The translations under genes were made by a program, and so were the position numbers. From Strobilurus pachycystidiatus (lineage: Eukaryota > Basidiomycota > Agaricomycetes > Agaricales > Physalacriaceae), in the NCBI GenBank assembly GCA_019915135.1, contig JAHLMK010000021.1, forward strand, positions 620,001 to 684,000: a stretch of 64,000 bases of DNA, in the 5' to 3' direction. This document shows, in pieces, positions 1-64,000 of the stretch; position 1 is the first letter of the stretch, and each line of letters starts with the position of its first letter. The notes beneath the pieces were generated by a model. The model was not told the origin of the DNA, searched no databases, and saw only the letters and a program-made list of their open reading frames with translations.

Positions 1-135
1 GAAACATAAGCGCCGGAGGAGATAGCGGAATAGACGCTGGCGTCAATTGGACACATGGTAATGTGTCGTAAATGATCGGGACTTATAGAACTTAGACCCC
101 GACCACGACGACGAAAATTTTCGTCCGAATACCAG

Positions 136-3100
136 ATGTCTAACGAAAACAACAACTCCCGTTGGAGTTCTGGTTGGGGGGGTAGAGGCCAGTCTGGCCA
201 AAATCCCGCCGATTCGAACTCGGCAAACAATCAAAATCGGCCACTGGACCAAGCCAACAGAGCATGGGGACAAGCTCCCCCTAGTTGGCAAGGACCGGCT
301 CCGCCCACGCCTTGGGCAGCGCAGCAGCCGTACCAAAACTGGCAAGGACAACCGACCTATATGCCGTATTCAACCGCCCGCACGGACACAATGGCGCCTC
401 CGTACGGGCAATACCCGGTTCCCATTCCCGGTCCATTCGCGATGGGACCAAACGCGCCAAATAACGAAGACTCCCAATGGGAGTCAGAACGCAGATTCGC
501 TGGTCTAGAAGACCTACCAGGAAGAGGACCTCGCGGCGGACCGACGGTCAACCGTGGCGCGATCATAGACGGACCAGCACAGCCCTCGGGATCCTTCAAC
601 AACCCACGATCTGGGTTGGGATCCTATCATAGCTCCCACAATAGGCACCAAGGAAGAGGGAGTTCAAGATACCACCCCGCGAGACGTGACGCGGGACGGT
701 TCCTAGATTCCTCGTCGGATAGCCAGAGCTCAAGCTCGAGGAAAGGAAAGAGACGAGCGACCTCACAAGAGGTCGAAGAACAGCAGCGAGAGATAGAACG
801 CCAACGAGAATTGGCGGAAGATGCACGTATCGAGGATCGACGACGCGAGGTCGAAAGGGAACCATTCGTCAGAGGCGTTCCATCGCACGTCCTCGACGAC
901 CCCCAATTCCAGAGCGCCGTCGAAGACCTCTACCGCTCGCAGTATCTGCAGCATGACGAGGAACTAGCACGGCAAGAACAGGAAGCCGAACGTTTTGCAG
1001 AGCAACAACGGCTAGAGCGGATTATCGCGGATTCTCAGAGAATGTTACAAGAGGCACAAGCAGGCCTAGAAAGATTGAAGAGACCTCGAGGATCCCCACC
1101 TCAGCAAGGGGAGGCCAAACGCGTGAAACACGGCCATATGCCCAGTGGGGGGGGGACGACGTCGGCTCCACGAAGGGAGCCAAACACTCAGGTCCAGCCA
1201 GAACCTTCCACATCGTTAGCACCAGGAACGACACCGGCTCCTCGTAGGGAGCCAAACCTTCAGGTCCAACCCGGACCTTCAACATCAGTAGCACCACGCG
1301 CCACAGCGCGGGACGCCCTGGCTCCTACCAGACCCATACCGGCCCCGTATATGGCAGACGTCAATATGACAGGGCCAGAGATGGAGGCGAGGCCGATGAT
1401 CAAGGCCAAAAAGACGACATCGGCTCCAGAAACGGAGCCTAAAGTCAAGCGGGTCAGTACGACTGGGACACCACGACGGATCCCATCTGCACCCGAACTG
1501 GTGCAACGGCGGTTTTACCTTACAAGTGTCGACAGGGAGATCTTCCCTGATAGCTTCCCAGACACTGAAAGTCGAATCGCTCGACTATATCGAGAGGCGA
1601 TGCCTGCAGAGAATCCACCCACCGAGGCGGAGATATATCAACAGATGCTGAACGAGTATGAGGATCAGCACGAAGCAGATACTAATCTGCATGTCCCAGA
1701 CGAAGGAGAGTGGAGCGACGCCGCCGACGAGTCTGACTACGAAGACTCACAATTGAGTCATAAGGATAAGAAGTCGCGCAAGAAAAAGGACGAGCCATTG
1801 GTTCAGATGGAAATCGAAGCCGACGACGACGAGAAAGAGCGGCGCCGTAAGGAGCGCCATAACGCACGAGTAGAGGAGGTCGCGGGACTTCGGTTCCGCC
1901 AGGCCATGAACCGGTATCGCAACCAACCTGGTCGTATGCCCAATGGCCTTAATAGAGTAACCATCGATGGCATGGTTCAACGGGATAACTTCCTTTGGGG
2001 AATTACTTCCCCCAGATTCTTCGTGTATCGACCACGCAATCTGGTCCTTCACGGTGTCCGCGCTCGTGCAGCCCTCCGATGTGTGGAGGAGGGCCGCGAA
2101 TTCGTGATTACGACCGGTGACAGGAAGGAGATTATGTGGCAGGGGTTCCCCATGAACCCGAAACAACTGTATCAGGCAGTCAATGCCATAGAAGGACAAT
2201 ATGGTCGCCACCGCGAATTGTTGGTGTACCTCAACCTGTTCTACCGAATATCTCGGTACTTCGTCCCAGAACTGCGGGATTGGACGATGTGGGAGACACT
2301 TCGCGTGTTCGACCAGCACCCGGACTGGCACCAGCCCGAGTTATTGCGCTCGGTTCAACTCTCAATCCCAATACCCGAAGGGATACTACTCGAAGGTGAA
2401 ACCATTCACCTTAAACAACCATCGCCGGAAGAGCCTATCGAGATACATTTCCGGCACTTCCTTTGGACGAGTGCTCCGGGAACTCGAAATGCCATACACG
2501 GATTGATGGTCGGGCGAGGCAACGCCATATACGCTCCAACTGGGTTTGGGGTACTAATGGCTCGGGGACTGCAACCCCCCTCTCATGTTGGTGATGCCAC
2601 CATTAAAACCTATATCCGTATCCTGGCGTCCATAGTGGCGACACCTGGACGGGCGGAACGAGTAGTTCAGGAATGGAACGAGCGTAATCCGGACGATATT
2701 ATGCGTCGAATCCCAGGGGTACAATCGCAACTATTGCGATTCAATACTATTCGTGGAGCGAATATCGACGAGTACGACGTCGTACGACACTTGCTCGTGT
2801 GTGGAATCCGAACCCAGCACATCGAGCTCATGTACTCCTGGGGAGTACAATATCTTAGTGGAATCAGCGAAGGATTCCACACTGACTTCGTTCGGGAAGT
2901 CGAAGGACGTCGAATGGAAGCCCTTCATCGACATGGAGTACCCATCATTCCCGCCGCGTGGGATGGTTGGTACTGGCTCTCGGAGCGCTCGCAATTTATA
3001 TTGCGCCAAATTGTGGAAGAGGAAATCTACGGCGAGAATATCGCTATTCAGCGACGGGACCAGGAAAATCGGGCAGCAAGGCCGCGGGTAGACCGAGCCA

Positions 3101-3411
3101 TCGATCCTCGTTGGGTGCCCATTGGAGTATCTCCTATGAGGAGATTCGTGTTGCCCCCTCGCCCCGAGGATTTATCTCTAGTCGATTCATCGCTAGGGGT
3201 ATCATCCGCGGTGCCCAGTGCGTCAGACGTGGCGTCTGGGTCGGGATCAAACCCTCCCGAGGAAGATGCCTCCATGGCTCCTCCAACCGCGGTCGAAACC
3301 ATGCCGCTTACCTCTAACAAGGAAGCGCCCATGGAAGTAGACGGAGCGCAATCTCAACCTGGTCCTGAAGGGATTCCTCTACCCCCACCGGATATCGGTG
3401 ACAATCTCTAA
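136..3411 (+). CDS. Gag-like protein of an LTR element
   Basis: A single uninterrupted ORF of 1091 codons, unlike the intron-rich genes around it. Residues 1-210 are rich in Asn, Gly, Pro and Gln. Residues about 210-330 form a charged Arg/Glu/Gln helix, probably a coiled coil. Residues about 340-410 hold an imperfect tandem repeat with the core APRREPN, present twice plus a degenerate third copy. The region from about 610 to 1010 is the only one that looks globular. The C-terminus is acidic and Pro-rich. I see no CCHC zinc knuckle, aspartic protease DTG/DSG motif or RT motif. The Gag role is inferred from its position directly upstream of the polypurine tract and LTR. Confidence 0.6.
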   Translation: MSNENNNSRWSSGWGGRGQSGQNPADSNSANNQNRPLDQANRAWGQAPPSWQGPAPPTPWAAQQPYQNWQGQPTYMPYSTARTDTMAPPYGQYPVPIPGPFAMGPNAPNNEDSQWESERRFAGLEDLPGRGPRGGPTVNRGAIIDGPAQPSGSFNNPRSGLGSYHSSHNRHQGRGSSRYHPARRDAGRFLDSSSDSQSSSSRKGKRRATSQEVEEQQREIERQRELAEDARIEDRRREVEREPFVRGVPSHVLDDPQFQSAVEDLYRSQYLQHDEELARQEQEAERFAEQQRLERIIADSQRMLQEAQAGLERLKRPRGSPPQQGEAKRVKHGHMPSGGGTTSAPRREPNTQVQPEPSTSLAPGTTPAPRREPNLQVQPGPSTSVAPRATARDALAPTRPIPAPYMADVNMTGPEMEARPMIKAKKTTSAPETEPKVKRVSTTGTPRRIPSAPELVQRRFYLTSVDREIFPDSFPDTESRIARLYREAMPAENPPTEAEIYQQMLNEYEDQHEADTNLHVPDEGEWSDAADESDYEDSQLSHKDKKSRKKKDEPLVQMEIEADDDEKERRRKERHNARVEEVAGLRFRQAMNRYRNQPGRMPNGLNRVTIDGMVQRDNFLWGITSPRFFVYRPRNLVLHGVRARAALRCVEEGREFVITTGDRKEIMWQGFPMNPKQLYQAVNAIEGQYGRHRELLVYLNLFYRISRYFVPELRDWTMWETLRVFDQHPDWHQPELLRSVQLSIPIPEGILLEGETIHLKQPSPEEPIEIHFRHFLWTSAPGTRNAIHGLMVGRGNAIYAPTGFGVLMARGLQPPSHVGDATIKTYIRILASIVATPGRAERVVQEWNERNPDDIMRRIPGVQSQLLRFNTIRGANIDEYDVVRHLLVCGIRTQHIELMYSWGVQYLSGISEGFHTDFVREVEGRRMEALHRHGVPIIPAAWDGWYWLSERSQFILRQIVEEEIYGENIAIQRRDQENRAARPRVDRAIDPRWVPIGVSPMRRFVLPPRPEDLSLVDSSLGVSSAVPSASDVASGSGSNPPEEDASMAPPTAVETMPLTSNKEAPMEVDGAQSQPGPEGIPLPPPDIGDNL

Positions 3412-3553
3412 TATTTGCATCCGCGGATGCAGACTTACCCTGTAAGTCATAACTAAAACTAAACGTGTCGAATCGCCGACTTATACGCTAACCACAGCAC
3501 TATTTATTATTGGATAACTTGGTTTAGACCGTTGACGGTCTCAAGAGGGGGTG

Positions 3554-3713
3554 TGTAAGGGATCGGTGTATTTAGTATTGTTTGCGAACCCCTTCGGGGT
3601 TCTTAAGTCACGATCGCGTGACGGTAACAGTAGGAGAATTACTTGTATTGCTTTCGTAGCTACCAGTATACACTTGGTCAAGCTACGAGCGTGCTACGTA
3701 AGGACCCGTTACA
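3554..3713 (+). repeat. LTR (3' copy), about 160 bp
   Basis: It starts TGTAAGGGATC and ends GGACCCGTTACA, so the termini are inverted copies (TGTAA/TTACA) with TG..CA ends. A purine tract precedes it. Internally there are two short hairpins: GAACCCC/GGGGTTC at about 3586-3602 and GTCACG/CGTGAC at about 3606-3621. Host sequence resumes with CCTAGGCTG. Confidence 0.75.
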
Positions 3714-3820
3714 CCTAGGCTGAAGAGATACACAAGGTGGCTTATTGAAGAGCGAAAGAAGGAGTTGAAAGCGCAGGCTGAGGCGAAAAGCGCGAGTTTT
3801 TCTGGTCCGGCTGCTTGATG
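3714..3820 (+). pseudogene. Truncated exon 2 of a small orphan gene, cut by the LTR element
   Basis: This stretch matches exon 2 of the gene at 22790-23320 almost base for base, ending in a TGA at the same place. Its first exon is not in the window; it would lie beyond the missing 5' LTR. The break falls after the point that corresponds to the Phe-Thr codons of the intact copy. Homology continues through the 3' flank to about 4080 and resumes after the element at 4085-4904. Confidence 0.8.
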
Positions 3821-4084
3821 GATTTCCTTTGTGCGTTGTTCATCGCCTCTCAAACCAAGGCCGAGCTAAACGTGATAAGTAGTGTGTGTTCCGTTTCATT
3901 GCATTTCAACCATCTCGCTTCAGCTCACTACACGCTCTTTGCTGTCATCTGTATATGCATCATTTCCCCTACATAGTACTCTGTAATCCATTCAAGTCTT
4001 GCCAACATGAGATTCGCGACTTCACGAATTACTGGTGGAATTCGACAGAGACTGGTGTCACAGCCTTCGTGGCGTGCCACCCAT

Positions 4085-4904
4085 CTGCGGTAGGCGGGAA
4101 CATCGCGGTTCAATTTCGGATTGATCAGCAAGCCGCTGGTTCGATTCGGTGGAAATGCATAACTGACGCGTAAGTGGCGTTGAATTTCACAGTAATCTTA
4201 GGCTTTCCATGCACCCCCAGCTGTTGTTAAACCATAAAAGAGACATTTTCCAGTAGTTTTGCGACGCTTTTGGCTAAGTGGATGAGGTATATGATCACCA
4301 ATACCTCAAGGTGAGAGCTAACATGCTTCTTCTCGAGTACTACAGCACTCGGATTTGTAGTTCTCCAAGTATACACATGCAATTGACACGGGGAAGCTTG
4401 GGGATGCCAAGCTCTGATGGGCAGATTGAGCTCTGAACCCGTCAGAGTCGTTGTTCATTGCTCTGACACATATCACGGCGAGCACTTGGGTATTTAAGCC
4501 CAATCAGCTTGTATCTGAGACACACACTGAGTAGCTGACTGCAAAGTTCACTCCCAGATCTGTACACATCCGACAAGTGACTGAACTTACAAGTTACTTC
4601 TCACTCGACATTAATCGCCACCAAGTCTGCATGTGGCTGTGCCTCGCGTGGCGAGTTCCGGGGATTGCCGAGAATGCGAAAATGCGCTATTTTGCTAATT
4701 GAAGACATAGTGGCGGCCTTTTTCGTGTGTTCTTGGAAGCATAGAGGTTACCCTCTCATTAAAAAAGGAGCTCAAGTGAAAGAGACATTGCTCAGAGTAA
4801 CCAGTACTACACTGGCAAACTCCGAAATCGAACCCTCAGCATCGGGAACTTGAGCCGGAGCGAGGTGAACAGTCCAAATCGAACCGCGATGTTCCCGCCT
4901 ACGG
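4085..4904. mobile_element. DNA element with about 30-bp terminal inverted repeats, 820 bp
   Basis: The left end (GCGGTAGGCGGGAACATCGCGG) is repeated in inverse at the right end (about 4870-4904). A direct repeat CACCCAT flanks the element at 4078-4084 and 4905-4911. The paralogous locus near 23570-23620 has the flanking sequence joined with one CTCAT-like copy and no element, which is an internal empty site. No convincing ORF lies inside, so it looks like a MITE-like or internally deleted element. The exact end is uncertain by a few bases, so the target duplication could be 4-7 bp. Confidence 0.75.
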
Positions 4905-4911
4905 CACCCAT

Positions 4912-5875
4912 TCGTCTTATTCTGTGCACAGAGCAATCACATTTCTGAGCAATTAAAACGCGAGAAATCCCGTCGCCAGAACTAAGTTCCACGTCCATCG
5001 GAGTTCTGTGCAAACTCTTCGGCTGCTGCGTGCACATTCATGAGCAGCGTCTGCTCAGAACTCTCGGAATGTAAGTAGAGAGAATGATGCTCTCGTATCA
5101 TACAGTAAGAGGAAGGACTATGTAGGACTGTGTATGTGCGAAAGCCGTCGAGCAGAGAAACCATAGATCTACTGAGCAGGACGCCTGGCTCCATGAGAAC
5201 GGTCTTCCCAATCTTACATTTCTGAAGAGAGGGGTGTTCGCCCAGCTAAGAAACCAAAAGCGTCAAGGGTACGTGGGGTTTTACGACTGTTGGCTTGCAC
5301 AAGCTGCGAGGACTGTAACACCACGTTCCCACTGAAGAGCGCCCAGCAATCCTTCCCCATCCAAGTCACCCTCTTTGACGTAGTCATCGCTGATCTTCCC
5401 TCAGGCGACCTGGCCGTTACGGGGTTCACCGAAGAAGCCCCCATGATAATGGCCTACTTCGGCGCAGAAATCATCGGCGACTGGTATACCTTCAGCACCA
5501 GTATTAGAGAGCCAGTGAAGAGGCCGATACGAGGCACTCGCGCGTTCTTGCGTTTGCCAGGAATCGGGATTCTTGGATGGAGCGTCTTACGCTTTGAAAG
5601 GGCGCTCGTGTGGTCCGGAGCAGTATGTTCTCTGCAAATGATTCAGACACATATAGGTGGCATTCAACATGTAGGTTTCTATTGGATTTGCATCGCTCTG
5701 GGCGTAAGAGCTATCAGTGGATAACAAACTCTGCTCTGGAAGGTCTCTGTTGAATGCGGATATCAGTTTGACTTATTTAGATGAAATTATCAGCAGCAGC
5801 TCACATTATGCATTGTTGCGCCAGGCCAGGAAGCGTTCCGGATAATCAGAGAGCCAATAAGCGAACAGCGTGCCA
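4912..5875. other. Intergenic, left part a duplicated flank
   Basis: Bases 4912 to about 5040 resemble the flank at 23590-23740 of the paralogous locus. A 144-codon open frame at 5290-5724 has no ATG at its start and matches nothing I recognise; I do not call it a gene. The rest shows no feature. Confidence 0.5.
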
Positions 5876-6652
5876 TTATATCGAGTAGAACACTTGTATG
5901 GATGATGATTGCACATGGTTGCATCGCCCCGGATACTGTATCATGTTCAGAAAACGGTTATTCAATTGAGCTCTACGCTTACCCGAGCTAGTACGATCAA
6001 CGCAACCTGATCACCGGGGTGGATCGCGCAGAGAGCGTTTTGTCCATCTAGGCAATAGCCCCGGGAATCCTCAAATTCGGGTCGCGTCCAGTACATGGTG
6101 TGATCTTTGTACTCGTCTCGCGCGAGAATGTTGGCCGTGAGCCGCCAGCTGACTGTGCCAGGCTCGTAGCTCGCCGAGTCGCAGGCGTAGAGATCGACCG
6201 GCCCGTTTCGTTCCACGTCCTTCAGCCATGGAGGCTCAGAGCCTGACTTGATGACGGCGGCTTCGAACCAGGTGTACGAGCCCTCGTAGGTCCCTTTTCC
6301 TCTGCTATCAGAAGGGTGATTCCGTTAGTGAACGGGCGAGCACACCTTGGTTCTCAACCTGTCCGCCCCATCCTTGGTCGTGGCTGCTCGTCGTTATGAG
6401 CAGTGCCTTCACCGCGAGAGCGCTCGAAGGGATCCGACAGGACAGATAACACCACTTTGCATTGTGCGACGAGTGTTCCCCTACGTGGTCGGCCTCAGCA
6501 CCAAGGTACTCTTGCCGCCAAGAGCGAGTCGATGGCCAATAGCGAGCAAGGTCGAAGATGACCTGATGGAGTTCGAATGGGAGTTTTGTGAGGAGGATGC
6601 GCTGAACGACGAGAATGTCGGCCTCCGTGGGATGGAACACGGCGTCTGCCAT
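5876..6652 (-). CDS. Conserved fungal protein of unknown function (SHDQGW family), copy A
   Basis: Three exons, 6652-6346, 6299-5983 and 5935-5876, join in frame to 227 aa. The N-terminus carries a helix of the type LPFELHQVIFDLARYWPS. It is followed by the motif TSSHDQGWGG, a middle block YEGSYTWFEAAV, then a Trp-Arg-Leu stretch, and a C-terminus reading GDQVALIVLA...PGRCNHVQSSSIQVFYS. The same layout occurs in the gene at 53872-54636, including the same two intron positions. Proteins with this SHDQGW..WxEAA..GDxVALxxRA..PGWxNxV pattern are common and multicopy in fungi. I know of no assigned biochemical role. Start chosen as the first ATG giving the conserved N-terminal helix. Confidence 0.75.
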
Positions 6653-9489
6653 GGTTGCTCAGGCAAGTTGAGTCAACGATGGGTCCTGGTTTATGTTGGG
6701 TGCCGAGAAAGGCTGTGTCTGCTGGCTAGAGTGACAGTCGTGGGGGTCATCGTGGGCGGGAAGATAGAAACAGCTCCGGCGATATCCGATCTGCCTTTGC
6801 CCCGACCATCACCACCGAGCCCCGACGCGTCCCAAACGCTCGTCGCTGACTGGTTACTCTCTCGCTTTCCACGCGCAATGTCCCATTGTCCGCCCTCGGA
6901 AATGTACTCGAATTCACGGACCCCCTCCCACCTCAGTTCCCGCCACGACAATGGCGACTGACTATCGGACGTGCACTTTGTTGAAGAAGCAACGGGATTT
7001 GCACAGGGGAATACGCTCACGAGAGCGGACACTCCCCGCAGAGACGGAGGAATGAGCGATTCTTCAGCGAGCTAAGGACTGCCTAGGACCTTCGGTGCTT
7101 GGTCTTTGGATTTCTCGTCAATCTTTCTTACTGTTTTTCAGCATTATTTTACACGAGTCGTCTACTTCCGATCTTTGCCATTCTTACCGACCATCAACGA
7201 GTGTCGTGTGCTACACTCCAACCCAAGTCTGTCAACGTAGGCAAGGCTCCATTCCCTCAGGACTCGATTGTCTGACCTCCAATGATAGGTGCAAGCTCTT
7301 CCCGTGTCACCGTCGCCACCTACATATGGAACGCCTCGGCCATATTTCCTTGGGCAAATCAAACTCTGCTACACATACCACCCCTCCCAAACTTGCTCCA
7401 TAGGACACCACCGTCAGGATACCGGCGTACCTTACTTTGCTTTGAACGACCTGCCCGCCCTTATTGTCACCAAACCACCCCAACACCAATGCATGTCCAA
7501 GAGTCGATCGTTTTGCGTTTTGAGAGTTCGGACAGAACGCGACGTGGCCCTGGAGGTGGCGGACCATGTAACGACAGACTGAATCAAGGTTGTCTTTCTG
7601 GGTACTGTAGCAGGGTTGACTCTTGGGAGTACGCCTCCTTCCACTCCCAGAATCTCAGTCAATTCCATGAGCGGACAATTCCCACCTCGTCGGTTGGCAA
7701 GACACGAGCTGGGAGGTTCGACCAGTGCGCGCCGATGATTGTCTCTCTCGCTATCCGAGTCAATTATCTAGGGAGGAACCGAAAGATTGGCGGAAAGGTG
7801 CAGCACAAAGAGTAGTCATATACAAGGTATTCGAAACCTCTGTCAAGCCGACCATGTCAGTTTTGAATCATCCTACCATAGAGCGCCACCGCCATGTTCC
7901 GGACTGGACACTACTGGGGTGTTTTCTTCGAGTTTTGTTCGTGGACATAGCCGTCTTTTCATTACCGTCGACGGAGCCGACTTGTTTGGGGCTGATTTTG
8001 TTTCGATATCCTTACCATCGACCGCCTCTTCGTCGACGTACTCCTACTCCTCCTGCCAGGCAGTCTCCCCTTAGTTGACACAGCGTCCTTGCCTTTGCCA
8101 TCCCCGTCTCGCTACGAAACCTAATGGAGGGAGGTTGATTACGGGGATGCGTACATGAAGACGGACACTGGACGGACATTGGTATGCAGGTCCGTAAGTC
8201 CATCGATACTCGGCGGCGTACACACTCAGCTAACTTCAGTCAGTCACAATTTACAATCCTCATTGACAAGCTACGATCATTCGACGGTATTCGTTCTTAA
8301 ATCGCCCAGAACTAAGTCAGCCATACCCCTTTCCTTGGAACTCTGCGAGTCCGCGATCCTACCTACATCCTACCGAACGGCATCGTCTTCAAGACTACTA
8401 GCAGTCCTGAGCCATGTTCCGCAAGGCTATGCACCCCAAATTGGAACGAAGCACCTCGGGAGTATCTGCGTATTGAGGCGATGACCCCGGGGTTGGATGG
8501 CGTATTGGCGAGTTGTGTGCGCGCTCCGTCTTGGAGGAGGTCGAGCTTTGCCTTCGGCAACGGCGAGCAGAGCATTTCAAGTGACATCGAGGCTATAACG
8601 ATCTGACAATCATGATCATCAGGGAAAACGGTCTGGCAGCACGCATGTTCCATCCAGTGGCATCAACACGCGCGGAGGTACTTACTGCATCAATCATCGA
8701 ATAAATGACCTCGCGTTGCGGAACTTGGCTGTGTCTCCTTCGGCCCTCGGGGGATGTGCGGATTATGGACTTTGCCATCGGCTTGGCTTTGTCTGGACGT
8801 GTAAAACCTCAGCCTGACTTCAGCATTGTGGTAATTAGAGTATCTCTTCTAGAGGCGATCCGATGCTTAATCAAACCTTCACAGGATCTCAACCATTTGG
8901 GGCATCACCGCCCTGTACACAGCTGTTAGTAAAGCCTGGGCATGACCGCAGCATGACAGCGGTGTCAATGTGACTGTGTCTTCTGCTCACACTCGATAAC
9001 GGAGAAAAGCCTGGGTACCGCGAACTCGTAGTGATTGCTTCAATTGGGTATCGTCATGCTTACTAGTGCTTTGAATCTCGACCACCGCGGAAACTGGGCG
9101 AGCCGCTTGGCCGAGGACGGAATGAGCAATCGGGCGCTTTCCTCCGGAGTTCGCTTTCTCCTTCTTTCTCAACGCTCACTCCCCTTGTTCAATGGCCCTG
9201 GGGCCTGGGGCCTGTCAATGTGACCCGCGGATGTATATTCATCCCATGTTCACCGCAGGTTCACCCTCGCACTAGGCATGCACATTCCGCACGTTCCCAG
9301 ATTCGGGAGCCTTTTGTTCGCTCAGACTGTCAGTGTTCGTACTTAAAGATAGTGGACAGCTTCCATCTGCTTGCATCACGTCCGAGGCCACGAATATCTC
9401 GACAACGTTCGCTCAGTACACTCCAGTACTCTTCCTCCTCGATTGCCTGAACCCTTGGTTCAACCAGTGTCATTCCTCGGTCGAGATCA
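6653..9489. other. Gene-poor stretch
   Basis: Several overlapping open frames of 60-200 codons occur on both strands (7095-8080 on the plus strand; 8363-8778 on the minus strand, where one frame reads like a protein fragment around an FPDDHD motif). None joins into a convincing multi-exon model and none resembles a family I know. I see no repeat structure or RNA gene. Confidence 0.4.
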
Positions 9490-12400
9490 ATGCCTCCCCA
9501 TACCGGTCCCCACACCCACCATGAACGTCCTGGCTACGAGCATCTCAAAGAGCATCACGTAGATCCTCATCACGAGCCTCACCACCACGGAGAGCACGGT
9601 GGACATCATACTTCTGGCCATCACGGCGAGCATCAAGGTAACACGCAGATGCTCATCGACTATCTGAAGAGGACATCCGATCCGCCCACCCAAAAGGAGA
9701 AGATGCGTAACGACGTGAAATTCGAGAATGCAGAGATGTCTCTTGATCATTGGTACGAGGTGCAGGAATGTAAGTCCTTATGTCATTGCGCGCCTATCAC
9801 CCGGTTATTAACCTAGCATAGCACAGAAGAAAATGAGCCAGGAGATGTTCGATAAGACTACAGACGCGATGGTGAAACAAATCTACAAGAACTACGAGAA
9901 GAGGGCCGAGGACACTGCCACGCTTCGCTCAATTGTCTCCGTGGATCCCGTTAGTTATATTCGGCATATCGGACAGCCCAAGAAACTCGCGACAAAGCTA
10001 CTGGTGAATGGCGTCTTGCTTGCTGGAGCGCCGCTCATTGTCAGGACCAACACTGGCCAACTGATGTGCGAAGGCATCAAGCAGGTTCAGGAAGTGAAGA
10101 GCTACATGAAAGAGTGAGTTTCCAACCTGGCTTCAAGACTCCTGATGTAACTTCGCCCTGCAGTCATGGCTTTCTCGGTCTCACGAAGGTCTATTTTTCA
10201 TCTACGCCGTTTGACAGCAATCGTGGTACTGGACCTCACCATACCCTTTTCCGCCAAGTCCGTCCGTCGGAATCGCGCAGCCCAGGACGCATCAAGGAAG
10301 AGGGACCCACCAAGAGAGAGGACTATCGACCCCTACAGGACGTGAAGGATGATGGTGCCGTCTTGTCAGACGTAAGTAGGCTGGGCGGGGCGTCGACGCC
10401 AAGACAGAACTGACAAGTACGCTTAGATCCCCGATGACCTGGACGAGAATTTCGTTGAGGTGCATTAATTATTCTTCTAGTATCCTTCGTCTTCTGACAG
10501 TGATGCTCCCAGGAATACAGGCTGTGGGTTGAGAACCTCGAGCTCGACTTCTGGGAGACCTTTGCGTCCCAAGTCGAAAGCGTTCTGTATAGCCCGCTGG
10601 AGCAACTTACGGCGCTGAATGTGGTATCCTATGCAATGCCAGAAGCAGAGATTGGTGGGTCAATCCGATTGTACTTGACGAGGCGGTTGATTGACTGGGC
10701 AATAAGACTTCCCCGCTAAGGAGGTTCTACGATACGTCGATGTCCTTGTGGCACACTACTATGCCCGCCATAATCGTTTGTCTGAACTCTATCGCCTCGT
10801 CGCCAACGCCTACTATCCACTACCCCGGATCTGTGCTGCGCACTGTTTATCACTCGCTATCGCCCAGCTCAAGATCGACGATTCGCTCCCTCCTTTGTGG
10901 TTCAGTACTGGCGCAGTGCCGGTCAAGGTCACCAGTCGCGAACAATGGGATGCGACAGTCTCCAGAATGGCGCAGGGCGAGAAGGCTAAGATGGAGAGTT
11001 GGATCAAGGATCAGTCGACGCGGCTGATTATGGACCTGGACATACCGGAAGTCGAAGCGGTCGCGGAGAAGCCTGGCTTCGTCCAGCTCGCTCCGACGGT
11101 CTTCAAACTTTTCGAAGACTCTTTGAGTGTTCGATCGGGGTACTTGACCGAGGCGATCACCTTTCGGTCCTGTGGCGGGTATGTAACAGTTACACTTTCA
11201 TCGCTGCGTCTCAAGGCTGACGTATCCCTTTAGAACGTATGATCTCCCGGTTGGGTCGCTAGTGCTATGCCTCAATGAAAACACCCCCGCCGCTCGATAC
11301 ATCGTGACATGGATGTGCGTTCTCGCGACTGGAGCCGGTACCACGCCGTCTGTTGTGTATAAGGCGCCGCCTGGCCCTGAGACACCCGCGAAGCCCAATG
11401 GAGTCATCGAGGCCTCCAGGCTCGCAACCGCTCTTGCAGTATATGACGGTGGCAAGAATGCTCAGGAGACAGAGTCGGAAAAGACCGCCAAGACCGCGTT
11501 TCATGCCCTCTGGGGATTCGCCTCTTGCGTTGCTTGGGCGGTACAGCCTGCCGGCCCGTTTATTGCTGGCGCAATGACTGCCGCGGAAATTCTCTATGCT
11601 GCTTGCGATACGAGCAAGACCTCGGGTGTTCAGAACTTGGGCGCGACGTTGGTCAATCAGGTTCAGAAGATCACGGAGACTGCCTTCCTGCCTCAGGCCA
11701 CGGAGAGGGTCAATAGTGAATTTAAATACTATACGAAAGACGTGAGTGGTCTTGCGGTGGGCGACGTTCTTCGACTGAATCTATCCCTCTTCCGGCAGCT
11801 CCAGGACGCGTTGCATAACTGCAAAGACAAAACGGCTGAGGACTGGGTTGTCGGTGGTCAGCTGTTTCAGCAGCTCGTTGTTCCAATTGACGGCAGGATC
11901 CGTAAGTGTGCGCTTATCGTATATATCTGCGCTGACAGAGGACAATAGTTGCACTCGAGGAGGCTATCTCAAAGCTTGCGAGTGTCAACGAGAGCCACGT
12001 CGCAACTACTCTGCCACCTCTCATGATTGCCTACGACACCATCATCAACTACGCAACCTTCCTCTGCTCCATCCACTCACTCATCAAAGGCGAGCGCGAC
12101 GCTGTCTCCGCGTCGTTGCTTATGAATCGATGCACGGACTTCGCGCAGAAGGTGAAAGATATTGTCAACCGCGAAATTACCGCGAGGGTCCATTTGGTCT
12201 CAGGTCCTAGGATGTTTCTGGACCGCAGGTCAGGGTTCATGGGTCTCAATGTCGAAGACTCCTGGTGGTTTGACGACACAAAGGCTGGTCGCTGGGTTGC
12301 ACCGTATGAGCCGTGGACAGGGGAACTCCACCGGTATGACGTCTATAATGTGTATAGCAATGAGCAGGAGAGGAGGTATCAGGAGAAGGCAATGCGGGAG

Positions 12401-13173
12401 CGCGCAAAGAAACATCAAGAGCTCATCGACCTCCGGGATCTGTACGTTGCCAAGCTCAACAAAGACCTTGTGAGTAGTTACGACTGCACACTTCGGAAAG
12501 CCCTCTGATCTCGCAATTGACAGGCGGAAACATTCAAGAAACCACTCGAGATGGCGCAAGGGTGGATTGACTTGGGGAAGCGTTGGAGTTCTGGTGTCAT
12601 ACCCAACTCTCCCGCTTCGGCTTGCGTCCTAACCATTGAGGGTACAGGTAAGAGGCAGTGCTCTGTTCGCCAACGCGCGATGCTCATACCTGACCAGCCA
12701 CCGACGACACTCTGAAAGCCGTCGAGGTTCAGTATCTACTATCATTCAAGAATGTTCGAGGGTGAGGATCTGTGAACATTCAGCGACACAAGCTTACCCA
12801 GACCAATAGTGACGAATCGCTCCTGGTGCACAATCCCTGGTTCCCATTGAACTCGGCCACCGCTCTCAACCTCAGCTTCCCCACGGACCCAACGGGGGGT
12901 AACAACTCCAAGCGTGTGATCTATCGACAATTGCGCACCGCGGCGGGCTTCGTGTCAGACACACCAGTCAAAGTTGTCGAGATCCCGGACAATACCACAA
13001 AGACTTGGACGGACAAGGGATTAGTCGCGGCCTATGCCGACGAGAAGAAGCGATATGATGAGAGGACTGAAGAAGAACGGCAGGAGAAACTGAAGAAGAA
13101 AGAAGCCTTGGCTGCGAGGGCGGCATTACAGGCAAAACGGATTGCGGAATTCAGAGCCAGTCACCCTCAGTGA
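9490..13173 (+). CDS. Orphan 1055-aa protein, His-rich N-terminus
   Basis: Eleven exons join in phase: 9490-9769, 9822-10113, 10164-10371, 10427-10459, 10513-10654, 10707-11178, 11234-11901, 11949-12469, 12524-12647, 12698-12761 and 12810-13173. Introns are 47-55 nt. Residues 1-50 are extremely His-rich (HHVDPHHEPHHHGEH). A hydrophobic segment near residue 570 (WAVQPAGPFIAGAMTAAEIL) could be buried or membrane-active. The C-terminus is a charged Lys/Glu/Arg helix. There is no signal peptide, and I recognise no family or catalytic motif. The open phase over eleven exons argues that it is expressed and constrained. Confidence 0.8.
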
Positions 13174-14090
13174 AGCTCTTGGGGATGAGGTAGGACTGTA
13201 ACCGACTGTAATGGCTGCGTAGAAGTAGATGTAGAAGCAATGTCTTTCGCGTGAATTGAGCGCTCAAGATGGAATCCAGTGTTTTCAAACCCAGGCGCAG
13301 AGACCCACAGTGAGGCTGAGCGATATCAGTGCCGCGCCGCAGCATCAAGCTCTCCGTCCGACCACGTTTCGCCGCTCGCGGTCTCATCTTCAAACCCCTG
13401 TCGGCTGCTGCACAACAGCTCACAGAAGCCAGAACGTTGCTTGAGAGTTCGACCTGGAAAGACATCTCTTCATACTACGTCCAACGGTGGTAGTATTTCT
13501 TCATCGGCATGTGCTTGTTTGGCGCAATTTGCTGTTAAGTTAGCGTAAAGGAAGAGACAACGCCAGCGGCTTCGGCCCTCTCAATCCTGGAGGCTGGCAG
13601 AAAAGTCATCGACTAGTGCCCAGTACTAAGATGTAGCTATCGATGTACAGTGCCAAATGAGACTTTGTATCAATTGCGCCACACCTAGGATGAGGTGCTT
13701 GCGGGCCAAGCTGGGATCACCTAGTGGTTGACAACCTGGTACATTAAAACAAGTGGCTTCATTGAATTCGTGCGGCCCATATACCCTTCTCTCCAAGACA
13801 CCAGGGCCCGGGCTCATCCAAGTCCAACAAAAGGCAAATGAACCGAGAGAAGAACGATGAGTCGAGCTTCCACACTTGCGTGTCACTGTATCATTGAGCA
13901 ATTGACAGAGAGAACAGATTCTCTGCGGCAGATAATAAAGGTTGTGGATTTTGATGAGGGTATGACTCGAAACGGCCTCTTCCAATTTCAAGTATAAATG
14001 ACACAGGTTGATACATTACTCGAGTACAATGAAGCCCACTGACAGCTAGTTGACCAATGAAAAGAGAGAAACGAATACCTACCGTCCGCA
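13174..14090. other. Intergenic, no feature seen
   Basis: A 121-codon minus-strand frame (13626-13991) has no resemblance to known proteins and is not supported by splice sites. Nothing else stands out between the two converging genes. Confidence 0.4.
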
Positions 14091-15361
14091 TTAGATGTCC
14101 ATGTCAAGGCCCAACGCCTCTGCCCTGACGCGCAGAAGCTCGTCAGCCAGGGTAGAGTCATCTGCCCTAACCCAGTTATTCTCTCCACCAAGCCACTGGA
14201 TGTTGCCGGAACTGTCCCGCTTAAGCATCGCGACCATGATACCTTGCATGTCAAGGACAAAAGCGAGCCCTAATATCTGGCCGTCAAAGTCTTCCAGATA
14301 ATCCATTAGCTGACGAATGGCATCCTTTTTTCTATAGAGCTTGTCTTCGATCAGCACCAGGACATCGTGCCCAAACAAGACCGCAAAATCGGGGCGCTTG
14401 AGCTTGCGCCGGCCACAAGCTTTGACTAGGCGCTTGAACATGTCAAGTCCGACATTACCTAGGGCGCTACGCTCGGCAGCTTTGGGGGTGAGAGGGGCGA
14501 ACGCATCCGATGTACTGTCCATCAAGATCTCGATGTCGCCTGTAGGCAGACCAGGATCATTGGAAGTCGTATTGTCTTCGATGACGCTTTCATCGACTGG
14601 TGATCCGTGTGAAGTCGTGTCCCTCGGATGCCCCGAAGGTTCACTTGAGTCCCGCAAATCGGGACGGGGACTGCTCGCATGGTCTGGTTCCCCCAGATCA
14701 GTGGGGTATTCCGCCAGGTTGATGCCAAACTTGAACAAGTTCAAGTTCCCCTCATCGTCGAAGAGGCGACCGTCGGAGAGACCACTCCTGTCCATGGCAG
14801 AATCAAAAGTGTTGTCTACGTCTTGAAGAGACGAGTCAAATTCAACAACAGTTGACCATTCTTGTTGAATTTGGACCAGACACTCAGATATCTCCTGGGC
14901 GTAGGTGGCTTGTGGAATGACGCTAAAGCCCTCATGAACGCAGAAGAAACAGTTGAGGACGCCGTTCACAGCCCCGTCTACAATGCTTTCGAAGGGAGCT
15001 GCTTCAGGATTATCAGTGTCGGTTGGTTCATTCTCAGAATGTGGGGTGTTGATGGCTTCCATGATATGCGGAGGTAGGACGTGGACTGGTGGGAGCTGGA
15101 ACACAATCAGTTTCTGATCGAGGCTCGGATATTGGAGGCGCGTGCCATTCGAAGCCCATTCAGCTCTTCAAGTAATGCATCAATGGACGCGCCATAGTCG
15201 TGGCATTCATCGAGCGTGATGTGTAGGCGGGTCATCTTGATAGAGAAGATCAGTGCTGTGTCGATACGTTTGAACACAAGACGCACCCGATTCATTGTTC
15301 GTAACTTCGTGGCGACATCCTGAACTTGCCTGGTGAGGTCATCCGAGATGTTGAGTAGCAT
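14091..15361 (-). CDS. PD-(D/E)XK nuclease-like protein, apparent frameshift near its middle
   Basis: The main ORF runs from about 15062 (first ATG, MEAINTPHSE) to 14091. Its first half is acidic and Ser/Pro-rich. The C-terminal domain reads RPDFAVL..., then VLIEDKLY, then IRQLMDYL. This fits the D...ExK core of PD-(D/E)XK nucleases followed by a RecB-type QxxxY motif. Upstream, a second open frame starting at ATG 15361 (MLLNISDD) runs into the first with a frame change near 15110 and no possible donor site. Either the gene carries a frameshift or these are two genes. It begins about 100 bp outside the left inverted repeat of the 15.5-22.6 kb element, so host or element ownership is open. Nuclease activity is inferred from motifs only. 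Confidence 0.5.
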
Positions 15362-15460
15362 GATGAGTTTGGATTGGATAAGGAGAAAGGAGAGTGGCAC
15401 CGTGCACGACGTTTTGATAGGCTCGTGACACCATCCGATTTTGTCAGCAACGGCAGGCGA

Positions 15461-15678
15461 GTAACTTCCAAAACCGGCTGGGCTCCCATGGCACGATTTA
15501 GGCCTGGCCCGCCAAATGAGACGTCCTGACTTAAACAAAATTTCGATTTTTTTTGAAAAAAAGTGCAAATTCACCTATAAGAATCTGAGTCTACGAGTCC
15601 TGAATCGTCGAGAACTGGATTTAGTTCGAGGGGAATTTTTTGAGTCGGCGTCGAGGGCGGTGTCGCGTCGGTGGGCGC
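15461..15678. repeat. Left terminal inverted repeat, 218 bp
   Basis: The reverse complement of this stretch aligns end to end with 22347-22564. The best block is CGTCTCATTTGGCGGGCCAG followed directly by GCCTAAATC. A/T-rich runs near the centre and a GCGCCCACCGACGC block at the inner edge are also shared. The inner edge lies 28 bp beyond the stop codon of the DUF6589 gene. Confidence 0.85.
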
Positions 15679-15705
15679 ATTTCCCAAAAAGGTAAGTCAG
15701 AAGCA

Positions 15706-18700
15706 CTACCATTCATCTTCGTCGTAATCGTCATCTACATCGTCCGTATCGTAGTCTAGATCAAAACCAGGTATAGTATCCATGTCTAACTCAACGTCCG
15801 CCTCATCTGCATAGCCTAATGTAGGAGAATCAACTGTAAATAGGTTATCATCACGTTCAAATGCCATATCCTCCTCTGCCTGCGCTCCGACATCATCGTC
15901 GTCCTTAAGTCCAATGTCATGCATACCCACATCCGTAAGATTACCGGTGGATTGTTCACCGGACCCCGAGTCGCTCATAGAGACATCAGCCGAGGTGCTG
16001 GAGAGGTGAAATGAGGGCAGGGTCTTGTTCTCGTACTGCTCCAACAGGTCGACGACTGGTAATAAATCGAGGCGACCGCGAAGACGATTGAATTGTGCGT
16101 TGAACTCTTTGATCGGGTTCGACGTTGATTCCGGTGACTGAGCGGCTGCGAGATAACCTTCCGAGATGACATCTGGAGCCTCCTTCTCATCATCGTCAAG
16201 AACACGGGCTTCCGTGAGCCTATAGACGTCGTGTTCATCGAGCTTCTCCATGAGGACAGTGATATCTTTGCTGATTGAAGGTGTGGCATGCTTGGTACCT
16301 TGACTGGAACCAAGATCGTCGTGCATGCCCCTGGCTAGATTCCGAAGTACATCGATGCACGGGGTCACCATCTCGAGCCACTCCCATGAGTGGGCGTTGC
16401 CATCTGCCTTGTAGACCCGCTAGTACATAATCAGAACAATGACGCTCGGTAATACTTTCAATACTTACCTTGACCCAGAAGTTAATGTGTTCCTGTACTA
16501 GATCTATCTCGACAAAAGAGAATGGCTTGCCTGATGGACAGAGCAGCCAGTTCTGAAGAACAACCTTCCTGTCATGCATGTTAGATGCAAATTGACCATA
16601 CAGAAAGGAGAACTCACTTGATTTGCGGTGGCCAGACATTCTCCAGGTTGTGAATGAAGTGAAGCATCTCGTGGGCATACTTTGTTCGCCCGCTTCCTCG
16701 ATATGCATGTGCCCACAACTTGAGAACAATCACAACACGCCCGCTGTCGCCGCACTTGATAGCATCGGAGAATTCCCGAGTCAGAAGAGCGTCGCGCATA
16801 AAGAGGATGGCGTTCTCGAAGACCATATCACCTGCCTTCGCGTGAGGTTCCGGAGGGTCGTCCTTATTCTTCTTCTTCTTCTTTGAGCTGCCAACAGAAT
16901 CATCCTGCTTTCTACCCTCCTCTGCCCTGCGTTCGCGAAGCTCCGCCACAAGCTCGGTATCGGTATACTTGTCAAGGATCTGCTCCGCGTGTCCCTTGAG
17001 AACCGCAAAGTCCGTGACCTCAGCCAGATATTCCTCCAGCGATGACTTGCCCGATACGAGGAGTAAGCAGTGTAGAACACGTGCATAAAGGGACACCATG
17101 ACAAGGTCTCGAGAGGTGCGGAAGGTTGGTAGCGATGTGAGGACAATAGGAAGGCGGTCGAGACACTGGTTGTGAAAAGCGAGGCTTCCAGGACTCCGAG
17201 TGCCAGCGTTTGGTTTGCCGAAGTGTGTAGTCAATAGTCCGTGAGTATCCGCCATCTTAGCATGGAAGAGCCCAGGAACCAAGACAAATCTTTTCCATGC
17301 TTCAACGCCAGCCTCATGACCAAGGCGAGCGATGAGAATGGCGCGTTGACGTGCGATGGACAGCTGGTCACCACCAAGAAGCTGAATAAACTTTACTGCC
17401 GTCTTCCGGTCCATGTGAAGCTCCTTTTGAAAGACGTCGACCAGTTCGATATTTCCAGCCGTTGTAGCTTCATCGATCTCGGCAGGCGGCAAGGGGGAAA
17501 CCTCCGTTTGGTGGACTGCTATAACATCATCACTCATGGGCTGCGAAGCGTTTAGCTCAGCTTTCCACTTCTGGAATCCTTCACCGCCGTTGTAGATGAT
17601 GATTCGGAGGATGGTATAGACGAGGGCACGATGATGAAGATCGGATTCTTCGGTAGTGAGATCAAGGTCGTCCAACGACAACTCAGCGGCGTTCTTCATG
17701 CTTTCATCCAGACGATCGGCACGTAAATCATCAAGTATAGCATTCCACAGTGCAAATATAGTAGCACATGTACCGTTTTCCTGAGCATCTACAATGGAAG
17801 ATTAGAGAGTGAGATCTACTCAAAACAAGACAGAAAACATACTCTTCCGACCGAGAATTTGTTCGGCAACACGAATCATCATGTTAATGTTGTCGTACAC
17901 CATGATGAACAGCATCGTTCCCGCTAAAGCGCGCGCTTCTCGACGACTCGACTCCGATAGTTTGAACAAGGTGCCATGCGTCCTCATTCTCTTCCGTGCT
18001 CGCTTGCTGTACGTCCTATCTTCAACGTACGTCAAGATCCCAGAAGAGGCGGCCGATTCTCCAGCCATGGGGGTGGCGAGGCTCTCTGCGGGTGCGGCAC
18101 CTTTGTCGGACTGCTCTGCATCAACAGTCGCCGGTACTGTTGGCGTTGTGGGCCCTAGCGGCTGTCTCTCATCATCTTCGTCCTCGACAATCTCCACCGT
18201 GACAGGTCTCCGTCCTGTTGTTGCCGAGGCAGCTGTAGCTCGATTCGCTTCGGTTGTTGGAGTCGAAGTAGCACGCGAGGCTGATACGGGATTATTGGTG
18301 GAAGTCGCGGTAGTGTTGGCATCCTCGGCTTCATCAGCATCACGTCGAGAATGGCTAATGATGCTGGAGTAGCTCATCGTGATGCCGAGCGAAGACAGTA
18401 TCCCGAAATGTTGCCGTTGCGCTCCGGTTGCCATCAGATATGTACCGTGAATGGCTTGCACTAGGCTGTTTCTCGAGCTTGCAGCCTTGAAGAGGATAAG
18501 CGCAGCATTGCCAACTAGCTACAAGAAAGGTCAGAAATGTACGGTTTCACAGATGTAACATACCAAGCCCTTCCGCTTGATCCACTCGTCTGAGACTTGA
18601 CGCACTCGGCGTGGTCCCGAAGACGAAGCCTCTAAGATGGAGAACAGAGCGGGTGCAATCTTCTTCAATTGAGCAGAGAGCCCGCTCAGACTGTAACTTT

Positions 18701-19415
18701 CAAAAAGCTCCCGATTTATCTCCGTGTCTTTCAGAGACAGAACTCCTGACTGCGTAATAGTTTTGGTCTCGCCGTAAACCTCGTCGCAGACGACAGCAAG
18801 AGCCCATTCCTTGAGAAAGGCATGCACTCGTTTCGAGGACCGTAGCCAGTGGTCAAGGATTTGGCGAACGGTTGCTTGGTTCTGGAAGAAACGCTGGTAG
18901 GTCCAATCGAGACGAAGTTTGCTGGATGGATCGAAGGCGTAGTCGAGAAACTCAGCCATGGAACAGTTGTTGGCATCAAGTGTGTCGAGAAGCGAGTCAA
19001 AGACAGCATGTTTGTCGGTCTGGAATAAAACTCGACGCTGGCCACGGCTCTCTTGTCGCTTGACTTCCGAGCGGGCAGTAAGCACTGCACGCTCTGTATT
19101 GGGACTATACATGACAGTGTCATCAGAGGGAATGAGCGGGTTCTGCGCCTTAGATCCTCGCGATGGCGTCTCAGGCTCTGGGGATGGAGAGAGCCCATGG
19201 ATGCCTCGGATGATTCTTTCCAATGGCACACCATCAGAGGAAGGTAGGGGTAGACGAGTGGAGAGGGGTGATGAATGCTCTTCAGCAGGCCGCTCCAGAT
19301 CTGGCGGACAGTGATCTGAGAAGTTGAGTAGATCATCGTTTGGGTCTATTTCTCCTCTGAGGTCGCTGGTTGGACTGCGAGCAGGAGGACTCGATGGTGG
19401 TAGACTCCGAGTCAT
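15706..19415 (-). CDS. DUF6589-family protein, candidate transposase
   Basis: Five exons, 19415-18564, 18518-17843, 17788-16618, 16568-16469 and 16419-15706, give an unbroken 1170-aa protein with introns of 45-54 nt. Residues 1-130 are Pro/Ser-rich and disordered. Family landmarks follow: VYDNINMM near 492, QENGTCATIFALWNAIL at the exon 2/3 junction, GGDQLSIARQRAI near 650, PGLFHAKMADTHG near 685, HFGKPN near 705, and SGKPFSFVEIDLVQEHINFW near 910. The C-terminus is very acidic (runs of Asp). The spaced Asp and His residues in these blocks recall an RNase H-fold DDE enzyme, which together with the flanking inverted repeats suggests a transposase. That role is my inference; the domain itself is annotated only as unknown function. 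Confidence 0.85.
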
Positions 19416-19472
19416 CGTAGTGCGAGTGGAGTTTCAGAATTTGCTTCCGTTCCCGTTCTGTCTCTCGCTCCC
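19416..19472. promoter_or_regulatory. 57-bp divergent promoter spacer
   Basis: The two start codons of the element's genes point away from each other and are separated by only 57 bases. The spacer is pyrimidine-rich towards the helicase gene. Any promoter elements must lie here or inside the coding regions. A single bidirectional control region for both genes is the simple inference. Confidence 0.5.
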
Positions 19473-22303
19473 ATGCCGCCGCAAGCTCCTAAAACAAAGT
19501 CTGCCCAGGCGGCAGTCCCGCGCGGGACGGCCCACAAACGACGACCCGTCTCAAGCAAGCCAAAACCCTTTGCACGGCTCACAGACACCGAGCGAAAGAA
19601 GCGCCTTGCGGAACTCGAGAAACTGCCCGATCTCATTCGAGAAAAGTTCAAGACGTGGAAGGATGGCGCCCGTCCTCACCAAATCGAGGGGATGCGATGT
19701 CAAGTCCTGCAAAAGGATATGGTTATGCAGGCCGCGACCGGAGCAGGCAAAACTGGCATCGCTGCAGGCCCTCATCTGCTTGATTCGAACAAGGGCAAAG
19801 TTACACTGATGGTGTCTCCGCTGCTGTCACTGCACGATGAACATGTTAGTGCATCAAACTTTCATACAAATTACAGAACTGACCTGCTTAAAGGTTCGCA
19901 CATTCCAGGAGGAGTTTGGGTTGACTGCTACTGCCGTAAATAGCACGCAGGGCGGCTGTACACCAAAGCTGATGAACGTAAGTTTACAACAGTGATAGAA
20001 CCATTCAATGAACCAACTTACGCGTTTGTCCAGGACATTGTCTTTGGGAAGTACCAAATGGTACTCTTATCGCCGGAAATGCTTCTCAGTCGCCGCTTCA
20101 TTGATGGTGTGTTACGGAAACCAGAGTTCAGCTCAAAGATCCTATCCGTGTTTATTGATGAAGCTCATTGCATTTCGCACTGGGGCGCAAACTTCCGCAA
20201 GAAATATGCGAGTATTGGAATTCTCCGCGGCTTCTTACCCAAATCGACTCCCTTCATCGCGGTCTCCGCTACTTTGACACGCCGTGTTCGCCAGGACGTT
20301 GTAAAGACCCTCCAGATGGACCCGAAATCCTATGTCTTCCTCAACGTGGGGAACGATCGTTCTAATGTATCTCAGATCGTACGCTCCATGCAACATGCGA
20401 TGAACACTTACCGGGACATCGACTTCACCGTGCCCAGGACCATCAAGTCAACAAAAGAAATCCCGAAGACATTCATCTATTCCGATGACGTCCAAGATGG
20501 TGTTCGTATGACCGATTATCTGAACGCTCGAGTACCCGAAGCGTTTCGTCACCTTGGGGTAGTGCGGCCCTACAACGCAATCATGTCGCAGGAGTATCGC
20601 GATGCCGCCATGAAGCTATTCAAGGCGGGCATCATACGTATCTTGGTGTGTACAGATGCTGCCGGTATGGTAAGTGAACTGCACAAGATACGTGGATCCA
20701 AAATCTTACCAGGACGTCTAGGGCTGTAATATTCCGGATGTTGATGTCGTTGTCCAATGGAAAGCACCGAGTACACTGTCCAGCTGGGTCCAGCGCGCTG
20801 GTCGAGCTGCCAGAGGCCCTGGAAGGAAGGGTATTGCCATCATGCTCGTCGAGAAGTCTGCCTTCACATCTGATCCCGATGCTACGGCTATCAACGAGCC
20901 CGCGGAGAACAGCCATGTTCCTTCCAGGGGCAATGGCCGCGGTACTCGAGGAAGAGGTAGAGGAGGTCGCGGCGGTCGCGGCGGTCGTGGTCGTGGTGTT
21001 GCGAAGAGTTTAGGCCAGGGCTACGCGACCTCACGCGGACAACAGCGGGGCGATCACACTTGCAACCATGACGAGCCCGTTCCACAACCAGCGGATCCAG
21101 AAGTCGTTGCTGAGGATGCCCACGGCGAGGGTATATATCAGTACATTCAAGCACGGACGTGTCGGCGGGCTATGCTCAAGCAGATCTTCAACAATCCCAC
21201 TGATGAAGGTCAGATACTAGATCTTCTAGCTCAGAAAGATATCGTGCTCACCTTTGGAAACAGAACTTCTCACTGTCGAGTGTTGCGATATCTGCTCCCC
21301 GGCATTGTTCGTCCACGCCCGCCCTTCACCGCCAGTTCCGCAAACTCGCGCGAAGTCTATTCAGAAAGTCGACCCAGTACCCAGTGTCCGAGCGTCGCTA
21401 CACGCATGGCGCAAAAAAATGAAGACTGAAAAGTATGCAAATGCTCGATGGACGTCCAATGTTTTGTTATCGAATGAGCTTTGCGACTTGCTCTCTTCGA
21501 TTGGACCAGTGACGCTAAAGATGGAGTTAGCAAGAATTTTGAAGCCACTTTGGGTGAAGTGGGATGTGCTGGGCAATGAGCTTTACACTCACATGTTATC
21601 CCTCGACATTCCAGCACTACCAACGCCGTCACAGCGTAGGAGCGCTCGAACCAATACCACCGAACCACCTGCAGCCTCGACCGCCGCTGCGACCCCCACC
21701 CTCTTGACACCTTCAACTTCCGCCAGTAGCGAGCGCGGCGCTGTACCTGCTTTTCGGCCAGCCACGCGTTCTGCCGTCCTGCACTCAGATCCACCACACA
21801 ATCCCATTTTCCTTGCGCCGGCCGAGTCGAGAACCAAACGCAACGCCGCCGCCTTAGGGTCCTTCGAGGTTTCCACTCCCCAGAGATTACGGATAGACTC
21901 CAATTCTGAAAGCTCGGGCTCGCGTCAGGCAACAACGACGACAAGCGCGAATCCTTACCCGGCCTATGCCCCACAATTTCCGCCACCTACACCAACATAT
22001 ATCGGCTACCAGCAGCCCATCCCCTACATGTACCCGCATCAGCACCCACACTATGTGTCGCATTACCCATACTATCATCAGTACTCACCTCAGGCCATGC
22101 CATACCCGTACTACACACCACCAGCACCTCCTGCTCCAGTTCATACCAATCCTGCAAATCAGTCCAGGCTGCCCAGTCATACAGTCCAGTCCAATCAGAT
22201 GCAGGGTACCGTCTATCTTGGGGCGCTAGCAGAGGCACGAGCGCCAACAAGGAGTAGGAGAGACGATGAGGGACGCGAGAGAAGACGCGACTCGTCCGAG
22301 TAA
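19473..22303 (+). CDS. RecQ-like DEAD/DEAH helicase with RGG box
   Basis: Five exons, 19473-19844, 19894-19977, 20034-20669, 20722-21208 and 21264-22303, give 872 aa. Helicase motifs are all present: Walker A ATGAGKT (residues 88-94), VSPLLSLHDE (motif Ia), IDEAHCISHWG (194-203), VSATL (motif III), and QRAGRAARG (motif VI, about 388-396). After the core comes an Arg/Gly RGG box (about 436-460). Then a Cys pair block (VECCDICSP), and a tail very rich in Tyr, Pro and His. The layout is that of RecQ-family 3'-5' helicases without an obvious HRDC domain. Within the element it may act on transposition intermediates or replication; this is inference. Such genes are multicopy in many agaric genomes. 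Confidence 0.9.
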
Positions 22304-22346
22304 GTACTACTAAGCGCCCATCAAAAATCTCGGCGGTTGCCGAAGC

Positions 22347-22564
22347 GCGCCCACCGACGCAACACCGCCCTCGACCCCGACTCAAAAAATACCCCCTTAG
22401 CTGATTCCAGTTCTCGACGATTCAGCAGTAGTAGATTCATTTTCTTATAGGTGATTTTGCACTTTTTCTGAAAAAAATCAAAATTTTTGTTGAAGTCCCT
22501 ACGTCTCATTTGGCGGGCCAGGCCTAAATCCTGCCATGGGGGCCCAGTCGGTTCAGGATGTTAC
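22347..22564. repeat. Right terminal inverted repeat, 218 bp
   Basis: Inverted partner of 15461-15678 and of the same length. It starts 44 bp after the helicase stop codon. Its outer 22 bases form one arm of a further palindrome with 22611-22632. Confidence 0.85.
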
Positions 22565-22632
22565 CACCGCCCCCAACCAAACAAACCAAACAATCGGTAT
22601 TCGGTCCGGTCGGTAACATCCTGAGCCGACTG
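22543..22632. repeat. Palindrome at the outer edge of the element
   Basis: CCAGTCGGTTCAGGATGTTACC is followed about 46 bases later by its inverse with one mismatch (GGTAACATCCTGAGCCGACTGG). The left arm belongs to the terminal repeat; the right arm lies just outside it. The sequence TCGGTATTCGGTCCG in the loop recurs as a direct repeat about 80 bp downstream. Confidence 0.75.
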
Positions 22633-22789
22633 GTATTACGAGTCTAACGTTTTGACAATTGTATAGAACAATGGGTCGGTATTCGGTCCGACTGACCACG
22701 CGACTTTCACGTGCTGCCGTGACGATCATGTTGGACTCTTATTAGTGACATCGTCACTCAAAGCTCCTATAAACTATCCATCAACAGCC

Positions 22790-23320
22790 ATGCCTACCCG
22801 CAAGTTGACTGTCACTCCCTATGTCTTTGGAGCGGTACTCAGCTCCGACCAACTACGCGCATTGGCCGAACAGAAGTGTGGCGCCAAAATGATTGAGCGC
22901 TATTCCGGATTCCATGCGACGGCGCTGAATAATCTTTACCACGAGCAAGGCATTCAGGAGTGCTTTCTAAAGTACAAGAAGGCGGACTGGGACGAAGCTC
23001 GATATCTCTGGGTTCAGGGACTTGTACCGTCATTTGATCGCACGAAGCCAAAATTCGACGTTCCTTGTATGGACTACAAATATCCAGAGATGAAGTCGAT
23101 AGGATATGTCGGGCTGGATTGCTTGTCGTGGCCGCGCCCTATATCTCGTACGTCTGCTATTCACTCACTGGGTCCCGGCTGACTTTTTTTGTCAGCGCCC
23201 GACTGGTTCACTCCTAGGCTGGAGAGATACACCAAGTGGCTTATAGAAGAGCGAAAGAAGGAGTTGAAAGCGCAGGCTCAGGCGAAAAGCGCGAGTCCTC
23301 CTGTTCCGGTTGCTTCATGA
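22790..23320 (+). CDS. Small orphan protein, intact paralogue of the LTR-disrupted gene
   Basis: Two exons, 22790-23147 and 23196-23320, encode 160 aa; the intron is 48 nt. The protein is compact, Lys/Tyr-rich, with no signal peptide or transmembrane stretch. It ends in a charged helix (IEERKKELKAQAQAKS). I recognise no family. A second copy of exon 2 plus 3' flank is at 3714-4080, broken by a retroelement. The start ATG is the first in the frame and begins a well-formed protein. Confidence 0.7.
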
Positions 23321-24278
23321 ATATCCTATGTGCGTTGTTCCATCGTTTCTCAGAAAAGAGGGCGAGCTAACGATGACATGCAGTCTGCGTCCCATTCCAT
23401 TGCTTTCCCACAATCTCGCGCCAGTCTCATCACACGCTCTTCGCCGCTATTATCTGTATATGCATCATCATCCTCTGTAATTCATTCACATCTGCCAACA
23501 TGAGATTCACGACATTCACGAATTACTGGTTGAATCCGACAATGACTGCGAGTGATGTCACGATCTTCGTGGCGTGCAACTCATTTCTTTTACTCTGAGA
23601 TTGGAGCAATCACAGGTATATTTTCTTAGCGAGTTAACGCGAGAAATCGCCTCGCGAGATCCACGCCCTCCAGAAGAATTTCGTCTGATCGCGGAACGTT
23701 TGGCTGCCGCCGGGAGCATGTGTAATGTAGTACGATGTAAGACTGTCAAGCCCTCCCAGCTGGGTTCAGATAGCAGAAACATCAAGCGCCTGAAAAGCAT
23801 TCACCTCTACGCCAGCCGTTCTGGTAGCAGTGGCGAGGTAAGGCAGCGAATTTCAGAGCGCCACGGTCACGTGTGTGATGCTCGGAGCCGAGGTCAAATA
23901 CAGTATAAATTTATAGTACTGTCATTGTGAGTCTTTCCCGACAACAGCCCACTCGACTTCGTATCCACCACTCATGCCGCCTGAAAGACAAATCCCCGAA
24001 ACATGCGAGCGCCTGGACCCGCTCAAGCGGCTCGCAATGAATTACTCTGCGGCTTCTACCGTGAAGGCTCATATAGCAGTAAACAAGACTGCTTCCCCCC
24101 AGGGCGCCTTCGAAATGGACGATAAAGGTGTCAAAAATGAACGTACCGCAGTAACTTTACTCATACCTGAAAGAATCCATCATCTATCCTCTTCGCTCCG
24201 CCGATCGTGAAAGGTATCGTACGGAGGATGGCAAGGTACGGGCAGCGCCCCTTCAACGCTCGTATACTTAGCTCACAG
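23321..24278. other. Intergenic, left part duplicated at 3.8-5.0 kb
   Basis: Bases 23321 to about 23740 are the counterpart of 3821-4080 plus 4912-5040, and represent the arrangement without the inserted 820-bp element. A 78-codon frame at 23974-24210 is not supported by splice sites. It may be the leader of the alkyltransferase gene. Confidence 0.5.
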
Positions 24279-24690
24279 ATGCCACAGAAGGTCACTGCGT
24301 ACCACTGGAAAGTCTATGACTTTATCAAGACTATCCCGTGTGGTCGTGTGATGACCTACAAGACCGTCTGCCAGGCCATAGGTGGTTCTCCTCGGTCTGG
24401 TATAAATCACGTCCGCTCGGTATAGGCGTCTACGATCTGACGAAGCTCTCATAGTCGGTGGCGCCCTCCGCAACAACCCGTTCTCACCATATATACCGTG
24501 TCATCGCGTCATCGCGACGAATCTCTTCATCGGTGGCTTCTCTGGAGAATGGGGCCCGGAAGGTGGCACTGGAGTGAAAGTTCCTCGGAAAGTTGCTCTT
24601 CTTCGTGATGAGGGGGTTTACTTTGACGAAGAACATTGCCTAGAGGAAGGGTCTCGTGCAAAGCTCTGGACGCCACCGATTCCAGGCTAA
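24279..24690 (+). CDS. Methylated-DNA--protein-cysteine methyltransferase (MGMT)
   Basis: Two exons, 24279-24399 and 24455-24690, give 118 aa. The DNA-binding helix and Arg finger region reads SPRSVGGALRNNPF, spanning the exon junction. The active-site motif is IPCHRVI with the acceptor Cys present, so this is the active type and not an alkyltransferase-like protein with Trp. A GGFSGEWG stretch follows. The enzyme removes alkyl groups from the O6 position of guanine by irreversible transfer to its own Cys. It lacks the N-terminal domain of longer homologues, as many small fungal versions do. The donor is GTATAA, slightly off consensus. Confidence 0.88.
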
Positions 24691-25615
24691 GTTGAAGCGA
24701 CAGAATTGGCGGCGTCGCGTCTGTATATTAAATAACGAAATGTACAACTACGTACCATCTTATTCAAGTTCCGGTGGGACAGTACTTCAACGAACTCGCC
24801 CGGCCATCACGTACTTTACTGTAAATCTCACTTTGATATCGGCGGCGTTCACGGCCGCAAGGTGAAAGAGCAGGTAAAGAATCGGACTAGGGTGTATCCG
24901 CAACACGCCTCAACTCCACTTTTGCTGAGCCAGATCGCATTATTTTGGCAGGCGCCCACGCCAGGAAACTGAGCCATCAAAATTACTGAGACGGGTTGCG
25001 GATACACCCTACTCTCGAGTGCACAGCTTGGTGCACAGTCTTGTCTGCAAACTACCGTGTGGTTTCGCCGTCATCAAGTATATCATCGACAAACTGTCAG
25101 ATGAACTCTCCTATCTGACCAGTTATTCAGGGCCCGTTACTCTTCTAACGCCTGTGGGAGGTGGAGCAGCTGCCATAATCGAAGTCATGGTGTCGGTTCA
25201 CTCGGGCAGGTGAGGTCAATGACGCATACTTGCATACTCAGGAGGCTGTCGTTGTGGATCCAAGATCACCACAAGTGCTTGGAAATCGGACACGACTCGG
25301 ATGAATTGAAGCATGCAAGTAATGATGCTATACTGGTGGGGCCGCAGCGAGGCAGAGTCAAGGAAGGATGCTCGAACGTCGAACATGTACCGACGATGGG
25401 TAATAGACATAATTTATATTGCTGTTGAAGATACACTAGATAGATGCGAACTGAAGAACAGGTACAAGCGTACACAGTACCATATCGTAAAGGAAATAGA
25501 GCTGTACACATTAAAAATGTTCAACGGAAAGTGTGTTGCGGTCATGAAGTAGAGTAAGAAAATGATTCCGAGAAGGTCATGAACGCACAATGAGGAAAAT
25601 CACGACCACGAGCGT
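24691..25615. other. Intergenic with a short MITE-like element
   Basis: Apart from the inverted-repeat element at 24889-25010 (separate entry), only short frames without family resemblance are present. Confidence 0.5.
24889..25010. mobile_element. MITE-like element, 122 bp
   Basis: Both ends carry AGGGTGTATCCGCAAC in inverse orientation, perfect for 16 bp, with weaker matching to about 24 bp. It is flanked by ACT on both sides (24886-24888, 25011-25013), or equivalently by TA if the ends are placed one base inward. The interior is non-coding. Confidence 0.7.
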
Positions 25616-28598
25616 CTAATCCTCACGGACGAGATCAGGAGGAGGTCCTTGAATGTCGACCTTGCCTTTTTCGTTCATCTCCGCGTCAACGAGGCTGACT
25701 CGGACACCGCTCTCCAGACACTCCCTCGCCTCGGACTTCGATAGCGACGCAACGGGCCCAGATGCGAGTGGCAGCCACACAATCCTCTGGGGCCTCGATG
25801 CGGCAGGGTGTGCGAAGCCATACTCAGCCTCCTTCTTCTGACGCTCCGCCATGGGTTGACAGTACAAGAAGTCCGCCTCCTTCAGGCCGCCTTCCTCGGA
25901 AGACTCCGAGTTGCGGCGCAGCTTCTCTCCGTTCTGCTTCTGGTTGTGCTGTCGCTCCGCCGCCTGTAAGCTCGCCGCCACCTGCATGCTGTCCGCCATC
26001 CGCTTACGATCCTCCATTTCCATTTCATCGGAAGGTTCACGAGTTGGGCGAAGTCTGGTATCGGAGTGGTTGGTCTCGGATCGGCGGACGGTATCCTGCT
26101 CCTCCTTCTCATGCGCCTGGGCCGCAGCCATCCTGTCCACGAGGCTGAGGGGTAGAGCGCTGATGAGAGGGTGGTATGAGTTGTTGATCATAAGATTGTA
26201 GAAGAACTTGAGGAATCGTGTCAGAGATGGTAAGAGAAGCGACAAGGAATTACTAACGGTGAAGATGATGAGGACGACCATGAGCGCGCCTTCCGCTACA
26301 CATGTTGCCTTGCCATTGCCGTCGCGGACAAGGAAGAACAGAGCACACAGGCAGACCTGCTGGACATACATGCCGACGAAGACGTGCTGAATGGCCTTGG
26401 GGAAGAAGAGACCTCCAGTGTCGTTCGGTTGTTGGTACGCCCAGAGGAAGAGGTATTTGTAGAGCATGTAGAACATGAAGAATGTTCCGAAGGCGAGGCC
26501 ATTGATGATGGGAGAAATGATCATGTATCCGAGTGCTAGAGTTTCGTTAGAATTGGAAAGAAAAATGATCGGGTAGAGCTACTCACTGATAGTGACAATC
26601 AGAGTGATACCAGGGAAAGTTGTTCCCCACGACACGCTGCGAGCGCCATACTTGATACCCCAAACACTTCGAGGAGTACTTCCCAGAATGAAGAGTTTGA
26701 CATAGTAGATGGCGAGCGGCACGATCTGGAGGAAGCCACCCGCCGTACCAGACAGGCCTTGGAGAATGACGTACCTGAAAAAAGATGAGCGACTTGCAAC
26801 AAAACGTTTAACAAGTAAACTTACGTCAAGAAGAAAGTAGAGGCGGTCGGAAGGTTTGTAGCCAACAAGCTGGGAATCGAGGTGGGGTCGTTGATTAAAC
26901 CGTTCAAGGACGCGATGATACCGGCGGAAATAGTAACGATGAGGAAGGAGTGCTTGGGTGATGGTGAGAAAACGAGCGTGATGCTAGCGTGTATGACTTA
27001 CGACGACTTGGAAGATAAAATAACGAGTCATCAAGCTGAGTTCAAGTCCAGATTTCTGGGGAATGCCCTCAAACTTGGCAAGAAGTCGCAGAACAATTGG
27101 CAGCAACATCATCAAAACCGCGAGTAAGACCGGTGGAAGGATACCCTAGGGACATATTAATAGGTATATGATATGCAGTGCAGCTGACAACTTACGGAGA
27201 TGATACCCAACACGACAGGGGGAAGCTTACAGATCCAAGCCAACCAGCTCGCAGTCTTGCAGAGCGTGTAGACATTGGAGACAATACCGACGAATGCCAC
27301 AGGGAATGCCCAGAAGATGATAAGGGCGGCCGTGGCAGCATACGAAATGAGGGTGCGGACCTAGTCGGCGATGAGCTGAGTGCTATTTCCATTCGGGATG
27401 GAACAGACCTTCATCTCGTACGGGTTCATACCCAAGTTGGACCAGATAACGTCCTCTGGGCTAACCTCGATATGGCGTCCCGTCATCCTGTAGGGCTCGT
27501 GATGCAAGAGAATCTGCTGGCCGAGATGCGCAGAAATCTGCTTGTTGAACGTGACGAACGCACTGCTGAGGGGCGGATAGGTCGTGTCAGAATGGTCCGA
27601 AATTTTGACTCGTCCTTCGTCGAGAAGCCTGGTACAGGTCTGGATCTCCTCGCGAGCCCAATCAATCGAGTCTACCTTCTGTCCGAACAGCCCAAGGAAA
27701 CCAAGTTTGTGGGTGGGACGCTTGTCCCGCGGAACACCACCGGCGGATTCCTCTGCCGAGGCATCCTTGCCCGATTTGGACGCTATAGATAAGAGCTTTG
27801 TCTCTGCAGATTCTAGCTTGTTGCAGGCGGCGAGACGACGGTCATAGACATCCGGAAGCTCCTTGAGATTCCGGTTGATGAAGATACGACTGACGCCTCC
27901 GGGAAGCTCGCGGAAGAGCGTGTGGAGGGCGTCTTGCGTGAGGAACTTGCCAGGGACGCCGGTGACAAGGAGGGTGTTGGCCTGCACCGATCTCGAGTGG
28001 ACGGGGTTAATGAGGTGCTGCTGCCGCTTGATGATGAAGTTGGCCATCTCTGTCTTGATGTTGTAAAATATCCACGCTGTCGAGGGCGGTTACAAAAGAA
28101 ATTGGGGCTAGTCGAGTGAGACCCACCGGTGAAGAACCAGACGCAGATTATGTGGGCGGCATAGCGAGTGGTCTTGTTGGGGGCGATATTGCCAAACGTC
28201 AGCTTGTCAAGGCGCTCGTTGTCGCCGACTTGGGTGTTGACGCTGGTGATGGGAAGGAGGACAGCCCAGGAGATGAGCCAGATGGGGAGGAGGATTTTGA
28301 CCATCATGCGCAAAAAGCGGACGAAAAAGTAGGCGTCCATGCCGTTTGCCCTGATGATGTCGTTGTAGTCCGCCTTCCAGATAGCAATGGGCCATAGGAA
28401 TAGAGAGTGAGAGAGCGACTCGACGCGCTTGGAGGGCGCGGGAACATAGGTTCTGGGTTCGTAAATGGCCTTGAAGTAGGGTCGTATGATGGTGAAGACG
28501 GCGATTTCTGCGCCGAAGACAATGGCGTTGAAGACGAGGGCGGTGAGGAAGGTGTCGGTCGACGCCGAGCCGGCGTCGGAGATGTCGTCGCCTGCCAT
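25616..28598 (-). CDS. CSC1/OSCA-type stress-gated cation channel (DUF221)
   Basis: Eight exons, 28598-28127, 28076-27409, 27360-27196, 27145-27002, 26952-26825, 26774-26587, 26535-26258 and 26206-25616, encode 877 aa. The order is typical: N-terminal membrane helices (residues 20-45, 95-125, 150-170), a cytosolic domain with VTGVPGKFL and AFVTFN (RNP-like PHM7_cyt), then a block of about seven helices from VRTLISYAA onward including QGLSGTAGGFLQIVP and NGLAFGTFFMFYML, and a long charged tail. Family members are mechanosensitive or osmosensitive Ca2+-permeable channels of the plasma or vacuolar membrane. All reading phases close, and the length is normal for fungi. Confidence 0.92.
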
Positions 28599-30892
28599 GG
28601 AGGGGAGAGCGAAGAAGAACGATCACGCACAAACAGGCTTTCTTATTTATTTGGCCACTCCACTGCTGACGATCGTGATGTCATGTCTCGGCTTTTTTGC
28701 TTCGCGCGATGAGGGTCGCGCGGATGATATCAGCTGTCTGTGATCTCCTAACTGGATAGCGTTCATTGCTTCGGCTTGCTCCTCTTTGCTCCCACTCTTC
28801 TGCTCTTTGGCTTCCTTGGCTCGGGGAACCTCGAAACTCGCGGAAGACTTATGTACATAATCAATTGTGGCAGAAGAAATAGGCAGCATTTCAAATCATC
28901 CATTGTCTTCCATCAACTGACGCGTGTTGGGATCTTGGGGGCAAGCCTCAAGGCCATTCAATGGCTCACTCTGACTGTCCAAGTACCCCGTTGCGTTTGT
29001 TTTGTCTGGACCTTGTCTTGCGCCGACCCGTGCATACCAACAGGAGCTCTCTTGACACCGGTAGTCCCGCTCACCATGCACCCTGCATCAAACTGACACA
29101 GAAGCCCCAGCACCCGAAGCGATGCTGCGAGTATTTGATACCTGAAGGTTCTTCCTCCTCCGCCCTAACATCGGACGAGTTCTCTCATGTCGTATCTGGC
29201 TCCGACCATCGACCATCATCGCGTCTCTTGGATGGTCAACATCAGGATATGCATTGATGATAGCGTGAAAGTGATGGGGATGTCAAGCACCCCAGACCAC
29301 TATTACTAGTACTGTGATAATGTCACCTTGATGATGGCTCTTATCATACCCGAGACGTGGCGCTATTGTTAGAGATGGCGAGCGGATGACATTCAGTATT
29401 CAGCTTGTCAATGGATTTCTGTATAATCTGATTGCTCTCGTGACGTTCCTGCCACAACGAATCATGGCGCGAGACGGTGACCCCAGTGATATGTCTAGCG
29501 CAATCGAACGCTCAACTCTGTGAGTCCCCCAGGTGCTGATTCGCACATTGGCACTCACAATGATCCACAAGGAGACATGCTGCGGGGCTACTTCAGGGCC
29601 ACTTACTTAGGGGAACTTTTGCGATACGACTCTCGTGTATGGAGCAATGACGTCCGTAAATACTTGGACAGCCAATACAGAGAAAACAGAATATATATCC
29701 TCTGAATCAGGAAAGCAGACAGATGCGTGGTCGTCCATCTTTCCACCTCCAAGAGCCGCGTCCTGGGCGCGTCATGTCGGACGACCGGCCCGAGGGCCCG
29801 GCCCTAAATGAATCGTCCGCCCTTGAATCCCTCAGACTATACTGGCAAGTTGCCAACACGTTGCAGGACGACACACCCTACAGTCCTGTTGATCTTCTCT
29901 CCATCGTCTCGCGTCACCACTGTTGAGCAAGTGATTGTTGAGCAGCAACCATCCAGGGAAGGACTCGTGGAGGAATGCTCTTCATTATCAAGACGCGCTC
30001 AAAACGCTTACGCTTTCTCTCCGAAAGATTGCGACAGACCATGAACGCGTCAATTGTTGTTTTGCTCGGGCAGATCGCCTTTTATATCCCGCGTCGAATA
30101 TCATATGAATCCTACCTATGAACTCTGATCTCTACGTAGTTTCGTCTGGACTACTGCAGAGCCGATGAAGGGAGGGTGATTAGTTGACTCACAGTGAGTC
30201 ATCCGAGTTGAAGATGATCGAGAGTGTGCCCGACCAAGATTCTGAGCGCTCCAAGCATAGACTTGGATCCCACTCAAACGTGAGCATTATGATTTGATCT
30301 GTTCATGCTGAGGCCTCCAAACCAATTCATGTGTCGCTTGTAGATCAGTCGATGCGTGTTTCCCGATGAGTCGATGAAATCCTTGGCATCAGCTTCAAGC
30401 CAGGTGTCGGAACGATTTCGAACGAGTTCACTTGATGACTGTGCCCCCTTCTCCCTGCTCGAGGTCTGCTCTTTTCTACTCACCTTTAACTCATCATGAA
30501 TTTGCAGAGGCTCACAAGTCCTTGCACTAAGACATCGGACTGACCCCTCCTCCCAATTGTCCACAGAACAACAGATCCACGCGTTGCTCTCCGGTCTTCC
30601 TAGTCTTACCATCACCGCGCCTCCCATTGATTCTGCAGGTGTCCTCTGTCTCAATTACGGCTGTATAGTAGATCTCGTATGATCGACAAAACATCCTGTG
30701 TCTCCTCGTGCCAATGGAATAGGTCTCATGGACCGTGAAACCCTTCTCCTTTGGAGGCTGTTTCCTTGCCAAGGTGCTTCATCGGTACTCGATTATGCGC
30801 GCGCGCATTGAAGGAATGGTATAAGAGGCCTGTCCTTTTTCGTGGCCATTTCAACAACCACTCGTATCCTTTGATTCTCGTTGACACTTACC
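28599..30892. other. Gene-poor stretch
   Basis: On the plus strand at about 29463-30110, short frames (containing ESSALESLRLYWQVANTLQD and ALKTLTLSLRKIATDHERV) look helical and protein-like. I could not join them with clean splice sites; a small helical protein gene is possible. No repeat was seen. Confidence 0.35.
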
Positions 30893-32015
30893 ATGATCGC
30901 TGCCGTCGTCCTCTCCATTCTTGCCGGCTACAGTGTCTTCGCTACGCCCGTTGATAATGTTGTGAGGCCCAGGCAAACTGTGACGTTTGTGTTTCTCCAT
31001 GCGTGCCCCTTGCCAGTGTCCAATGCTCATTATTCCTTTTTCCAGTCGTTGCGGTACTGTCATCAGTGACGAGAAGAGGAGCGCCGCGGAAAGGCACTTC
31101 GCCGCCAATAAGATCATGAAGAGTGCCAACTCGACAAGCTTTGCTGCAGCAGCGGAGATCGAGGTCTACTTTCATGTCATCTACTCTAATGAGACCGTCG
31201 AGGGCGGTTATATCCCGTAGGACATTCTGCCATTGTCGAAATCAACTGATCATATATTCTGCTGGTCCAGTGAACAGCAGATCACTGACCAAATGACTGT
31301 CTTAAACAAGGCGTATAACAACACTGGCATTTCCTTTACATTGGCCAATACGGAATACCTACAGAACTCTGACTGGTTCACTAACGATTGCATGTTGCTG
31401 ACCGTGACTTAGGCCGCTCACACGTAGGTCGCTCCAAACCGACATGAAGCAACAGCTGCGACAGGGTGGCGCGAGCACACTCAACGTGTACACTGTCGGT
31501 TTCCTGTCAGGAAGCGGCGTAGGAGTGTTGGGCTATTCCACCTTCCCTGCCCAGTACGAAGACGCACCCGAGGAAGATGGCGTCGTGATTTTGTTCTCAA
31601 CTCTTCCTGGAGGAGCCACTACGAACTTAAATGAGGGCCATACTCTCACACATGAAGCTGGGCACTGGGTTGGTCTCTACCACACCTTCCAGGGAGGCTG
31701 CGACGGATGAGGTCGATGATACGCCTGCTGAGGCGACAGAAAGTTCGTGATTCCAATACGCGTGTCTTGACCTGGCCTGATGACTGCTGGCAGCGAGTGG
31801 CTGCCCTGTCTTCAAAGACACTTGCACTTCTGCAGGCGTTGACCCCATCCGTAAGCAGATTCCAATCCAGATCGCGTTCCTTTTGTCTAATTCAAATCCG
31901 CAGACAACTTTATGGATTATTCACATTGCTATCGTGCGCTCCCCGACACCTCGAACACCAAAGGATCTTTGCCGACCTGCGGTATAGGACGTCAGTCATC
32001 CAACTATTTTCTTGA
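30893..32015 (+). pseudogene. Pappalysin-like M43 metalloprotease, frameshifted
   Basis: Early exons 30893-30990, 31046-31216 and one starting at 31271 join well and begin with a signal peptide (MIAAVVLSILAGYSVFA). The catalytic region reads TLTHEAGHWVGLYHTFQGGC, the full HExxHxxGxxH zinc site of M43 proteases of the secreted MEP1 type. Directly after it (about 31708) the frame hits TGA, while the expected continuation DEVDDTPAEA is in another frame. The later part (CPVFKDTCTSAGVDPI, NFMDYS) is recognisable but also decays. One intron near 31390-31424 would be only 34 nt. Most likely a recently inactivated secreted protease gene; a sequencing error at one site is the alternative, though the C-terminus also looks damaged. 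Confidence 0.7.
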
Positions 32016-32339
32016 CGATGGAGCATCGGCAGGATGTTTCGAGGTGTGTCTAATGAAGACGAATCTGCATTGCGCGATATCTGACTTGTCCTGTCACTAG
32101 AGTGTCAGAATGTCTCACGGTTCACCTCACATCCTGACCGGACAGCTTGCCTTCTCACCGTGCTGCCGGCGCCTATAGAAGTACACAGTCATCACATAGT
32201 CGCCCGCTCTCGAACTTGTCGCGCTCATGTAAGCCAATGCCAGGACAGAACGTCCTAGTACATCTTAGACGCAAACACCCCAAGTATGTATTCATGATAC
32301 ATGAATAATGTGAGAGTTGTGGTCAGGAAATAAGAATCC
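32016..32339. other. Intergenic between converging genes
   Basis: No feature seen between the decayed protease gene and the stop codon of the PIN-like carrier. Confidence 0.5.
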
Positions 32340-34130
32340 TTAGGAAACCAGATGTAGAGTGTAGGCGGCCAATACCGTCATAGATAGAAACATGAGAATG
32401 TACTGCGGGATCAAGAAGGCCGAGAGATGTTCCGCTTCACCAGTCCCACTGTACACTTGAGTGACGAAAACCTGAGTCGTAGCCGTCGGTAGACACGAGA
32501 AGAATCTATCGTACATTTAGTTCGAGACAATATCTAACCGATGCCACTCACATGCACACAAACTGCAGCACTTTGTCGTCTCGGGAGATGAAGTTGGTGT
32601 GGATCAGTCCCTCGCATATCAAAACTCCAAGTATCGGCATCACCAACATGCGCCCTGCCGCCAAAGAGAAGATGGCGCCCAAAGGAAGACGCGGCCACTG
32701 ACTGCGTGGGACATTCAACCTCGCCAGGGCCGAACCGAGGCACACCAAATTGAGCGGAACAGACGCTGCACCCATGAATTCTGTAAAGTCGTACAACACC
32801 GCCAGCGGTGGTTTTCCATCAGGAGCGGAGGGCATGTAGTAACCGTCGACCTCGACGAAGAGAGCCTTCAGGGGAGTGATGAGTGCAATTGGGAAAGATA
32901 TGATGATAGCGAGGGAAGCAGGCATGCAGATAGACTTCATAAAGTTCTTCAGCAAGACCGTGGCTCGGCGGGTATATGTGAGTGGCGCGGCTAAGGACTG
33001 TTCTGCAGTGGGAGTGAGAGGACGCGATGTAGACCCGTCGCGGTGGAGGATGCCTTTCACGGTTGGATGTAGCTCTGCCTCCAGAGCTACGCCTTCATGG
33101 ATAGACGAAGGTCGTGTCGGCCCTTCCGTTGGAACGGCCGTAGTCGCTTCGTCAAAGAAGGAAACATGTCTCCCCACATAAGGTCGGACTGGCTCGCATT
33201 CCTCGCCGTCTGGCTGCTTCTCGGGATCCTCATTTGCGTCACCTTCCGCAACAAAGCCTTTGCGCGACTTCAGTCCAACCAGACGGCTGACAGTTTGTAT
33301 CATCCGCCGGCGTTTAAGCCTCATTGCAGCCTGCACTTCCTCTGTCTCGACATCCGGACCTTGGTAGTCCATCGCAATCAACCGATGACCCCCGAGTGGG
33401 AAGAACGTGATCTATCCTCATGACCGTCAGCCCACGAAAACTCAAGTACCACACTCCTGGCGCGCACCATATAGAACAGGATCAGCGCAGAGATGTACGC
33501 CACTGACAAATTCTGGTCTGACACCCCATTGAAGGGCGACGATCCGGTGATGCTCATAATAACGGCGGTGGCTGATAGTCAATGATTAGCTTGGTACATT
33601 AGTCAAATTGTGGACGCACGTAGGTCACCGTAGTTGCCCCAGCCGCCGGCAACGAGTATGCCGTATCGAAACCGATGCGGAACCCAGAAAACTTGTTTGA
33701 TGAGGCCTGAGATTATAAAACCTAGAGCCTGGTAAATGGCGGCTATGACCACGAGAGGAGCTGTAAGGAATGAAGACTACAGTCAGAATCGAGAGTAGAG
33801 TAGGTTCGTACCCAAGACGTGGATGTTAGAGGAATCGAAGGCCGGTACAATTTTTGAGAACATCAGGCAGGGCGCCGTGATATTCTGTCCACAGAGTAAA
33901 CGGGTGAGTCGAGTCCGTTCATGGCGGTAGTCCCATTGCTCACCAGGGCAATCTGACCCGCGCCTCTAGCTGCTACGGCTGGGAATATATCTGCTCTCGT
34001 TATAATGAATCCTCCTGCAACACATAGGCAACTGCGACATCGTCAGTCCTAGAGACAACCATCAAGCATAGACCCACATTTTTATTAGAGGCCGCAAAGC
34101 AACGAAGATCAAGGTGCCGACTGAGAGCAT
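32340..34130 (-). CDS. PIN-like membrane transporter (auxin efflux carrier family)
   Basis: Seven exons, 34130-34078, 34031-33944, 33884-33812, 33760-33620, 33571-33468, 33411-32552 and 32505-32340, give 494 aa. N-terminal helices include MLSVGTLIFVALRPLIK and ARGAGQIALNITAPCLMFSKIVPAF. Then come LVAGGWGNYGDLPTAVIMS, a hydrophilic loop of about 130 residues rich in charged residues, and C-terminal helices ending SCLPTATTQVFVTQVY and FLIPQYILMFLSMTVLAAYTL. This is the Pfam Mem_trans (PF03547) layout seen in yeast Ecm3-like proteins, probably in the ER or plasma membrane. The substrate is unknown. All reading phases close. Confidence 0.88.
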
Positions 34131-34403
34131 TGTTGAAAAATTTTGGGAGGGGACGCTGTCCTTAGTGGGGCATGAGAGTGTCGACTCATTCGTCAATGCT
34201 GTATGTTTAAGTAAAAAGACAAATCGGCGATGTCGCAGGATGATGGATCCGGCAGGAGCTCGGACACGGGCACCGACAGTTCCGGCATGGGAAGATTGAC
34301 GGATTCAACATCCACCTTGCTAAGTACATACAAATTATCAGAGCCACAAGACCTCCGACGATAGATCTCCAGTGAGGCGGTTTGTCGCAGGAGTAACTTG
34401 ACT

Positions 34404-35220
34404 TCATCTGCTCGGTGTCGCTCGGATCTGCCTTGGACATGCCGCTATCTGATGGTGATCGAGACACGTCAAGCCGAGGCCTTTGCCAAGTACTCTAGAA
34501 TATGCCAATCGCGTCCCACGAATGTTTAATGAGTCTTCTTGAATGCTCAATGTGACAATCACCGTGGCCTCAAGAACTCTGTCTCGCCACTGCTCCATAG
34601 ACTCACCTTTCCTCAGAAGCGGCCCATCACGAGTAATATTAGGATGAGGACGACCTCGGTCGTTTCGAATTTCCGCCCAATGCATGGGCGAGGTTCTACG
34701 GAATGGCGTAAGTATTCATCTGCGCGCTAGGAACTAGTCATTGCCGACATTGAACGCTTCTATATGCCGTCCGCCTGCGGGGGGTTGAAACATTGGCTCC
34801 TGGAGATTCTTGTGTTACGCTCATAGTATTGAACGCGGGCTGCGGCCGAATCGTGAATGACCGAGTAGCGCCAATGGTGTCTACTAACCGTCCCACCTCT
34901 CGGAGCAGGGATAGCTCTTAGAACCCCGTGGCCAACAAGGCTTGAGCCCTGATCAATAGCACTCTTGTCGCTTTTCTAATTACCAGATGACCGACGGCTA
35001 CATCAAAGAGGTGCATACTAAGCTTTGACAAGCGAGCGGCATGATCACAGGCATGATACCTACGGAAAGAAAGAGACTCGTAGCATGGCGAGGACTTTGT
35101 GTCGGACGAGGATAAAGTCGGAAGTTTCGATCATCTATAACAGAAATCAGATTCCCCATTGAACTGCGAAAATGCTCCATAGACTGTCCAGTGTCCCGGC
35201 AAGCTACATGCAATGGTTTT
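34404..35220 (-). pseudogene. Relic cytochrome P450, tandem sister of the next gene
   Basis: The frame at 34404-34685 matches the C-terminus of the P450 at 35444-37624 in order and spacing: SMEQWRDRVLEATVIVTLSIQED aligns with KNQWRERVMDARMIMTLGVRD. Around 35050-35120 a decayed version of the ExxR-helix exon is visible. The heme-binding motif is not recoverable, and several frame changes separate the pieces. It is a degenerate tandem duplicate. Confidence 0.6.
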
Positions 35221-35443
35221 TAAACGACGTGAGGTAACCATTCAATAGGTTCAAGATGTCCGCGCGCACCGTGGCGGGCAATGAGCTCAAAGAAATATTT
35301 CTGATCGGGAATTTGAGTATTTACGACAGGTAGCGCCAATGGCGGCGGAATCCCGAAAAGCGTAGAGTATGTCTTTGATGTCTGCCAGAGAACCTAAATC
35401 CATTTATGCACTGTATTACTCAAGAACGTACGCAACATTGTCA

Positions 35444-37624
35444 CTAGTCTTGTCCGCGACGAACGAAGGTCAAAGGGACGTCACGGACACCCAAAGTCAT
35501 AATCATGCGGGCATCCATCACCCTCTCGCGCCACTGGTTCTTGGTCTCTCCAGGCTCAAGAATTGGCTTGACTTTCCAGTCTCGCAACACTAATGTCAAG
35601 AAGCTAACACCCTCCATGGTGGCGAACTTCCTCCCAAGGCATGCGCGGGGACCGACGCTGAATGCCGTGACCGCGTCAGAGTCGTGTGCGAGGCCGTACC
35701 AGCGGGAGGGTTTGAACTCGTAAGGGTCGTCGAAATATCTCGGGTTGTACTCTAGAACGGCGATCAAGACGGGTACGAAGTAAGGGGATAAAATACTGAC
35801 CGACGCCCACCACGTCGACAATGACTCTAGTACCTTTCGGAACGGGTACGGCTTTCGTGCCCTCTTCACCAACAGGATTGGGAACGTTGAGAATTGTGTC
35901 TTTGGTTGCTTCGCGTATCATGACATGGCCCGCGGCTGGGTAGAAAAAGTTGAGTGACGACAACTCGTGGTAGCATTTTGTACTCACGAATCATGCGAAC
36001 GGCCTCATAGAACGAAGCTAGGACCTTATCGAGTCGTGGATAATCCTCGACGGTCTAGAGCAGCACACATCAGACACAGATCGAGCAGCAATTCAAGGGC
36101 TACCAACCGGCTCGCTGTGATCAGCAAGGACTTCCTTTATCTGCGCATAGACTTCGTCTTGAATATCGTCATGTACAGACAAGTATCCCAAAGTTGCCGC
36201 GAGCGTGTGAGCAGTGGTTTCTGCGAGCGCAATTATTACAGACACGCATATGATGCATCTTGTAGTGTACATACCATGACCGGCGAGAAGAAGTGCGAAC
36301 ACATTACCCATCTTGAGAGGACGTGAATACTGGGCAAAAGGCAGCTGAGGACAGACGTACCACTTCCGAATCATCCAATGCATGCTTGGTTTCGCCCCGG
36401 TTGGCCTTGATGATCAGATCGAACGCGCTGACTCCGTCAGAATCGCTGGCGGAATGCTTCCTCTTGTCGATGTGTTCGAGCATGAACTTCGTCAAAACAT
36501 CATAGCCTTGGAGGGCACTCTGGAATCTGTTGACACGACCTTCGTCAGCTAAGAAGAGTAAGGTCACTCGAGAATGTACCGCTTCAAGCCCAAATTCTTG
36601 AACCATTGCGGCGCCAAGGTCAAGAAAATGGTATGATCAACGACACCTCTGAAAGCCTCGTTCAAAGACATTTCGCTCTTCTTGCCGTCTGACGAAGACG
36701 AAGACGCTTGCCTGCAGTATTTCAGTCAAGTCAACAGAGAACTTTGCGCGAATGCGCTCACCATTCGAGAGGGAAACCAAATCCACAATGCCCAATAATC
36801 AACAGAGCAACCTGTCGAACATCTATGAGACTCCGATTTGGCATCGCTATGAGCTCGGGGACAAACTTGGAATACCAGTGACTGTACGGCCGGCACATTC
36901 ACTTCCTTCCGGTCTGACCATCCCTCTACCCGAATCATGTCGTAATAGGTCTTCGCACTGAAGCTCCAGACAGAGTCGTATCTGAACGATTGAGATACAA
37001 CCGAGAAGCAAACGAGATAGAACGCACAGTTCGTTATTGAAGGCTGGCCCAACGACGCGCCGGTGTTTACGCCACGCCTCGTTATCAGCGGCGATGAGGT
37101 TCATACCCCAGATGCTACGGGAGCATCATTGGCAATGATCTCACGGTAGACAGCAGACATACATCAGTGCTTGACTGGCTGAAATGGGCTTGATAAAATC
37201 GGTCTTGTGGCCACCGGAGATCACTTGTCGCGCCACATCGAGATTGGATGTGTAGATGACGGGTGGACCGATGAGGAGGGGTACGACCGCCACGTTCTCG
37301 GAGTCGCGATTTCGATAAACTAGCACAAGAGTCAACGTGCGTACTAGAACCTGCTTGAATGAACATACATGACTTTCGTAGTATCCAATGGAAGTCTGGT
37401 CCCATGTTCCACCAAGAGGTCGCGAATAGGAAACCCGGAGGCTGCATTGGTTGGAATAGATTACGAACTTGAGGTACATATTTCACGACCTGCAGATGTT
37501 GTATGAGACTCGGCCACTGGATAGACTGAGGCTGTCATACCTGAGACTTTTGGTAGTGACGGAAGATCCTGTTGAGCAGGAGAGCGACGAGAGCAAGAAC
37601 AACATATTGCGAGGTGGACGACAT
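35444..37624 (-). CDS. Cytochrome P450 monooxygenase
   Basis: Thirteen exons, 37624-37541, 37489-37369, 37319-37163, 37114-37028, 36981-36867, 36811-36762, 36711-36580, 36526-36361, 36311-36275, 36220-36108, 36054-35988, 35935-35801 and 35751-35444, join to 523 aa with every phase closing. An N-terminal anchor (YVVLALVALLLNRIF) places it in the ER membrane. Landmarks are WRKHRRVVGPAFN (C-helix), AGHETTAHT (I-helix oxygen-binding motif), EAVR (ExxR), and FSVGPRACLGRKFA (heme Cys loop, FxxGxRxCxG). The substrate is unknown. The start was chosen so that the anchor is in frame; an upstream ATG lies in another frame. Confidence 0.92.
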
Positions 37625-38371
37625 CTCTCAAGGATTGCGACACGCATGGCCGTGATATACGTGAGAGACATGGAGTGACAGGGTGGGTTTTGATTCAATG
37701 GCGCATGTGCAAGGCAACCAGGGGACCTATAGTTGGAATGAAATTCGCACACGGCAGATGGGCAGCTCGGGCACGCACCTAGTCACGACGGTGGAGTTCA
37801 TTCCTGCCATGCGTGCCCGTCCTGCAGAGCTCCGGCGCGTTCTCCTGTCGGGAAAGAGGTCCCGACACGCGCCCTCGCCCTCGCCCTCGCCCAGTAGTGT
37901 TACCAGGTGTTACCGGCTCCACGTATCGTTACTGATCCCATCTATTCCGAGATAGTAGTTCCCACATAGCTGGCTTGTCGTCCGCTGAGAGGCCATTTGC
38001 GTCTTGGAGGCCAATTCGTCTGAGGCCAGTTCGCCTGAACCCGGGCATAACGTCGCGCAAGACTGGCCTTGTCGTGGTAGTTGATGCCGATTATTTGCTG
38101 ATGTTTACTGGCGCGGCCAACAGGCGGTCATTGCCCTTTTTGCACATCCGACCGGACCCCGACGGATTCATGGTCTGCTCCAGCCTCCACAAACCCTCAC
38201 CTCGATTATCAGGCAGACAAGTAGGTAGTCGGTCGAAATCAATTGCATGAAACGAGAAATCCATTAGCGCACTATCTCTATCTTCAACATATACAGCATC
38301 TCATAGTGTGTAGGACAATGATGGACCACTCTGAGAAGAGGGAAGGGGAGGAATGTTGTGGTGGTGATGGA
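37625..38371. other. Intergenic with short repeats
   Basis: Contains a CCCTCG hexanucleotide run near 37868-37893 and three imperfect GAGGCCA-TT/GCGTCT units of 15-18 bp at 37989-38036. No gene seen. Confidence 0.5.
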
Positions 38372-38820
38372 CTATTCTGCGACTCTGCGTGCAATGGAGA
38401 TTGACCTCTTGTGTGCGGTTGAACCAGCAGCGGCAGTGTTGTCCTCAAATTCTGGCAGATTGGACGTGAGAATCGAGTCTCTCTCGGATGGCAGCAAGAC
38501 CGATACCTGCCGCGCAATCTGACGAACTTCGGTCTTGCTCTTCCGCCGCATTCCGTAGACATGTTGATCTGGAATAATCGCATACGGGACTCGGACTTAC
38601 TTTTGAAACAACCAAAGCGAGGACACGAGAGCACCAGAGCGCGCCATCTGTAGTAGAGTTGACGCATCGCCTGAGTCTTGTGGATCGAAGACATAAATAG
38701 AGGGAGATGGGGGAAGATCTCTTGGAGAATTTCGGGAGGCACGCGACGAGCAGGCGACAAGACAGACTTAAGTTGCCGAAGGATATCCTGTTCGCCAGTG
38801 GCGCGACAGTGCTGACCGGG
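38372..38820 (-). CDS. F-box-like protein fragment
   Basis: One frame reads DILRQLKSVLSPARRVPPEI followed by LQEIFPHLPLF and, further on, RWRALVLSCPRFG. That is the agaric F-box pattern (a helix, then the VPPEILQEIF box and the WRALVLSCP helix). A 44-nt intron (38569-38612) would join it to a short second exon ending at 38372. No leucine-rich repeat region follows, and I could not find a clean start, so this is a partial or decaying gene. F-box proteins link substrates to SCF ubiquitin ligases. Confidence 0.4.
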
Positions 38821-40056
38821 AGCCCAATACGCAAGTTACGACCACGGGCCACGGCCCGTGCCTGGCACGGCAGGGATCTATTGAGCGTAGACGCTAAACC
38901 GAGTCGGGAGGTTGTATGGTCAAGGATTATTGGGAGACGGGATAGCCTGGTGGATGAGTGGCCATTTTGATCTCGATTTTCGACTTCGACTGACGGCGAG
39001 GACTCGGAAGGCGATGCCATTCCCAGGGCCGCAGACTTGGCCGTCCGCTATAAACGACAATTTCAAGGTCTAGACACCGAAAGCTTGAGGCGTCCACCGG
39101 CTGAACAAGTTCGTCGCCTTTGGCCTAGACAAACAGCCGCGTAAGCGCGTTCACCGTCACAGGTCTTCCTTCGAATTCCGAAGTTGTACCATCAAGCTTT
39201 GCAGTCAGTCCTCCGGAGAACCCATCGCATGATCGTCGTTATTATAGAGGAGGCTGCTCAATGAATGGGAAGGAGGATACGTACAAGTTGCACGAAAGAG
39301 ATGAAGGCGCGTGGTACTCTGATCTCGGGATCGGCCTGGGATCGGCAGCTATGAATAACCTGGACCACCTCTTCCAATCAACTCAAAGACCAGATTGCAA
39401 AATGTCCGGCGATTGCTCTCTTTTCGACTGGAAATCGTGTCTATAGCGGTACTCACTGGCAGGACATTTTCGCCCGCCTCAGTCCACCGCCGGCGCGGCC
39501 CCTCGCTACTGGGTCATGCTCATTCGAGCATTTTCAGTCTTTGCTCTCTATTTACGGCCACTCGGACTTCGTGTTGATTCAAGATAAAACTTCGGCTGGA
39601 TGGATAGAATATAACGCAAACTATCCTGTCCAATGCTATGGAGCGTGGCCGCTGGATTGGCGTCCACGGACTGGTACAACTAGTGGTACTACGGATACCC
39701 GTCTCACAATATCGTGCCTCTCAGTCCGTGCTTGATTCGACTCTCCTTTCGCCTGGATCACTTTCCCCAGCTTTCCACCTTGTCATATGATGATGATTTT
39801 GGACCATGTTTACGGGCCGCCCCGTCCACCCCAGACTCTACCGATACAATAGGGAAAATAATCGGCATCAGCAAAGTTATTCCGAGCCGCACCTCAGGCA
39901 GTCTGGCTTACGGCCGTTTACCGTTCCAACGCCATCAAGCATGGTGTCGCTTGCCTTGTGATGCCCATTCGGATATTCAACGGGTGCTCTACGCCTGATT
40001 TTTGCTATAAGAAAGAGAAGCGCGACGGCTACCGTACGACACCAAGCATCGCAGTC
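38821..40056. other. Intergenic, no clear gene
   Basis: The minus-strand frame at 38821-39020 could be a damaged 5' part of the F-box gene. The rest (39021-40056) shows only short frames and would include the promoter of the GH5 gene. Confidence 0.4.
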
Positions 40057-41801
40057 ATGAACTTGAAGTCCTTAGCGTCTTTCGTGCTTCTTTCTATTTT
40101 CTGCGCCGTACAGGCAGCGCCCTCCGAGTCATCGACGACGAGCAAAGACACAAAGTTGACGAGGGCGGCCGCCCTGTCTTGCTCTGGATCCCTCACCAAG
40201 TTCACTTACTTTGGCGTCAATGAGTCTGGTGCTGAGTTCGGAAACACCAACATCCCAGGAACCTACCAGACAGACTACATCTTCCCCGCGACCAGGTATG
40301 TCCTTTCGCCCGACGTCGTGACCTTTCTGACTTCGCTTTCAGCTCTATCGATGTGAATCCAAGCCAGTTTTGACCTGACCTCGCTCTGATGTCCCTCTAG
40401 TACTTTGTCAGCAATGGATTCAACTTCTTCCGCGTTCCCTTCTTGATGGAGCGGTTGGCACCGCCATCTTCTGGACTTGCTTCAGCTAACTTCAACTCGG
40501 CTTATGCCAATCTGTTGTCGACGGTAAGTCCTTCCGATTTCGCTAGGCCTTCCGGTGCAAACGTCTCCGGCAGACCGTCAATTATATCACCGGGAAAGGC
40601 GCATACGTTGCGCTTGATCGTACGTACACCTTCCGTTGACGGACTGGAACCTCTTTACGATCTTTCTCCAGCTCACAACTTCCTGAGGTACAACGGGAAT
40701 GTTATCACTAGTACTTCCGAGTATGTCCACGCTCCGTCAACACCCAAAACACTGATTGACTTGGGCTTCGATAGCTTCGCAGCATGTGCGTTGTTTGCTG
40801 CTTAAGGATCCTGCCCAGGATACTCACATCCTTCCAGTCTGGAAGAACCTCGCGAATTTGTACAAGGGAAACAGTCACGTTATCTTTGGTACGATACCTT
40901 TCCATCCAACCCTACTGCATCCATGTTAATTGAGAGGGCAGATCTGCAGAATGAGCCTTATGGAGTCGCCGCCTCGACTGTAGCCAGTTTGGTGCGTGTT
41001 ATGAAGAGCGTTGTATCAAGCTGACTGATGTTCTGATATCAGATGCAAGCTGCTATTACCGCCATTCGCTCTACTGGAGCGACTCAGTTGATCCTGGTTG
41101 AGGGAACCTGTGCGTGTTCTTACTCTGTCTCGGATAGTCTCGAACTAATGCTCCTATAGCGTATACCGGTGCTTGGAGTACGCACTGACTTCACCATATC
41201 GCTACAATCAACTAATAGTGTCACTTTCACAGCCTGGTCCTCTTCTGGAAATGCCGCTGCCTTCGCGAGCATTTCCGACCCGCTCAAGAACACCGCCATC
41301 GGTTCGTGCCTATACATTACCTTACCTCCATGGCAACCAGAAACTCAAAGGTCGCATAGAAATGCACCAATACCTCGACTCCGATGGTTCTGGCACCTCT
41401 GCCACCTGTGTCTCTTCCACCATCGGTGCTGAGCGTCTCGCTAACGCCACTGCATGGCTCAAGCAGACTGGCTTGAAGGGTTTCCTCGGTGAGATGGGTG
41501 CAGGCTCGAACTCTGATTGGTACGGCCCGTTACTCCTTCGTCCGTGCTCTTTGATGCTGACTCTTTCAATAGTATCAGCGCTGTCTATGGCGCCATCTGC
41601 TCTATGCAACAGGCAGGCGGCGTGTGGATTGGATTCTCTTGGTGGGCTGCAGGGCCCTGGTGGGGAACTGTGCGTACCACTCTGCTCAAATGTGTTTCGA
41701 TGGTACTAATAGGATGTGTATAGTACTTCCAATCCATCGAGCCGCCCAGTGGAGCGGCTATCTCTCAGATCTTGCCTCAGGCGCTAAAGCCTTTCCTGTG
41801 A
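40057..41801 (+). CDS. GH5 endo-beta-1,4-glucanase, secreted
   Basis: Fourteen exons: 40057-40295, 40343-40352, 40401-40523, 40574-40619, 40672-40720, 40775-40785, 40838-40888, 40942-40991, 41043-41109, 41160-41177, 41233-41301, 41360-41519, 41573-41669 and 41724-41801. They give 355 aa. A signal peptide ends near [11 protein letters not shown]5 landmarks are [14 protein letters not shown], the [10 protein letters not shown] block, FDLQNEPYG with the acid/base Glu, [12 protein letters not shown], and FLGEMGAG with the nucleophile Glu, then a Trp-rich [14 protein letters not shown]. This is the EGII-like subfamily 5 pattern. There is no carbohydrate-binding module. The enzyme cuts internal bonds of cellulose. 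Two exons are only 10-11 nt, yet all phases close. Confidence 0.93.
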
Positions 41802-42818
41802 TCTTCGGTCGTGATGTAATTTTGTAAAGGAGACTCTTCATATTCAGGCTACATACACCCTGTACATCCGAAGTGTGTAAAACCACCTGCATTCAAATTA
41901 CGAATAACAAAGTCGAGACTTGACATATCTTGCAGATGAAATCCATTGCCGGGAATCTCTGCGAGCCAACGGATGCTTAGCAGTATAGTGTCTCGCGGAC
42001 CGGTGAAAGAGCGAGCCTCCAGTGAAGTGTCTTGAGAAGTGTCAGGACCAGCCCTTACAGTGAACGATCACCGGTGACACGGGCACAGCGCGTCTAATGA
42101 CGTCCACTTCACTGGGAGCAACGCCCGGCGCAACGAGCACATTGTACTAACAAAGCCGCGGACAAGGATCATGTCAGGATGTTGCCGAGGAGGTTTTTTT
42201 TCTGAGGGCATTGGTACGGCCTGAGAAGCAAACCCGGAGTGATATGTGGCGTCGGACCGCCCGATGCCGCGAAGGTCAAGATTGGACTCAAACAAACAGG
42301 GATTCGCACCTACAGGCGGCAGTCCATGTTCACGACTCTATGTATAGTGACTGTGGGTACGTGTGCGCCTCTGCTCTGTACTTCGTGGTAAATCTCACAA
42401 AGCAAGGACGGTCAGCAGCACAATGCTGCTGCCAAGTTCTCGGTCCTGTGACGATTCCCACTGCTATATTTCGCACCACTCCCGAGTATTTGTACGCCAC
42501 TGTCCAATTTGGATCCAAAGAAAGCCTCGTGGCCAGCCTCGCGGACTAAGGCGTTCGTCAGCCACTCGATGTGCAGTCTGATGTACAACATGTTCTCGGT
42601 GTCAGCCGGCGCTATATCAGTTGGTCGAGTCCAAGTCCCGGTAGGCCGGGAAAGGCTTTGTCAAGCAGTCTGTATCGCCGAGCGCATTTTTGTCATCCCC
42701 TGTGTGTAAGCTCTATCGCTCACCAAATCACACTTCGGCATCGGAGAGCCTCTATAGCATCAATTTCCCACTGATAGCTTAAATCTGGACATGCCCCTCT
42801 TCCCCTCTTCACTAGGAG
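41802..42818. other. Intergenic, possible coding relic
   Basis: A minus-strand frame near 42430-42600 (ENMLYIRLHIEWLTNALV) looks protein-like but cannot be extended. I do not assign it. No repeat seen. Confidence 0.35.
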
Positions 42819-44232
42819 ATGCCAAGTTTCGACGATTCGAAAGTTGTGTTTGTGAGTCTTGAAGAGTAGGTGTAGAAGGATGATTACTGATCTAGACCTG
42901 CATACTAGGTAACGGGAGGATCTTGTTTTGTTGGCTACGAAGTCATAACCCAGCTGCTCAGTCGAGGATATCGCGTCCGAGTGTGGGTTTGCGCATTTCT
43001 TCCAGTGTGGTGGGTTCCCGCTCATGAGGATCGTACAGAACTGCCTGCGACGACAAGGTTGTCCTTCTGCGGAAAGCGTTATCTGCAAACCACGGCCGAA
43101 GGTCGTTTGAAGTTGTAGACGTCCCGGATATCTACAACGATGACATCTCAGCATACCTGGATGGTAGGATCCAAACCAAAGCTTACCATAGACTCACAGT
43201 GTCTCGTCAGGCGTGTACGGTGTCATTGACACCGCGGCTCGAGGACCGGGCCTTGGTCGCGCGGCTGCTGCAATGTCGAAGGAGATGGTGAGTGCCGTAA
43301 CTCTACCCTCCTCCGTCCGTCCTTCCCTTTCTGACTGAGCGTCGAGGACAGCCCTTTGCCCCATGCACGCTACATCTAGCCCGAGAAGCACTCAAGGCCG
43401 GGGTCAAGAGGATGGTCGTCGCGAGCTCTATCTTCGCGTTCCCGTTTGAGGGACCTTGGGGGCCGAATAGTACGTTCTCCGCCACCCAACACTCCAGCAG
43501 CATGAGTCTACGAAACGATGATAGACTGGAACACTATCTGTAAAGAGAAAGAACTCACCGATCCAATCGTCTGCTTCATCGCGCAGAAGGTCCTCGCCGA
43601 CCAGATGCTCGTCGCATTCAGTAACGACAACCCGATAGACGTTTCTCTTGGTGAGCCATTCTCTCTTTTCTCCTTTCTGAAGAGCATCGCCCGATGATTG
43701 CACCGTCATAGTCTCCGCTGGTACAACCTACGGACCTTTCGCGCCCGGATTCGAACATCTCCTACCAGAACCAGATTATCGTGGACTGAGTACCAACTCA
43801 TACATTCATGCGCTCCTCCGGCCACACAACACATCCTACCCACATCCGTTCCTGAACGGCTGTGCCGACGTCCGCGATGTAGCACGCGCCCTCATCCTGG
43901 CCCTCGAATCAAGACCGACAGCGGAAGTTGGACGAAAACGGTTTCCTATCGTGTGTCCAGATCAATGCTCGTACAGGATGGCAATAGAGATTATCTCGGC
44001 GAACCGACCGAGGCTGAGGAAGCGTCTCTGCGATCCGGAGACGGCGCCAAATTGGCCTTCATTCACGCTCGACGTTGACAGAGAGTATATCGAGGAGACG
44101 ATTGGGCTCGAAAAGGACTCGTATATCCCCTGGCAGAAGACGGTGATAGACGCCATTGACAGTCTGGTGACGCTGGAGAAGTGGTGGAAGAGGAAAGGTT
44201 TCGAGGTCATTATTCCAGACCCTATGTCGTAG
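42819..44232 (+). CDS. Extended SDR / NAD-dependent epimerase-like protein
   Basis: Seven exons, 42819-42851, 42909-42982, 43039-43163, 43211-43287, 43352-43469, 43525-43650 and 43712-44232, give 357 aa. The Rossmann nucleotide motif is VTGGSCFVG at the N-terminus. It is followed by DVPDIYNDDISAYLDG, GVYGVIDTAA and MVVASSIFAF, as in dihydroflavonol reductase-like extended SDRs. At the catalytic position the usual YxxxK appears as FIAQK, so the Tyr is Phe. LVSAGTTYGPFAPG and a Trp-rich C-terminus follow. The cofactor fold is clear; the substrate is unknown and classical reductase activity is doubtful. Confidence 0.85.
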
Positions 44233-44367
44233 GATAGCCTCAAATGCAGCGCATGTTTCGCAAGAAGGTAACCCTCTAATTCAAGTACACCTATAACATC
44301 TGCAGATACATTAAATCGCGCCAATATTTGATGTGAGCAACACAAAAATCGAACCCCAACAACACCG

Positions 44368-45140
44368 TTAATAGTATATTTGGATGGAAACCTTCTGGCC
44401 GTCGATGCCTAGAGGATGAGACTCGTCCTTCGCGACTCCGATCTTTACCGTCCCGTTCAGTCTCCCAGGAAATGGCTCCGGCTGGAACACCAACATGCAG
44501 GCGCCCGTGTCCTTGTCGCGTGTGACGCGTCCCTTCCTGATGGACTAGTCAGTATTGTGCAAGTGAAGGGAGCCGGAAACGCACCCCAGCTTGAATCCAC
44601 ACGAGTGTTGGAGGTCCGCCGCAACGTCCTTGGCGCGATCAAAGTTATCGAGTTTCTCGTCTACCACAAGAGAATGATACACGTTAAGATTTATCTTCTT
44701 CGACCCTTCGAGTGCCTTGTAGAATTCTGCCAGGCCACGGATCTCGTAGAGAGGTTGGTAATCAGGTTTGGTGGATGACGACAGACGCGGCTACGACGCA
44801 TTAGCTTTTCAAGCGCGATACGACAAAACGCCTAAGCGCGCACCTTCTTTGAAATGGTAGACAAATCATATTTGTTAGACTGGGCAGATATTGTGCTGAC
44901 GTCCCCCGCCTCCTTGCGCTTCAATGTGTTGTGGTTCGACGCCTGCAGCACATCCATCCTTTTGGCCGCCTCGCGCTGCTTCCGCCGCAACGTTTGATCA
45001 TGGATCTTCTGCTTGCAGTGGTCGCAGCGTTTCCACTTGTGCTGTTCCGGGAGCGTCTTTCCGCATAGCGTGCAGCGACGCGCGGTGGCCGTGGCGGATG
45101 GGAGATCGAGCGAAGAGGTTGAGCCGGCGCTTAGCGACAT
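44368..45140 (-). CDS. Orphan protein with Cys4 zinc-finger-like motif
   Basis: Three exons, 45140-44844, 44790-44585 and 44536-44368, give 223 aa. Near the N-terminus CTLCGKTL...CDHC forms a C-x2-C-x13-C-x2-C pattern, followed by a basic helix (RRKQREAAKRMDVL). The C-terminal half, with YEIRGLAEFYKALEGSKKI and GTVKIGVAKDESHPLGIDG, looks globular. I do not recognise the family. The start at 45140 is preferred; an in-frame ATG at 45200 is possible. Confidence 0.65.
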
Positions 45141-45294
45141 GATAGCAGAAAGCAAATGGCAATGTTTCATTCTATTTGGCTCCACTTTGACGACGATCAA
45201 CGTTACATGTCACACCACCTGACGGTGATTTTGCCGTTTCCAACCATGTGGCGCTTCAAATTGCTTCAACATTTGAATATACAGAGTCTGGATA

Positions 45295-47154
45295 TTAGTA
45301 CGCGAATCCCTCTAATTTAATGCGATCTGAAGGCACGCCGGCCTGCGCGAGACCGTCCTTGGCAATATCTTGGATACCGCCCGGTCCGCAGACAAACACG
45401 GTCCTATTTTTCCACTCCTGCCGCCTCTCAGCGAGATATTCCGTCGTCAAACGATTCCGATGTAGAGTCACCCCGTCATCATGATTCTCCTTCGCGTACT
45501 CTTCATCAACAGAAAAGACATCCATCTGCAGATTCACCCCCTGTGCCGCATCCAAAACAAGCGGAACCAAGATCCCAGGCTCCCTCGTCGCCAATAGCAT
45601 ACGCACATCCCAGCCCTTCGCGTGCTTCAGCATGCACAGAAACGGTGTCACGCCAATGCCACCAGCTATCATCAGTACCTTCTTATCCTCGCCCGACCGT
45701 AGGTCAAACTCCCCCGTCACACCCAGAACAGGCAACTTCAAATCCAGGCGCCGGGCATCCGCCATCCACGCCGAAGGTACTTTATGTGCAATCATGAAGA
45801 GCGCACCCGACGCCGCACCCTGGGGTTTTAGTTTGAGCGTTATCGCAAACTCAGACTTAGATGGGGAGATGTCGGTGACGGTCCATGTGCGAATGCGGTC
45901 GTCGTTGAGCGAGACGGGGTCGTCGGGCGCCATGTGTCGGTACTTGGGCACACCGAGGAAGGACTTGAGGTCGAGGATAATGGCCTGTCCGGGGATGATG
46001 TCCATTGGCGCAGAGGTCGCGAAGGTGAAAGTTCCAATGTTGGTTGCATGGAGCTCCATGCGTATGAGGGTCGCCTGCACCGCCTCCTGGTCAAGCATCT
46101 TCCGACTTTTGGTCTCCTCGGCAAGGTATCGTAGTGGTGGACTGTACGGGCTCAGCTGCACTCCCGTACATTCCCTCTGTCGGACCGGTAGTGCGTCCTC
46201 AATGAAGACGCAGCCGGTCACGAAGACTGTCGTCAAGCGGTCCTGCTGGAACATCAACTTGCTCGCTTCTTCACCCACGAGATTGCGAGCACGACCAGTC
46301 ACGTAGAGGATGGATCCAGTGGTAAAGGAAAGGAAAGTGATGGAGGCAAGGGGTGTGGCTTCGACGTTCCCGAGGGAGGTGAGAATCTGGTTCCCAGAGT
46401 AGTCCGGGAGAACAAGTGTACGCCCATCGGAGCTTGCACGAACGAAACCCGGTCGACCACCGCGAATGTTCATGCCCACATGCGAAGGGAATCGTTCGTC
46501 GCGGCTATCGTGCGTCGAACCAAAGAATATGGTGTCGGATTGTTGAATGAAAGAAAGGGCAGAATCTGGTAATCTGTCGTCCTTCGACATGTTACAGTTT
46601 TCGTGCAGGACATTCGGGTTCGTTGGATGCGGAACGAGATCCCGTACGGGTATGTATTTCGGACAATTCCTGTTCATCGGTTTGGTGATGAATCCACTTG
46701 GAGAAAGAAAGACATACCCAATTGCTTCGTTGACCTCGATCTCAATATTCCAGGTATCCTTCCTCTCGATCCTCGTGATTCTTCCCGCAAGCTTATTCCT
46801 CCTCCTCGTAGAGAATTCCACTCCGATACCCGCGATCAGCGCTGTACCATCCTTCCTAACGCTCATCCTCCTGATCGGGTCTCCTTGCCACACATTCGCC
46901 TTGGCCACGAGTGTGTTGTATCTCGGATACGCAACGAATCCCCGGTTTCCGTCGCCAGCCAATATCGAGCCCCAAGGGCGGCCCTGTTCGTCGAGGACGG
47001 TGACAGGCAGAAAGGGTAGGCGAGTGGAATAGAATTCAGCGTGTTGTTCCGGCATATCAGCCTGGATCATGGTATAGCGGTAGAGGGTGGAGGGGTCCTT
47101 GTCGATGCCCGTCTTGCGGCGGATCGCTGCTTCGCCTGGATGCCAGCCGTTCAT
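45295..47154 (-). CDS. PNPOx-like FMN domain fused to ferredoxin-NADP reductase-like domain
   Basis: A single 619-codon ORF without any intron. The N-terminal half has the pattern HPGEAAIRRKTG...AEFYSTRLPFLPVTVLDEQGRPW, typical of the pyridoxamine-phosphate-oxidase-like split-barrel FMN domain. The C-terminal half is a ferredoxin reductase-type FAD/NAD module: the FAD site near RTWTVTDISPSKSEF, GGIGVTPFLCML for pyridine nucleotide, and FVCGPGG near the end. There is no C-terminal 2Fe-2S cluster motif. It is probably a soluble flavin oxidoreductase; the substrate is unknown. The lack of introns is unusual in this window. Confidence 0.85.
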   Translation of the reverse strand: MNGWHPGEAAIRRKTGIDKDPSTLYRYTMIQADMPEQHAEFYSTRLPFLPVTVLDEQGRPWGSILAGDGNRGFVAYPRYNTLVAKANVWQGDPIRRMSVRKDGTALIAGIGVEFSTRRRNKLAGRITRIERKDTWNIEIEVNEAIGYVFLSPSGFITKPMNRNCPKYIPVRDLVPHPTNPNVLHENCNMSKDDRLPDSALSFIQQSDTIFFGSTHDSRDERFPSHVGMNIRGGRPGFVRASSDGRTLVLPDYSGNQILTSLGNVEATPLASITFLSFTTGSILYVTGRARNLVGEEASKLMFQQDRLTTVFVTGCVFIEDALPVRQRECTGVQLSPYSPPLRYLAEETKSRKMLDQEAVQATLIRMELHATNIGTFTFATSAPMDIIPGQAIILDLKSFLGVPKYRHMAPDDPVSLNDDRIRTWTVTDISPSKSEFAITLKLKPQGAASGALFMIAHKVPSAWMADARRLDLKLPVLGVTGEFDLRSGEDKKVLMIAGGIGVTPFLCMLKHAKGWDVRMLLATREPGILVPLVLDAAQGVNLQMDVFSVDEEYAKENHDDGVTLHRNRLTTEYLAERRQEWKNRTVFVCGPGGIQDIAKDGLAQAGVPSDRIKLEGFAY

Positions 47155-48127
47155 GGTGATGGTGATGAATGTGAGAATGGGTGAAGGCGCGCGTTATCTA
47201 TGGGGTTGAAACTTGACGGCTTGCTACGGGCTCAGTAATAGTCTTAGTCACCGACTGAACAGAGTGAATAAGTGGGATGGGTGGATCACATGCCGCCGAG
47301 TAAAGATGGATGGATGATTGACAGGGTTTGGTTTGGATCGGAACGGACGGGACGCGTTCAGGCGTCGCAGAAGGAGCCACGGCAGCACCGTCGAAGCGCT
47401 GAAGGCAGTCGTGCTGGGGAGCGGCGGGATTGGGCACATCACTATCTCTGGCGGCTGATTCAGATGGTCTTCAGACATGTCAGCCGACGCCTACATGCCC
47501 CGAGATGAGACTTACCTGGCGCCTGTTCAACACGCCGAAATAAAACCTTCCATTCATTGAATGCTGGGATCTCTCTTGAGCTAACGCCATTCGCCTCGAG
47601 TAACCATGATGCACGTCTTGTGCTAAACTGGTTGTCCTGTTCTCCTATATGTAGACTGGCTAGGTCAGGCGAGCGTCACCAAAGGATGTCATGTTGGAGT
47701 GTAGAGATGTCAACGTAGGGCGCGCAGGCGATGGCTGGAGTGGTCGCTATGTTGGATGGGCACCAAGCACGCAATGGACGTCTTGTGTATGATGGCGGTG
47801 CTGTTCGCCGACAATAGTTGCATTTCCGGGCCTGGGCTGGCTGGGCAAAGCGTCGCCGAATAATGCCATGTGTAAGCGAAGGGCGATGGACGCAGTGGAC
47901 CGAGGATACATGGCAGTGAGTGCAAGAAGAAAAGCCGCGGAACGGCCATGCCAAACAGCATCAAACGGCGCGTGAACGGCGCAGGGAGGCGGGCGCGACA
48001 AAGTCCGTCAGTGCACAAGAGGAAGGTAGTAAGTAGGCTCAAAAAACTCGTGTTCTGACATGAATGTGGACTGCTTCTTGGTTGTATACAAAGACATTGT
48101 GTATGTAAATCACAACGATAGCCGTCG
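47155..48127. other. Intergenic, no feature seen
   Basis: Upstream of the intronless oxidoreductase and downstream of the first GMC gene. Open frames here are short and without family resemblance. Confidence 0.45.
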
Positions 48128-50418
48128 CTACTTCCACGCCGCTTTGATGATGTCTGCCGCCCTTTCTGCGACTGCGTAGGTAGGTGCTTGCGTATGTCCA
48201 CTGGGCACCAAAGGCTGGAAAGGTCGTTTGCGTCAGTACTTGTTGAGGATTGGACATTCCTGTACGCACCAAAATTGACGCGTCAACCACCCTCAGTCCA
48301 ACGATTCCCTTAACCTTTAAGTCAGGATCCACCACACCCCAGTCCGCACCAACTGGCGACATGCTCGACGTTCCAACGGGGTGAGCGGCCGTACCAGCGT
48401 TAGCCCTCGCGAATGCTTCGAGATCTGCATCCGTTGTCGCGTTTGCTAGAGTCTCATCAGCGGGCTGCAGGACATAGTCGTCCCACGCTTGCGCCCGGAG
48501 GAAGCGGAGGGCACTCTTGATAGCCGCTACTAAGGTAAAGACGTCAAAGTCGTGTGATAGAAATGCTGGATCAATGAGAGGCAAAGCAAGTAGATCCGGG
48601 GAGTTGATAGAAACTGAACCACCTATAACACAGACGTCGACTTTAGCGAGGTTGGAGTGTACAAAGACAACGAAGACCATACGAGAGAGGGGTGTCGAGA
48701 CGGTAGTGCCGATGCTCATGAAATATCCCTCTTTAGGTTGTAAAGAAACGGGGGTGTCCCAACCATTCTGACGTTCGACTTGAGTTCACGATGAACAACG
48801 ATATGACAATCCCTACCTGAATCCCCAATTCCATATGCGGTGTATCAGGCCCAGCGGCTGGATCTGCGAATTGCTCGAAAATAGACGAGTTTGCTGGAAG
48901 CCGATTCCAGATGATATGGCTGGCAAGCGTGTCCACCAACGGACCCATCCCAAATGTACGCCACTCATTGAGCAGCTCTTCTTTGTAGGTATTGTTGCGA
49001 AATATATCATCCCATGTATCAGTAGTATTCACGAACCACTTTATGAATATCTTCGGCTGATCAGAGAAGTTCTTCCCGACGCTTGGAAGGTCGTGGAGCA
49101 CAGGTATACCGAGCGAGGAAAGTAAGGACGCTTCACCGATTCCCGAATGGAGTAGGAGATCCGGTGTCCCAATCGATCCAGCGGAGAGGATGACTTCCTT
49201 CGTTGCTTTGATTATGTGGCTCTCGTCTGACGCAAATCTTTATCAGAGCATGAATAGAAGAGGAGATGTGGGTGTACTTACTGTTCGAAGTCTGGATCAA
49301 TTCAACCGAGTCGACCTTAATGTCTGATCCTGTATGCGCGACACTCTGTCGTACTCTCGTGACCCGAGCCCCATGAAGGACGTGCAAGTTGGGTCTTCCA
49401 ATGAACTTAGGTCCCAAATAAGACGTAGCAGAGCTACTACGTCTGCCATCATGGCCAATGGTCGCTTGCATCGAGCCTTATGCGGCGTGATATGTCAGTA
49501 CCTCTGAAGGAACAAGCTATAGTATGTCTTACCAACTCCTTGTGCCTTTCCCGGGTTCATGTCCAAGACAAGGGGAAACTCGTCTGGAAGCTCTTCTGTG
49601 GTAGCAATGACGCGACTGTTGATGGGGTGAGGAAAGCCAGGGAGGCTGACAGCATTGATTCCCGTAGTACTGTGAATCGTAGGATCGAACTCGCCACTGG
49701 TGTTATGTCCGTCCGCTGGAGATTCCCATTTCTCGTTCTGCAGCACCGTGCAAGTCAGCAGTGATCATCTCGTAAACTTTGAGTGCCTTCACCTTCGCAA
49801 TATAGGGCTGAATCGCATCCCACGCCCATCCTGGATCACCAGATAGCTCCGCATATCGATTCCAGTCATCTGGGGAGCCACGAGTGTATATCATGGCATC
49901 TAGTAGTAACGTCAAGACCCTTCTCGCGTCAAAGAACTGGCGATCTTATCGGGAACGCACTGTGGGAAGTACTTCCTCCAAGTACATAGCCACGAGGAAA
50001 CGCAGCGACCCGTCCGTTCAGCCCTTCTTGCGCGACCGTGGTGTAGTTCCAGTCAAACATCGTTCCGGTGCCGAGCAGAAGGACGAGAAAAGGAGCGGCA
50101 ATATTATCAACATCTTTGTTGCTGCGATGATTGAAGATGTAAGTGGTTCTCATTGATGAAGGAAATGTAGACATACCTCGGACCTGCTTCGAGGACGAGG
50201 ACGGAGAAATTCTCTTCTGTGAGTCGGTTTGCAAGGACAGCTCCAGCGCCCCCGGCTACAATGGCACGATGAAGACGCGTCAGAGCAAACGAAGACGAGA
50301 GCTCACCTCCGACAATGACAAAGTCGTAACTGGTAGCTGGAAGATCCGCGACGTTGTCGTAGATGGCTCCTTGACATGCGAGGAGGGTGGATAAGAGCAA
50401 GATCGAAAGAGCTAGCAT
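48128..50418 (-). CDS. GMC oxidoreductase, secreted (aryl-alcohol/glucose oxidase type), copy 1
   Basis: Ten exons: 50418-50307, 50255-50177, 50121-49961, 49899-49793, 49737-49533, 49476-49282, 49226-48817, 48767-48683, 48622-48270 and 48214-48128. They give 597 aa. A signal peptide ([17 protein letters not shown]) is followed by the FAD motif [17 protein letters not shown] and LVLEAGPR. Then come [13 protein letters not shown] (GMC signature 1 region), [16 protein letters not shown] (signature 2), and [20 protein letters not shown] with catalytic His. It ends [28 protein letters not shown]. Such enzymes oxidise alcohols or sugars and make H2O2 for lignocellulose breakdown. The neighbouring copy has the same ten-exon layout. 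Confidence 0.93.
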
Positions 50419-50992
50419 TTGGAAAGGCTGAGGACATAGGAATCGTCCGTCCGACCTTTTGTAGTATCTATGTTGACATGAATCATGACTGGGACTCCAC
50501 AGAAATGAATACTCTCGAAGAACCAGCGTTCGTGAGATACCACAAGGCACTCCTTCAGGAATTCTCGTCCCGCGACTGGCCGTAATTGCTGACGCTCACA
50601 GGAAAGATACATGGAGATGACTTGCTGATTAAGACATAGCTGGCGTATCTGAATCAGACGATGCCCATGTTGGAGAAGCTGGTTGTTGAACCCTCGGGGA
50701 AAGACGCCGTCTAATAGGGATAGGACAGAAAAAATCCCGCACCGTGTAAAGTTTCCCAGTGCAAGGCACGTGGGCGCCTCTCATAGTTGGTGGCAAACAC
50801 TGACAATCAATGGCTTTAAGGCGACATAATTTGCCAGTGCGACAGGACATCAACTGGAACCTCGTATAGAGCTTTATTGACAATAAAGTTTGAAAACCTG
50901 CCCATTGACGACGACGTGTCGGGTAGAGAAACACGTCGACGGTCGAGATGTACTTGTATATTTGAATCACTGCAAATAACCGAGTCTCATAA
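50419..50992. other. Intergenic between the two GMC genes
   Basis: Promoter of copy 1 and terminator region of copy 2. No further feature seen. Confidence 0.5.
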
Positions 50993-53261
50993 CTACTTCC
51001 AGGACGCCTTGATGAGATCTGCCGCCCTCTCTGCAACTATGTACGTAGGGACTTGTGTATGCGCGCTGGGTACCAATGGCTGAGAAGACAGCTTCAGTAT
51101 ACATGAACTTGGTTGGAGATCAAATCGGACACTCACCAGAATCGACGCGTCCACTACCCGCAGTCCAACGACTCCCTTCACCTTCAAGTCCGGATCCACG
51201 ACGCCATAGTCCGCACCGACTGGAGACATGCTCGCCGTTCCAACAGGGTGAGCGGCCGTGCCGACATTAGCTCTGGAATACGCTTCAAAATCTTCATCCG
51301 TCGTCGCGTTTGCTAGAACCTCATTGTAGGGCTGCAGAACATAGTCGTCCCAGGCATGCGCCCCGAGAAAGCGAAGGGAGCTCTTGATGGCCTCCACTAT
51401 AGCAAAGACATCGAAATCGTGAGATAGAAAGCCTGGATCGATGAGAGGGGGAGAAAGCGGATCTGAAGAGTTGATTGAGACCGAGCCGCCTATAACAGTC
51501 TTAAGCGGAGCTTGCATAGGCAGAAAGGAATATACGGGAGAGTGGTGTCAGGGCGGTTATTTCGATGCTAAGGAAATGTCCCTTTTGAGGCAGTAAAGCA
51601 TTGGGAACATCCCAGCCATTCTGATAGTAATCGAGTGAGTGCAAAGCACGCAACGGTATTGCAGGTCTTACCTGAATCTGTAATTCGAGATGTGGTGTAT
51701 CGGGTCCTGCCGCAGGGTCTGCATATCTTTCGAATATAGACGAGTTGGAAGGAAGACGATTCCAGACGACGTGGCTCGCGAGTGTGTCCACCAATGGGCC
51801 CTTCCTCGATGTACGCCATTCTCTTCGCAGCTCTTCTTGATATGTGTCGTTCCGAAATATATCGTCCCAGGTGTCAGTGCTGCTTACGTTCCACTCCCCA
51901 AATATCAAGGGCTGATCAGAGAGGTTTTGACCAACACTTGGGAGATCGAGGAGAACGGGAATATCAAGTGAGGATAGAATGGATGCTTTACCGATTCCGG
52001 AATGGAGTAGGATGCTTGGAGAGCCAATCGCACCGGCAGAGAGAATCACCTCCTTCGTAGCGTTGACCGTGTGTGTCCTGTCTGACGCAACTCTCCATCA
52101 AAGCGTAATTTGATGAGGAAAGCGACGAGTGCTTACTGCTCGATGACTGCACGAATTCGACCGAGTCAATCCCAACAACCGAACCATTAGACACAACAGT
52201 CGGTAGTACTCTCGTAACCCGAGCCCCAACAAGAACGTGCAAGTTCGGTCTGCTGATAAAGGTGGGGCCTAAATAAGACGCTGCAGAACTACTGCGTTCT
52301 CCGTCATTGATAGTTGCTTGCATCCAGCCTTATTCGGTGTCAGATATGTGTCAAAGACATGGTACATGGATACTCTCACCAACGCCCTGTGCCTTTCCGG
52401 GGTTCATGTCCAACACGAGCGGGAATTCATCCGGAAGTTCTTCCGTGGTAGCGATAACACGAGTATTGATGGGGTGAGGATATCCAGCGAGACTAACGGC
52501 AGTGATGCCTGTAGAGCTGTGAATCGTAGGATCGTACTGTCCGCTGGTGTTGTGCTTGTCAGCCGGAGGAGTCCACTTCTCATTCTGCAGCACCGGGTCC
52601 GAAGTCAGCAAAGCAGATGAAAGGATATTAGTACCGCCACCTTCGCGATATACGGCTGGATTGCGTCCCAAGCCCATCCTGGATCACCGGATACAGCGGC
52701 ATACCGATTCCAGTCATCTGGTGAGCCACGAGTGTAGATCATGGCATCTATTCAATAGTCATAGCCCGCTCGCACGAAGGAATCTGCGAAAGTACTGATA
52801 GAAGTGCTTCCCCCGAGTACATGTCCGCGAGGAAAAAAAGTCTCACGTCCGTTCAGGCCGGACTGCGCCACCGTGGTATAGTTCCAGTCGAACATTGTCT
52901 CACTGCCGAGAGGAAGGACGGCATAAGGGACAGCGATGTCCTCGACGCCTTTGTTACTGTAATGATGGTCAGTGGGTTGAGTTTTTCACAGAGATATGGC
53001 AAACCAAGTAGACATACCTTGGACCTGCCTCAAGAAGAAGTACGGTGAACTTGTCCTCTGTGAGGCGGTTCGCGAGGACGGCTCCAGCAGCACCGGCTAC
53101 AAGAGCGAAATGCAGATGTGTTGGCAACAGAAGAACAATGAGAACACACCTCCGACAATGACAAAGTCGAAGCTAGTGTTTGGAAGATCCGCAACATCTT
53201 CATAGATGGATCCGTAACATGTGAGGAAAGTGGACACAAAGAAGACAGAAAGTGCTAGCAT
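50993..53261 (-). CDS. GMC oxidoreductase, secreted, copy 2
   Basis: Ten exons: 53261-53150, 53096-53018, 52956-52796, 52747-52641, 52584-52380, 52328-52137, 52081-51672, 51620-51536, 51489-51137 and 51079-50993. They give 596 aa. Eight of ten exons (112, 79, 161, 107, 205, 410, 353 and 87 nt among them) have exactly the lengths of copy 1; exon 6 differs by one codon. The signal peptide, FAD motif, GMC signatures (LGGSTS and SAGAIGSPSILLHSGIG) and C-terminal PSAHTQVPTY are all present. Copy 1 and copy 2 are clearly a tandem duplication with moderate divergence. An in-frame ATG 24 bases upstream is possible, but the start given matches copy 1. Confidence 0.93.
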
Positions 53262-53871
53262 TCGAGAACTCGAGAAGAGCATCAAGGTCTGAGGCTCATG
53301 GAGTAGTCGTTCGCACTTTTATACTGGTTACGCTCAGCGCCATTGAATAGTCTCGTAAATCAAACGCCACAAGATTTCTCGTCAAGTCTTCGTCGAACGT
53401 CATGAACGGCGATGGAGTGGAGAGACATATAGCTTCCGTACTCATTCCAGTCGTCGTCCATGCTTGAAGTACACGGCTGGGCTGAGGGTGTCGTATATGA
53501 ATAGAACGGAAGGGAACAGAAGGGAACCCGTGTCGCGTGCAGTGAAACAAAGTGGAGCACGTGGCCTAGACGATGCCAAACACAGACCAAACCCGAACAA
53601 GGACTTACACTTGAACTTATCCATCCGCGATCCAAACATAACCGTTCATCGCGAGCACACAAGACATCAAGTACTTTCATGACGCTGGACCGTAAGTACC
53701 GCATTCTTGGACGGTCTACTTGAGACAATTGTACTCATAAACAGGCAGGAAGCCTGGTCCAGCCAATAGGACGTTCAGCCAGATCGTTTCGAAGAACTTA
53801 GAAGACCAATAGCAATCAGATAGTAAGGACTACACACACAACTGTTCAAACCTGATTTACACAACTCCCCA
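53262..53871. other. Intergenic, no clear gene
   Basis: Promoter side of GMC copy 2. Short minus-strand frames (53296-53728) could hold a tiny gene but cannot be joined convincingly. Confidence 0.4.
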
Positions 53872-54636
53872 CTATGAATAGAACACTCGGATAGACCCAG
53901 ATCGCACATAATTGCACCATCCCGGAAACTAGGCCTCGATCAGAACACGTCCTCAGATCGCAAATGAACGCGGACGTACCTCCGCTCTAACTATCAAGGC
54001 GACTCGATCGCCAGGCCAAATCCCACCAATGGCGTTGAGGCCGTGTGCATCTAGACCTGGTCGCGTCCAGTGTCTACTCGTTTCCTGGTACTGGTCCATC
54101 GCGACGATGTTGTTCATGACGCGCCAACTGACTGTTCCGGGCTGGTAATGTCCCGCCCCGCACGCGTACAAATCGACTGGCCCGCCTTCTTCGACGTTGG
54201 CCACCCAATCGCGCCCCGCCTCCGAGTCAGACTTGATGACCGCCGCTTCGATGAAACTATATGCCCCCTCGTACAAAACTGTTTCTGGGCATCAGGATCG
54301 TTTCTGCGTGTATTTGGAGATAAGGCGCCTACCTTCATCCCAATCATCTCCGCCCCATCCCTGATCGTGGCTGCTTGTTGTGATCTCGACAGCCTTCACC
54401 GTCCGAGCGTACCGAGGAATCTCCGGGGAGACGAGATAACACCACTTTGCCTCATCGACACGTTCTCCGGGGACCGAGGCAGCGGCTGCTTTGAGCTCTT
54501 CGTCGCGGGACGAGTGCACCGAGGGCCAGTATTCGGCAAAGTCCAGAATGACATCGATGAGCTCGACGGGCATTCCAAGCTCGGCGAGGAAGAGATGTTG
54601 GACAGTACAGATGTCGGTTTCTGTAGGAGTGTACAT
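53872..54636 (-). CDS. Conserved fungal protein of unknown function (SHDQGW family), copy B
   Basis: Three exons, 54636-54333, 54284-53980 and 53928-53872, give 221 aa with the same intron positions as copy A at 5876-6652. Landmarks are ELIDVILDFAEYWPSV, the central SHDQGWGG, YEGAYSFIEAAV, GTVSWRVMNNIVA, GDRVALIVRAE and the final FPGWCNYVRSGSIRVFYS. The two copies are only about half identical by eye, so the duplication is old or they are independent family members. No function is assigned to the family. Confidence 0.78.
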
Positions 54637-54820
54637 GAATAGAAGATATCGACGTCGAGTACTCTAGTGAGTCGCTGCATGGACTATATATGTTTATACC
54701 TCAATATGATCGCCTCGAAGAAGTCTCGACGCAATATGCTGGAGACTACATCCAATGTATTTTGACCTGGGCCGGAAGAGCCTAGACAGTCTATCGGTTC
54801 TTGATGGTGTCGAAGACAAA

Positions 54821-55042
54821 CTAGAACCGAGGCAAGGACCGTGGCATCCAGTCTGGAAATGAGATATTTCTCGGGCGCTTTCGTGCGTCCCTGTCAAATC
54901 TCGCCAGAGGGATTATGTTCGTAGGATTCAGCTGTGAGGTAAGAATGTCGATTCGTATCGCCGAGCTCGTATTCGGCAACGAGCTGTTTGAGGGCACTGA
55001 ACTATTCGGAGTATCTTCATAGTTGCTGTCACCGCTTGGCAT
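54821..55042 (-). pseudogene. Truncated copy of the gene at 55927-56967
   Basis: From ATG 55042 this short frame (73 codons) begins MPS like its partner on the other side of the palindrome. It retains only a faint match around RNISFPDWMPRSLPRF, against GTIFPGHVPKMLERY, before ending. It sits at the outer edge of the left palindrome arm. I read it as a degraded mirror copy. Confidence 0.45.
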
Positions 55043-55098
55043 CGTATGTCCGCAAGCAAAACATACTGGCAGGAGAAAAATGCATTTAATGAGATTGT

Positions 55099-55855
55099 AG
55101 GTCTCGCAAAGTCGACGGTAGTCACGGTAAGAAGGCAAGGTGCGCACTGATCCCGATTCCGCGATGGAGTCCACAACGAAGTCCAACAAAACGATGGTAC
55201 CCGCCCTTCATGTTGATAGTTTGTGTCATGTTTAGTGTGTTTAATTTGTGTTTCGAAGGTTGTAGGACAGAGGCGCGCTTTAAACCGTATTTCGAAGTAC
55301 GTCCGAGTACTCGAGTTACCGGCATTGTCGCTCACGCGCTACTCCGGCGCGTCTCCCATTCTACCCTCAATATACAAGTATCTAGCTTGAACCTACTATA
55401 ACTTGTCTGCTTTCATGGCGTGTCACAGAGTGAGATATTTACATAGCTAGGGGACAGGAGGTATTGTTGCTTTGATCTTATTTTGTCGATCTTATCCTTC
55501 ACCAACGCTCCTGAGTCCTGGCCCCTAGCTATATCTCACTCTGTGACACGCCATAAAAGCAGAAAAGTGTTCGTGAGTCAAAGCTAGACTCATGAGTATT
55601 GAGGGTAGAGTGGGGACGCGCCGGGTAGCGCGTGAGCGACAATGCCGGTAATTCGAGTACTAGGATATATCTCGTAACACGGTTTAAAGCGCGTCTTGTC
55701 TCTCAAGCCTTCAAAACACACACTAAACACGACACAAACTATCAGCACGAGGGGGGAACAATTGTTTTGTTGGGATGTGTTGTGGACTCCATCGCGCGAT
55801 CGGGATCAGTGCGCACCTTGCCTCCTTACCAATACCATCGACTTGCGAGACCTTT
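55099..55855. repeat. Large palindromic (inverted) duplication
   Basis: Left arm 55099-55463 and right arm 55515-55855 are inverted copies with roughly 75 percent identity by eye. The innermost 45-55 bases on each side (around TGGCGTGTCACAGAGTGAGA and CTAGGGG) are nearly perfect. The centre is a loop of about 50 bases. The right arm is the 5' region of the gene at 55927. Confidence 0.8.
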
Positions 55856-55926
55856 TCACACCAGTGCGTCCGAGCCACTTCTTCAGGTCTGCTCAATTTT
55901 TCTTACATGCCATCGAGACCAGCCCC

Positions 55927-56967
55927 ATGCCCTCTCTCGCTTCGTCGCCATCCGACCTCGCATCCGTGGCTACAAAGCTTGTACAAGCCTATCAAGACAA
56001 CGATTCCAACGATAACACTTATATCACCGCGAATTATCATGGACGGCTGACTGAAATGGCGAGAGGGACGATCTTTCCGGGCCATGTTCCTAAGATGCTG
56101 GAGCGGTATGAACACTATCTTTCGTTCGACAAGGGCGTTCTCGAGCACCGAGGCCTACCTCTGATCTGCATTGACGAGTTCGCCACCGCCCTGCTTTCCC
56201 TTCCGATGAGACCGAGAAGCCATTTGTTCTGCAAGGAGGCCAAGGAAAGATTCCATGGATTACCAGACATTCTGGTGAAGGACTGGTACAAGGCGCGTGT
56301 CGAGTTTGAGGCAAAGAGTCTGCGGGAGGTCGCTCCAAGCGCTGCATCTCCAGCATCATCTGCGCAGGGTCCTCTCGCCGTCACAGGCGAACCCGCCTCG
56401 CCATTGTATTCAGTAACTGCCGAACGTCTCTCCACGACAACCGCCCTGTCGTTCAATTCCTTAGCCGTTGCCCACTCTCATCAATGCCCCGACACCCACG
56501 CTTCCTCCTTGGCTCCGTCTGGAACAACACCCCTTCCAGTCAAACAGTCATCCAGCCGCGTCGTTGCACATACCTCTCTAGACGACCACCCTAAACCAAG
56601 TATCGTTGATTGCGCCAAACCTCCTCCCACTCTCCAACAATCTCCTCTCCTTCTGAAACAGCGCTCACCTCTTTCCCCGCTCAACAAGGACTCCCTACCT
56701 CAAGGCACCTTACATCCCGATGTTCACCTTTCTACTCACAAGCCCGTCGACTCGAAGATAACGCCATCTCGTTCACTCTTCTCATCAAGTCCTACCCAAT
56801 CATATCACCCAATTAGTCCATCCCCAGCAGAAGGAACTCTTCGCAGGCGTCGAGAGAAAGAAGACGAGGAAGAAATAGCCGAGGAAGAAGAAGTAGCCGA
56901 TTCACTGCTGCTCGAATCCCCATCGTCGCGCTTAGCGCGAGTGCGCTGCTGGCTGAATGGACTCTAG
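55927..56967 (+). CDS. Orphan protein, Ser/Pro-rich with acidic C-terminus
   Basis: An unspliced frame of 346 codons from the first ATG after the palindrome arm. Residues 1-140 look folded (GRLTEMARGTIFPGHVPKML, DEFATALLSLPMRP, DILVKDWYKARVEFE). Residues 140-300 are Ser/Pro/Thr-rich and disordered. The end is a run of Arg/Glu followed by EEIAEEEEVADSLLL. The open frame extends upstream to 55696 but without an ATG. I recognise no family. It carries a decayed mirror copy at 54821-55042. Confidence 0.6.
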   Translation: MPSLASSPSDLASVATKLVQAYQDNDSNDNTYITANYHGRLTEMARGTIFPGHVPKMLERYEHYLSFDKGVLEHRGLPLICIDEFATALLSLPMRPRSHLFCKEAKERFHGLPDILVKDWYKARVEFEAKSLREVAPSAASPASSAQGPLAVTGEPASPLYSVTAERLSTTTALSFNSLAVAHSHQCPDTHASSLAPSGTTPLPVKQSSSRVVAHTSLDDHPKPSIVDCAKPPPTLQQSPLLLKQRSPLSPLNKDSLPQGTLHPDVHLSTHKPVDSKITPSRSLFSSSPTQSYHPISPSPAEGTLRRRREKEDEEEIAEEEEVADSLLLESPSSRLARVRCWLNGL

Positions 56968-58100
56968 GCGCATATATGAGAAAGTTTCTGCTCTTGAACT
57001 CTGGACGAATCCCGGTTTCTCTGTTCGGATACCTCGCGTTTATCATACCATATCAATGTTATTCGGACACCTCGCGTTTACCATACCATATCGTATCATC
57101 AATCCTCGGACACCTCCTTTCACGTATCCTTTTATTGTAAATAACAGTTTGTAATCTTGCGGAAAGGTCGACGTAGCTTCAACACATATCATCATCTACT
57201 GTCATCCTTCTGGTGGCGCACTTCTTCGCTTTTGTTCTGCTGTCTCGCGTAAATGCAAAGTCCCACGAGAGTGGAAGACTTGCAGGTCATATTGTCTGGC
57301 CAGCTTTGCGCCACAGAAGCTCCCAACTGGAGGTCCTTGAAGGATTGCGTAATGAAAGTGTGAAGTGTCCCGTGGAATGACACTCTCAGTCCATAGGTTC
57401 ACCAGCCAGTCAGACCGCCCAGGGGATTTACAGGTAAGTACAGCCGCCACTTCGAAGTATCGATGTAGACTCTTATGGACTCGAGCGACGGTGAGAGCAA
57501 AAACACGAGTCATGCTACGACTCTCTACCAGGCATTCGTGTGACAATACACAGAGCTCGAGCGACAACGCAGTATGTAGAATACAAGTTTATACATAAGG
57601 CAACTAGAGGCAGTGGTACAATAATGAAGGGCGAAACCGACGAAGACAAAGTCCAGCGAAAAGGAAGTCCACGAAAAGAAAACCAATACACCTCAGAGGC
57701 TCAGCCACCCCTTGTCCACACCCTCGCCCGGTCCATCACCCACAAGTGAAAACCCATTTCACACCACTATCACCGAGCAACGATGGTACTCAAGGCGCTA
57801 CACGCCGAGTAACGTCGCAAGAGAGGACGACAGCGCCGACACGCTCGTTGGGAAAATTGTCATCCAACCATACTGTGTCGGCGCCAACAGAACTTGGCAG
57901 TTAATCGCGGTTTACATGAATGCGCTGCACCAGGAACGGGAGACTGCCGGCATTGAACTGGTAGTGCTATAAAAGCCCCCATGCCGCGTCGTGCGTCCGT
58001 TCCTATTCCTGTCGTCTAGTCCCTTGGTGAATAGAGGAAGTGATGAGGGGATGATGAGTCGTCCAAATGGTATGCCGTCGCGGTAGCAGCGGATAGGAAT
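56968..58100. other. Intergenic with a tandem repeat
   Basis: At 57024-57116 a 31-bp unit (core CGGACACCTCGCGTTTACC) occurs twice at 38-bp spacing, with a third partial copy. A plus-strand frame at 57712-57972 (NPFHTTITEQRWYSRRYTP) is protein-like but unsupported by splice sites. Confidence 0.45.
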
Positions 58101-59891
58101 CTACTTCTTCTTGTTCAAATCCTTCTTCATATCATCCTTTTTCCAATCCTTCTTCTCTTTCTCTTTCTCCTTCAATTGTGGACGCGGTTGATCCCTAATA
58201 GGCGAGTTCGGCCTCGTCATAACCCACCCAGCCGCATTGGTCGCCTGCATGTCGTCGTCCCTCGGCTCGATAGGCGGCTGGTATTGCTTCTCGACGTGCG
58301 CGGGGCCTTTGACGGCCCGCTTCACGGACGCCTCGATCTTGTTCACAGGGACTGGGCCCTTGCGCGCAACTGCCTTGCCTTTGCCCTTTCCCTTGTGTTT
58401 TTCCATCGCCTTGGATTTGGTGGCGGCCTTGGGCTTGGACGGCTTGGGAAGGTCGGTGGACAAAGAGGGCTGACAGTCGGGAGTGGATGACGAGGCCTCG
58501 GCGGCGAGAAGGGAGTGGAATGCGGAACGTGCAGCTGTGGATACGGGCGTCGGGGCAAGGATAGGCTGGGAGGAGGAGGAAGAGGCCGAAGAAGGTGCAG
58601 CACCCCATGCGGAATCTAAAGTGACTCCGAGAGATTGGGATGCGGGCTCGGCATGCGCCAGCTCAAAGGTAGGAGAGGGCGCGGCGGCGACTTCCTCGAA
58701 GAAATTGGATTGGGTGAATGCAGCGCACAAAGAGTCTAGATCTGGCTGAAGGGGCAAAGTTCCAATGTCTTGATGAGGCGAATTGGAAGATGACGACTCT
58801 GAAGCTGGTACAGCGGAGGGCTCGTCGACAGGATGCGTCGCAGAAGCGAACGTCTCGGCTGATGATGATGACAAGTCCTCCGATGCTGAAGATGTGGAGT
58901 GTTCAGCAGTCGACGACGTAGAAGATGCACTGGGGGCAGAGACAACGGTGTAGTCCGGAATGTCAAATGTGTAGGTGGGGTTCATCGAGGCAACAGACTC
59001 GACAAGGAGGGAGTTGGACGTGAAGGTAGGTGGTGCCGGAGCATCAGCCGACGACTCCGAAAGGTTGGGCGTAGGCGGCGCGAGAGAGCTGGGTGACACA
59101 GGAGTTATTGTGTCGAATGAAGGAGGTCGGGGTGTCCAACCCGACGTCTGTGCATAACCATGCGAAGGGTAGATAGATGCATCGATAGCCGGAGCCATCT
59201 CTTGCTGAGGCGGGGAGGCGGGCGGAGAAGCATATGGGTTCTGCATCATCTGCGGAGAAGCCATCGCAAGATGGCTGAAGTCCGTCGGGATAGCCAATGT
59301 AGGAGACACAGAATGGCAGCGATGCCGGGCCACCCAATTTTGAAGCTCGAGAAGCTCGATATAGAGCGATTGGGCCTTGAGCGTTTCGTCAGAATGGGGC
59401 GACGACGGCATGACAAGAATGCTACCTTCGCAAGAGCATCATTGCGCTCTGCTAACAGCGCATTGTAGTGACCGACTAGTTCCGACCGCGCGATATCTGA
59501 TGATTTGTGGGCAGACTTGATGGCGACCATTTCGTTCTTGAGGGTGTCATTCACGAACTTCAAGGCAGCAAGCGCAGTCTCTGCTCGCTGAGTGCGACGG
59601 CTCTGGGGGAAGTCGGCAAGGAGATCGTCCTTGCATTTGACTTGGGCTTCGAGGGAGACTAGGCGCGCGTTCACTTGGCCGACTGTTTTATCGTGTTCGT
59701 CCTCGGTGGTCTTGAGCAACTGCTGGTTGTTGAATAGCTGCCTCTTCAGCCAATCAATCTGTGCACAATATTAGAAGATTTCGGGATGGTGTTTTGAAGC
59801 AACGCACTGTCTTCGCGCTCTCGTTCGTGTCGAGCGTCGAGACTACCTCTGTAGCGGGCGTGGCAGCCGATAGAGAAGAGAGTTCGAGCAT
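58101..59891 (-). CDS. Coiled-coil, Ser/Pro-rich protein with Lys-rich tail
   Basis: Three exons, 59891-59808, 59758-59426 and 59375-58101, give 563 aa. Residues 29-160 form a long coiled coil (IDWLKRQLFNNQQLLKTTED onward). Residues 190-400 are low-complexity Ser/Pro/Ala. The C-terminus carries basic clusters (KHKGKGKGKAVARKGP and a final DWKKDDMKKDLNKKK). There is no catalytic motif and I do not recognise the family. The start at 59891 keeps the phase; an upstream ATG in another frame at about 60052 does not join. Confidence 0.7.
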
Positions 59892-60468
59892 CTGCTACTA
59901 ATGAGCCCAGTTCAGTAGAAAACAAATGTCACGCACCGCCAGAGCTTTCTGGAGGAGGATAGGCAGGTTCAACGCCAAGAGGCGGATGAGTTCGCAAATG
60001 TTGAGCAGGATGAGGGCGAGCATTGTGGTGGAAAGCAGTCAGAGCGCTCATGTCCGCTTATATAGTCGGCCAACAATAGGTATAAATTGGGCGGACAATG
60101 TGCCAGTCATGTTGAACAAAGCGCGAGGCGTGTTGATCAAAGAGTCAGGGGGTGATCGCCCCACAAAGCAGCGTCCTTGGAGGTGCGCATGAGGGCAGCG
60201 ACGGCGGTGGAGGTATGAGTCGCGACAATATTGGTAAGTATGAGGGAGAGAGAAGTCGGCATGATGGATGTCGTAGGACAAGAAGGGCGAGAATGATCGC
60301 ATGCGTCCAATCAGGTCCGAGTTTCTCACGCCCCCGACGCGCGCCTGCTAGGCCGCTTATCCGCTTGGTTGACGAGTCAAGTCCAAACGCAGTTCCCAGA
60401 ATTTTGTTGTACTAATGTCACCGTTCCAATTACGGTCGCGTTCCCTAAGTACATTCGTACATATGCAT
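59892..60468. other. Intergenic, no feature seen
   Basis: Promoter side of the coiled-coil gene and 3' side of the MYND gene, whose last exon may extend into this stretch. Confidence 0.4.
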
Positions 60469-62152
60469 CTAGTCAGACGTACATACTTGGCCCCGTATCA
60501 TGTATGTGTACTGATAAAGACGCGTACCTACGTGCTCGAGGTTCTCTGGAAATGCCAAATCGTTGATTCCTACGGGAAGAGGACTGCACCACTTGTTCAA
60601 CTTGACACCCTTCATATATCGCGCCCCGACGTCGCGCCACATAGGATCTTCCTTCTCAGCTTCCCCTTTTGCCCACGTGGTAAAAAATGCGGGGACATTG
60701 GACTCCACTATGGTTCGCAGCGTCGGAGTCCACACGTCTTTGCGCGGCGCTGCATACATGCCTGTATGGAACCCAATGATCAGGTCGGCGGGACAGGCCG
60801 ATGCCACACCGCTCGAAACGAAGTCGTGGTAGACCTGGGAAGCAAAAACCGTTTTAGCTTGGACACCTTGGGATCTGCAAGATACGCATCCCCATTGAGC
60901 TTCGACGCCGGGAGGCTGGAGGCTCGGATTGACCAACTGCAGTTCGGGCCCAACGAAGCAGACTGTGAGCATTCGGAGACGTAGTGCAGGACATCCTCCA
61001 ACATCGGCATGTGCGTGAGCTCCCGGCGCGACGCAGCGACGAAGTGAATGCAGAGATTGGTGCGCGTAGCAAGATCAGGTAGAGCCTGCTCTAACGCCAT
61101 CATGATATTGACGGAGAACATTGCACTACTGCGGCAATGAAGGTCCATAGCGCGATCCACATTCTTGTTGTTGGCAGCAAAACATCGTGCCGATGTCCTC
61201 ATCGTCAAGTCAAACTGCGGACCACCCAAGAACTTGGCTTGATAGTCTAGCCAGTTTGAGACTGCAGAGATTGGGGTGTAAGTGGAGCGACGGAGGGGGT
61301 TCCAGTGAATGGGAACCCAGTCTCGTTGGCATTTCAGCGAGAAGTCGATACTCAGTCTGTTTGTGTCATGATGAGACAATCATAGAGGGTGTCGCATTGT
61401 TCCGGCCGATTGTGTGTCTCGTCAAATTCGGCTTTGCATTCAGGCGAGCACCACCAAGCCAGCTCGCAGCGCGGACAGGGCACGAATCGGGCAAAAGCGT
61501 TTCTGAAGTCGCCGCCACGACCTATATCAAATGGCGTCCTAAGACATGATCTCGTCGCTGTTACGTCGCGTCAACCTCTACATCCTGAAGTAGACTGATT
61601 GTTCAAGACTTACTGGATGAGCGGATCAGATGCAGCCAGGTCGTCCGTAAAGGCGAGGTTGCGTAGATGCTGAACAATTCCGACGTCAAGGGCAGTATTT
61701 ACATGAGTAGGGAGAAACTTACATTGCGCGTCCTGAATTCCTTGCGTGATAATCTGTGCGTTCCCGCCGAATACATTTCGTTGACCTTCTTGAACTGCGC
61801 ACACAATGCTTTGTGGTCTTTCCAATCCTTTTTCTGACACACATTGTTACCTGTATAATCGGTGAGATCGCAGCTGACCCTCAAAATAAAGCAAGGACTG
61901 ACAGTAGTAGGAACGGTGGCATGCCGAGCACCTCGACCTCTTGTTCTGTGGCCCAGGCTGCAGGCAATACGAGCAACATAGTCCAGCCACCTGCAGTGGC
62001 GTCGTCGGCCATGGGCCAAAGAGCTTAGGAGGGATATCCTGTCCGCTAGACATGAGATTCGGGAAGAAAGACGGAGGAAACGACCATACACACCTAGTTT
62101 GAGACTCAGCCTTAAAAGGAAGCATTTTGAGCCCAGCCAGACACGGGGTCAT
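60469..62152 (-). CDS. MYND zinc-finger / MSS51-like protein, apparent frameshift
   Basis: Exons 62152-62094, 62045-61903, 61850-61723, 61669-61614, 61538-61378 and one from 61321 join in phase. The MYND finger reads CSYCLQPG...CSACHRSYYC, then CQKKDWKDHKALC across an intron. A second Cys cluster (CPRCELAWWCSPEC) follows. The C-terminal domain (DLATRTNLCIHFVAA, then LTVCFVGPELQLV and ADLIIGFHTGM) is like the C-terminal domain of MSS51-type mitochondrial translation factors. Between VLHYV and LTVCFVGPE (about 60972) the frame changes and no intron of usable size fits. Either one or a few bases are lost there or the gene is decaying. The true C-terminus is uncertain. Confidence 0.65.
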
Positions 62153-62943
62153 CTGATTGTGGATGAGCGTCGGTAGATTGAGCCTGATAGCACATACTAG
62201 TTTGAGTGAACGGTATTCGAAGTTCGTATTGCAGTGTGGCGTCCCGGAGGCATGGCTTCCAACTGACGAGTAGATCGGTTATAGGTTATCCGTATGCGTC
62301 AACAAAATGTTGGGCGGTTCTCGAGTCATTTGTCGCACTGTGCATCTTCTGGCGGAAGAGAGAGAAGAAAGAATATGGTGGCTGTGCAACCGTTCTCTGC
62401 CATGAACCACGACGACGACCGGGCGTCCATTGTCACAAGCCTGGGCTGGCCTCTACCCACGAACATCGCCTCGACGCCGCCGTAGATGTGTGTCCCAAAA
62501 CAAGTCTTGGTCTCAGTACCGGAATCTTGCCTTGACGTTATCCGCGCGCCGCCAAAGCCAACCTCGGTCTACGGAATGCATGCATATATTCGGCCGTCTG
62601 CGCAGTCTCCTCTGGCTGTGAGGCGATCCGACATAAATGTTCGCACCATACTTTCGCAGTCGGTCGAATTCGGTACTGGATGACAGACTGGCCTCTTGTG
62701 ACCGGCTTCTTGAAGCAAAGCAAAACGACGAAAGACACGCTTTTGGGCTCGTGGTAAGTAGTTCTGACAAGCATCCAAATGTTGTCCAGATCTGATGAAT
62801 ACATTCAGTCCCACCGTTTGCTGGCGTCTATTCTCAGCGTCCGAGTCTTCCCAACGTCGACGGCGCTTTCCCATCTTCTTCCTCCCTTTCAATACTGAGG
62901 CACCTCGCATATCGACCCCACATCACACACGAAGCTTCGCCGC
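62153..62943. other. Intergenic, no clear gene
   Basis: Short frames on both strands (for example 62569-62910 minus) without family resemblance or splice support. Confidence 0.4.
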
Positions 62944-63677
62944 TCAATCCTCATCGACAACAATGGCCATCTCCTTCCCACCACCCACGCGCAGCCGTCC
63001 CTCCAGGATACTCTCCACCACCTCCAACTCTGCAATGTGATCCTCCATCGCCTCTTCCAAATCCTCGTATTCCATACCCATCACCGCCTCCAGATTCTGC
63101 CGCTCGCGTTGCAGAATGTTATATATATCCATATCGCGCCCACGCCGCTCGACCCGCTCGTGCTGTAACAGATTTCGCAGAGCTACATGTACCGCATTGA
63201 GGACGAACATGCAGAGCGATGGAGACGCTCACCGGTCACCTTCGCCTTATGTCTGATTCGCTCTTCCGCAAGCATCTTTTCGAACTCTGGCAAGGAGGCG
63301 AGGTCAGGACTCGGACGGAGGGTGGCTGAGATCCACGCACCTTTGACACGTTTCTCAGCGACCTGGAGGTCGACCTCGTACACTTCGAGCTCTGCGCTCA
63401 GCTCCTCGTTTCGATGCCGTAGCTCCGCAGTGCCTGCTAGCGCGTCGAGACCTGAGATACTGGGTAGGGGAAGCTGCTGTTGCTGCTGGTGATCTGGCAC
63501 TGGCTGAGCATCCACAAATTGAAGCGGCGGCAGGGTGTGATTGTCTGCGATGCCATATTCGCTCGGTCCTGCATAGTCGTACGAGGTTGGCGGGCAGGGG
63601 AACGGCGAATGGTAGTAGTTGGGAAAGGTCCCCCAGTTTGGATTCGGACTCTCGTCGATGGTCTCGGACATGGACAT
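62944..63677 (-). CDS. Coiled-coil orphan protein
   Basis: Two exons, 63677-63233 and 63182-62944 (50-nt intron), give 227 aa. The first third is Pro/Tyr/Gln-rich (DHQQQQQLPLP). From residue about 85 to the end the protein is one long charged helix (HRNEELSAELEVYEVDLQVA and EEAMEDHIAELEVVESILEG), most likely a coiled coil. No basic DNA-binding region precedes it, so I do not call it bZIP. Function unknown. Confidence 0.7.
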
Positions 63678-64000
63678 GATGGATGGGAGAGAGCCTAGTG
63701 CTCGTCCAGGATTTAACAGCACCCAATCATGATCACCGAGTCACCTGTGATGCCGCGAGAAAGCTGGCTTTACGTGTGGCTGCTTTTGGGTTTTGTCACC
63801 GAGAACGAGCCGTGTTTGGGAGGGCTGTTACCTGAAAACCTGTCCTGCTGGCTCAGAGTCACTCCCGTGGTTGTCAAAAGACGATGATGATAATAGGCGC
63901 CAGTGGTTATGACCCGGCGTTCACATGCCGTTCGTGTCCCCATCAGAGCCCAGAAGAATAGCGGTTTACAGCAATCTGTCAGCGGAAGAATGAATTGGTA
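63678..64000. other. Right end of window, no gene seen
   Basis: Probably the promoter of the coiled-coil gene at 62944-63677. No other feature recognised. Confidence 0.45.

Follow-up and report, generated by a model that had tools for sequence, protein, structure and literature searches.

A complete, probably autonomous transposon of probable AcademH type carrying DUF6589 and RecQ-like helicase genes in Strobilurus pachycystidiatus

The element and its two genes

The window analyzed here is a 64,000-nt stretch of Strobilurus pachycystidiatus DNA, and coordinates given without a contig prefix are window positions. Two divergent genes lie in it, and both models were spliced by hand, without transcripts. 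The first, a DUF6589 gene on the minus strand (15706-19415; exons 18564-19415, 17843-18518, 16618-17788, 16469-16568, and 15706-16419), codes for a proposed DDE transposase of 1170 aa, in which Pfam places the DUF6589 domain at residues 542-977 (E 1.1e-133). The second, on the plus strand (19473-22303; exons 19473-19844, 19894-19977, 20034-20669, 20722-21208, and 21264-22303), codes for a RecQ-like SF2 helicase of 872 aa with Pfam matches to DEAD (E 4.9e-20) and Helicase_C (E 1.1e-16) and a sub-threshold match to RecQ_Zn_bind (E 0.0018, 19.4 bits against a cut-off of 25). The PDB sequences nearest to this protein are WRN and RecQ (E 4.7e-27 to 1.5e-26). For its last intron 23 options keep the frame, and 21209-21263 was chosen because it preserves a Cys-rich RecQ-type motif and yields the 872 aa of the first-pass annotation, whose full-length spliced frames of 1170 and 872 aa were both reproduced exactly. 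The start codons, at 19415 (minus strand) and 19473 (plus strand), are separated by an intergenic stretch of 57 bp (19416-19472), presumably a shared promoter region.

The first-pass annotation described two 218-bp repeats bracketing exactly these two divergent genes. The repeats and the gene arrangement are real, but the repeats are 223 nt long and internal to the element. The left subterminal inverted repeat (15461-15683, plus strand), which is also present at other places in the genome, and its right partner (22342-22564, minus strand) are 84% complementary with a spacing of 6658 nt. Comparison of the window with intact short elements placed the true ends further outward, 43 bp beyond the left repeat (15418) and 82 bp beyond the right one (22646). 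The complete transposon therefore covers 15418-22646 (7229 bp), as defined by its terminal repeats and an exact 9-bp duplication. The 15-bp terminal inverted repeats, located by pattern search and common to the short non-autonomous copies, are TAGGCTCGTGACACC at 15418-15432 (plus strand) and TAGACTCGTAATACC, in minus-strand reading, at 22632-22646 (minus strand), with 12 of 15 bases identical. Directly outside both revised ends lies a perfect 9-bp target-site duplication, ACGTTTTGA, at 15409-15417 and 22647-22655, as a check of the flanks proposed in the first-pass annotation was meant to find.

When the flanks are joined (14801-15417 with 22656-22955), a single minus-strand open frame runs through the junction, and a host gene may thus be interrupted or disturbed by the insertion. 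The start of the right-flank gene (22781-22955) has relatives at C21:576 kb (two), C21:611 kb, and C14:371 kb, with 81-88% identity over 165-175 nt.

Relatives, pairing and mobility across the genome

The left repeat, searched against the genome, matched 30 times, and these matches were grouped into 15 places. Six of these are intact short elements of 575-585 bp, at which the genome search for both genes listed no DUF6589 or RecQ-like match. An exact 9-bp duplication was found at 11 of the 15 places, namely the window, the six short elements, an interrupted copy at C5:2812 kb, and C1:4080 kb, C1:1037 kb, and C6:911-919 kb, the last three being read by eye across two loci. Within the stretches searched, a 9-bp duplication or an end was lacking at C22:593 kb, C20:762 kb, C7:603 kb, and C7:600 kb. 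The genome has 22 occurrences of the 15-bp end pattern and none of the reversed control, and a looser pattern occurs 56 times versus 8 in the control. Eight close pairs from the looser pattern belong to other subfamilies, and six of them have 9-bp duplications and two have 8-bp duplications. Further non-autonomous families (L069-L076) have TAGTCTCGTTATACC ends (112-596 bp) or TAGTCTCGTGATACC ends (407-408 bp).

One window-family short element (L026/L033, C6:911084-919647) contains about 8 kb of inserted DNA. It was considered as a cargo-carrying element and dropped, as the insert is CAC...GTG-ended and TA-flanked and resembles a nested element, possibly of the EnSpm/Plavaka type.

The genome search for DUF6589 gave 71 matches, merged by hand into 31 loci, and a search with the 212-aa core of the window helicase gave 30 matches. 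A RecQ-like partner was present within 15 kb at 24 of the 31 loci, within 10 kb at 23, and within 5 kb at 21, while 2000 random placings (centres less than 6.5 kb from each other) averaged 0.24 pairs and never exceeded 3. These numbers bear on the reading that two host genes, a DUF6589 and a RecQ gene, came to lie by chance between unrelated repeats. Unpaired copies do exist and fit such a reading, since 7 of the 31 DUF6589 loci have no RecQ-like match within 15 kb and 6 of the 30 RecQ-like matches have no DUF6589 partner. However, the 21 partners within 5 kb against 0.24 expected already contradict it, as do the complete units, the empty site, and the largely congruent trees described below, and we regard a chance neighborhood as barely conceivable.

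The orientation of the paired genes follows the type of helicase. All eight pairs with a close helicase (>50% identity) are divergent, all 16 pairs with a distant helicase (<40% identity) are convergent, and no tandem orientation was found among the 24 pairs. A DUF6589 protein of Mycena olivaceomarginata and a long window-type helicase of the same species have consecutive locus numbers, and their contigs are equally long. RecQ-like genes with 83% identity to the window helicase and no DUF6589 neighbor were also observed at C6:1245333-1245866 (L040) and C31:18013-18546 (L041), the latter 18 kb from the contig end.

The two proteins have largely diverged together. For the 13 of 24 pairs with both sequences to hand, in which the DUF6589 fragments were 110-480 aa long, the DUF6589 and helicase trees were largely congruent (Mantel r 0.93, p 5e-5), and this was also the case within the six divergent pairs (r 0.98, p 0.002) and the seven convergent pairs (r 0.96, p 0.0006). 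The C14 pair is in conflict, as the DUF6589 tree groups it with C17, C13, C11, and C4 (support 0.92) and the helicase tree puts it beside the divergent clade (support 0.84). A swap at this pair is therefore conceivable. The 24 of 31 pairings and the co-divergence are among the evidence that bears out the suggestion of the first-pass annotation that the helicase is a standing component.

Twenty of the 24 pairs were examined on both sides for ends, leaving out C1:128-138 kb, C43, C48, and C59. The first end test was based on 20 end bases and a 9-bp duplication; a score of at least 15 was reached by 10 of 19 pairs, and none of the controls (n = 342) scored above 14. A looser criterion, set after the result of the first test, required that both ends start with YAG, that at least 6 of 8 bases agree, and that an exact duplication of at least 8 bp be present. 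It gave a unit for 15 of the 19 pairs, every one with a 9-bp duplication, and among 342 mismatched end pairings none had a duplication of at least 9 bp and two had one of 8 bp. An extra match inside the C17 unit was spurious (negative length) and was left out of the count. The twentieth pair is a nested unit on C5, whose ends agree with the looser criterion by eye. Units with exact 9-bp duplications were thus present in 16 of the 20 examined pairs, with both lineages represented. By the looser criterion no end pair was found for C13, C20 at 372-378 kb, C1 at 3.35 Mb, and C10 at 0.6 Mb, within a search limited to the stretches examined, which more distant ends would escape. The C13 pair has a 10-bp duplication with weaker ends. 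In the convergent C17 unit (708211-713705) the repeats are identical and at least 182 bp long, and the unit's ends, TAGTCTCGTGATACC, are similar to those of the window element and match the short elements with TAGTCTCGTGATACC ends at 89% over 66 bp.

With the C5 unit, one target sequence can be seen both occupied and empty. This unit of 6833 bp (2812704-2819536) contains both the DUF6589 and the helicase gene, is nested in a window-family short element, and is bounded by two copies of GCCCAGTCG. In all six intact short elements, GCCCAGTCG is present as a single copy at the same point, which is the empty site. With the unit and a single 9-mer subtracted, the C5 short element measures 583 bp, as do three of the six intact sisters. 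The whole locus (C5:2812217-2819641) had been taken for another copy of the element in the window, which was wrong, because it is a short window-family element with another DUF6589 and RecQ unit inside.

The first-pass annotation held that the DUF6589 and RecQ-like genes form one mobile unit, and the target duplications, terminal repeats, natural empty site, 24 of 31 pairings, and co-divergence all agree with this. It had counted against its own reading any repeat without the genes, genes without the repeat, and a lack of empty sites. The repeat does occur without the genes, in non-autonomous derivatives, and the genes do occur without the window repeat, in other subfamilies with other terminal repeats, yet the reading stands. 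An empty site exists for the C5 unit, though for the insertion site in the window a search of this genome with the joined flanks found no second copy in the empty state.

DUF6589 as a putative transposase

An RNase H core with a helical insertion ahead of the last acidic residue is characteristic of the hAT (Hermes), P element, and RAG1/Transib transposases. The predicted fold of a DUF6589 homolog from Mycena, used in place of the window protein, has RNase H topology, and these same DDE recombinases lead the list in the structure comparison of this model, with the RNase H core and the helical insertion as the shared features. Foldseek alone gave nothing for the model at E 0.001 or better. In sequence DUF6589 differs from these enzymes, as its profile matched no transposase among the PDB sequences and gave four weak, unrelated matches, and the C/DxxH signature between the second D and the E was present in at most 1.9% of the aligned DUF6589 sequences at any column pair tested. 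A D-D-E triad is conserved in the DUF6589 alignment, and the corresponding window residues D493, D650, and E883 are proposed to be catalytic. Fusions of DUF6589 with the helicase were not seen, as PF20231 occurred in none of the 22 long helicase matches among the matches listed (7988 candidates scored). The transposase of this helicase-carrying, cut-and-paste element is very probably DUF6589, whose catalytic role is predicted.

Relation to AcademH and other helicase-carrying elements

AcademH, as Kojima is said to have described it in 2020, is the helicase-carrying lineage of the Academ superfamily. In the text available from the following sources, AcademH has target-site duplications of 9 or 10 bp and AcademX of 3 or 4 bp, which are tied to helicase and nuclease (PMC10045372), a RecQ helicase is reported in Academ transposons (PMC3627910), AcademH is low-copy in Basidiomycota (PMC10799480), and putative non-autonomous Academ elements are present in Marasmius oreades (PMC8290104). 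The window element resembles AcademH, as far as these excerpts describe it, in encoding a RecQ/SF2 helicase, in its 9-bp duplication, shared by 16 of the 20 examined pairs, and in occurring in Basidiomycota. A DDE-type transposase is a further likeness, which here follows from the RNase H topology of the homolog, the structure list, and the conserved D-D-E. A difference is the 8-bp duplication in two of the eight short elements of other subfamilies, and the genes here are separate, convergent or divergent, with AcademH set alongside by description only. The terminal inverted repeats, duplications, and empty target (that of the C5 unit, not of the window) are features of a cut-and-paste TIR transposon. 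Since a RecQ helicase with duplications of 9-10 bp matches AcademH, no new class is needed, and the possibly new transposon class suggested by the first-pass annotation gives way to a helicase-carrying Academ already in print, as the available parts of two papers indicate (PMC3627910, PMC10045372).

Taken together, the window most likely holds a complete, probably autonomous AcademH-type cut-and-paste transposon, with DUF6589 as its DDE (RNase H-fold) transposase and the RecQ-like helicase as a standing partner. The AcademH label follows from the described features, and we infer that DUF6589 and the Academ transposase are members of one protein family. The element may be active at present. As an alternative, these transposons could be a superfamily of their own, helicase-carrying and with 9-bp duplications, whose DUF6589 DDE transposase is unrelated to that of Academ. 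DUF6589 is a family of unknown function in Pfam, the comparison with Academ was made from descriptions and not sequences, and no paper naming DUF6589 was found in the literature searched, all of which leave room for this; however, the RecQ helicase, the 9-bp duplications, and the occurrence in Basidiomycota all fit AcademH in the available descriptions, and we consider a separate superfamily quite unlikely. A broader proposal, in which DUF6589 is a large DDE family of mushroom-forming fungi with the helicase as an obligate co-evolving subunit, two lineages of opposite gene order, and maybe superfamily rank, also seems unlikely.

KolobokH, a fungal Kolobok lineage, is likewise a DNA transposon with a RecQ helicase; in the part of the source available, Kolobok duplications are 4-bp TTAA and a C/DxxH lies between the second D and the E (PMC9587614). 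Neither was found here. The 9-bp duplications, which are not TTAA, already contradict an assignment to KolobokH, the scarcity of C/DxxH described above also argues against it, and we regard it as very improbable. Multicopy, subtelomeric RecQ-like helicases are known in fungi, as the available excerpt states (PMC7473861), and they share the multicopy RecQ-like character with the window gene, which differs in lying inside a TIR element alongside a transposase.

These results point to a likely function for a Pfam family of unknown function, with 31 loci here and many homologs in mushroom-forming fungi. They also suggest that many "RecQ" genes in these fungi belong to transposons, with consequences for gene counts and for claims of host helicase expansion. 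Stray transposon helicases are one possible explanation for the multicopy subtelomeric RecQ genes of mushrooms. In the literature found, there was no mention of DUF6589 as the transposase of such elements, of its co-divergence with the helicase, or of two lineages with opposite gene order, though Kojima 2020 may describe gene order. The helicase-carrying kind of transposon is itself already known, and the link to DUF6589 and both gene layouts are apparently unreported. The co-divergence makes the role of the helicase in cut-and-paste transposition directly testable.

For an AcademH-type element, DUF6589 would bind the terminal and subterminal repeats and cut at the YAG ends, and the element would be joined to a target cut with a 9-bp stagger, giving the 9-bp duplication. 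The RecQ-like helicase would most likely unwind DNA at the ends, at the target, or in gap repair. Gene-less short elements with the same ends could be mobilized in trans.

A 22-nt inverted repeat (22544-22565 and 22612-22633, 95% complementary) was also observed just inside the right terminus (22544-22633), with no such pair listed at the left end. The same right-end arrangement is visible by eye in the short element at L012, and it is perhaps a putative transposase binding arrangement.
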